The position numbers and the translations under genes were made by a program. A stretch of 34,844 nt of DNA from an uncultured Sphingomonas sp. GTDB lineage: Bacteria; Pseudomonadota; Alphaproteobacteria; Sphingomonadales; Sphingomonadaceae. The notes under the pieces are model-generated. The model saw only the letters and a program-made list of their open reading frames with translations, did not search any database and had not been told where the DNA came from. Position 1 is the first letter of the stretch; each line of letters opens with the position of its first letter. Shown in pieces: positions 1 to 34,844 of this stretch. The stretch covers positions 1 to 34,844 of the forward strand of contig CAMPIY010000003.1 in assembly GCA_946886645.1 (NCBI GenBank). The letters are read 5' to 3'.

Positions 1-1
1 C

Positions 2-682
2 GCTCCCGACGCCGTTCCGCGGCAGTTCGGCCCCGATACGACCATCAATTACGAAGTGGGCCTGAAGACCCAGGCGCCCGACCGCCTGTGGACGCTGGAG
101 CTGACCGCCTTCCGGACCGACTGGAAGGACATTCAGCTGCTCGTCCAGCTGGGCCAATTCGGCGTGAACACCAACGGCGGCGGCGCGCGCAGCAAGGGTA
201 TCGAGTTCTCGGCGGGCTTGAACCCGAGCCGCTCCCTCTCGCTCTACGCCAATGGCGCCTATGTCGACGCCGAGCTGACGGACGACGCGATACTCGCCGG
301 CGGACTCAAAGGGGATCGGCTGCCCTACAATCCGAAATGGCAAAGCACGATTGGCGCCGAATATGAGCATCCGCTGAGCGCGTCGGTGACCGGCCGGGCG
401 GGGATTAGCTGGCATTATACGGGCAGCCGATTTTCCGACTTCAATCCGCCGCCCGCTCCGGATGTGCCGGCTGCACCTCAGCACAAGCTGGATTCATTCA
501 GCCAGATCGATGCTCATGCCGGTGTCGATGTGGGCAAGTTCCGCATTGATGCATTCGTGCGCAACTTGACCGACTCCCGGGCCATTGTGAACATCGGCGC
601 GTTCGGAGCCTTCAATGGAGATTTGGCAGCAGCCGTCATCATGCCGCGAACCTTCGGGCTGTCGCTCGGCGTGCGCTACTAG
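2..682 (+). CDS. TonB-dependent receptor, C-terminal part (cut by window start)
   Basis: This is the last ~226 residues of an outer-membrane TonB-dependent receptor beta-barrel, open at the left edge of the window. Visible features are alternating polar/aromatic beta-strand segments, the typical 'INYEVGLK' strand near the start, 'GIEFSAGLNPSRSLSLYANGA', a 'DAHAGVDVGKFRIDAFVRNL' strand pair, and a terminal 'RTFGLSLGVRY' strand with aromatic residues suited to BamA recognition. Receptors of this kind import large or scarce substrates (siderophores, oligopeptides, glycans) with energy from TonB-ExbBD. The plug and the ligand-defining part lie outside the window, so the substrate cannot be read. 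It ends 6 bases before a secreted serine hydrolase, which is followed by a POT transporter; a peptide or peptidoglycan-fragment substrate is a reasonable inference. Confidence 0.88.
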   Translation, partial: APDAVPRQFGPDTTINYEVGLKTQAPDRLWTLELTAFRTDWKDIQLLVQLGQFGVNTNGGGARSKGIEFSAGLNPSRSLSLYANGAYVDAELTDDAILAGGLKGDRLPYNPKWQSTIGAEYEHPLSASVTGRAGISWHYTGSRFSDFNPPPAPDVPAAPQHKLDSFSQIDAHAGVDVGKFRIDAFVRNLTDSRAIVNIGAFGAFNGDLAAAVIMPRTFGLSLGVRY

Positions 683-688
683 GGGGAT

Positions 689-2677
689 ATGATGATGCGA
701 TGGATGAAGTGGGCGCTCACGGCGATGGCGGCGCTGGCAATTCCGGCAACGGCCCAGTCGCCGACACAGTTGCAGCCCACCAAAACCACGGCCGCCGTCC
801 TGCCGACGCAGGCGCCGGCAAAAACGGGAGGGCCTGCTTCCGCACATGAACTGACCCAGGCCGATGTCGATGCATGGCTCGACGGCTTCATGCCCTACGC
901 CTTGAAAGCCGGCGGAATTCCCGGCGCAGTGGTCGTGGTCGTCAAGGACGGCCAGCCGGTCACGATGCGCGGGTTCGGCTATGCCGACGTCAAGTCGCGC
1001 AAGCCGGTCGATCCCAACTTGACCTTGTTCCGGCCGGGTTCGGTCTCGAAGCTGTTCACCTGGACCGCGGTCATGCAGCAGGTGCAGGCAGGAAAGATCG
1101 ACCTGGACAAGGACATCAACACCTATCTGGATTTCAAGATTCCGGAGAAATTCGGAAAGCCGATCACGATGCGCCACCTGATGACGCACACCGCCGGCTT
1201 CGCGGAGACGGCGAAATATCTGATCAACTTCGACAAGCAGCCGCCGCAGGCGCTGGACAAGGCGCTGTCTCGCTGGGTTCCGGAACGCATCTATGCGCCG
1301 GGGGCAATGCATGCCTATTCCAACTATGGCGCCTCGCTGGCGGGCTACATCGTCCAGCGCGTTTCGGGCGAGCCGTTCAATCAATATATCCAGCGCCACA
1401 TCCTGCAGCCGGCGGGTATGCAGCATTCGACCTTCGACCAACCGCTACCGGCCCGGTTCGCACCGATCATGTCCCAGGGCTACGAATATGGGTCGGACAA
1501 GCCACAAGCCTATGAGGTTATCCCCATGGCTCCAGCCGGTGCGCTTGCCGCGACCGGCGCGGACATGGGGCGGTTTATGATCGCGCATCTCGGCGGAGCC
1601 CTACTCAACCCCGCGCTCAGCCGGCAGATGTATGCACCGGAGCCCAATCCCTATTCGGCGCTGCCCGGAATGGCGCTCGGTTTCTACCATGAGGACCGGA
1701 ACGGGCTGAACATCGTCGGGCATGGCGGCGACACCATCTATTTCCATTCCGACCTTCACCTGTTCGTCGACAAGAATGTCGGGCTGTACATTTCGCTCAA
1801 CAGCCTGGGTAAGGGTGCGGCAGGGCATTCACTTCGCGGCCAATTGTTCGAGGAATTTACCGACCGCTATTTCCCGGCGCCGGAGCCCACCCTGCCGACG
1901 GCCGCTACGGCGAAAGCCCATGGCCAGGCACTGGCGGGCCATTATGTCAGCAGCCGCGCGGGCGGGTTCAATTTCCTCAGACTCGTGACCCTGCTCGGGC
2001 AGACCAGCGTCACGCTCGACGAGGATAATAACCTGGTCGTTTCCACGCTCACCGACGCTGCCGGATCGCCGCGCAAATGGCGCGCGATCGGACCGTGGCT
2101 GTGGCAGGATGCGAACGGGTCGGACAAGCTCCAGGCCGTCGTCAACCAAGACGGCAGCGTGAAGATGTTCTCGATCACGCCGTTCGCGCCGATCATCGAA
2201 TTCCTGCCGGCGCCGGCGTCGCTGAATGCGGGATGGATTTCTCCGGTCGCGGGCATCGCGCTGCTGGTCATGTTCGTCGCCGCGTTGGGCTGGCCGATCG
2301 TTGCGCTGATCAGGAGGCGCTACAACTATTCATCGCCGCTGAGCGGGCGGTCGCTGTCCCTCCATCGCGCGACGCGGGTCACGGCCTGGCTGTTCATTCT
2401 TCTCCTGGTGGGATGGCTCGGCATCGTCATGGCTATCGACAAGGATCTGACCGCGCTCAACGGCGGGATGGATGGCTGGATGCGCCTGCTTCAGCTGTTG
2501 CTGATCGTGGCGATCGCCGGGACGGTGCTGGCGATCTGGAATGCTTACGGCGTCGTGAGGGCGCCTGGGCGGCACCGGATAGCCTCGATCTGGGCCATCC
2601 TGATCGCGCTGTCGGCGGCGTTCCTTGCCTGGCTGGCGCTCGACCTCGGGCTGCTGACCGCATCGCTGAACTACTGA
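689..2677 (+). CDS. Membrane-anchored serine hydrolase, beta-lactamase/DD-peptidase (SxxK) family
   Basis: This 662-residue protein has the penicillin-binding-protein/class C beta-lactamase fold. The nucleophile motif is SVSK (S118, K121), the second motif is YSN (Y210-N212), and an HGG triad lies near residue 345, replacing KTG as is common in this esterase/peptidase family. An N-terminal signal peptide (about residues 5-22, ending ATAQ) puts the catalytic domain in the periplasm. Four hydrophobic helices at about 515-540, 565-590, 600-625 and 632-660 anchor the C-terminus in the inner membrane. Likely activity is hydrolysis of an amide or ester on a peptide, possibly a D-amino-acid peptide; it need not be a true beta-lactamase. 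Three in-frame ATGs lie at 689, 692 and 695 behind AGGGGGA, so the exact start is uncertain by two residues. It sits between the receptor and the transporter, with gaps of 6 and 4 bases. Confidence 0.9.
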   Translation: MMMRWMKWALTAMAALAIPATAQSPTQLQPTKTTAAVLPTQAPAKTGGPASAHELTQADVDAWLDGFMPYALKAGGIPGAVVVVVKDGQPVTMRGFGYADVKSRKPVDPNLTLFRPGSVSKLFTWTAVMQQVQAGKIDLDKDINTYLDFKIPEKFGKPITMRHLMTHTAGFAETAKYLINFDKQPPQALDKALSRWVPERIYAPGAMHAYSNYGASLAGYIVQRVSGEPFNQYIQRHILQPAGMQHSTFDQPLPARFAPIMSQGYEYGSDKPQAYEVIPMAPAGALAATGADMGRFMIAHLGGALLNPALSRQMYAPEPNPYSALPGMALGFYHEDRNGLNIVGHGGDTIYFHSDLHLFVDKNVGLYISLNSLGKGAAGHSLRGQLFEEFTDRYFPAPEPTLPTAATAKAHGQALAGHYVSSRAGGFNFLRLVTLLGQTSVTLDEDNNLVVSTLTDAAGSPRKWRAIGPWLWQDANGSDKLQAVVNQDGSVKMFSITPFAPIIEFLPAPASLNAGWISPVAGIALLVMFVAALGWPIVALIRRRYNYSSPLSGRSLSLHRATRVTAWLFILLLVGWLGIVMAIDKDLTALNGGMDGWMRLLQLLLIVAIAGTVLAIWNAYGVVRAPGRHRIASIWAILIALSAAFLAWLALDLGLLTASLNY

Positions 2678-2681
2678 TCCT

Positions 2682-3995
2682 ATGAACCGGGCCGGCGCGA
2701 GCGCAGCGACAGCCAAGCCGGCCCGCACATTGTTCGGGCACCCGCCCGGCCTGACCGTCCTGTTTTCGACGCAGATGTGGGCCGAGTTCTCCTTCTTCGG
2801 GCTGCAGGCGCTGCTGGTCTATTATATGACCAAGCATCTGGGTTTCAGCCAGGCCAAGTCGTCGCTGATCTACGGTGCCTATGGCGCGGCGGCCTTCTTC
2901 AGCCCGTTCATCGGCGGGCTGATCGCCGACCGATGGCTGGGGCGCACCAAAAGCGTGATCATCGGCGGTGTTTCGATGATGCTGGGCCATTTCGCGATGG
3001 CTTCGGAATCCTTGCTCTTCCCCGCGCTCGTCCTGGTCGCGATCGGCAACGGGCTCTTCCTCCCGCCGCTCGCCATCCAGGTGGGCGATCTTTACGCCGA
3101 CGACGACCCTCGCAAGGCGCACGCCTTCAGCGCCTATTATATGGGCATCAACCTGGGTGCGCTGCTCGCCCCGCTGGTCTGCGGAACGCTGGGCGAACTC
3201 TACGGATGGCATTGGGGGTTCGGCGCGGCTGGGGTGGGAATGGCCATCGGCCTCATCATCTATACCAGCTTCTCAAGGATGCTTCCGCCCGACGTGAAGC
3301 GGTCGCAAGTGATTGCCGAAACCACGGCGTCGACAGCGCGCGTCGTGCGCGAACATGTCGTCATTCTCCTGCTGATGGTGGCCATGATCGTGCTGTTTCG
3401 TGTCGGATATGAGCAGAGCGGAAACGTGATCGCCTTATGGGTGGCGGACCGGACCGACCGCTCGATCGACCTGCTCGGCCTCGGCCTGACCATCCCGGCG
3501 ACCTGGTTCCAGTCGATCAACCCGCTGCTGATCATCTTGGGCACGCCATTGCTAATCCGCATCTGGAGGAAGGGGAGGACCAAGGAAACCGTAAGCCATC
3601 TGCTCCGCCGGATGGCGGTCGGATGCCTGATAGCGAGCGCCGCGATGCTGGTGATGGTGCTCGCCGCGATCGACAGTGGACCGGAGGGCGCGCAGGTCAG
3701 TTCGCTCTGGGTCGTCACCTACTTCTTCCTGCTGACCTTGGGCGAGCTGTTCGTCCTACCGGTCGGACTGACGCTCATTGCGACCCTGTCGCCTGTCCGC
3801 TTCGCAGCGACGGCAATGGGCGGCTGGTACATCGCCAAATTCCTCGGCAGTCTCCTCGCAGGTTTCATGGGAGCCTATTGGCTGGCCATCCCGGCATCGA
3901 CGTTTTTCGGGCTCGGCCTGGTCTCGACCGTCGTCGCGAGCGGTGGGCTGTTGGTCTTGTCGCGCTTCGCACGCCCGTCGGCGGACAAGGGGTAG
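2682..3995 (+). CDS. Divergent POT/PTR2-family (MFS) transporter
   Basis: This 437-residue inner-membrane protein is related to proton-coupled oligopeptide transporters. Family marks include the TM1 segment 'FSFFGLQALLVYYM', the loop 'FFSPFIGGLIADRWLGR', the 'YYMGINLGALLAPL' segment, and 'YEQSGN' in TM7. It is shorter than the second POT in this window (544 aa), consistent with 12 helices rather than the 14 usual in bacterial POTs. The proton-coupling residues are altered: the ExxER motif of TM1 reads Q-M-W-A-E, and the TM4 lysine (GTGFLKANIS in the second POT) is leucine here (GNGLFLPPLA). The family therefore supports peptide or peptide-like transport, but not the usual coupling mechanism. 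It starts 4 bases after the serine hydrolase and probably shares its transcript. The substrate is unknown. Confidence 0.85.
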   Translation: MNRAGASAATAKPARTLFGHPPGLTVLFSTQMWAEFSFFGLQALLVYYMTKHLGFSQAKSSLIYGAYGAAAFFSPFIGGLIADRWLGRTKSVIIGGVSMMLGHFAMASESLLFPALVLVAIGNGLFLPPLAIQVGDLYADDDPRKAHAFSAYYMGINLGALLAPLVCGTLGELYGWHWGFGAAGVGMAIGLIIYTSFSRMLPPDVKRSQVIAETTASTARVVREHVVILLLMVAMIVLFRVGYEQSGNVIALWVADRTDRSIDLLGLGLTIPATWFQSINPLLIILGTPLLIRIWRKGRTKETVSHLLRRMAVGCLIASAAMLVMVLAAIDSGPEGAQVSSLWVVTYFFLLTLGELFVLPVGLTLIATLSPVRFAATAMGGWYIAKFLGSLLAGFMGAYWLAIPASTFFGLGLVSTVVASGGLLVLSRFARPSADKG

Positions 3996-4070
3996 GCTTC
4001 AGGCCGGCGAACGCCATTCGGTTTTCCGCCGATTTGCATTGGCAGCGATTAGCGATAACCATATTCCGTC

Positions 4071-4082
4071 GCGCTCGAGCGC
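4071..4082. repeat. 12-bp perfect palindrome upstream of the STAS gene
   Basis: GCGCTCGAGCGC is a perfect, loopless palindrome 4 bases before the Shine-Dalgarno GGAGGGG (4087-4093) of the STAS gene. It lies in the 103-base gap after the POT gene, the natural place for the promoter of the 4099-7464 operon. A loopless palindrome fits a DNA operator better than an RNA hairpin. In GC-rich DNA such sites also arise by chance, and no regulator is known. Confidence 0.4.
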
Positions 4083-4098
4083 TTCGGAGGGGCGATGG

Positions 4099-4434
4099 AT
4101 GGAATATTCACTCGATCGTCGTGACCAAGCCATCATCGTCCGGGTTAGCGGGCGGGTCGACGAATCCAGCTGGGAGGCCTTCGGGGCGGCCCTGAGCGAA
4201 GCGATCCAACAGGCGCGCGAAGCGGAGATTGGCGATCTGGTTATCGACCTTGGCGCGCTAGACTATATGTCATCGCGCGGCCTTCGCGCGCTGACCGTCG
4301 CGAAGCGCCAGGCGGACGAGACGGAAATCAGGATCTGGCTGGCCTCGCCCAATGAGGTGATGCGCGAAATCCTGGCCATCAGCCGGTACGACAAGCTGTT
4401 CACGATTACCGAAACGGTCGAAGTGAAGCGCTAG
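4099..4434 (+). CDS. STAS-domain anti-sigma factor antagonist (SpoIIAA/RsbV-like)
   Basis: This is a single STAS domain of 111 residues, the normal length for SpoIIAA/RsbV proteins. In partner switching the unphosphorylated antagonist binds an RsbW-like kinase; phosphorylation of a conserved serine releases it and an SpoIIE/PP2C phosphatase resets it. Here 'DYMSSRGLRAL' aligns with the SpoIIAA 'FMDSSGLG' site, placing the phosphorylatable serine at S59; the preceding Asp is Ser (S58). I chose ATG 4099 because GGAGGGG precedes it and the STAS beta-strand (MEYSLDRRDQ) begins there; the reading frame is open upstream into the POT gene but that part is not STAS. The likely phosphatase is encoded at 5398 and the likely kinase at 8514. 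It leads a plus-strand operon with the next two genes. Confidence 0.88.
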   Translation: MEYSLDRRDQAIIVRVSGRVDESSWEAFGAALSEAIQQAREAEIGDLVIDLGALDYMSSRGLRALTVAKRQADETEIRIWLASPNEVMREILAISRYDKLFTITETVEVKR

Positions 4435-4463
4435 GGCGCTCAAGGAAGCGGAGGGGACGCTCA

Positions 4464-5423
4464 ATGCTCGTGCGTTTCTGGGGTACTCGAGGATCGCTTC
4501 CGGTTGCGCCGACCGCCGATACCATTCGGCAGAAAGTCGTTCGTGCTGTCATGGCTGCCAATGGGAAACGGTTCGCGGATGCGGCCGAGGCGGAGAGTTT
4601 CGTCAGCGAACTCGGGTTTGCCGCCGGCGCCACCTATGGCGGCGCAACGCCTTGCGTCGAGCTTGAGGCGGGGCAGGGCACCTATTTCATTTGCGACATG
4701 GGAAGTGGGCTTAGACAGTTCGGACTGGATTCGATCCGGCGAAACGCTGAAGGCCACCGCAAAACCTACAATTTCTTCCTGTCCCACCTGCACTGGGACC
4801 ATATCATGGGCTTCCCCTTCTTCGCGCCGGCGTTCGATCCGACGGCAACGATCAGAATTCATTCGGCGCACCCGGACGCCGAGGATGCGCTTCGGCGCCA
4901 GCAGGAGGAGATCAGCTTTCCTGTGCCGTTCGACTGGCTGCGCGCCGACATCCAGTTCGTGCAACTCACCCCAGGCGAGCCTTACGAAGTCGACGGTGTG
5001 CAGGTCGAAACCGCGCGGCAGCAACACTCCCACGTCAGTTACGGCTACCGCTTCACGGATCGCGACGGGCGAACGGCGATCTACAGCACCGACAGCGAGC
5101 ATAAGCCGGACAATATGGAGGACGAGGCAAGTTTCATCCGCTTCTTCCGCGACGCCGACCTCGTGATCTGCGACACCATGTATTCGCTGGCCGACAGCGT
5201 TTCGATGAAGGAAGACTGGGGCCATTCCAGCAACCTGGTGGCGATCGACCTTTGTCACGAAGCGCAGGCGAAGTGCCTGGCGCTATTCCACCATGAACCC
5301 ACCTATCAGGATGAGGACATCCAGCGGATGCACGAGGAAAGCATCCGCTATGAGGAACTGACCAGGAACGGCCCGCCGCTCGAAGTGATTTGCGCTTATG
5401 ACGGGCTCGAAGTCCGGCTCTAG
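4464..5423 (+). CDS. MBL-fold metallohydrolase, PhnP/cyclic-phosphodiesterase-like group
   Basis: This 319-residue metallo-beta-lactamase-fold enzyme carries the metal motif HLHWDH (H108, H110, D112, H113), further ligands at about H190 and D210 (YSTDSEH), and a late His pair (H276-H277). The N-terminal 'RFWGTRGSLPVAP' and 'ATYGGATPCVEL' segments match the MBL branch that includes PhnP and related phosphodiesterases rather than lactamases. An insertion at about 23-55 precedes the TYGG segment. Expected chemistry is hydrolysis of a phosphodiester or cyclic phosphate with two divalent metals, in the cytoplasm since there is no signal peptide. It begins 29 bases after the STAS gene with AGCGGAGGGG upstream, and its last 26 bases overlap the next gene. 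The substrate is unknown; a cyclic nucleotide is possible because a class III cyclase lies at 13256-15022. Confidence 0.85.
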   Translation: MLVRFWGTRGSLPVAPTADTIRQKVVRAVMAANGKRFADAAEAESFVSELGFAAGATYGGATPCVELEAGQGTYFICDMGSGLRQFGLDSIRRNAEGHRKTYNFFLSHLHWDHIMGFPFFAPAFDPTATIRIHSAHPDAEDALRRQQEEISFPVPFDWLRADIQFVQLTPGEPYEVDGVQVETARQQHSHVSYGYRFTDRDGRTAIYSTDSEHKPDNMEDEASFIRFFRDADLVICDTMYSLADSVSMKEDWGHSSNLVAIDLCHEAQAKCLALFHHEPTYQDEDIQRMHEESIRYEELTRNGPPLEVICAYDGLEVRL

Positions 5424-7464
5424 GCCCAGACGCCCCGGCCGCCGTGTCGTCGCGACGTGGTTGGCGGGCACGCTGATCGCCGTCCTGCTCAGCCTGCTTC
5501 TTGGCGAGCGGATGCGGAACACGGTGTTCGACAGCTGGCAGGCGGCGAGCCCGCGCGACCTCTCCGCGACCGATGTCCGGGTGGTGATGATCGACAATCA
5601 GAGCATCGCGGCGGTCGGTCCCTGGCCGTGGCCGCGTTACTATCTCGCCCGCCTTACGGAAGAGCTGAACAATCGCGGCGCCAAGGTTATCGCGTTCGAT
5701 ATCCTCCTGTCGGAACAGGACCGCGTCAGGCCGGAAACTTTCGTGTCGCTCTATCCCGAGCTCAGCAAGGAAGCTGCGGCCGAAGTCCAGGCACTTGAGC
5801 CGATGGACGAGCTTTTCGGCAAGGTCATCGGCGCCTCGCCGGTGGTATTGGCGCACGCAGGCACGGGGGAAGTTCAGCAGACCGAGCCCGTGCTGATCGA
5901 TGCGCCGATAATCGGCGCGCTCCCGCCCGAGGTGGATGGCTGGCGGGGCGAGCTTGGGGCCATCCCGGTCCTGGACGATGTCGCCCTCGGTCATGGGCTG
6001 GCCAATGGCAAGCCAGACCCGGACGGCGTCACGCGCAGTATTCCACTGGTCATGCGCGCGGCAGGCAAACCGCGTCCGGGGTTCGCGCTTGAAGTCGCCC
6101 GCCTTACCGCCGGCGCCGATCAAATCCGAACATCGCCGGCCGCCGTCCAATTCGACGGACGGACCATTCCGGTCAACCGGCACGGGCATATGCTTTTGCG
6201 CTTCGGCAGCTTCCCGAGAGAAAAAATTACCTCGGCGGGGGACGTGATCGGAAGATATGACCTGAAGGGCGACGAATTCGCCGGAAAGCCGGTCGTTATC
6301 GGGATGCAGGCGGAGGGCACGTCCGACATTGCGGCGACCCCGATCGCCGCCGAAGAATTCGGTCCGCTGATCCAGGCCCAGGCCATCGATGCCATGCTTC
6401 GCGGCGGCTGGCTTGAGCGGCCGGGTTGGGCCCCGCCGATGGAATGGGCCGCGGGCGGACTGCTGGCGATGCTTGCGCTCGGCAATGCGCTGTTCGGGCG
6501 AACCTACCGGATCGCGCTCGGTGTCGTCTTCATTGCCGTGCCGGTCATCGCTTGGCTCGCTTTTTTGAGAGGCTCGATCCTGTTCGACCCCGCACGACCG
6601 ATGCTTATTGGCGGCGGAGCGGTCGCTGGCGTCGCCATTGCCCTGTTTGCTTTGGCGAGGATCGACCGCGAACGACTTCGGGAGGCATTGATCCAGGAGC
6701 GGGTCGCCGCCGCAGCGACGGAAGGCGAGCTTCAGGCGGCCCGGTCAATCCAGCTCGGTATGGTCCCGCCGCGGGAGCGGCTGCGCGGCATCGACCCGCG
6801 CGTGGATGTCGATGCGCTGCTGGAGCCCGCCCGGTCGATCGGCGGCGATTTCTACGATGCGGTGAAGATCGGGCAAGACCATCTCGCGCTCGCCATCGCG
6901 GACGTGACGGGGAAGGGGGTGCCCGCGGCCCTGTTCATGGCGATGTCGAAGGCGTTGACGGGCACGGCTCTTGCCAGGAACGCAACCGACCCGGCCGCCA
7001 TCGCCGCCACGATCAACGAAGACCTATTGAACGACTATGGCGAGGCGATGAGCGTAACGATGCTGCTCGCCATCCTGGACCTCAAATCGGGTGAGGTTCG
7101 CGCGGTTTGCGCCGGTCACGAGGATCCGATCATCGTATCGGCCGACGGCAATGCGGATCGGGTCCGGCTCGACGGAGGCCCGCCATTCTCCGTGGTCGAT
7201 TTCACCTACCCGACCGAAACGCTGAGGCTGGCGCCTGGCGAAACGCTGGTGCTGGTCACCGATGGCGTGACCGAAGCCCAGAATTCCGAAGGAGCGCTGT
7301 TCGGCGGCAACCGCCTCCTCGCCGGCAAGGCGCTGAAGGCCGGCAGCGCGAGCGCCATATGCGATGCCATTCAGGATGAAGTCAGGCGTTTCGAAGATGG
7401 CGCCGAGGCGACCGACGACTTGACGGTGATGGTCGTGCGCTATCTGGGCACTAGCGGACGATAA
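5398..7464 (+). CDS. CHASE2 sensor - SpoIIE/RsbU-type Ser/Thr phosphatase
   Basis: This 688-residue membrane receptor has one helix at about 17-35, an extracytoplasmic CHASE2 domain at about 45-335 (including 'VRVVMIDNQSI' and 'GDEFAGKPVVIGMQ'), three closely spaced helices at about 350-366, 371-390 and 402-420, a short helical linker, and a C-terminal PP2C-type SpoIIE domain from about 480. The metal sites are intact: GGDFYD (D484), ADVTGKGVPAALF (D502), TDGVTEA and the final TDDLT. It should dephosphorylate a STAS antagonist in response to a periplasmic signal, and the STAS gene at 4099 is the obvious partner. The start at 5398 lies within the MBL gene, a translation-coupled arrangement, and no strong Shine-Dalgarno is visible. 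The end overlaps the convergent OmpA-like gene by 14 bases. Confidence 0.9.
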   Translation: MTGSKSGSRPRRPGRRVVATWLAGTLIAVLLSLLLGERMRNTVFDSWQAASPRDLSATDVRVVMIDNQSIAAVGPWPWPRYYLARLTEELNNRGAKVIAFDILLSEQDRVRPETFVSLYPELSKEAAAEVQALEPMDELFGKVIGASPVVLAHAGTGEVQQTEPVLIDAPIIGALPPEVDGWRGELGAIPVLDDVALGHGLANGKPDPDGVTRSIPLVMRAAGKPRPGFALEVARLTAGADQIRTSPAAVQFDGRTIPVNRHGHMLLRFGSFPREKITSAGDVIGRYDLKGDEFAGKPVVIGMQAEGTSDIAATPIAAEEFGPLIQAQAIDAMLRGGWLERPGWAPPMEWAAGGLLAMLALGNALFGRTYRIALGVVFIAVPVIAWLAFLRGSILFDPARPMLIGGGAVAGVAIALFALARIDRERLREALIQERVAAAATEGELQAARSIQLGMVPPRERLRGIDPRVDVDALLEPARSIGGDFYDAVKIGQDHLALAIADVTGKGVPAALFMAMSKALTGTALARNATDPAAIAATINEDLLNDYGEAMSVTMLLAILDLKSGEVRAVCAGHEDPIIVSADGNADRVRLDGGPPFSVVDFTYPTETLRLAPGETLVLVTDGVTEAQNSEGALFGGNRLLAGKALKAGSASAICDAIQDEVRRFEDGAEATDDLTVMVVRYLGTSGR

Positions 7465-8038
7465 CCTCGACCCGGCGGTTGGCCGGGTTGTCGACATTGT
7501 CCATCGTCGGCTGCATCAGCTGCCGCTCACCGCGCCCGACCGCGCTCATCATCGACCGGTCGAATCCCTGGGAGGCAAGCCAGGTTAACACTTCCTCCGC
7601 GCGCTTGGCCGACAGCTGGTCGTTATCCGCTTCGCTCCCGACTGTATCGGTATGACCGATCACCTCTACTTCAGGGCCGGACCTTCCTGCGATTTCGGCA
7701 CGGAGCGCCGTCAGCACGTCGGCCGACTGCGGCGTCAATGTCGTGGTTCCTTGCTCGAAATAGAGAAGGAAGCTTTTCGCCGGCGGAGGCAGGCCCGTCA
7801 GAAGTGCGGCTTCCTGCTTCTTGAGCCCGTCGGGTCCCAGCGGTTTCGCCGCCGGGTTCCTCGTGCCGAGCTTGGTGCGGCTATTCCCCTCGGCAATAAC
7901 TGCGTCGGTCGGAGCGCCGCCCGACTCAAGCACTGCCACCGCGCCTTGATGGCCCTCATCATCGGGCAGGAGGACCAGCGACGATGTCGCGCAGCCGCCG
8001 AGGGTGATGATGAAGATGGTCAGGCCGACGCGGATCAT
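7451..8038 (-). CDS. OmpA-family peptidoglycan-associated lipoprotein
   Basis: This 195-residue protein has a lipoprotein signal with lipobox LGGC (acylated C16) and a C-terminal OmpA-like peptidoglycan-binding domain at about 90-195. Diagnostic segments are 'YFEQGTTTLTPQSADVL', 'VEVIGHTDTVGSEADN', 'LSAKRAEEVLTWL' and 'NPANRRVEVIV', including the D and R that hold diaminopimelate. It should be held in a membrane by its lipid and grip the cell wall through the OmpA domain. Residues 20-90 form a linker with no recognised domain. Its start overlaps the end of the FecR gene (ATGA), so the two are translated together. Position inside the signalling island suggests a structural or sensing role at the envelope. 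The two C-terminal ends of this gene and the CHASE2 phosphatase gene overlap. Confidence 0.88.
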   Translation of the reverse strand: MIRVGLTIFIITLGGCATSSLVLLPDDEGHQGAVAVLESGGAPTDAVIAEGNSRTKLGTRNPAAKPLGPDGLKKQEAALLTGLPPPAKSFLLYFEQGTTTLTPQSADVLTALRAEIAGRSGPEVEVIGHTDTVGSEADNDQLSAKRAEEVLTWLASQGFDRSMMSAVGRGERQLMQPTMDNVDNPANRRVEVIVR

Positions 8039-8469
8039 TTTGGAACCGCGACAATGAACTTGGTGCCGCGAACGCCAAGCAGGCTGTTCGGCGTCCGGAC
8101 CTTCATGGCGTCGCGGTCGGATTTCGCGATCCTGCCCGACACGATGGCCAGCGACCCGCGGTCGACCTTTGTGACGAAGGAGCCTTTTTGCCGCGTCCGG
8201 TCATATTGGAATTCGCTGACGGAAACCCGGCTGTTGGGGCCAACAGCGAAGCGGGTGTTGTCGATGAAGGTCAGGCTCATCCGCCCGTCCTTGCCGGTCA
8301 CGAGGCGGTCGCCGGCCAGCAATTGCAAACCAGGCGCCGCCTTGAGTCGTTGGGTGTTGCGTTCCACCAGCGCCGATCCGCTACTTTGCTTGATCCGCGC
8401 GATTTCCGCGGCGACGGGCGATGCGGCGAAGAGGGCAACAGCACCAAGGGCCAAGGGCAAGCGAAGCAT
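8035..8469 (-). CDS. Secreted FecR-domain protein
   Basis: This 144-residue protein has a clear Sec signal peptide (cleavage about 21, PVAAE) followed by a single FecR domain. Typical segments are 'GSALVERNTQRLKAAPG', 'LAGDRLVTGKDGRMSLTFID', 'TRFAVGPNSRVSVSEFQYD', 'RGSLAIVSGRIAK' and 'VRTPNSLLGVRGTKFIV'. The FecR of iron transport is an inner-membrane anti-sigma regulator; this one is only the periplasmic domain, with no transmembrane helix or cytoplasmic tail, so it belongs to the stand-alone FecR group often found beside CHASE2 or OmpA genes. GGGAG precedes the ATG. It is followed by the OmpA-like lipoprotein with an ATGA overlap, and its start is 44 bases from the divergent ATPase gene. 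It probably passes an envelope signal to a membrane receptor such as the CHASE2 protein; that link is inference. Confidence 0.87.
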   Translation of the reverse strand: MLRLPLALGAVALFAASPVAAEIARIKQSSGSALVERNTQRLKAAPGLQLLAGDRLVTGKDGRMSLTFIDNTRFAVGPNSRVSVSEFQYDRTRQKGSFVTKVDRGSLAIVSGRIAKSDRDAMKVRTPNSLLGVRGTKFIVAVPK

Positions 8470-8513
8470 GGCGGGTCTCCCAACCGTTTCGGTAACGTGA
8501 CATAGCGAATCCG

Positions 8514-8933
8514 ATGGGCACGCGCGACTCCGATTTGGATCGTATTACCCGCCGGGTGCGGGGCAGGGACGCCGTGACCCTGGCATCCGATGCCGCGCGG
8601 GAATTCGGAAATGCGCAATGGCTCGCGGGCGAAGAACTGGCTCGGCTGTGCATTGTGATCGAGGAGCTTGTCGCCAACCTCTATGATCATGGCGGTCTGG
8701 CCGAGCATGACGAAGTGGAAGTGACTCTGAGCAGCGAGGCCGACGGGATTGGCGTGGTCCTGATCGATCCCGGAGTGCCGTTCGATCCCTGGGAAGCGCC
8801 ACGGCCGGTCGAGATGCCCGATCGCGGGGGAGGGGCCGGCATCGGGATTGTTCGAGCATGGGCGCAGTTGGTCGATTACCGCGTTACGGACCAGGGCAAC
8901 CGGCTGGAACTCCTTCTCCCGCTCCATTGGTAG
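8514..8933 (+). CDS. RsbW-like anti-sigma ATPase (GHKL fold serine kinase)
   Basis: This 139-residue protein is a single HATPase_c domain of the RsbW/SpoIIAB type. The N-box is 'IEELVANLYDHG' (N55 should bind magnesium), the G1 box is 'DPGVPFDP' (D85, G87) and the G2 box is 'GGGAGIGIVRAW' (105-116). Such proteins phosphorylate STAS antagonists and also hold a sigma factor or other target until the antagonist displaces them. Its expected partner is the STAS protein at 4099. No sigma factor gene lies nearby, so the protein it restrains cannot be named from this window. No Shine-Dalgarno is visible before ATG 8514, and an inverted repeat (ACCG-TTT-CGGT, 8483-8493) lies in the 44-base spacer shared with the FecR gene. 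It ends 9 bases from the convergent PP2C gene. Confidence 0.87.
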   Translation: MGTRDSDLDRITRRVRGRDAVTLASDAAREFGNAQWLAGEELARLCIVIEELVANLYDHGGLAEHDEVEVTLSSEADGIGVVLIDPGVPFDPWEAPRPVEMPDRGGGAGIGIVRAWAQLVDYRVTDQGNRLELLLPLHW

Positions 8934-8942
8934 CGAAGAGGC

Positions 8943-9656
8943 TCACGTCAATTTGACGATCACCACCGTCACATTGTCCGGGGCGCCGCGATCCAAAGCC
9001 GTCTGGATAAGGAAATCGGCCGCCGGTTCGGGGCCTCGCAGCGTCAGGACCGTTGCCAGCTCCTGGTTGTTGACCAGCCTGGTCAGTCCGTCGCTGGCCA
9101 GCAGAAATTGATCGCCCGGCCGGGCCTCGCCTTGGACGGTGTCGACGCGAAGCTGCTCGTTCACGCCGACGGCGCGCGTGATGATGTTGGCCTGCGGGTG
9201 CCCTTCCGCATCTTCGGGCGCCAGCAATCCCGCGTCGACAAGGTCCTGGACCATGCTGTGATCGCGGGAAATCTGGGCGATCTCGCCATCCCGCACGAGG
9301 TAGGCGCGGCTGTCGCCGGCCCAGAAACATCGATACTGGTCGCCGGCGATCGCCAGGCCGACGACAGTGCTTCCGATCGCCCGCTTGAGGTCGGCCGATC
9401 CGGCCAGGTCGATCAGTTCGGCATTGACGCGCTGGAGAGCGGCAATGGCCGCTTCGACCATATTGTCGAGACCATAAGTGACCGGAAGTCGAAGCAGCGC
9501 CTCCGAGACTTTCGAGCTCGCGACGTCGCCGGCTTCATGCCCGCCCATGCCGTCCGCGACCGCCCACAGACCGCGTTCGGTCCGGACGGCAAGCGCATCC
9601 TCGTTCACCTTGCGGCGGCATCCCACATGGGTCCGGCTGACGCATTCGAAGACCAT
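8943..9656 (-). CDS. PP2C-family Ser/Thr protein phosphatase (Stp/PppA type)
   Basis: This 237-residue soluble PP2C (PPM) phosphatase carries the expected motifs: 'RKVNED' (D20), 'VADGMGGHEAGDVAS' (D35-G39), 'RAIGSTVVGL', 'AGDSRAYLVRDG', 'RDHSMVQDLVDAG', 'FLLASDGLTRLV' and 'GAPDNVTVVIV'. All metal-binding aspartates appear intact. Bacterial enzymes of this size reverse the work of Hanks-type kinases in the cytoplasm. It is transcribed divergently from the kinase at 9761 with 104 bases between the starts, the usual way such antagonist pairs are organised. Its likely substrates are the kinase's activation loop and the kinase's targets, possibly including the TIR-FHA partner. It is distinct from the SpoIIE-type PP2C domain of the CHASE2 protein, so the island has two classes of PP2C phosphatase. 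Confidence 0.93.
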   Translation of the reverse strand: MVFECVSRTHVGCRRKVNEDALAVRTERGLWAVADGMGGHEAGDVASSKVSEALLRLPVTYGLDNMVEAAIAALQRVNAELIDLAGSADLKRAIGSTVVGLAIAGDQYRCFWAGDSRAYLVRDGEIAQISRDHSMVQDLVDAGLLAPEDAEGHPQANIITRAVGVNEQLRVDTVQGEARPGDQFLLASDGLTRLVNNQELATVLTLRGPEPAADFLIQTALDRGAPDNVTVVIVKLT

Positions 9657-9742
9657 ATGGGCTCCCCCGGTTGCATACGGAAACGCGAGACTAGCAATCG
9701 CCGCCCGTTCATGCGATTTACTTTTCCTTAATTCACATACCG

Positions 9743-9759
9743 GCCGAAAGGAAATCGGC
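9743..9759 (+). promoter_or_regulatory. Small hairpin presenting the kinase gene's Shine-Dalgarno
   Basis: GCCGA (9743-9747) and TCGGC (9755-9759) form a 5-bp GC-rich stem whose 7-base loop, AAGGAAA, is the ribosome-binding site for the GTG start at 9761. The pairing is exact. Whether it forms in the mRNA, and whether it helps or hinders ribosome entry, cannot be told from the sequence. Confidence 0.4.
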
Positions 9760-9760
9760 A

Positions 9761-12046
9761 GTGAGCAAGGCGTACAGCAACAAGGCGTTGCCCGCGGGGA
9801 CGATCATCCGCGAATGGCGGTTGGAAGACGTTCTCGGCGTTGGGGGGTTCGGCATCGTCTACAAGGGTCGCGGAATCTACTTCGGCGAACTTGTTGCGAT
9901 TAAAGAATATTTCCCCAGTGCGATCAGCGAGCGCGATGCCGAGGACACGGTCGTTCCGATCGGCTCGGACGTCGAAGAGGTCCATGCTCTCGGGCTGAAG
10001 AAATTCGTCGAAGAGGCGAAGCTGCTGTGGAACCTGTCGACGCCGACGCGGCATCCCAACATCGTCAGCGTCCGCGCGCTCTTCGAGATCCACGGCACCG
10101 CCTACATGGTGATGGACTTCGAGGACGGAGTCTCCCTTTCCAAGCTGTTGAAAGAGGGCAGGCGCTTCAATGAGCGCAGCCTGTGGAACATCATCAAGCC
10201 GATCGCCGAGGGTCTCGACCGGGCCCATCGCGTCGGTGTGCTCCACCGCGATATCAAGCCGCCGAATATCCTGATCAACGACGACAATCGTCCGGTCCTG
10301 ATCGATTTCGGCTCGGCCCGCTTTGAGGCCGCGGAGGCGACGAGCACGTCCGTAACGTTCCACACGCCGCCTTACGCGGCGGTCGAGCAATATGTGAAAA
10401 CCTACGACCAAGGACCGTGGACGGACATTTACGCGCTTTCGGTCGTCATGTTCGAATGCGTGACTGGCGAGAAGCCGCCGGAGGTGCTCGAGCGGCTGCA
10501 TGGCGGATTGGGAACGGCGCTGGCGGATGGACATTGGCCGGGCTTCAGCAAGAAATTTTTGCAGGCGATCGACGCCGGCATGACCATCCGGCCGGACGAA
10601 CGGCCGCAGTCGATCCGCGACTGGCTCACGATGTTCGGCAAGAAGGACGAGCTGGACGTTGCTGGCGGAGAAGACGAGGCGACGCGCTTCTTCGCGCATG
10701 AAGTGGCGACCGACGGGATCATCCCGGTCGCGACGCCGACTTCCGGCTTTGAACAGGAAACGCTGGAAACCGGTGTCCCGACAGACCCGCGCGAGGTAAA
10801 GTTCAAGCGCGCCGGGCAGGAAACCAAGACTTCGAAAAAGAAGAAGCTCGAGGCGATCGATCCCGACGAAATTGCCAAGGCGGTCGAGCAGGAACTTCCG
10901 CCTCCAGCAATCGAGCCAGAGGCCGTGCCGGAGGACAGAAAGGCCGCGGCGCTATTGGACGTGCCCAAGGTCGAGCCGGAGAAAAAAGCGCCCGCAGCCA
11001 AGGCGAAGCAGGATGCGAAGGGTGATGCGCCACCCTGGTACAAGCAGCCGCGCGTGGCGGCGCTGGGGGGCGCGGGCGGCGTGCTTGCCGTAATCGCGGG
11101 GGCATTCGTCGTCTTCGGGGGCGGTTCGAATAGCAACGAAGGTTATGACGCCATTCCCGCGCTGACCGAATCCGGCCCGATCCCGGTCGAGATGACCGAC
11201 ATTGTCGCGATCGCGGCGGATGAGCGGGCGCTGGCCGGTGAAGCGAAGGCGGCCGGCGCGCCGGCCACCGCGGTGAACGGACTTGTCGCGGCCGGTGAGC
11301 AGTTGGACAAGCAGCTGGTCGAGCTTCGTTCCCTTCTCGACGATCCCGCGCAGTCGGCGACGGCAACCGCGCGGACGGACGAGATGAAGCGTGCGGCCAC
11401 CGCCGCAAACATCGAATTCGCGAATGCCCTTTTGCGTGATGCGGAGGCGCGCGCCCAACGATTGCCCACCGCGGCTTCAGCCAGCGCAGCCGGGCGTAGC
11501 GTGGCCGCGGCGCTGTCCGATTTGCGCGGCTCGGTCCAGGCATCGTCAAGCGCCACGGACCCCGTGCGATCGCTTGCCGCGGCGCGCGATGCGCTAGCCA
11601 AGTCGCAGGCGTTTGCCGCAGCGCTTCCAGCGGCTTCGGCAAGCGCGCAAATCGCCAGCAAGAAGACGGATGACCGGCTTACCAATGCCGCCACTCCGAC
11701 GAGCACACGGCCGACAACGACCGTCGTTCAAACCCCCGTCGCCACGACCGCGGCGCCTGCCGCAACCGCGTCAGCTGCGCCGTCGGCCTCGAAAATCGCG
11801 CAAATCCGGTCGATCATCTCGAACGGCCGGAGTCGTGCGAAACAGGTCATCGCGATGGGTTCGGGTGGATCGGCAACGCAGAAGGCAAACGCCAAGCTCG
11901 CCAAAGGCTACGAGAACTATTTCGCCAACCTGTCGGACTCCCTGCGCGGCGCAAGAACCGATCGGGAACTCGACCAGCTGTTGAAGCAGGCCAACCAGAC
12001 CAAGGCCTATGTAGACTTCCTCTACAAGCAGTCGTCGAGCAGTTAG
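9761..12046 (+). CDS. Transmembrane Hanks-type Ser/Thr protein kinase with Ala-rich extracytoplasmic tail
   Basis: This 761-residue protein has an N-terminal kinase domain (about 20-290) with glycine loop LGVGGFG (25-31), ATP lysine VAIKEY (K48), catalytic loop HRDIKPPN (D164, N169) and IDFG (D182): a complete, active-looking RD kinase. Residues about 290-425 are a charged, Pro/Lys/Glu-rich linker. A transmembrane helix at about 432-455 ('GGVLAVIAGAFVVFGGG') leads to about 300 extracytoplasmic residues, very rich in Ala, Ser and Thr with helical, coiled-coil-like stretches and no recognised ligand domain. The start is GTG 9761, preceded by AAGGAAA. Its end is 18 bases from the end of the convergent TIR-FHA gene. 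Likely role: sense an envelope state and phosphorylate Thr residues that an FHA domain can read. The neighbouring PP2C is the likely antagonist. Confidence 0.93.
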   Translation: MSKAYSNKALPAGTIIREWRLEDVLGVGGFGIVYKGRGIYFGELVAIKEYFPSAISERDAEDTVVPIGSDVEEVHALGLKKFVEEAKLLWNLSTPTRHPNIVSVRALFEIHGTAYMVMDFEDGVSLSKLLKEGRRFNERSLWNIIKPIAEGLDRAHRVGVLHRDIKPPNILINDDNRPVLIDFGSARFEAAEATSTSVTFHTPPYAAVEQYVKTYDQGPWTDIYALSVVMFECVTGEKPPEVLERLHGGLGTALADGHWPGFSKKFLQAIDAGMTIRPDERPQSIRDWLTMFGKKDELDVAGGEDEATRFFAHEVATDGIIPVATPTSGFEQETLETGVPTDPREVKFKRAGQETKTSKKKKLEAIDPDEIAKAVEQELPPPAIEPEAVPEDRKAAALLDVPKVEPEKKAPAAKAKQDAKGDAPPWYKQPRVAALGGAGGVLAVIAGAFVVFGGGSNSNEGYDAIPALTESGPIPVEMTDIVAIAADERALAGEAKAAGAPATAVNGLVAAGEQLDKQLVELRSLLDDPAQSATATARTDEMKRAATAANIEFANALLRDAEARAQRLPTAASASAAGRSVAAALSDLRGSVQASSSATDPVRSLAAARDALAKSQAFAAALPAASASAQIASKKTDDRLTNAATPTSTRPTTTVVQTPVATTAAPAATASAAPSASKIAQIRSIISNGRSRAKQVIAMGSGGSATQKANAKLAKGYENYFANLSDSLRGARTDRELDQLLKQANQTKAYVDFLYKQSSSS

Positions 12047-12099
12047 GCCGCCCGGCCGTGGGTGTTATGACTTGGCGGCGCGGGCCGCGCCCGGGCGGC
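12047..12099. repeat. 9-bp inverted repeat at the kinase/TIR-FHA convergent junction
   Basis: GCCGCCCGG (12047-12055) directly after the kinase stop is exactly complementary to CCGGGCGGC (12091-12099), inside the 3' end of the convergent TIR-FHA gene. The 35-base loop is long and no U-tract follows, so it is a weak terminator candidate. It may instead reflect Arg/Gly/Ala codon bias in the TIR-FHA tail. Confidence 0.3.
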
Positions 12100-13057
12100 G
12101 GTCGTGCGCGAAACGCAGGAGCTTCGCATGTTCCTGTTCGGCGCGATCGCTGACTTCATGTTCGAACAGCACATTGCCGACGCGAAGGACTGACCCGACG
12201 GGCAGCATCTCGCTTCCCTCGATCCGCTTGTTGTCGATGAATGTGCCGTTGGTTGAGTTTAGGTCCGTGACGCGCAACTTGTCTCCGGACAGTTCGACCT
12301 TGCAATGGGAACGCGATACCGCGGATCCGCTGACAATGATGTCGGCCGGCGGCAACCGGCCAATGGTGAGGCCGGCGGGCGTGATAACGAACCGGGTCTC
12401 CGGCAGGGAGTCATCGAGCCGCTGGAGGCAATGATAGCGATCGCCTTCCTGCATTCGCTGCACATCGGATGCGTGGAAGAACTGGGTCATCTCCTCTTCC
12501 TGTCCGGTCGGGTCCAACAGGCTGGGGCCGCGCGGCTTCGCGATCCGCTCCAGCGCGCGGATCAGCTCGTCATCCTCCGCCCTGCGTCCCTTGGCCGGGG
12601 CCGCCGCGGGTTCTTTCGGAGCCTCCGCCTTTTTGGGTTCGGCAGGTGCCGCTTCTTCGCTGTTCCCAACCAGCCGGCGCAAGTCGCTGACCAGCGTCTG
12701 CCAGGCGGGATCCGACGTATCGCCGGACCATTTCGACAAATCGGCGGCATGGGTCAGCTCGAAGATGATGGGAAGGTCGCACCTTTCGATGATGACCGGA
12801 ACCAGCTTGTTGCCCCGATCGGCAAGCGTGGCTTCTGCCCGTACCCAGCGCGAGGTTACGGAGCGCGGCGACCACAGGACGACGGCGGCCTTGGCGGCCC
12901 TCAATTCCTTTTCGATGACCTCGTCGAAGGTCTGGCCCGAGCGAAGAACGGCATCCCACCAAACGCTGAATCCTTCGCGCGCAAAGCATTCGGCGAAATG
13001 CTTCGCGGCGGACCGTTCCTCCCGGCAGTAGGAAATGAAGATGTCGTTACCGGTCAC
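12065..13057 (-). CDS. TIR-FHA fusion protein with intact TIR catalytic motif
   Basis: From GTG 13057 the protein has 330 residues. Residues 4-130 form a TIR domain: it opens with NDIFISYC, continues with GFSVWWDAVLRSG, and carries S-R-W-V-R-A-E (S69, W71, E75), matching the SxWxxxE motif whose glutamate is catalytic in TIR NADases. A Pro/Ala/Lys/Glu linker (133-165) leads to a C-terminal FHA domain (about 220-305) with GR (233-234), SRSH (S248, H251) and NSTNGT (267-272), the residues that bind phosphothreonine. The start is preceded by GGGGGATTT; the frame is open to an ATG at 13123, but the 22 extra residues have no good ribosome site and are not TIR-like. The gene is convergent with the Ser/Thr kinase. 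Likely role: a TIR effector or scaffold recruited or gated by phosphothreonine. NAD+ cleavage is inferred, not shown. Confidence 0.9.
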   Translation of the reverse strand: MTGNDIFISYCREERSAAKHFAECFAREGFSVWWDAVLRSGQTFDEVIEKELRAAKAAVVLWSPRSVTSRWVRAEATLADRGNKLVPVIIERCDLPIIFELTHAADLSKWSGDTSDPAWQTLVSDLRRLVGNSEEAAPAEPKKAEAPKEPAAAPAKGRRAEDDELIRALERIAKPRGPSLLDPTGQEEEMTQFFHASDVQRMQEGDRYHCLQRLDDSLPETRFVITPAGLTIGRLPPADIIVSGSAVSRSHCKVELSGDKLRVTDLNSTNGTFIDNKRIEGSEMLPVGSVLRVGNVLFEHEVSDRAEQEHAKLLRFAHDRRPGAARAAKS

Positions 13058-13255
13058 AAATCCCCCAAGATCGAACCACATGCGGGAACCACAGCCGATC
13101 CACCGGCCATTCCGGCGGGTCACTGTGGTGGCGATGCACTTCCCTTAAGCGACTCGAACAGCGCCTGGTTATTGTCCGTTAACCTGGATTAAAAGTCGAG
13201 GGCCGGGCGGCTGGCCGGGGCTCTCCGAGATGCCGCTGTATCAAAACGGGAAATG

Positions 13256-15022
13256 CTATTCGTTGCCGGTTCCAAGCCGGTAGAGGATGCGAACGCCATA
13301 ATTTTTGGCGAGATCCATCTTCCCAACATATTCAAAATGATAGTCGTTGCGTCCGGACTCGATCATCGCAGCGAAGGGCTGGGTGGTGTAGATGGCGCCG
13401 ACCGGGACCCTCGGCTCGATGCGCGCCGCGACCGTGACTTCCGTTCCGTAAAAAGTCCTGCCGCTCTGCACGGCGTCGAAATGCGAGAAAATCGGCCCGT
13501 GGTGAAGGCTGATCCTCATGCCATCGCCCGCCGGAAGCCCGATTTCCTGGAGCGATTCAGGGTCGAGCTCGCCCTGGATTTCAAGCGCGATCTCGGCCGC
13601 CTGGGCGGGCGTTGTGATCACCGCATAGATAGCATCGCCCCAGCTGTTCCGCGCCAGGACCGCATCGCCATGCCGGTCGAGGATTGCTGCGATCCGGCCC
13701 ATGACGGTTTCCAGAAAATGGGACAAATGCTCTTCGTCGAGCCGCGAAAAGCCTGCGAAATCGGCGAACAGGATGGAGTGCAGCGCCCAACGCGGCTTGG
13801 AATGGGTTTCGAGCACCATGGCGGCGTCGAGCGGCGGGCGCTCTGCCGGAATTGGGACGATCCGCGTCTTGCCGCCCTGTCTCGCCCATTCGGCGCAATC
13901 GGCGGCGGTGCCGGCGACCCCGCCGGCTGCCCGGCCGTCCCACACCGCCAGCTGAAATGCCTCGGTGTGCATGATCCCAGCGCGCAGTTGGGCAAGGCCC
14001 ATCACCAGCTTCGAGCAATAGGCGAAGAGCTCGTCGTCATCGACCGACTTCATCTGGGTGGCGAAGGTTATCGATGCGGCCTTGTCGCGCGTGGCGGCAT
14101 AGCGCGCTTCCCATTCCGGACCACCGACACGCACCGATGTGCGAAGGAAATCCTCTTCGGCGAAAGGAAGAACGACGTGGAGTTCACCGCCAAGCTCCAA
14201 AATTGCTTCGGCGATCAAAATATCGGCGCCGCAGGCGAGGGGGCCATAGGCGATCAAGGCGCCGGTTTCGGCGAGGATCGAACGGATCTGCTGGGTCAGT
14301 TCCGCCTCGTACATCCACCCGGCGCGGAACATATGGCCACAATAATGGATCACCGGGGACGGCCGGATCGCCGCCAGCAACCTGTCGATTTCAAGTTGCG
14401 GCGCGTCGAGTTGCTCTGCGATCAGCTTCACCTGGTGCGCGGTCGACGCGATCATGCCCTGCGAGGCGTCGGGCCGTTGGCTGGCGTCGGCATAAAGCGC
14501 GGTTGCCTTTGCAACCTTGCCACGCACCAGCATCGCCTCCGCGCCCGACGCGGCGGCGAAATAGCTTTCGGGTTGGGCCACGTCGGGCCGGCTGCTGATT
14601 GCCGTCGCGAGCTGATGCGCCTCGGCTACGTCACCCGCCAGGAAAGCGGTGGTCGCGGCGTTGATCCCGGAATAATAACCATCCGACAGTTCGTAGGCGG
14701 TGCGATAGGCCGCGCTGGCCTGGCGAAACATTTCGACCTGGCGCGGCCCGGTAACGCTAGCCGCCAAGTCCTTGAATATGCGGCCTTTCAGTGCAACCGC
14801 ATCTTCACCCCCGATTTCCTCGACGCGGTTGCGTTCGTACAGCCGTAGGGCCGCGTCCGGATCGCCCAGCCGGGCCATCGCCAAAGCTTGCAGGTAGCGG
14901 ACCTGTGGATCGTCGGGATATTTGCCGATTGCCTCCCTGGTCTGCTCGAACAACGCAAACATGTCCCCGCTGGCGAGGGCATCTGCGAAGCGCTGACGGA
15001 TATCGGGATCGATCGAGTCCAT
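13256..15022 (-). CDS. TRAFs-binding/TPR - SLOG-like - class III nucleotide cyclase protein
   Basis: This 588-residue cytoplasmic protein has three parts. Residues 1-220 are a helical region resembling the MAP3K TRAFs-binding (DUF4071) domain, with the 'SGINAATTAFLAGDVAEA' signature. Residues 222-390 look like a Rossmann-type SLOG/LOG-like nucleotide-binding domain ('YGPLACGADILIAEAILELG', 'LHVVLPFAEEDF'). Residues about 410-585 are a class III cyclase domain: metal Asp D421 (FADFAGFS) and D463 (GDAIY) and transition-state Arg R534 are present, but the usual Asn is T530 and the base-recognition pair (Lys/Asp for ATP, Glu/Cys for GTP) appears as N459/T523. The product is therefore uncertain. 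It lies 198 bases upstream of TIR-FHA on the same strand. The middle domain is the least certain assignment. Confidence 0.82.
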   Translation of the reverse strand: MDSIDPDIRQRFADALASGDMFALFEQTREAIGKYPDDPQVRYLQALAMARLGDPDAALRLYERNRVEEIGGEDAVALKGRIFKDLAASVTGPRQVEMFRQASAAYRTAYELSDGYYSGINAATTAFLAGDVAEAHQLATAISSRPDVAQPESYFAAASGAEAMLVRGKVAKATALYADASQRPDASQGMIASTAHQVKLIAEQLDAPQLEIDRLLAAIRPSPVIHYCGHMFRAGWMYEAELTQQIRSILAETGALIAYGPLACGADILIAEAILELGGELHVVLPFAEEDFLRTSVRVGGPEWEARYAATRDKAASITFATQMKSVDDDELFAYCSKLVMGLAQLRAGIMHTEAFQLAVWDGRAAGGVAGTAADCAEWARQGGKTRIVPIPAERPPLDAAMVLETHSKPRWALHSILFADFAGFSRLDEEHLSHFLETVMGRIAAILDRHGDAVLARNSWGDAIYAVITTPAQAAEIALEIQGELDPESLQEIGLPAGDGMRISLHHGPIFSHFDAVQSGRTFYGTEVTVAARIEPRVPVGAIYTTQPFAAMIESGRNDYHFEYVGKMDLAKNYGVRILYRLGTGNE

Positions 15023-15043
15023 GCGGTGCGAAATTCCAATCGG

Positions 15044-16195
15044 TCAGGGCGCGGTGGCGATCGAGCGGCCAATCAATTCCTTCATGATCTCCGACGTCCC
15101 CCCGTAAATGCGGGCCACCCGCGCGTCACGCCACAGGCGCGCGATCGGATATTCGTTCATATAGCCTGCGCCGCCGTGGAGTTGCAGTGCCGTGTCGCAG
15201 GCGTCCCATTGCATTTCGGTGTGCCAAAGCTTGGCCGCGCTCGCTTCGGCAGGAGTCAGCTTCCCGGCGACGTGGCGTGCGATGGTCCAATCGAGATGCG
15301 CCCAGCCAACCTGCAGTTTCGCCTGAAGGTTCGCGAGCGTGAAGCGCGTGTTCTGAAGATCGACGATGCGCTTGCCGAACGCCTTGCGGTCGGTGGTGAA
15401 CTTGACCGCTTCGTCGAACGCGCGCTGGGCCGAGGCCTGCGCCTGCACCGCGATTGACAGCCGCTCCTGCGGGAGCTGCTGCATCAGCATGATGAAGCCG
15501 CCGTTCTCGGCGCCGAGCAGGCGGTCGGCGGGGAGCTTCACCTCGTCGAAGAAAAGTTCGGACGTGTCGTTGCCGTGAAGCCCGATCTTGTCGAGGTTGC
15601 GTCCGCGGCTGAAACCCTCGTCGCCTTCCTCGACCAGGAACAGCGAAATGCCCCTGGCGCCACCTTCCTCGGTGGTTCGGGCCGCGACGATAATGAGGTC
15701 CGCGCTCTGGCCATTGGTGATGTAGGTCTTGCTGCCCGAAAGCTTCCAGCCGTTGCCGTCACGGCGCGCAATAGTCTTCATGCCCTGGAGATCGCTGCCG
15801 GCGCCCGGCTCGGTCATGGCAATGGCCGTGATGGTGGTGCCCGCGACCATTCCACGCAGGTAGCGCTTCTTCTGCTCCTCGCTGCCATAGTGGACGAGAT
15901 AGTCCGCGACGATGTCCGACTGCAGCGTGAAGCCCGCGGCCGAACCCAAATAGCTTAATTCCTCGCCGACGATGGCATTGAACGAGAAGTCGAGGCCGGG
16001 GCCGCCGTAACTTTCCGGAACCTGTGGACACAACAGGCCCGCCGCGCCGACGCCTTCCCACGCCTCGCGCTCGACAATGCCCTCCTGTTCGTGCGCATCG
16101 AGGCGGGGCTCGATGACGTCGGCGAATACCCGCCGGACCGTATCGCGGAATGCCGCGTGATCATCCGTGAAAACGGCGCGTTCAGTCGGGATCAT
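15044..16195 (-). CDS. Acyl-CoA dehydrogenase, long-chain (LCAD/ACADL)-like
   Basis: This 383-residue FAD enzyme has full family length. Motifs include 'AIAMTEPGAGSDLQGMKT', 'KLSGSKTYITNG', 'RKAFGKRI', 'QLHGGAGYMNEYPIARLWRDARV' and 'IYGGTSEIMKELIGRSI'. Because the C-terminal motif is YGGT, not YEGT, the catalytic base is not at the medium-chain position; the segment 'LPQERLSIA' aligns with the helix-G Glu used by LCAD and isovaleryl-CoA dehydrogenase. The reaction should be alpha,beta-dehydrogenation of a long or branched acyl-CoA in beta-oxidation, passing electrons to ETF. It is 21 bases upstream of the cyclase gene start on the same strand, and its own ATG overlaps the TGA of a possible 28-codon ORF. 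It is divergent from an alpha-methylacyl-CoA racemase gene, consistent with branched-chain acyl-CoA breakdown. Confidence 0.92.
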   Translation of the reverse strand: MIPTERAVFTDDHAAFRDTVRRVFADVIEPRLDAHEQEGIVEREAWEGVGAAGLLCPQVPESYGGPGLDFSFNAIVGEELSYLGSAAGFTLQSDIVADYLVHYGSEEQKKRYLRGMVAGTTITAIAMTEPGAGSDLQGMKTIARRDGNGWKLSGSKTYITNGQSADLIIVAARTTEEGGARGISLFLVEEGDEGFSRGRNLDKIGLHGNDTSELFFDEVKLPADRLLGAENGGFIMLMQQLPQERLSIAVQAQASAQRAFDEAVKFTTDRKAFGKRIVDLQNTRFTLANLQAKLQVGWAHLDWTIARHVAGKLTPAEASAAKLWHTEMQWDACDTALQLHGGAGYMNEYPIARLWRDARVARIYGGTSEIMKELIGRSIATAP

Positions 16196-16278
16196 GGTTG
16201 GCGAATCTTCACAATGTTCACGGTTGCGAGCAGCGTTTCGAGCCGAAAATAGGATTGGTTGGCGGGATCGAAGGTCAT
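16192..16278 (-). CDS. Possible 28-residue peptide overlapping the acyl-CoA dehydrogenase start
   Basis: A short reading frame from ATG 16278 ends with TGA at 16192-16194, which overlaps the dehydrogenase ATG at 16195 as ATGA, the usual form of translational coupling. The peptide begins MTFDPANQSYFRLETLL. No Shine-Dalgarno precedes its ATG, and codon third positions are not clearly GC-biased. It may be a leader peptide, or chance in a 170-base divergent spacer. Confidence 0.2.
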   Translation of the reverse strand: MTFDPANQSYFRLETLLATVNIVKIRQP

Positions 16279-16365
16279 CGTTGCGACGCTATGCCAAACG
16301 GACTGCTGTAGGACAGCATTTTCGTACAGGGTTGCGAGCCAGCGCCGCGCCGCTACCGTCCGCTC

Positions 16366-17448
16366 ATGGCTGGCCCGCTTTCCGGACTTAAGATCGTCGA
16401 GATGGCGGGGCTTGGCCCCGGGCCGTTCGCCGCGATGATGCTGGCCGACCATGGCGCCGAGGTGATCCGGGTCGAGCGGGCCGGAATGATCGGTGTTCCC
16501 AACGACCCGCTGCTGCGCAACCGCCGGTCGATTTCACTCGATTTGAAGCGGGAGGAATGCCGTGAGGTCGTTCGGCGGCTGGCTGCCGGTGCCGATGGCC
16601 TGGTCGAAGGATATCGGCCGGGCGTGATGGAGCGGCTGGGGTTGGGTCCGGACGAACTGATCAAGGCCAATCCCAAGCTGGTTTACGGACGCGTGACCGG
16701 CTGGGGGCAGGACGGGCCGCTGGCGAACGAAGCCGGCCATGACATCAATTACATCGCGCTGAGCGGATTGCTCCATGGGATCGGGCCGAAGGATCGGCCG
16801 GTGGCGCCGATTAATTACCTGGGCGACTATGCTGGGGGCGGCATGATGCTGGCGTTCGGGATGGTTTCTGCTTTGCTGGCCGTCCAGCGGGGTGGTGCCG
16901 GTCAAGTCATCGACGCAGCCATGAGCGATGGGACGGCGCTGATCGGGGCGCTGACCTACGGGCTGCGCGCGGCCGGATTGTGGCGCGACGAGCGGGAATC
17001 GAACCTGCTTGACGGCGGCGAGGCGATTTACGGCATCTACCGCTGCCTGGACGGCAAATTCCTGTCCGTCGGCGCGATCGAGCCGCAATTCCGGGAGGCG
17101 CTGTTCAAGGGGCTGGCGCTTCGGCCCGGTTCCGGCCGGGAGGAAATCGCGATGGTCATTGCCTCGCGGACGCGCGACCAATGGGCGGCGCATTTTGCGG
17201 GAACGGATGCCTGCGTCGCGCCGGTGCTCGACCTGGGCGAAGCGCCCGTGCATCCGCACAATATCGCGCGCCGGACTTTCGTCGACATCGAGGGCGTGTT
17301 CCAGCCCGCACCCGCCCCTCGCTATTCGGACACGGTGGTCGAGCGGCCCGATCCGCCGCGCAGGGAAGGGCAGGATGGCCGCGCTATCCTCGAAGATCTT
17401 GGCTATGGCGCGTCCGAGATCGAACAGATTTTGAAAGCCGAAGAATGA
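16366..17448 (+). CDS. Alpha-methylacyl-CoA racemase (CaiB/BaiF family III CoA-transferase fold)
   Basis: This 360-residue protein belongs to the family III CoA-transferase fold. The racemase branch is indicated by H125 in 'NEAGHDINYIALSG', D154 in 'NYLGDYAGGGMM' and E239 in 'SVGAIEPQF', which line up with the catalytic His, Asp and Glu of Mycobacterium tuberculosis MCR and mammalian AMACR. True transferases carry an aspartate nucleophile in a different context. It should interconvert (R)- and (S)-2-methylacyl-CoA so that the product can enter beta-oxidation, which is S-specific. Other segments are 'GPGPFAAMMLADHGAEVIRVER' (start) and 'VIDAAMSDGTALIG'. The start follows a 170-base divergent spacer and has no clear Shine-Dalgarno. 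Its stop overlaps the next start (ATGA), so the aminotransferase is co-translated. Confidence 0.92.
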   Translation: MAGPLSGLKIVEMAGLGPGPFAAMMLADHGAEVIRVERAGMIGVPNDPLLRNRRSISLDLKREECREVVRRLAAGADGLVEGYRPGVMERLGLGPDELIKANPKLVYGRVTGWGQDGPLANEAGHDINYIALSGLLHGIGPKDRPVAPINYLGDYAGGGMMLAFGMVSALLAVQRGGAGQVIDAAMSDGTALIGALTYGLRAAGLWRDERESNLLDGGEAIYGIYRCLDGKFLSVGAIEPQFREALFKGLALRPGSGREEIAMVIASRTRDQWAAHFAGTDACVAPVLDLGEAPVHPHNIARRTFVDIEGVFQPAPAPRYSDTVVERPDPPRREGQDGRAILEDLGYGASEIEQILKAEE

Positions 17449-18599
17449 ACCCGCTCTACGAGCAGATGGAAACCAGCGTGTTCGAGCGCATGTCGCTCGC
17501 CGCGGCAAAGCATGGTGCGGTCAACCTGGGGCAGGGGTTTCCCGATTTCGGCTGGCCGGACGAGATATTGCTGGCGGCGGCGAAGGCGGTGACCGAGGGC
17601 AGCAACCAATATGCGCCGTCGCGCGGCCTTCCCGCGCTGCGCGAGGCGGTCGCGGCGCATTATGGGCGGCATCAGGGGCTCGACCTCACGGCGGACAATA
17701 TCTGCGTGACGAGCGGGGCCACGGAGGCGTTGGCTGCGGCGATCTTCGCGGCCGTTTCGCCGGGCGACGAAGTGATCGTCATGACGCCGGCCTATGACGC
17801 CTATGCGCCGCTGATCCGGCGGGCCGGCGGGATTGTTCGGGAGGTTGCGCTAGAGCCGCCCCGCTGGCGGGTGGAACGCTCGGCGCTGGAAGCGGCGGTG
17901 ACGCCCCGAACCCGCGCATTGATATTCAACAATCCGCATAACCCGACCGGACGGCTGTTCGATGCGGATGAGCTTGCCGCCGTTGCCGAAGTCGCCGTGG
18001 CGCATGACCTGGTCGTGATCGCCGACGAGGTTTGGGAGCATATTTTGCTCGACGGGCAACGCTTCGTGCCGATTGCCTCGCTGGCTGGAATGGCCGGGCG
18101 GACATTCAAATGCGGGTCGGCGGGGAAGATTTTCTCGCTGACGGGGTGGAAGATCGGATGGCTTGCCGCATCGCCGGAGATGGCGACCTTGGCGGCGCGG
18201 GCGCACCAGTTCCTGACCTTTGCCAGCGCGCCGAACCTTCAAGCGGCAGTCGCTTATGGCATGGCCGAGGGTGACGCGTGGTTGCAGCCGATGCGCGAGC
18301 GCTTCTCCAAAGCCCGCGACCGCATGATCAGTGGACTCGAAACGGCGGGCTATGCGGTGCTGCCGAGCGCTTCCACCTATTTCCTGTGCGTGGACCTGGC
18401 CGCTTCGGGCATATCGCTCGATGACGAGGCATTTGCAAAGCTCGCGGTCGAGCAAGCAGGCGTGGCGGTCATCCCGCTGTCTTCCTTCTCCGAACAAGGG
18501 GAGATGAAGCATATGGTCCGCCTCTGCTTCGCCAAGCGCGACGAGACGATCGATGCGGGTGTCGCCGCGCTATCGAAGGCGAAGGATTTGGCCGCATGA
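17445..18599 (+). CDS. PLP aminotransferase, class I/II, KAT/GTK (YbdL-like) group
   Basis: From ATG 17445, which overlaps the racemase stop, this is a 384-residue fold-type I aminotransferase. The start matches the family ('FERMSLAAAKHGAVNLGQGFPDF'); the reading frame stays open upstream but only as a shadow of the racemase. The PLP lysine is in 'SAGKIFSLTGWKIGW'; other PLP-site segments are 'SGATEALAAAIFA', 'NNPHNPTGR' and 'VIADEVWEH'. These features fit kynurenine/glutamine transaminase K and methionine aminotransferase YbdL rather than aspartate aminotransferase. The donor and acceptor are not fixed by sequence; aromatic, sulfur or 2-aminoadipate-type substrates are possible. It is translationally coupled to the downstream ALDH7 gene by a second ATGA overlap, so lysine or aminoadipate breakdown is a plausible setting. 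Confidence 0.9.
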   Translation: MNPLYEQMETSVFERMSLAAAKHGAVNLGQGFPDFGWPDEILLAAAKAVTEGSNQYAPSRGLPALREAVAAHYGRHQGLDLTADNICVTSGATEALAAAIFAAVSPGDEVIVMTPAYDAYAPLIRRAGGIVREVALEPPRWRVERSALEAAVTPRTRALIFNNPHNPTGRLFDADELAAVAEVAVAHDLVVIADEVWEHILLDGQRFVPIASLAGMAGRTFKCGSAGKIFSLTGWKIGWLAASPEMATLAARAHQFLTFASAPNLQAAVAYGMAEGDAWLQPMRERFSKARDRMISGLETAGYAVLPSASTYFLCVDLAASGISLDDEAFAKLAVEQAGVAVIPLSSFSEQGEMKHMVRLCFAKRDETIDAGVAALSKAKDLAA

Positions 18600-20065
18600 G
18601 CCCGGCCGAAGAAGCTCGCCAGATCCTCGGTGCGCTCGGCGTTGAAAGTGGTGGCGGAATGGAGAGCCGCTCGCCGATCGATGGGTCGGTTATTGGCAGC
18701 GTCACGCAAGCCACGCCGGCTGATGTGGTTGCAGCCTGCGACCGCGCGCAAGCGGCGTTCCTGCAATGGCGGACGGTGCCTGCTCCCCGGCGGGGCGAAC
18801 TGGTGCGGCTGCTGAGCGAGGAATTGCGCGCCGCGAAGGAGCCGCTGGCGCGACTGGTGACTCTGGAAGCGGGGAAGATCGTCCAGGAGGGCCTGGGCGA
18901 GGTCCAAGAGATGATCGACATCTGCGATTATGCGGTCGGCCTGTCGCGGCAGCTCTACGGCCTGACGATCGCCAGCGAGCGGCCCCATCACCGGATGATC
19001 GAGCAATGGCATCCGCTGGGCGTGGTTGGAGTAATTACCGCATTCAACTTTCCGGTAGCTGTATGGGCCTGGAATGCGGCGCTGGCGCTGGTGTGCGGCG
19101 ATCCTGTCATCTGGAAGCCGAGCGAGAAGACGCCGCTTTGCGCGGCGGCGGTTATGGCGCTGGCCAGACGGGCCTTGGAGCGGTTTGGCGACGCGCCCGA
19201 GGGGCTGCTGCGGTGCGTTCAAGGCGGACGCGATGTGGGCGAGGCGTTGGTTGACGATCCGCGCGTGGCGCTGGTGTCGGCGACCGGGTCGACCGCCATG
19301 GGCCGCGCGGTCGGCCCGCGCGTCGCCCAACGCTTTGCGCGGACTCTGCTGGAGCTGGGCGGCAATAATGCGATGATCGTCGCCCCGTCGGCTGACCTCA
19401 AACTGGCCGAGAGGGCGATCCTGTTCGCGGCGGCAGGGACTGCCGGGCAGCGCTGCACGACGCTGCGGCGGCTGATCGTACATGAGAGCGTTGCCGACGG
19501 GCTGGTAGCGCGCCTTAGGCAGTTATTTGCAAGCGTTGCTATCGGTGATCCTCGCGCGGAAGGGACGCTGGTTGGGCCATTGATCGACGAGGCGGCCTTC
19601 GAAGCGATGCGGCAGGCTTGCCCAACTGTTGAGCAGGTCGCGGCGGTCGACGGCGGCTTTTATGTCCGGCCTGCCATCGTCGAGGTCAGCGCGCAGGAAG
19701 GCATGGTGCTGAAGGAGACGTTTGCACCGATCCTCTACGTGTTGCGCTATCGCGGCCTGGATGAAGCGATAAACCTGAATAATTCGGTGGTTCAGGGCCT
19801 TAGCTCGTCAATCTTCACAAATGATTTGAAAGAAGCGGAGCGCTTCTTGTCGGCCGCCGGATCGGATTGCGGGATCGCCAACGTGAACATCGGCCCATCG
19901 GGCGCCGAGATCGGCGGGGCATTCGGCGGCGAGAAGGAAACCGGCGGCGGGCGCGAGAGCGGATCGGACTGTTGGCGCGCCTATATGCGGCGGTCGACCA
20001 ACACCATCAATTACGGGAACGACCTGCCGTTGGCCCAGGGTATCAGGTTTGACGTCGCGCCCTGA
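18596..20065 (+). CDS. Aldehyde dehydrogenase ALDH7 (antiquitin/AASA dehydrogenase) type
   Basis: This 489-residue NAD(P)-dependent aldehyde dehydrogenase closely follows the ALDH7 pattern: 'LGVVGVITAFNFPVAVWAWN', 'LLELGGNNAMIV' (general-base Glu), 'TAGQRCTTLRRLIVHES' (catalytic Cys), 'SDCGIANVNIGPSGAEIGGAFGG' and 'NDLPLAQGI'. 'GLGEVQEMIDICDYAVGLSR' and the Arg after TTL match the positions that hold aminoadipate semialdehyde in antiquitin. The likely reaction is alpha-aminoadipic semialdehyde to 2-aminoadipate in lysine catabolism; related aldehydes are possible. One loop (about residues 325-350) is about 10 residues shorter than in human ALDH7A1, judged from memory of that sequence. The gene is coupled to the aminotransferase, and its end overlaps the convergent EAL gene by 23 bases. 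Confidence 0.9.
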   Translation: MSPAEEARQILGALGVESGGGMESRSPIDGSVIGSVTQATPADVVAACDRAQAAFLQWRTVPAPRRGELVRLLSEELRAAKEPLARLVTLEAGKIVQEGLGEVQEMIDICDYAVGLSRQLYGLTIASERPHHRMIEQWHPLGVVGVITAFNFPVAVWAWNAALALVCGDPVIWKPSEKTPLCAAAVMALARRALERFGDAPEGLLRCVQGGRDVGEALVDDPRVALVSATGSTAMGRAVGPRVAQRFARTLLELGGNNAMIVAPSADLKLAERAILFAAAGTAGQRCTTLRRLIVHESVADGLVARLRQLFASVAIGDPRAEGTLVGPLIDEAAFEAMRQACPTVEQVAAVDGGFYVRPAIVEVSAQEGMVLKETFAPILYVLRYRGLDEAINLNNSVVQGLSSSIFTNDLKEAERFLSAAGSDCGIANVNIGPSGAEIGGAFGGEKETGGGRESGSDCWRAYMRRSTNTINYGNDLPLAQGIRFDVAP

Positions 20066-20882
20066 CCAGTAGCTCGGGCTCTTCGTCGACCAGATTTTCC
20101 CAGCGCTCGCGCCATTCTACGATCCAGCCTTGGAGCGCATCCGGCTCGAGCGGACGGGCGACAAAGAAGCCCTGCGCGACGTCGCAGCCCAGCTCACGAA
20201 GCAGCTTTAGCTGCTCGGCCGTCTCGACGCCTTCGGCGGTGACGGTGAGGTTGAGGCCGTGCGCCAGATCGATGATGCTCTTGACGATCAGCGCGCTGTC
20301 GTTCGACATCGGCGCGTCCTCGATGAAGAAACGGTCGATCTTCAGTTCGGTGAAGGGAAGCTGGCGAAGCTGCATCAAGGTTGAATAGCCGACCCCGAAA
20401 TCGTCGATGGCGAGGCCGATGCCCTTGATCCGGAAGCGGGTCAGCGTGTCCATCAGCTTGACCAGCGGCTGGGTCGCGCCCTCCGTCAGCTCCAGCACCA
20501 GCCGGTCGGTCGGCACTTCCAGCGCTCGGCACATCCTCTCGACCAGGTCGGGAAAGTCGAGGTGATCGAGGCTCAGCGCGCTGATGTTGAAGGCGAGGCA
20601 GGTGTCCAGCCCGTCCTCGCGCCAGCTGAGCCATTGGCGGAGCGTGGTTCGAAGGCCCCAGTGGGTGAGCTGGTCGATCAGACCGTGCTTTTCGGCCAGG
20701 GGCACGAAGCGAGACGGGGAGATGGCGCCAAGTTCGGGGTCATCCCACCGGACAAGCGCCTCGACCCGGCGGAGCCGGCCGTCGGTCAGCGAAATCTTCG
20801 GCTGATAGACCATGCGGAGGCGCCCGTTGATCAGCGCCCGCTCGAAGCCGTCGAGCAGGCCGAGGTCTGCCGCGGCGATCAT
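20043..20882 (-). CDS. EAL-domain c-di-GMP phosphodiesterase
   Basis: This 279-residue protein consists almost wholly of an EAL domain with no GGDEF and no membrane segment. Catalytic and metal residues appear complete: E41 in EALVRW, N99 in NISALSL, E131 in LELTEG, D160-D161 in DDFGVGYS, K181 and D183 in KIDRFFI, E217 in AEGVETAEQL and Q237 in AQGFFVARPL. It should hydrolyse c-di-GMP to pGpG. Its start overlaps the end of the receiver gene (ATGA), giving a two-protein version of the receiver-EAL fusions common elsewhere, so phosphorylation of the receiver probably controls it. A tandem-PilZ protein lies just beyond the receiver. Its 3' end overlaps the ALDH7 gene, so the two transcripts are antisense at their ends. 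Confidence 0.93.
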   Translation of the reverse strand: MIAAADLGLLDGFERALINGRLRMVYQPKISLTDGRLRRVEALVRWDDPELGAISPSRFVPLAEKHGLIDQLTHWGLRTTLRQWLSWREDGLDTCLAFNISALSLDHLDFPDLVERMCRALEVPTDRLVLELTEGATQPLVKLMDTLTRFRIKGIGLAIDDFGVGYSTLMQLRQLPFTELKIDRFFIEDAPMSNDSALIVKSIIDLAHGLNLTVTAEGVETAEQLKLLRELGCDVAQGFFVARPLEPDALQGWIVEWRERWENLVDEEPELLVRARRQT

Positions 20883-21265
20883 GACACCAGCGTCGGCCTA
20901 AGTTCGTTGAGGATCGCCTCCAGATCCTCAAGCCGGGCGGGCTTCTCCAGCGGGCCGACCATCTGCAGCCCAATGGCTGTACCGAGGCGGAATGCGCTCT
21001 CCAGCACGCGCCGGTCGAAACCGGAAATGATGAGCACGGGATCCTTGAAATCCTGATCGGCGAGGAATCGGAGCAGCTCGACCCCATCCATGCCCGGCAT
21101 GCCGAGATCGAGCGCCACCATCTGCGGCCGGTTTTGGCGGAATTTGTCGCGGAATTGCTGGTCGTGCTCGGCGATTTCCGGATCGAAGCCGCACATGTCC
21201 GCAGCCTTCGCCACGAAAGCGGCCAGGGCCGGCTCGTCATCGATCAGGAGCAAACGCGGCACCAT
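20879..21265 (-). CDS. Stand-alone response-regulator receiver domain
   Basis: From ATG 21265 this is a 128-residue CheY-like receiver with no output domain. Acidic pocket D9-D10-E11 (LLIDDE), phospho-acceptor D53 (ALDLGMPGMDG), switch Ser S81 (IISGFD) and Lys K108 (LEKPA) are all present, so it should be phosphorylated by a histidine kinase, which is not in this window. A longer reading (ATG 21310) adds 15 residues that are not receiver-like; GGAG lies 11 bases before the preferred ATG. The stop overlaps the EAL start, so the EAL protein is the obvious partner. After the Ser the helix-5 side differs from CheY ('SAFRLGTAIGLQMVGPLEKP'), which may suit protein-protein contact with the EAL domain. 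Confidence 0.88.
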   Translation of the reverse strand: MVPRLLLIDDEPALAAFVAKAADMCGFDPEIAEHDQQFRDKFRQNRPQMVALDLGMPGMDGVELLRFLADQDFKDPVLIISGFDRRVLESAFRLGTAIGLQMVGPLEKPARLEDLEAILNELRPTLVS

Positions 21266-21326
21266 TCGGACAAAGTCTCCTACGCCCCGCTCCGAGCAGG
21301 CGACTCTCATCAGCTTTCCGAGCCAC

Positions 21327-21383
21327 CGTCAAACGCGCGAAACGGGATTTTAACCCAAATACACCTATTGTCCCGGTTTGACG
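21327..21383. repeat. 8-bp inverted repeat between the receiver and PilZ genes
   Basis: CGTCAAAC (21327-21334) and GTTTGACG (21376-21383) are exact reverse complements, 41 bases apart, in the divergent spacer between the receiver and tandem-PilZ genes. They could be two half-sites for a regulator controlling both. The spacing is long and no consensus is recognised, so chance is possible. Confidence 0.3.
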
Positions 21384-21417
21384 CGATTTTCGTTCGCTTT
21401 GGGGAGGTGTCTCTCGC

Positions 21418-22122
21418 ATGTTTGGCTCGCTAATCCGGCGAAAACAGACCCAACGCCCGCTGGGCGAAGACAATATCGCTTTCGAGTCGACGACATTTTC
21501 CCTGTCGACCGCGGTGCCCAAGCCGGCCGAACGGCGCGGCGACGAGCGGCTCATGGCGATGCTCCGCGTTGCCAAGCTGATGGAAGAAAGCGGCCGGGAA
21601 CAGTTGATTCGCGTGCGCAACGTCTCGGCCGGCGGCCTGATGGCCGAAGTCGGCCATCCCGTCCGCGTCGGTGACAATGTCTGCATCGAACTGTCCTCGC
21701 AAAAGATCGGATCGAGCGTTGTCTGGATCCGCGAGGGAACGGCGGGGTTCAAGTTCGACCAGAACATCGACCTCGGTGAGCTTCTCGCGGGGCGCAAACC
21801 GCGCCACGGCTTCCGCCCCCGGCCGCCGCGCCTGCAGGTCAACTGCAAGGCCAATGTGAAGCTGGAAAGCACCTATTATAGCGTCGAGGTGCACGACATT
21901 TCCCTGGGCGGGATCAAGGTCGAGCCGATCGAGGAATATTGCCTGGGCAAGAAGGTTGTAGTGGTCGTCGAGAGCCTCCGCCCGGTTCGCGGCGAAGTTC
22001 GCTGGTTCTCGGATCGCAAGGCCGGCATCGTATTCGAGCAGCCGCTCGGCTTCGAGGAACTCGCAGAATGGATCGGCAAGCGGCTCGAGATGGCCACGCT
22101 AAAGGCCGCGATCAAAAACTAG
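21418..22122 (+). CDS. Tandem PilZ-domain protein (c-di-GMP receptor candidate)
   Basis: This 234-residue cytoplasmic protein has two PilZ domains. The first (about 37-115) has R40-GDE-R44 (RxxxR) and N68-VSAGG (NxSxxG), the two c-di-GMP-binding motifs. The second (about 130-225) has D160-ISLGG (DxSxxG), but its arginines (R133, R135, R138) do not give the RxxxR spacing, so it may bind weakly or not at all. PilZ proteins change shape on c-di-GMP binding and pass the signal to motility, exopolysaccharide or transcription partners. It is divergent from the receiver/EAL pair, so writer control and reader are near each other; no diguanylate cyclase is in the window. GGGGAGG precedes the ATG. Confidence 0.9.
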   Translation: MFGSLIRRKQTQRPLGEDNIAFESTTFSLSTAVPKPAERRGDERLMAMLRVAKLMEESGREQLIRVRNVSAGGLMAEVGHPVRVGDNVCIELSSQKIGSSVVWIREGTAGFKFDQNIDLGELLAGRKPRHGFRPRPPRLQVNCKANVKLESTYYSVEVHDISLGGIKVEPIEEYCLGKKVVVVVESLRPVRGEVRWFSDRKAGIVFEQPLGFEELAEWIGKRLEMATLKAAIKN

Positions 22123-22173
22123 CCCTTCAAGACATCTCCCGGTGATCCTATCTCCCGATCGAAAAGGAGATCG

Positions 22174-22728
22174 ATGATGGCCGACGAAATCGCGGTGCTG
22201 GCGGGCGGATGCTTCTGGTGCACCGAAGCGGTGTTCCTGGATGTCGTCGGGGTGAAGACCGTCGAAAGCGGCTACACCGGCGGCCAAACGGTCAATCCGA
22301 CCTACAAGCAGGTTTGCGCCGGCGACACCGGCCATGCCGAGGCGATCCGCATTACGTTCGACAATGACGAACTAAGCTATTCCGAGCTGCTGGACATTTT
22401 CTTCGCCATCCATGACCCGACCCAGCTCAACCGGCAGGGGAACGACATCGGCACGCAGTATCGCTCTGCGATCTTTCCCCAGGACGGGGACCAGCGGGCG
22501 GCGGCCGAAGCCGCCATTGCACGGAAGAATGAGGAAATCGGCGGCGGCGTGGTGACGACCATTGAACCCAACGCCGAGTGGTATCCGGCCGAGGATTATC
22601 ACCAGGATTATTGGTCGGGCGAGGGCCAGCGGAACCCCTATTGCCTCGCCACCATCCCGCCCAAGCTGGCGAAGCTGAGGAAGAGCTTCCAGGCGAGGGT
22701 GAAGAGCTCAAAAGCGGGCGCTGCCTAA
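22174..22728 (+). CDS. msrA: Peptide methionine sulfoxide reductase MsrA
   Basis: This 184-residue protein has the MsrA active site GGCFWCTEAVF (C13 nucleophile, with the FW pocket), 'VESGYTGG', 'YKQVCAGDTGHAEA', 'FFAIHDPTQLNRQGND' and 'QYRSAIF'. It reduces methionine-S-sulfoxide in proteins and peptides and is recycled by thioredoxin; a resolving-type Cys is in 'NPYCLATIPPK'. No signal peptide is seen, so it is cytoplasmic. AAAGGAGA stands well placed before ATG 22174 (a second ATG follows at 22177). It is about 50 bases after the PilZ gene, with its own strong ribosome site, and no MsrB partner is in the window. Confidence 0.96.
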   Translation: MMADEIAVLAGGCFWCTEAVFLDVVGVKTVESGYTGGQTVNPTYKQVCAGDTGHAEAIRITFDNDELSYSELLDIFFAIHDPTQLNRQGNDIGTQYRSAIFPQDGDQRAAAEAAIARKNEEIGGGVVTTIEPNAEWYPAEDYHQDYWSGEGQRNPYCLATIPPKLAKLRKSFQARVKSSKAGAA

Positions 22729-22837
22729 ACAAACATCGGATGCTCGATCAGTCCGACGAGTTCACGTGCTCTTGAGTTAAACAAAAATTTAATCGAAGAT
22801 AGCGGTGCTCGGGCGCAAGTCTTGGGGGTACCGGCTG

Positions 22838-23869
22838 ATGAGATTTTATGTAGCGGCAGCTCTGCTCGCCTTTATTCCCACCTCGACAGTTGCGGCTCCC
22901 AAAATCGATGTTGAAGGCCTGATTCTGGGGAACGAAGGCGCGAGATACGTCAAGGGAGTGCCAACTCTAGACCTTCAACAAGTGCGGGGCGCGGTTCAAC
23001 TGCGATTCCTCGGCTGGGATCATAGCAATGCTGTATTTGCTATTGGCTTTTTCAATGCGGGTCCCGAGCCCGTGAATGTAGGTGTCGAAAATTTACATGC
23101 TTCGGCAGAGGGTAAGCCAATCCGCATTTACACAGTCGACGAATTGACGCGCCAGGCGAAAAGCCGTGCCACCTGGAGGAAAATAGGCCTGGCTTTCTTG
23201 GGAGGTCTTGGCGCGGCGGCTGCAGCGAGCCAGCGCTCCACTTACCACGGAACAATAGTCAGCCCGTATGGTGGAATGTACAGCTACAGCGGCAGTTATC
23301 CCAGCCTCTACGGACAACTGCAAGCGGACAGGATCTCAGCAAACACCGCAGCAAGCATGTCGTTAATTCAGTATCAGCTCGACGCTACCATTGGCGCCAT
23401 CGGCGATCGTGTGCTGCAAACAACTACCGTCGATCCCGGCGCATCATTTGGCGGCCTGATCGTGGTCCAGAAACTCGATTATGGGAAAGCGCCTATCGAG
23501 TTCCGACTTGACGCTGATTGGAACGGCGAGCGCTATCCGTTCGGCTACCTATTGCAACGAAAGGGACAAGCGATTCCCGACGCTTACGCCGGGCGATTGG
23601 CCTCGAAGGCGAAGCCAATGGCGTTAGTTAATCGGACGACAATTCCGGTGAAGGTTAGCGAACCAATTGCGGCAGGTGGCCCGGTGAAATCGTTGGGCGG
23701 GATCAAACCGCAGAATCCAGAAGGTTCGATAGTGCTCGCATCAGGAGCCGTAAAAATTCCTGCTAAAACGCGATCGGGTTACTGCTTGAAGACGCCGTCA
23801 GGCTATACAGGCGCGGGCAGCATCAATTTTCCGTCCATCACTGAAGCATTGCCCCGCTGCACTGAATAA
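22838..23869 (+). CDS. Secreted protein of unknown function, atypical composition
   Basis: I do not recognise this family. From ATG 22838 (GGGGG nine bases upstream) it has 343 residues with a Sec signal peptide (MRFYVAAALLAFIPTSTVAA). A frame from GTG 22805 is open but adds only 11 residues before the signal. Beta-rich segments follow ('AVQLRFLGWDHSNAVFAIGFFN'), then a hydrophobic Ala/Gly stretch ('IGLAFLGGLGAAAAAS', about residues 117-132), which might be a transmembrane or glycine-zipper helix, then a Tyr/Ser/Gly-rich loop ('YGGMYSYSGSYPSLYG'). Two Cys lie near the C-terminus. The DNA is visibly AT-richer than its neighbours and uses TTA, ATA and AGA codons rare elsewhere, hinting at acquisition from another genome. 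It lies alone between msrA and a convergent Sua5 gene. Confidence 0.75.
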   Translation: MRFYVAAALLAFIPTSTVAAPKIDVEGLILGNEGARYVKGVPTLDLQQVRGAVQLRFLGWDHSNAVFAIGFFNAGPEPVNVGVENLHASAEGKPIRIYTVDELTRQAKSRATWRKIGLAFLGGLGAAAAASQRSTYHGTIVSPYGGMYSYSGSYPSLYGQLQADRISANTAASMSLIQYQLDATIGAIGDRVLQTTTVDPGASFGGLIVVQKLDYGKAPIEFRLDADWNGERYPFGYLLQRKGQAIPDAYAGRLASKAKPMALVNRTTIPVKVSEPIAAGGPVKSLGGIKPQNPEGSIVLASGAVKIPAKTRSGYCLKTPSGYTGAGSINFPSITEALPRCTE

Positions 23870-23890
23870 AAAGGCTGTCGCGATTGCCTC

Positions 23891-23908
23891 GACCATTCTG
23901 TAATGGTC
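23891..23908. terminator. Hairpin at the junction of the secreted orphan and Sua5
   Basis: GACCATT (23891-23897), CTGT loop, AATGGTC (23902-23908) make a perfect 7-bp stem between two convergent genes, touching the Sua5 stop codon. Neither side is directly followed by a T-run, so it is a weak or factor-dependent terminator candidate, or a simple 3'-end stabilising structure. Confidence 0.45.
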
Positions 23909-24836
23909 AAGATGGCGGCCTCGGCGCTGTAGCCCGCTTGAGCCTGTCCCTGATAGCGGCGGCGATGCCCTTGCCGGCGATGGGGGCGATGGCGATCTTC
24001 GATTGCGGTGCGGCGTCGGCCTGGTGGAGCAGGTCGAACAGGCGGGCGGCGGCTTCAATGGGATCGCCGAGTTCGCTGAGCGAAACGTCACCTTCGACCG
24101 GGCCGAAGCCGATCAGATATTCGCCTTCTCGCGCCTCCGTCGCGTCCAGGCGAAGCGGTTTGCGCGGGGCGTAGTGGCTGGCGAGTTGGCCGGGGGCTTC
24201 GATGCGGTCGCTCGATTCCGGCGCGTCGATGTCGATCGGGCCGCGCCTGAGAAGCCGAAGCCGCCCATCGGTCGCCGCGACGATGGTGGATTCGATTCCT
24301 CGCTCGGTCGCGCCTCCATCAACGACCAGATTGATGCGCCCGCCTAGCGAAGCGATGACGTGGCTAGCCTTGGTCGGGCTGATCAGGCCGCTTGCATTCG
24401 CCGACGGCGCTGCGAGCGGGCGGCCGGTTGCCTTGAGCAATGCCTGCATTGCCGGATGGGCGGGAACCCTGAGTGCGATGGTTGAAAGACCGGCCGTGAC
24501 GATACCGGCGATTGCCACGCCTTCGCGCAATGGCACGACCAGCGTCAGAGGCCCGGGCCAGTGGGCGCGCGCCAGCGACGCGGCCTGCGCATCGAAAACC
24601 CCGATCCGCTCGGCGGCCGCGACGTCGGGGATGTGGACGATCAGCGGGTTGAAGCTGGGCCGGCCCTTGGCGGCATAGATGCGCGCGACGGCTTCGGCGT
24701 TGGTCGCGTCGGCGGCGAGGCCGTAGACAGTCTCGGTCGGCACCGCGACCGGCTGCCCAGCGAGGATCAGGCGCGCGGCTTCGGCGATGGCTTCATCGCC
24801 CATCGGCATCACGCGCGTGTCGGTTGGCAGCGTCAT
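23907..24836 (-). CDS. Threonylcarbamoyl-AMP synthase (Sua5/YrdC/TsaC family)
   Basis: This 310-residue enzyme makes threonylcarbamoyl-AMP from Thr, bicarbonate and ATP, the first step of t6A37 synthesis on ANN-decoding tRNAs. The YrdC domain shows 'PVAVPTETVYGLAADATN', 'IYAAKGRPSFNPLIVH', 'WPGPLTLVVP', 'LRVPAHPAM' and 'PLAAPSANASGLISPT'. The C-terminal Sua5 extension begins near 'APGQLASHYAPRKPLRL' and makes it the long Sua5 form rather than the short TsaC. ATG 24836 is chosen because the family begins there; the reading frame continues open upstream only as antisense of the next gene. Its start is 46 bases from the divergent acyl-CoA dehydrogenase start. Essential in most bacteria, so likely constitutive. 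Confidence 0.93.
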   Translation of the reverse strand: MTLPTDTRVMPMGDEAIAEAARLILAGQPVAVPTETVYGLAADATNAEAVARIYAAKGRPSFNPLIVHIPDVAAAERIGVFDAQAASLARAHWPGPLTLVVPLREGVAIAGIVTAGLSTIALRVPAHPAMQALLKATGRPLAAPSANASGLISPTKASHVIASLGGRINLVVDGGATERGIESTIVAATDGRLRLLRRGPIDIDAPESSDRIEAPGQLASHYAPRKPLRLDATEAREGEYLIGFGPVEGDVSLSELGDPIEAAARLFDLLHQADAAPQSKIAIAPIAGKGIAAAIRDRLKRATAPRPPS

Positions 24837-24882
24837 GACCTGGCCGCTATACGCTGGCGCGATTGTCAGCAAGGGACCGCCC
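24837..24882. promoter_or_regulatory. 46-base divergent spacer, Sua5 / acyl-CoA dehydrogenase
   Basis: Both genes must start from this 46-base interval or from within each other. On the minus strand TTGCTG (24872-24867) and TATAGC (24851-24846) could form a promoter with a short 15-base spacer, giving a near-leaderless Sua5 mRNA. No equally good plus-strand match is seen. Confidence 0.3.
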
Positions 24883-26541
24883 ATGAGCTTCACCGCCCCC
24901 GTTCGCGAGCAGCGCCTGATCCTGGACGAAGTCGCGCAGGTCGGCGAGATCGAGGGCGGGCCGGATAGCGAGACGGTCGATGCCGTCCTGGAAGGAGCCG
25001 CCGCGCTAGCCGAGGGCGAGTTTGCTCCGCTTGCGAGGATCGGCGACACGCTCGGGTCGCGCTGGGACAATGGCGTCGTCACCACGCCTCCGGGATTCAA
25101 GGAAGCGTGGAACGCTTTTGTTGAGGGCGGCTGGATGACGCTCGCCGCACCGGAGGAACATGGCGGGCAGGGACTGCCGTTCGTCCTCTCCGCAGCGCTA
25201 ATGGATGACCTCAATGCCGCCAATGTCGGTTTCGCTCTCTGCCCAATGCTGTCGATGGGCGCGATCGAGGCCATCGAGCGGCATGGTTCGGACGAGCTGA
25301 AGCGCGATTATCTGCCGAAGATCGTTAGCGGCGAATGGCCGGCGACGATGAACCTGACCGAGCCGCAGGCGGGCAGCGACGTCGGCGCGCTAAAGACCAA
25401 AGCGGAGCCGAATGGGGATGGTTCGTGGCGGCTCAAGGGCACCAAGATTTTCATCACCTACGGCGAGCATGACCTTAGCGACCAGATCGTCCACATGGTG
25501 CTGGCCCGGACACCGGGGTCGCCCGAAGGGACACGGGGCATTTCGCTATTCCTGGTTCCGAAAATCCTACCCGACGGGTCGCGAAACGACCTTCGCTGCG
25601 TGTCGATCGAGCATAAGATGGGCATCCACGCTTCGCCGACCTGCGTGATGAGCTATGGCGACGAGGGCGGGGCGATCGGCTGGCTGGTCGGGCCTGAGAA
25701 TGGCGGAATGGCCGCGATGTTCACGATGATGAACAACGCGCGGCTGAATGTCGGACTGCAGGGCGTCGGAATTGCCGAACGGGCGACGCAGCGTGCGGTC
25801 GCCTATGCGCTGGAGCGCAAGCAGGGGCAGCGCAATCGCTTGCCGGTGCCGATCGCGGAACATCCCGACGTTCGCCGGATGCTGATGCGGATGCGAGCGT
25901 TGACGATGGGCGCGCGGGCGCTGGCCTATTACGCGTTTGGGCAGCTCGACCGTGGCGCGCGTGGCGACCCGCAGGCAGCGATGCGTGCCGATGTTTTGAC
26001 TCCGCTAGTGAAAGCCTGGTGCACCGATGTCGGCTGCGAAGTCGCCAGCCTGGGCGTCCAGGTGCATGGCGGCATGGGCTATATCGAGGAGACCGGGGCG
26101 GCCCAGCATCTGCGGGACGCGCGGATCGCGCCGATCTACGAAGGCACCAACGGAATCCAGGCGGCTGACCTGGTCGGACGCAAGCTGGGCCTGGATGGCG
26201 GACTGGCGTTCGATGGGCTGATCGCCGACATCGAGGCGGAGGCGGAACATCCCGGCCTCATCGCTCTCACCGATGCAGTCGAGGTGGCGGCGGCGAGCTT
26301 GCGCGACGCGGCGCCGGACGATCGGCTGGCGGGGAGCTACCCCTTCCTGACCATGACTTCGGTGATGGTCGCTGGCTCGCTGGTCGAGCGGATGGCGCGT
26401 TCGGAGAATGCGGGCGAGCGGACCACGGCAGCGGCGCGCTTTTTCCTGACGACGATCGTTCCCGAGGCGCTGGGGCTGGGGGCTGCGGCGGAAGCAGGCG
26501 CGGCGTTGCTCTATGCGGTACCGGCGGAGTCGCTGGCTTAA
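24883..26541 (+). CDS. Acyl-CoA dehydrogenase with C-terminal extension (DmdC-like)
   Basis: From ATG 24883 this is a 552-residue flavoprotein, longer than the ~380 aa of ordinary acyl-CoA dehydrogenases. The N-terminus 'MSFTAPVREQRLILDEV' and the C-terminal domain after about residue 430 match the DmdC (3-methylmercaptopropionyl-CoA dehydrogenase)-like group. Core motifs are 'NLTEPQAGSDVGALKTKA', 'GTKIFITYGEHDL', 'IEHKMGIHASPTCVMSYG', 'VQVHGGMGYIEETGAAQHLRDARI' and 'IYEGTNGIQAADLVGRKL', where the Glu of YEGT is the catalytic base. Proteins of this group are often ordinary fatty acyl-CoA dehydrogenases, so a role in DMSP breakdown is not implied. The frame is open upstream to 24787 but that part is antisense to Sua5. 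A strong hairpin follows the stop. Confidence 0.93.
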   Translation: MSFTAPVREQRLILDEVAQVGEIEGGPDSETVDAVLEGAAALAEGEFAPLARIGDTLGSRWDNGVVTTPPGFKEAWNAFVEGGWMTLAAPEEHGGQGLPFVLSAALMDDLNAANVGFALCPMLSMGAIEAIERHGSDELKRDYLPKIVSGEWPATMNLTEPQAGSDVGALKTKAEPNGDGSWRLKGTKIFITYGEHDLSDQIVHMVLARTPGSPEGTRGISLFLVPKILPDGSRNDLRCVSIEHKMGIHASPTCVMSYGDEGGAIGWLVGPENGGMAAMFTMMNNARLNVGLQGVGIAERATQRAVAYALERKQGQRNRLPVPIAEHPDVRRMLMRMRALTMGARALAYYAFGQLDRGARGDPQAAMRADVLTPLVKAWCTDVGCEVASLGVQVHGGMGYIEETGAAQHLRDARIAPIYEGTNGIQAADLVGRKLGLDGGLAFDGLIADIEAEAEHPGLIALTDAVEVAAASLRDAAPDDRLAGSYPFLTMTSVMVAGSLVERMARSENAGERTTAAARFFLTTIVPEALGLGAAAEAGAALLYAVPAESLA

Positions 26542-26543
26542 TC

Positions 26544-26563
26544 CCCTCTCCCAAGGGAGAGGG
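26544..26563. terminator. Bidirectional hairpin terminator
   Basis: CCCTCTCCC (26544-26552), AA, GGGAGAGGG (26555-26563) form a perfect 9-bp stem filling the gap between the stop codons of two convergent genes (acyl-CoA dehydrogenase and GntR regulator). Flanking T/A residues are few, so the stem itself is the main evidence. Similar CCCTCTCCC hairpins are common between genes of GC-rich proteobacteria. Confidence 0.68.
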
Positions 26564-26914
26564 TTAGGCGCGCGCCAGTAGCTCCGCCGGGTCGATCCCG
26601 AGCCTCGTCATCCGGTCGCGGATTTCGGGCCATTCGTTCGTGATGAAGTCGTTGCGCTGGGCATTGCGCAAGCGAGCCTGAGCACCGGGGGCAACGAACA
26701 TGCCGACGCCGCGCTTGACGACGATCAGGCCTTCGTCCTGGAAACCCTGATAGGCCTTGGCAACCGTCAACGGGTTGGCGCCTTGCTCGGCGGCAAGCGC
26801 GCGGACCGAGGGTAGGGAGTCGCCATCGCCATAGCGGCCGGCAAGGATCGCGTCGGCAATCACCTCGCGGAGGCGGACGTAAACTGGCTTTTCGTGAGCG
26901 GATCGAAGCGTCAT
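26564..26914 (-). CDS. GntR-family transcription regulator, YtrA subfamily
   Basis: From ATG 26914 this is a 116-residue regulator made of an N-terminal winged helix-turn-helix ('PVYVRLREVIADAILAGRYGDGDSLPSVRALAAEQGANPLTVAKAYQGFQDEGLIVVKRGVGMFV', seen in parts) and a short helical tail of about 40 residues. That length is typical of YtrA-type GntR proteins, which lack a large ligand domain and usually repress their own operon. A TTG at 26932 would add six residues. No Shine-Dalgarno precedes either start; instead a promoter-like -10 ends exactly six bases before the ATG, and an inverted repeat covers it (see next entry). The upstream nitroreductase gene ends 30 bases before on the same strand. 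Candidate targets are its own gene and the nitroreductase; no ABC transporter, the usual YtrA target, is next to it. Confidence 0.85.
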   Translation of the reverse strand: MTLRSAHEKPVYVRLREVIADAILAGRYGDGDSLPSVRALAAEQGANPLTVAKAYQGFQDEGLIVVKRGVGMFVAPGAQARLRNAQRNDFITNEWPEIRDRMTRLGIDPAELLARA

Positions 26915-26948
26915 GCTGTTACAATACAGCAAAGCGCAAATAGTTCAA
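26915..26948 (-). promoter_or_regulatory. Leaderless promoter overlapped by inverted repeat (GntR gene)
   Basis: Reading the minus strand, TTGAAC (26948-26943), 16 bases, TATTGT (26926-26921), six bases, then ATG 26914. This puts the transcription start at or next to the A of the ATG. The inverted repeat GCTGT-ATTGTA-ACAGC (26930-26915) covers the -10 element and touches the ATG, a good place for autorepression. The -35 overlaps the nitroreductase stop codon. Confidence 0.5.
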
Positions 26949-27538
26949 TCGCTTTCCGCCGGCTGCCAGTCCCGGACCAGATCCGAAAGCAGGGGCCGCG
27001 GACGCTCTTCAAGAGGATTGGCGGGCGTGCCGAGAAAAATGAAGCCGGCGATCCGTTGATCCGGTTCGCAAAACGCGTCGCGAACGCGGTCGGAATAGGC
27101 GGCCCAGCCGGTAATCCATCCTCCCACGAAGCCGAGCGCCGTCGCGGCATGAAGCAGGTTCATCGCTACCGCGCCGCAGCTCAATTCCTGCTCCCACACG
27201 GGAATCTTGTGGTTCGGGACCGGCGCGGAAATGACGACGATCATCGCCGGGGCCTGGTGGGCAAACTCCAGCGCCTTGGCATAGTGAGCGGAGGACGCGT
27301 CGGGATCATGCTCCGGCAGTGCGCGGGCGAGCAAGTCGGCAAGCTGTTGCCGCTGGTTCGGGCCGACAATGACGAATCGCCAGGGCGCGAGCTTGCCATG
27401 GTCGGGCGCGCGGGTCGCGATGGTCAGGATGCGCTGAATCTGCTCGTGCGAAGGTCCTGGCGCGACCAGGTCGCGCGGCTTGCCGGAACGGCGGGTTTCG
27501 AGGAGCGCGAGTGCGGAGGAGCGGTCATTGAGCGTCAT
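26945..27538 (-). CDS. Nitroreductase-family FMN oxidoreductase (YdjA-like)
   Basis: This 197-residue flavoenzyme belongs to the nitroreductase superfamily, YdjA-like branch. Visible elements are 'LETRRSGKPRDLVAPGPS' (FMN phosphate Arg and Ser), 'ATRAPDHGKLAPWRFVIV', 'WEQELSCGAVAMNLLHAATALG' and 'GTPANPLEERPRP'. It probably reduces a nitro, quinone or similar substrate with NAD(P)H as a homodimer in the cytoplasm. I chose ATG 27538 because the family starts 'MTLNDRSSALALLETRRS'; the frame is open to 27583 but adds 15 residues unlike the family. Downstream, 30 bases away, is the GntR regulator in the same orientation. The 119-base spacer to the divergent POT gene contains no further feature I can identify. 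Confidence 0.9.
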   Translation of the reverse strand: MTLNDRSSALALLETRRSGKPRDLVAPGPSHEQIQRILTIATRAPDHGKLAPWRFVIVGPNQRQQLADLLARALPEHDPDASSAHYAKALEFAHQAPAMIVVISAPVPNHKIPVWEQELSCGAVAMNLLHAATALGFVGGWITGWAAYSDRVRDAFCEPDQRIAGFIFLGTPANPLEERPRPLLSDLVRDWQPAESD

Positions 27539-27657
27539 GGGCTGCCCATAGCCACGCAACCCGTTGGCAACAATCGGCTTCACAAGCGCGTTTTCGCCGT
27601 TAGGGTGCCGCGAGAATAGCGCCGCAAAGAGCGCGAAAGACCTCAGGGAGTGATTTA

Positions 27658-29292
27658 GTGACCGGTTTGAAAAGCATGTCCGTATGGACGGAGGGCGACT
27701 GGATCGCCGTTATCGCGCTTGTCGTCCTCGCGGGATTCCTTGCCGTCGGCGCATCGATCGCCGTCAGCAGCAAGAAGGAAGCCTTCGGCCAGCCGAAGGG
27801 CCTCTACATGCTGTTCTTCGCCGAAATGTGGGAGCGCTTTTCCTACTACGGCATGCGGGCGCTGCTGATTTTCTACCTGACGCAACACTGGCTGTTCAGT
27901 GACAGCAAATCGAACCTGATCTACGGCGCCTACACCAGCCTGGTGTACATCACGCCGGTTCTCGGTGGTTACCTCGCCGACCGCTATCTGGGCCAGCGCA
28001 AGGCGACCCTGTTCGGCGGCGTGCTGATCGCGGTCGGGCACTTCCTGATGGCGGTCGAGGGAACCGGCGGGCAGGCCGATCCGACGATCAACGTCTTTTG
28101 GGCCGCGCTCGCCTTCATCATCATCGGCACCGGCTTCCTGAAGGCCAATATCTCGGTGATGGTCGGCCAGCTCTACAGCCTGACCGACAACCGCCGCGAC
28201 GGCGCCTACACCATCTTCTACATGGGCATTAACGTCGGCGCCGCGCTGGGCACCATCCTGGTCGGCTATCTGGGCCAGACGGTTGGCTGGAGTTACGGTT
28301 TCGGCCTGGCCGGCATCGGCATGGTCGCCGGCCTGATCGTCTTCGTGCTCGGCAAGAACGCGCTCTATGGCGCGGGCGAGCCGCCGGCGCCGCTCAACAG
28401 CAACAAGGAATGGTCGCTCTATGGGATCGGCGTGGCGTCGGTCGCGGTGATCTGGGCGCTGGTCCAGTATCAGGATGTCATCCAGACGCTGCTGATTATC
28501 TCGGGCGTCGCGCTGCTCGGCTATGTCCTTTACGAGGCGTTCAAGCTGCCGAAGGAACCGCGCGAGCGGATGTTCGCCATCCTGTTCCTGATCGCCCTGA
28601 ACCCGCTGTTCTGGGGCCTGTTCGAGCAGGCGGGCGGAAGCCTCAACCTCTACACCGATCGCTTCGTCTCGATCGGCGACGTCCCGGCGTCGCTGTTCCA
28701 GTCGATCAACCCGATCTACATCATCCTGTTCGCACCGGTGATCGCGGGCATCTGGGCCTTCCTCGGCAAGCGCGGCCTCGAGCCGTCGGCGCCGGCCAAG
28801 TTCGGCCTCGCCCTGCTGCAGGTCGGAGCGGGCTTCCTGGTCTTCGTCCTGGGCGCCAATTCGGTCGGCCCGGCGGCGATGACCCCGGTGATCTTCGTGT
28901 TCCTCATTTACCTGCTGCACACGACCGGCGAGCTCTGCCTGTCGCCGGTTGGTCTCAGCGCGATGAACCGGCTCGCGCCGTCGTTCATGGCGTCGCTGAT
29001 CATGGGCGCATGGTTCTACATGACCGCGGTCGGCAACTTCGTCGCCGGCAAGATCGGTGAGGCGACCGGCGGCGAGGGCGGCGAAATGTCGAAGGAGCTG
29101 ACCCTGTCGATCTACAACGAGATCGGCTGGGTCGCCGTCGGCGCGGGCGTGATCGTGCTGGCGCTGTCGCCTCTCGTGAAGCGCTGGATGCATCTCGACA
29201 CGCTGCGCGACACCCGCGACCTGGCGGGCGACCGCGAGTTGGGCGAGGCCGCTGCCGCAGGAACGAACGTGACCGGAGAGGCCAAGGCCTGA
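27658..29292 (+). CDS. Proton-dependent oligopeptide transporter (POT/PTR2 family)
   Basis: This 544-residue inner-membrane transporter is of usual bacterial POT length (14 helices expected). All hallmarks are present: the TM1 motif EMWERFSYYGMRALL (ExxERFxYYG), the loop VLGGYLADRYLGQRK, the TM4 lysine in GTGFLKANIS, the signature 'FYMGINVGAALGTI', and 'LFEQAGGSLNLYTDR' in TM7. It should import di- and tripeptides with protons. GTG 27658 is chosen because GGGAG (27646-27650) lies seven bases before it; ATG 27676 is an alternative. It overlaps the next gene by TGATG, so peptide import and an amidohydrolase are co-translated. Compare the divergent POT at 2682, which lacks the coupling residues retained here. 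Confidence 0.95.
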   Translation: MTGLKSMSVWTEGDWIAVIALVVLAGFLAVGASIAVSSKKEAFGQPKGLYMLFFAEMWERFSYYGMRALLIFYLTQHWLFSDSKSNLIYGAYTSLVYITPVLGGYLADRYLGQRKATLFGGVLIAVGHFLMAVEGTGGQADPTINVFWAALAFIIIGTGFLKANISVMVGQLYSLTDNRRDGAYTIFYMGINVGAALGTILVGYLGQTVGWSYGFGLAGIGMVAGLIVFVLGKNALYGAGEPPAPLNSNKEWSLYGIGVASVAVIWALVQYQDVIQTLLIISGVALLGYVLYEAFKLPKEPRERMFAILFLIALNPLFWGLFEQAGGSLNLYTDRFVSIGDVPASLFQSINPIYIILFAPVIAGIWAFLGKRGLEPSAPAKFGLALLQVGAGFLVFVLGANSVGPAAMTPVIFVFLIYLLHTTGELCLSPVGLSAMNRLAPSFMASLIMGAWFYMTAVGNFVAGKIGEATGGEGGEMSKELTLSIYNEIGWVAVGAGVIVLALSPLVKRWMHLDTLRDTRDLAGDRELGEAAAAGTNVTGEAKA

Positions 29293-30692
29293 TGCCGCGC
29301 AAAGGGGGAAGGTGGATCGCGGCGGTACTTCTCGCCGCTACCCTGTCCGCTTGCGCCACGACGCCTGAGAAGCCGACGCCGGGCGCGATCCGGATTAACG
29401 AGGACCCTTATCCGTCCACTTACCGGCCTTACCCGGGCGCCCTGACGTTCATTCACGGCGCGACGATCCTTGATGGGGAAGGCGGGCGGATCGAGAATGG
29501 CTCGATCGTCCTGGCGGATGGCAAGGTTCAGGCCGTTGGCGGGGCCGACCTCGCGGCGCCCGAAGGAGCGTTCGTCATCGATGCCCAGGGCCGCTATGTC
29601 ACGCCCGGAATCATCGACGTGCACAGCCATCTTGGCGACTACCCCTCGCCCGGCGTCGCTTCGCTGAGCGACGGAAACGAGGCGACCAGCCCGGCACGGC
29701 CCGAGGTATGGGCGGAGCATAGCGTCTGGCCGCAGGATCCCGGCTTTTCGCGGGCGCTGGCCAACGGCGGGATTACGGCACTGCAGATCCTGCCCGGATC
29801 GGCCAACCTGTTCGGTGGCCGCTCGGTTGTGCTGAAGAATGTGCCCGCGCGGACCGTGCAAGGGATGAAGTTCCCGGGCGCGCCTTACGGCCTGAAGATG
29901 GCCTGCGGCGAGAATCCCAAGCGGGTGTATGGATCGAAGAACCAGATGCCGCAGACGCGGATGGGCAATATCGCCTATGTCCGACAGACCTGGGCCAAGG
30001 CGCAGGAATATCGGCGCAAATGGCATAAATATGAGGTGGCGGGCGGGGAAATCCCCGTGCGCGACCTGGCGATGGATACGCTGCGCGGCGTGCTGGACGG
30101 CAAGATCCTGGTCCACAACCACTGCTACCGCGCCGACGAAATGGCGATCATGATCGATGTGGCGAAGGAGTTCGGCTACAAGATCAGCGCCTTCCACCAC
30201 GCGGTCGAAAGCTACAAGATCGCCGACCTGTTGCGCGAGAACGGCATCTGCTCCGCGATGTGGGCCGATTGGTACGGCTTCAAGATGGAAAGCTATGACG
30301 CGATCAACGAGAATATCGCGTTCGTTCATAATGCGGGCGCCTGCGCCATCGTCCATAGCGATGACGCCAACGGCATCCAACGGCTGAACCAGGAAGCGGC
30401 CAAGGCGATGGCGGCCGGCAAGCGAGCCGGAATCGACATCAGTGAGGCGACCGCCTGGACCTGGCTGTCGTCCAATCCGGCGAGGGCGCTCGGCATCTTC
30501 GACCGGACGGGGAGCCTGAAGGCCGGCAAGATGGCCGACGTTGTCCTGTGGAATGGCGATCCATTCAGCGCCTATACGCGGCCCGACAAGGTGTGGATCG
30601 ACGGTGCGCTGATGTACGACGCCGATAACCCGCGCATCAGGCCGGTCAGCGACTTCGAGCTGGGGCAGCCCGGCGAGGGAGATGTGAAGTGA
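29292..30692 (+). CDS. Amidohydrolase lipoprotein (imidazolonepropionase/Xaa-Pro dipeptidase-like), catalytically intact
   Basis: This 466-residue amidohydrolase is predicted to be a lipoprotein: signal peptide ending LSAC with acylated C21. Metal-binding HSH (H111, H113) lies in 'VTPGIIDVHSHLGDY'; further histidines are in 'LVHNHCYRADEM' and 'SAFHHAVESYKIADLL', and a catalytic Asp candidate is in 'IVHSDDANG'. The C-terminal 'SLKAGKMADVVLWNGDPF' is the usual closing strand of this family. Expected action is hydrolysis of a C-N bond (cyclic amide or dipeptide) outside the cytoplasmic membrane. It shares a TGATG with the POT transporter and a GTGA with a second amidohydrolase, so hydrolysed peptides could be taken up by the transporter. 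Confidence 0.92.
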   Translation: MPRKGGRWIAAVLLAATLSACATTPEKPTPGAIRINEDPYPSTYRPYPGALTFIHGATILDGEGGRIENGSIVLADGKVQAVGGADLAAPEGAFVIDAQGRYVTPGIIDVHSHLGDYPSPGVASLSDGNEATSPARPEVWAEHSVWPQDPGFSRALANGGITALQILPGSANLFGGRSVVLKNVPARTVQGMKFPGAPYGLKMACGENPKRVYGSKNQMPQTRMGNIAYVRQTWAKAQEYRRKWHKYEVAGGEIPVRDLAMDTLRGVLDGKILVHNHCYRADEMAIMIDVAKEFGYKISAFHHAVESYKIADLLRENGICSAMWADWYGFKMESYDAINENIAFVHNAGACAIVHSDDANGIQRLNQEAAKAMAAGKRAGIDISEATAWTWLSSNPARALGIFDRTGSLKAGKMADVVLWNGDPFSAYTRPDKVWIDGALMYDADNPRIRPVSDFELGQPGEGDVK

Positions 30693-32074
30693 GGGCGGTC
30701 GTCCTTCTGGCGTCAGCGATATTTTTCGCCTCGCCTTTGTCTGCCCAGACCGTCGCGATCACCAATGGGACTTTGGTGTTGGGCGATGGGTCGGAGCCGG
30801 TCGTCGGCGGCACTGTGGTCGTGCGTAACGGCCGAGTGGTCGCGGCGGGCCCCGGCGTGCGCGTTCCAGCCAATGCCCAGGTCATTGATGCCAGCGGAAA
30901 ATGGGTTACGCCTGGCATCGTGGCCGGCTTTTCCCGACTGGGCCTTGCCGAGGTCGACCTGGGTGCGGACGGATCCGACGATACCGAAACTGGGGGCAGC
31001 CCATTCAGCGCCGCGATCGATGTGGCGCCCGCGATCAATCCCAAAGCATCGACAATCGCGGTCAGCCGTGCCGATGGGGTCACGCGGGCCGTCGTCGCTC
31101 CAGCCGCCGGCAAGAGCATCTTCGCCGGGCAGGGTGCGGTTATCGATACGGGCGACGACATGGACGCCATCCTTCGCTCGCGCCTCTTCCAGTTCGTGGA
31201 ATTGGGCGAGGGTGGTGCCGGCAAGGCCGGCGGATCGCGCTCCGCCGCCTTTGTCCTGTTCCGCAATGCGCTTCGCGAGGCGGAGCAACTCGGCCGTCGG
31301 GTCGGTCCGGTGAGGGTTGGTGCAACCGCGCCGGACGCGAGTACTCGCGAGATCGTTCGCAATCCCAATGAATCGCGGCTCTACGCGAGCGAGGCAGGCC
31401 GCGCGGACGATGTGCTTCTCACCCGCTTCGACGCGGCGGCGCTGGTGCCGGTATTGCAAGGGCAGCAATTGCTGCTGGTCCATGTCGAACGGGCCAAGGA
31501 TATTCTCAACGTCCTTAGCCTTCGCCGCGAATTCCCAAGGCTGAAAATCGCACTGGTCGGCGTCACCGAAGGCTGGACCGTGGCTGACCGGATCGCCGAG
31601 AGTGGCGTGTGGGTGATCGCCTCGGCGTTGAACGATCTTCCCGCGAGCTTCGAAATGCTAGCCGCAACCCAATCGAACATTGGCCGGATGCGCGCGGCCG
31701 GCGTGAAGGTCGCGATCGGGATGATCGACGACAATGACACGCGCAACCAGCGCAACCAGCGGCAATATGCTGGGAACCTTGTGGCGCTCGGGAAAGTGCC
31801 GGGCGCGGCGGGGCTGAGTTGGGGCGAGGCATTCGCCATGATCAGTTCGAGGCCCGCCGAGGCGGTCGGACTGGGCGGGGAGATCGGAAGCCTGGCCAAT
31901 GGGCGGCGCGGTGACGTCGTCATCTGGTCTGGCGACCCGCTTGAGCTCAGCTCTGCGCCGGAAGCGGTCTGGATCGACGGTGTTCGACAGTCACTGGACA
32001 ATCATCAGACGAAGCTACGGGATCGCTATCGCTCGCTGGAGCGCAAGACCCTTCCGGAAGCCTACCGAAAATGA
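30689..32074 (+). CDS. Amidohydrolase-like protein lacking the metal-binding histidines
   Basis: This 461-residue secreted paralogue of the preceding gene starts at GTG 30689 (overlap GTGA) with a Sec signal peptide (cleavage after LSAQ). The composite domain is typical ('TNGTLVLGDGSEPVVGGTVVV', 'VIDASGKWVTPGIVAG', 'SLANGRRGDVVIWSGDPLEL'), but the HxH motif reads F-S-R (F81-S82-R83) where the preceding protein has H-S-H. The second His position ('LVGVTEGW') also lacks its His, while 'LLVHVERA' and 'GMIDDNDT' remain. It is therefore unlikely to hold the usual metal pair and may be a non-catalytic partner that forms a complex with its neighbour. It overlaps NnrU by ATGA. Confidence 0.87.
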   Translation: MRAVVLLASAIFFASPLSAQTVAITNGTLVLGDGSEPVVGGTVVVRNGRVVAAGPGVRVPANAQVIDASGKWVTPGIVAGFSRLGLAEVDLGADGSDDTETGGSPFSAAIDVAPAINPKASTIAVSRADGVTRAVVAPAAGKSIFAGQGAVIDTGDDMDAILRSRLFQFVELGEGGAGKAGGSRSAAFVLFRNALREAEQLGRRVGPVRVGATAPDASTREIVRNPNESRLYASEAGRADDVLLTRFDAAALVPVLQGQQLLLVHVERAKDILNVLSLRREFPRLKIALVGVTEGWTVADRIAESGVWVIASALNDLPASFEMLAATQSNIGRMRAAGVKVAIGMIDDNDTRNQRNQRQYAGNLVALGKVPGAAGLSWGEAFAMISSRPAEAVGLGGEIGSLANGRRGDVVIWSGDPLELSSAPEAVWIDGVRQSLDNHQTKLRDRYRSLERKTLPEAYRK

Positions 32075-32754
32075 GCGGGATTGCGATACTGGCCCTGGCC
32101 TCCGCCGCGTTCGTCGGCACCCATTTCCTGATGTCGCATCCCCTTCGCGCATCGATGGTCGGCGCGTTGGGCGAGAAGGGTTTCGCTGGCGTCTACACGC
32201 TGGTTTCCCTGGCGACCTTTGGTTGGATGATCTGGGCCTATCCCGCTGCGGCAGCCGAGGCGCCGCAGCCGCTATGGGATGCAGGGCGGGCCGGCTTTGG
32301 TGCCGCGACGTTGCTGATGTGGCTGGGATCCGTGCTGTTCATCGGATCGCTGCGAAGAAACCCGGCATTTCCGCGCCCTGGAAAACCGATCGAAAAGTTC
32401 GATGAGCCGAACGGGGTTTATGCCATCACCCGCCATCCGATGATGTGGGGGTTCGCGCTGTGGGGCGTGGTTCACGCCATCGTCAATCCGACGACGGCCA
32501 GCCTGATCCTGGCCGCCACGATCGCGTTCCTGGCTCTTGTCGGCGCCGCCTTGCAGGACAGCAAGAAGGAGCAACTGATGGGCGAAGTTTGGCGCGACTA
32601 TCGGGCGCGGACTAGCTTCGTGCCCTATGGGAATGGCTTGAAATCCGCCGATGCATTCGCGCTGGTCGGAGGGACGCTGTTGTGGCTTGTCGCTACCTGG
32701 GCGCATGCAGCGCTTGGATACCGCCCCGCTGGAATCTGGGCCTTTTTCGGCTAG
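32071..32754 (+). CDS. NnrU-family membrane protein
   Basis: This 227-residue protein has about six hydrophobic helices and the NnrU/isoprenylcysteine methyltransferase-like pattern, e.g. 'THFLMSHPLRASMVG', 'YAITRHPMMWGFALWG' (conserved His after Arg, ITRHP), and 'DSKKEQLMGEVWRDYRARTSFVPY'. NnrU is named for nitric oxide-linked clusters in other bacteria and related proteins act in carotenoid or heme pathways; no such genes adjoin it here, so its role is open. The start overlaps the amidohydrolase-like gene's stop (ATGA). GlmM begins 9 bases later. Confidence 0.9.
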   Translation: MSGIAILALASAAFVGTHFLMSHPLRASMVGALGEKGFAGVYTLVSLATFGWMIWAYPAAAAEAPQPLWDAGRAGFGAATLLMWLGSVLFIGSLRRNPAFPRPGKPIEKFDEPNGVYAITRHPMMWGFALWGVVHAIVNPTTASLILAATIAFLALVGAALQDSKKEQLMGEVWRDYRARTSFVPYGNGLKSADAFALVGGTLLWLVATWAHAALGYRPAGIWAFFG

Positions 32755-32763
32755 AGCCGACCT

Positions 32764-34098
32764 ATGGGACGGAAATTCTTCGGCACTGACGGGATTCGCG
32801 GTCGGACCAATGTCGCGCCGATGACGGCGGACACGGCGATGCGCGTCGGGCAGGCGGCGGGCGCCTTCTTCCTGCGCGGGGATCATCGCCACCGAGTGGT
32901 GATCGGCAAGGACACACGCCTGTCGGGATATATGATGGAATCGGCGATGGTCGCCGGTTTCACGTCGGTGGGCATGGATGTGATCCTGGTCGGACCGATG
33001 CCGACGCCGGCGGTGGCGATGCTGACCAAGGAACTTCGCGCCGACCTGGGCGTGATGATCTCCGCCAGTCACAACCCCTTCGCCGACAACGGTATCAAGC
33101 TGTTCGGGCCCGACGGTTACAAGCTATCGGACGCGGCGGAGATGGAAATCGAGCGGCTGATGGAAAAGCCGGCGGCTTTGATCGACGCGCCGAAGATCGG
33201 CCGCGCCAAGCGGATCGAGGACGCGCGCGGCCGTTATATCCACTTTGCCAAGTCGACTTTCCCCGATCATCTGCGGCTGGATGGGCTGAAGGTCGTCGTC
33301 GATTGCGCCAACGGGGCGGCCTATCACGTCGCGCCGGAAGCCCTGTGGGAGCTGGGGGCGGAGGTCGTCGCCCTTGGCACCAAGCCTAATGGCACCAACA
33401 TCAACGACGGCTGCGGCTCGACCTCTCCTGACGTGCTTCGCGAAACGGTCGTGGCTTCCGGAGCGCACCTGGGCCTTGCTCTGGATGGCGATGCGGACCG
33501 GCTGATTGTCGTCGACGAACATGGCGAATTGGTGGACGGCGACCAGTTGATGGCACTGATCGCCCTGTCGCAGAAGGAGCGGGGCTCGCTTCGCGGTGAC
33601 GGCATTGTTGCCACCGTCATGTCCAACCTGGGGCTTGAGCGAAAGCTGGCCGAGGCCGGTCTCGGCCTCCGCCGCACGGCAGTTGGCGACCGCTATGTGC
33701 TCGAAGCGATGCGCGAGATGGGCCGTAACGTCGGCGGCGAGCAGTCGGGGCACATCATCCTGAGCGACCATGCAACGACTGGCGATGGACTGGTTGCGGG
33801 CTTGCAGGTGCTGGCCGCGCTGGTCGAAAGCGGCCAGCCGGCAAGCGAAGTGCTGCATGTATTCGAGCCGGTGCCGCAACTGCTCAAGAATGTGCGCTTT
33901 GGCGGCGGGCAACCGCTGGAGACGGAAGGGGTCAAGGCGGCTATCGCCGGCGCGGAAAGCGAGCTCGGCAACCGCGGCCGTTTGGTCATCCGCAAGTCGG
34001 GCACGGAGCCGCTCATCCGTGTGATGGCCGAAGGCGATGATCCGGCAATGGTCGAACGGCTGGTCGATCAAATCTGCGAGGCGGTTGCGGCTGCTTAA
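32764..34098 (+). CDS. glmM: Phosphoglucosamine mutase GlmM
   Basis: This 444-residue enzyme converts glucosamine-6-phosphate to glucosamine-1-phosphate for UDP-GlcNAc, and hence peptidoglycan and LPS synthesis. Family features are the start '[17 protein letters not shown]', active-site phosphoserine S102 in '[13 protein letters not shown]', metal loop '[13 protein letters not shown]', sugar-binding '[10 protein letters not shown]' and phosphate-binding '[15 protein letters not shown]'. All key residues look intact. It is 9 bases after NnrU and 24 before ThiD, so it probably lies within one transcript with its neighbours; in many bacteria glmM follows ftsH-folP, which are not here. Essential housekeeping gene. 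Confidence 0.97.
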
Positions 34099-34122
34099 GC
34101 ATTTGGTTCTAAGGCCGGACAA

Positions 34123-34844
34123 ATGACCGCTAAGCCTCCCCGCGTCCTAATCATCGCCGGCTCCGATTCCGGCGGTGGGGCGGGCATTCAGGCCGATATC
34201 AAGACGGTCACAATGCTGGGCGGTCACGCGATGACCGCGGTTACCGCCATCACCGCCCAGAATACACAGGGCGTCAGCGACGTTCACACCATCCCGACCG
34301 AGATGGTGCTGGCCCAGATCGACGCGGTGATCGCTGATATCGGCGTCGACGCGGTCAAGATCGGAATGATCGGCTCGCCCTTCACGGCGCTCCACATCGC
34401 CGAGCGGCTAGGCCGCCTGGAGAATGTGCCGGTCGTATTCGATCCGGTCATGGTCGCGACCAGTGGAGCGACGCTGGCGGATGATCCGACCATCGCGGCA
34501 TTCGGCAAGCTTATGGATGTCGCGACGATCGCGACGCCGAACCTGCCCGAACTCAGGCGGCTGACAGGCGAGGAGGATGAGGTCGCTGGAGCGCTGAAGC
34601 TGGTTGCGGACCATCGCTGCGCGGTGCTGATCAAGGGCGGGCATGAGGAAGGCGACGCGCTCGCCGATGCGCTGATCGAGGAAGACAACATGACCAGCTG
34701 GCAGGGCCAGCGGATCGATACGGCGTCGACTCACGGCACCGGCTGCACGCTCGCCAGCGCGATCGCTTTCTATCTGGGCGCGGGTCTGACCCTGTCGCAA
34801 GCCGTCGAGCGGGCGCGGTTGTTCGTCCGGATGGCCCTGCACGA
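34123..34844 (+). CDS. thiD: Hydroxymethylpyrimidine/phosphomethylpyrimidine kinase ThiD (cut by window end)
   Basis: The window ends inside this gene; about 240 residues are visible from ATG 34123. Family features are 'VLIIAGSDSGGGAGIQADIK' near the start, 'VTAITAQNTQGV', 'VDAVKIGMIGS', 'VVFDPVMVATSGA', 'TPNLPELRRLTG', 'VLIKGGHEEG' and 'STHGTGCTLASAIA' (the anion hole with catalytic Asp/Cys region). It phosphorylates hydroxymethylpyrimidine twice to make HMP-PP for thiamine synthesis. It lies 24 bases after glmM. No TPP riboswitch is visible upstream, nor room for one. Confidence 0.95.
   Translation, partial: MTAKPPRVLIIAGSDSGGGAGIQADIKTVTMLGGHAMTAVTAITAQNTQGVSDVHTIPTEMVLAQIDAVIADIGVDAVKIGMIGSPFTALHIAERLGRLENVPVVFDPVMVATSGATLADDPTIAAFGKLMDVATIATPNLPELRRLTGEEDEVAGALKLVADHRCAVLIKGGHEEGDALADALIEEDNMTSWQGQRIDTASTHGTGCTLASAIAFYLGAGLTLSQAVERARLFVRMALH

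Follow-up and report, generated by a model that had tools for sequence, protein, structure and literature searches.

The window, by which we mean the whole stretch of 34,844 nucleotides that was analysed, carries on its reverse strand, at 12065..13057, a gene for a protein of 330 aa (P0001) in which a TIR domain is fused to an FHA domain (TIR-FHA). Its neighbours are a membrane Ser/Thr kinase (P0002, 9761..12046, forward strand), a PP2C Ser/Thr phosphatase (P0005, 8943..9656, reverse strand) and, upstream of TIR-FHA on the same strand, a protein that combines TPR-S, SLOG and class III cyclase-like domains (P0003, 13256..15022).

The TIR-FHA protein and its conserved residues

The fusion, which had been proposed by a reading of the sequence alone, is borne out by Pfam, in which both matches lie well over the cut-offs and far beyond chance level: the TIR_2 domain covers residues 6-121 (12695..13042, reverse strand; E 2.4e-21, 76.9 bits against a cut-off of 28) and the FHA domain residues 231-294 (12176..12367, reverse strand; E 1.6e-16, 60.9 bits against 20.7). 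Translation starts at a GTG at 13057, with a GGGGG stretch directly upstream, and this start site is common to 21 of 26 aligned rows; an alternative, longer ORF would encode 352 aa. Homologues are numerous (1928 proteins at E <= 1e-10, from 7996 scored candidates), and both domains were found in each of the best 120 of these 1928. An AlphaFold model of the whole protein was set aside, its mean pLDDT being 63.3 and its TIR half unreliable.

The comparisons described here are based on 28 TIR-FHA loci outside the window, namely those of 22 genomes of one genus (TIR-FHA was called at E <= 1e-60 in 22 of the 71 genomes searched), together with L007, L008, L010, L012, L013 and L122, the last being the TIR-FHA of genome G010 (which bears locus L030), entered separately. 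The window and 27 of these loci make up the 28-row alignment and tree, while genome G337, in which TIR-FHA is split by contig ends (L016 and L123), is included only in the locus count; L017-L077, which have TIR matches but not a complete match to TIR-FHA, were excluded from this count. The contig scan of relatives by peptide pattern covered the best 80 of 149 relatives, and two other protein homologue searches the best 120 of 655 and the best 120 of 379 matches.

The S-x-W-x-x-x-E motif of the TIR half had been assigned to S69, W71 and E75, and these positions are correct. The three residues are identical in 28 of 28 diverse rows (the window and 27 of the 28 loci) and in all 121 rows formed by the query and the best 120 of the 1928 homologues, so that a replacement of E75 in most close homologues, the outcome that had been named as speaking against a phosphothreonine-gated NADase, was looked for and the residue was found to be kept throughout. 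The codon of E75, the putative catalytic Glu, lies at 12833..12835 (reverse strand). Loci L001-L016 were found by two peptide patterns, one of which, RWVRAEAT, includes both W71 and E75, and for this reason their rows are no free test of these two residues; W71 and E75 are also kept in the 12 rows L111-L122, recruited by profile searches without that pattern.

When the TIR half alone was compared with the PDB as a single sequence, the sole matches at E <= 0.01 were 7uxr, 7uwg, 8g83 (AbTIR) and 3h16, and a profile of the whole family additionally matched a metazoan TIR-STING fusion. E75 aligns with the Glu of W-x-x-x-E in the three alignments displayed (7uxr, 7uwg and 8g83), and 7uwg is identical in the aligned stretch to 8g83, which is named AbTIR; we take 7uxr and 3h16 to be enzymes. 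In AbTir the catalytic Glu is E208, according to the part of PMC10022894 that was available. At the level of residues, the TIR domain of P0001 has the W-x-x-x-E that characterises an enzymatic TIR NADase, and it probably cleaves NAD. It could also be imagined as a non-catalytic scaffold, in which the TIR half would recruit TIR proteins homotypically and the FHA would take them to the kinase. Many TIR proteins per genome would indeed be at hand (the TIR-FHA profile has as many as 15 matches, the majority on the TIR half only), and scaffolding is given as the first-described TIR role in the portion of PMC11204291 available to us, but an invariant W71/E75 pair within a motif shared with enzymes is unexpected of a pure scaffold, and we consider this role quite unlikely.

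The FHA half had been described as keeping the residues needed for phosphothreonine binding (GR, SxxH and NxTNGT), and this is supported: G233, R234, S248, H251, S268, T269, N270 and G271 are present in 28 of 28 rows, T272 in 27 and N267 in only 14. Judged from these residues, the FHA of P0001 has the make-up of a phosphothreonine reader (G-R, S-x-x-H, N-G). A relationship to the FHA proteins of type VI secretion (TagH) was rejected, since the NCBIfam model VI_FHA gave 31 bits against a cut-off of 120.25.

The linker contains, at 12485..12487 (reverse strand), the codon of Thr191, a candidate phosphosite recognised in the alignments within an acidic-x-T-Q-F element, whose general form in TIR-FHA proteins is acidic-x-T-Q-hydrophobic. 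Among the close homologues (query and best 120 of 1928) this position is Thr in 99 of 121 and Ala in 22 of 121, and in the diverse set Thr occupies it in 19 of 28 rows and is absent from 9. In GarA and OdhI a phosphorylated Thr preceding the FHA is bound by that same FHA (PMC2784874, seen in part). Because of the nine rows without the linker Thr, such self-binding was rejected as a general mechanism of TIR-FHA and is only a possible addition to it.

Kinase, phosphatase and distribution of the cluster

The presence of a Ser/Thr kinase and a PP2C phosphatase next to TIR-FHA, as reported from the sequence alone, is supported by Pfam (Pkinase, E 1e-33, for P0002; PP2C, E 2.7e-15, for P0005, which scored 207.8 bits with the NCBIfam model Stp1_PP2C, under its cut-off of 230). 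By hydropathy, P0002 has one predicted transmembrane helix at residues 434-452, and the catalytic motifs of kinases of this type are present in 26 of 26 aligned rows. One Thr is invariant between the kinase domain and the membrane helix in all 26 kinases, in an acidic-x-T-[RKQ] setting: this is Thr308, whose codon is at 10682..10684 (forward strand) and which is a candidate docking site for the FHA. By eye, its equivalent was also recognised in the unlinked kinase orthologues L172 and L177.

The association with the kinase is stronger than had been claimed. Among the 28 loci, the kinase is linked to TIR-FHA in 25 and the phosphatase in 27; the kinase is unlinked in L011, where the contig ends nearby, and in L007 and L012, whose genomes have an orthologous kinase elsewhere, and in L010 the genes of the set stay together in a different order. 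In the 71 genomes of the genus, Hanks-type kinases (counted as PF00069 at E <= 1e-10) occur in 30, that is, in 22 of 22 genomes with TIR-FHA vs 8 of 49 without it (Fisher p 4.7e-12, a value inflated by the relatedness of the genomes, which are not independent). Exactly one such kinase is found in 21 of the 22 TIR-FHA genomes, the exception being G325 with two, and in 21 of the 22 a kinase lies within ~5 kb of TIR-FHA, whereas in G342 it is on another contig. FHA domains, counted at E <= 1e-5, are present in 23 of the 71 genomes (all 22 TIR-FHA genomes plus G341), and TIR-FHA is the sole FHA in 21 of the 22, a second one occurring in G325 (Fisher p 1.8e-17, again inflated by related genomes). 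As far as Hanks-type kinases are counted, the FHA has in most of these cells one candidate kinase, which is its neighbour. The FHA domain of G341, the one genome of the 71 with an FHA but no TIR-FHA match, is within a 674-aa frame; this genome also encodes a Hanks kinase, close to the end of a contig.

Among the genomes sampled, TIR-FHA looks clade-limited. A profile search over the class found it in 1 of 385 genomes at E <= 1e-66, namely the centre genome, with up to five candidates scored per genome, a depth at which divergent members may escape; over the order, a search with up to seven candidates scored gave 17 of 296 genomes at E <= 1e-60, in which TIR-FHA is mixed with other TIR proteins. 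At L021, L028, L035 and L045, three to five TIR paralogues are arranged in tandem within ~20 kb.

Genes for CHASE2-SpoIIE, OmpA, FecR and RsbW-like HATPase proteins adjoin the PP2C gene in the window (5398-8933) and are kept in L001 and L003; their position beside the cluster points to envelope signalling. The cassette might thus serve envelope or stress signalling instead of phage defence, a role compatible with the three-step circuit proposed below, and it is in line with the metabolic- or transport-like look of the remaining window genes covered by the Pfam scan. However, the close relatives L002, L111 and L123 are without the envelope-related genes in the fetched stretch, TIR-FHA is patchy (22 of 71 genomes) with flanking genes that mostly differ among L001-L016, and PADLOC, applied to five window proteins, matched defence models. 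In particular, the kinase matched the defence kinase models mad6 (E 5.7e-50) and PD-T4-6 (1.6e-42), the phosphatase matched PDC-M21C (9.8e-11) and the TIR gave weak matches to several defence models of TIR proteins (6.3e-9 and 33.7 bits at best). The kinase match may reflect generic kinase likeness, since with the NCBIfam model MAD6 it reached 117.9 against a cut-off of 460. Taken together, we regard a function in envelope or stress signalling as conceivable, on the doubtful side.

SLOG-domain partners

The sequence-only reading saw the kinase and the phosphatase of this neighbourhood and overlooked the SLOG-domain neighbour, one of which is carried by 21 of the 28 loci. In the window it is P0003, in which Pfam recognises a TPR-S domain (residues 21-124, 14651..14962; 5.3e-16) and a class III nucleotidyl cyclase-like domain (Guanylate_cyc, residues 416-572, 13307..13777; 3.2e-8), both on the reverse strand, as is the region between them that encodes about residues 221-395 (13838..14362). 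A confident structure model and its fold matches give this middle part the SLOG/DprA-LOG Rossmann fold and, together with profile comparison, identify it, as modelled, as a SLOG domain. An assignment from Pfam alone was dropped as too weak, the SLOG models of Pfam having matched 0 of 18 members of the P0003 family and, among SLOG-SLATT proteins, 1 of 22 with YpsA (at 0.027) and 1 of 22 with STALD (at 0.15). ThsA is absent among the 50 fold-search matches listed, which is no argument against kinship. The SLOG of the partner might itself be an enzyme. Class III cyclases usually have a transition-state Asn before the A-A-R motif, and residue 530 of P0003, at this place, is a Thr, invariant in 18 of 18 rows, which makes the cyclase activity uncertain.

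Across the loci the SLOG domain is found in two settings. Five partners are of the TPR-S-SLOG-cyclase type, 14 are SLOG-SLATT proteins encoded directly downstream and two are SLOG-SLATT proteins encoded nearby; by Pfam, the neighbour proteins match either TPR-S/cyclase or DUF4231 (SLATT-like). One of the 21 genes is truncated after its SLOG part (L011 of G342, 10707-11648), and at the remaining 7 of 28 loci the fetched stretch is without a SLOG gene; apart from L011, the members of its clade have lost the SLOG partner. The tree built from the 28 rows groups those with a P0003-type partner together (100/99), and the SLOG-SLATT partners are scattered across several branches and across families. 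This is most simply read as an exchange, in the clade of the window, of SLATT for TPR-S plus cyclase, with SLOG retained; the direction of this swap is inferred, because the root serves for drawing only and support at the deepest forks is low (88/91).

At the scale of the genus, full-length P0003-type genes are present in 5 of the 71 genomes, each adjoining TIR-FHA, and a sixth genome has a partial match only. SLOG-SLATT genes are more widespread (51 of 71 genomes): eight of them, at >= 890 bits, and the G342 fragment adjoin TIR-FHA and all others score <= 510, a gap that is due in part to construction, because the search profile was built mostly from proteins linked to TIR-FHA or closely similar to those. 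The genome-wide association of SLOG genes as a whole (22 of 22 genomes with TIR-FHA vs 32 of 49 without; Fisher p 7.6e-4, likewise inflated by related genomes) is weaker than that of the kinase and the FHA.

Twelve regions with lower-scoring SLOG-SLATT paralogues were fetched (L160-L171), and each of the 12 has, upstream within ~1.2 kb and in the same orientation, a gene that begins with a TIR and retains the W+4=E spacing; three of these genes were scanned with Pfam and have TIR plus TPR. These regions represent a second unit of TIR and SLOG-SLATT that has no FHA; in L161 the TIR gene is split over two ORFs and in L165 an ispG/gcpE gene lies beyond the SLOG-SLATT paralogue. Furthermore, a small K+-channel-like gene is found beside SLOG-SLATT, on the opposite strand, in L007, L008, L012, L013, L015, L116, L117, L119, L120 and L121, with a TLGxGD filter in the five that were read and Ion_trans_2 in the two scanned with Pfam.

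These partners bear on what the TIR half may do. If TIR-FHA were a phosphothreonine-gated NADase that merely depletes NAD+, the SLOG neighbours would be incidental; the invariant putative catalytic Glu and the 7 of 28 loci without a linked SLOG gene speak for this. Against it, 21 of the 28 clusters have a SLOG gene, the SLOG domain occurring in two kinds of fusion, and no full-length P0003-type gene was found away from TIR-FHA in the 71 genomes; depletion alone therefore appears unlikely to us. Given the SLOG-domain neighbour, a producer of a signal for a SLOG sensor is a better reading of TIR-FHA than a stand-alone NADase.

A proposed circuit and its comparison with known systems

To our knowledge, the way in which TIR enzymes are switched on has been described for few systems, mostly through oligomerisation or phage proteins. 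For TIR-FHA, the domains, residues, gene order, co-occurrence and SLOG fold were seen or computed directly; from them and from three precedents we infer the phosphorylation, docking, catalysis, product, sensing and output of a circuit. The precedents, each from a source seen in part, are that the assembly of TIR domains is required for TIR enzyme activity (PMC12847820), that the SLOG of ThsA binds the TIR-made 3'cADPR (PMC11204291) and that SLATT, found beside TIR genes, is predicted to be a membrane effector controlled by ADPr derivatives (PMC9503650, PMC7159879). With confidence just short of even, we propose TIR-FHA as the middle of three steps, in which phosphorylation by the kinase would lead, through the FHA, to a gated TIR signal made from NAD+ and this in turn to the SLOG partner. 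In the first step, the membrane Hanks-type kinase would autophosphorylate, with the invariant Thr308, which precedes the membrane helix, as the most likely site, and the PP2C phosphatase would undo this modification. The FHA would then dock on phosphorylated Thr308, causing the TIR domains to cluster and to assemble their active site, and the clustered TIR would convert NAD+ into an ADP-ribose-type signal with E75 as the catalytic Glu. In many relatives, a phosphorylated linker Thr could be bound by the protein's own FHA, as in GarA/OdhI, and would reset docking. Finally, the signal would be read by the SLOG domain of the neighbour, which in half of the loci seen is SLOG-SLATT, a membrane protein, and in the clade of the window is the TPR-S-SLOG-cyclase protein, so that the output could be at the membrane or through a cyclase.

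In general terms, this would be a second-messenger circuit that runs from TIR to SLOG and is set off by Ser/Thr phosphorylation. In the majority of the genomes seen, the sole Hanks kinase would address the only FHA, fused to TIR, and the NAD-derived product would be read by interchangeable SLOG outputs, either a membrane effector of the SLATT type or a cyclase relaying to a second nucleotide messenger; in this wider form we hold the idea tentatively, and somewhat on the lower side of even chances. If true, it would connect Hanks kinases to Thoeris-like signalling and would provide SLOG-SLATT proteins with a candidate source of their ligand, and the small, genetically isolated kinase-FHA-TIR-SLOG set would make the phospho-control of NAD-derived signalling directly testable. 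No description of the TIR-FHA fusion or of the kinase-to-TIR-to-SLOG wiring was found in our literature search, which mostly did not reach subscription papers. In the parts of PMC7159879 and PMC8195603 that were available, FHA and TIR are each given as an effector-type domain of conflict systems, and not as a fusion of the two, and a search for the fusion in the available text of the latter found none.

Several known systems share individual traits with this cluster. The catalytic Glu motif is common to AbTir and TIR-FHA and, in the part of the source available, SpbK has TIR assembly as its activation principle; unlike TIR-FHA, both have other sensor domains and no phosphothreonine reader. The TIR-SLATT neighbourhoods of Aravind and colleagues (PMC9503650, PMC7159879, both seen in part) likewise pair a TIR with an adjacent membrane protein of the SLATT type, for which a response to ADPr derivatives is predicted, but, in the portions seen, the TIR there is without FHA or kinase coupling, whereas here SLATT is fused to SLOG. 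GarA and OdhI, with their kinases PknB and PknG, resemble TIR-FHA in a close FHA sequence, in the coupling to a kinase and, in many members, in an acidic-Thr element before the FHA. TIR-FHA differs from them in carrying a TIR, in a linker Thr that is not general and in having a SLOG protein instead of a metabolic enzyme as neighbour, and P0001 scored 36.3 bits with the NCBIfam OdhI family model, under its cut-off of 200.

What the cluster shares with Thoeris is a TIR with W-x-x-x-E and, next to it, a protein containing SLOG, the two genes often being close together in the same orientation. Thoeris type I consists of the TIR protein ThsB and the SIR2-SLOG protein ThsA, and types II and IV have other effectors. 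Both halves of this arrangement can be traced here: E75 falls on the Glu of the AbTIR motif, placing a putative catalytic Glu in the TIR at residue level, and profile comparison, structure model and fold search place a SLOG in the partner. With library models of ThsB, P0001 remained under the cut-offs (Pfam ThsB_TIR, 20.1 bits against 21.2; NCBIfam ThcB4, 34.1 against 220) and reached at best 19.4 bits with the ThsB models of PADLOC, for which no cut-off is stated. A Pfam scan of the neighbour proteins gave no match to SIR2, Macro or caspase. Unlike in Thoeris, the SLOG is here fused to SLATT or to TPR-S plus a cyclase, and the TIR is joined to an FHA and linked to a kinase and a phosphatase.
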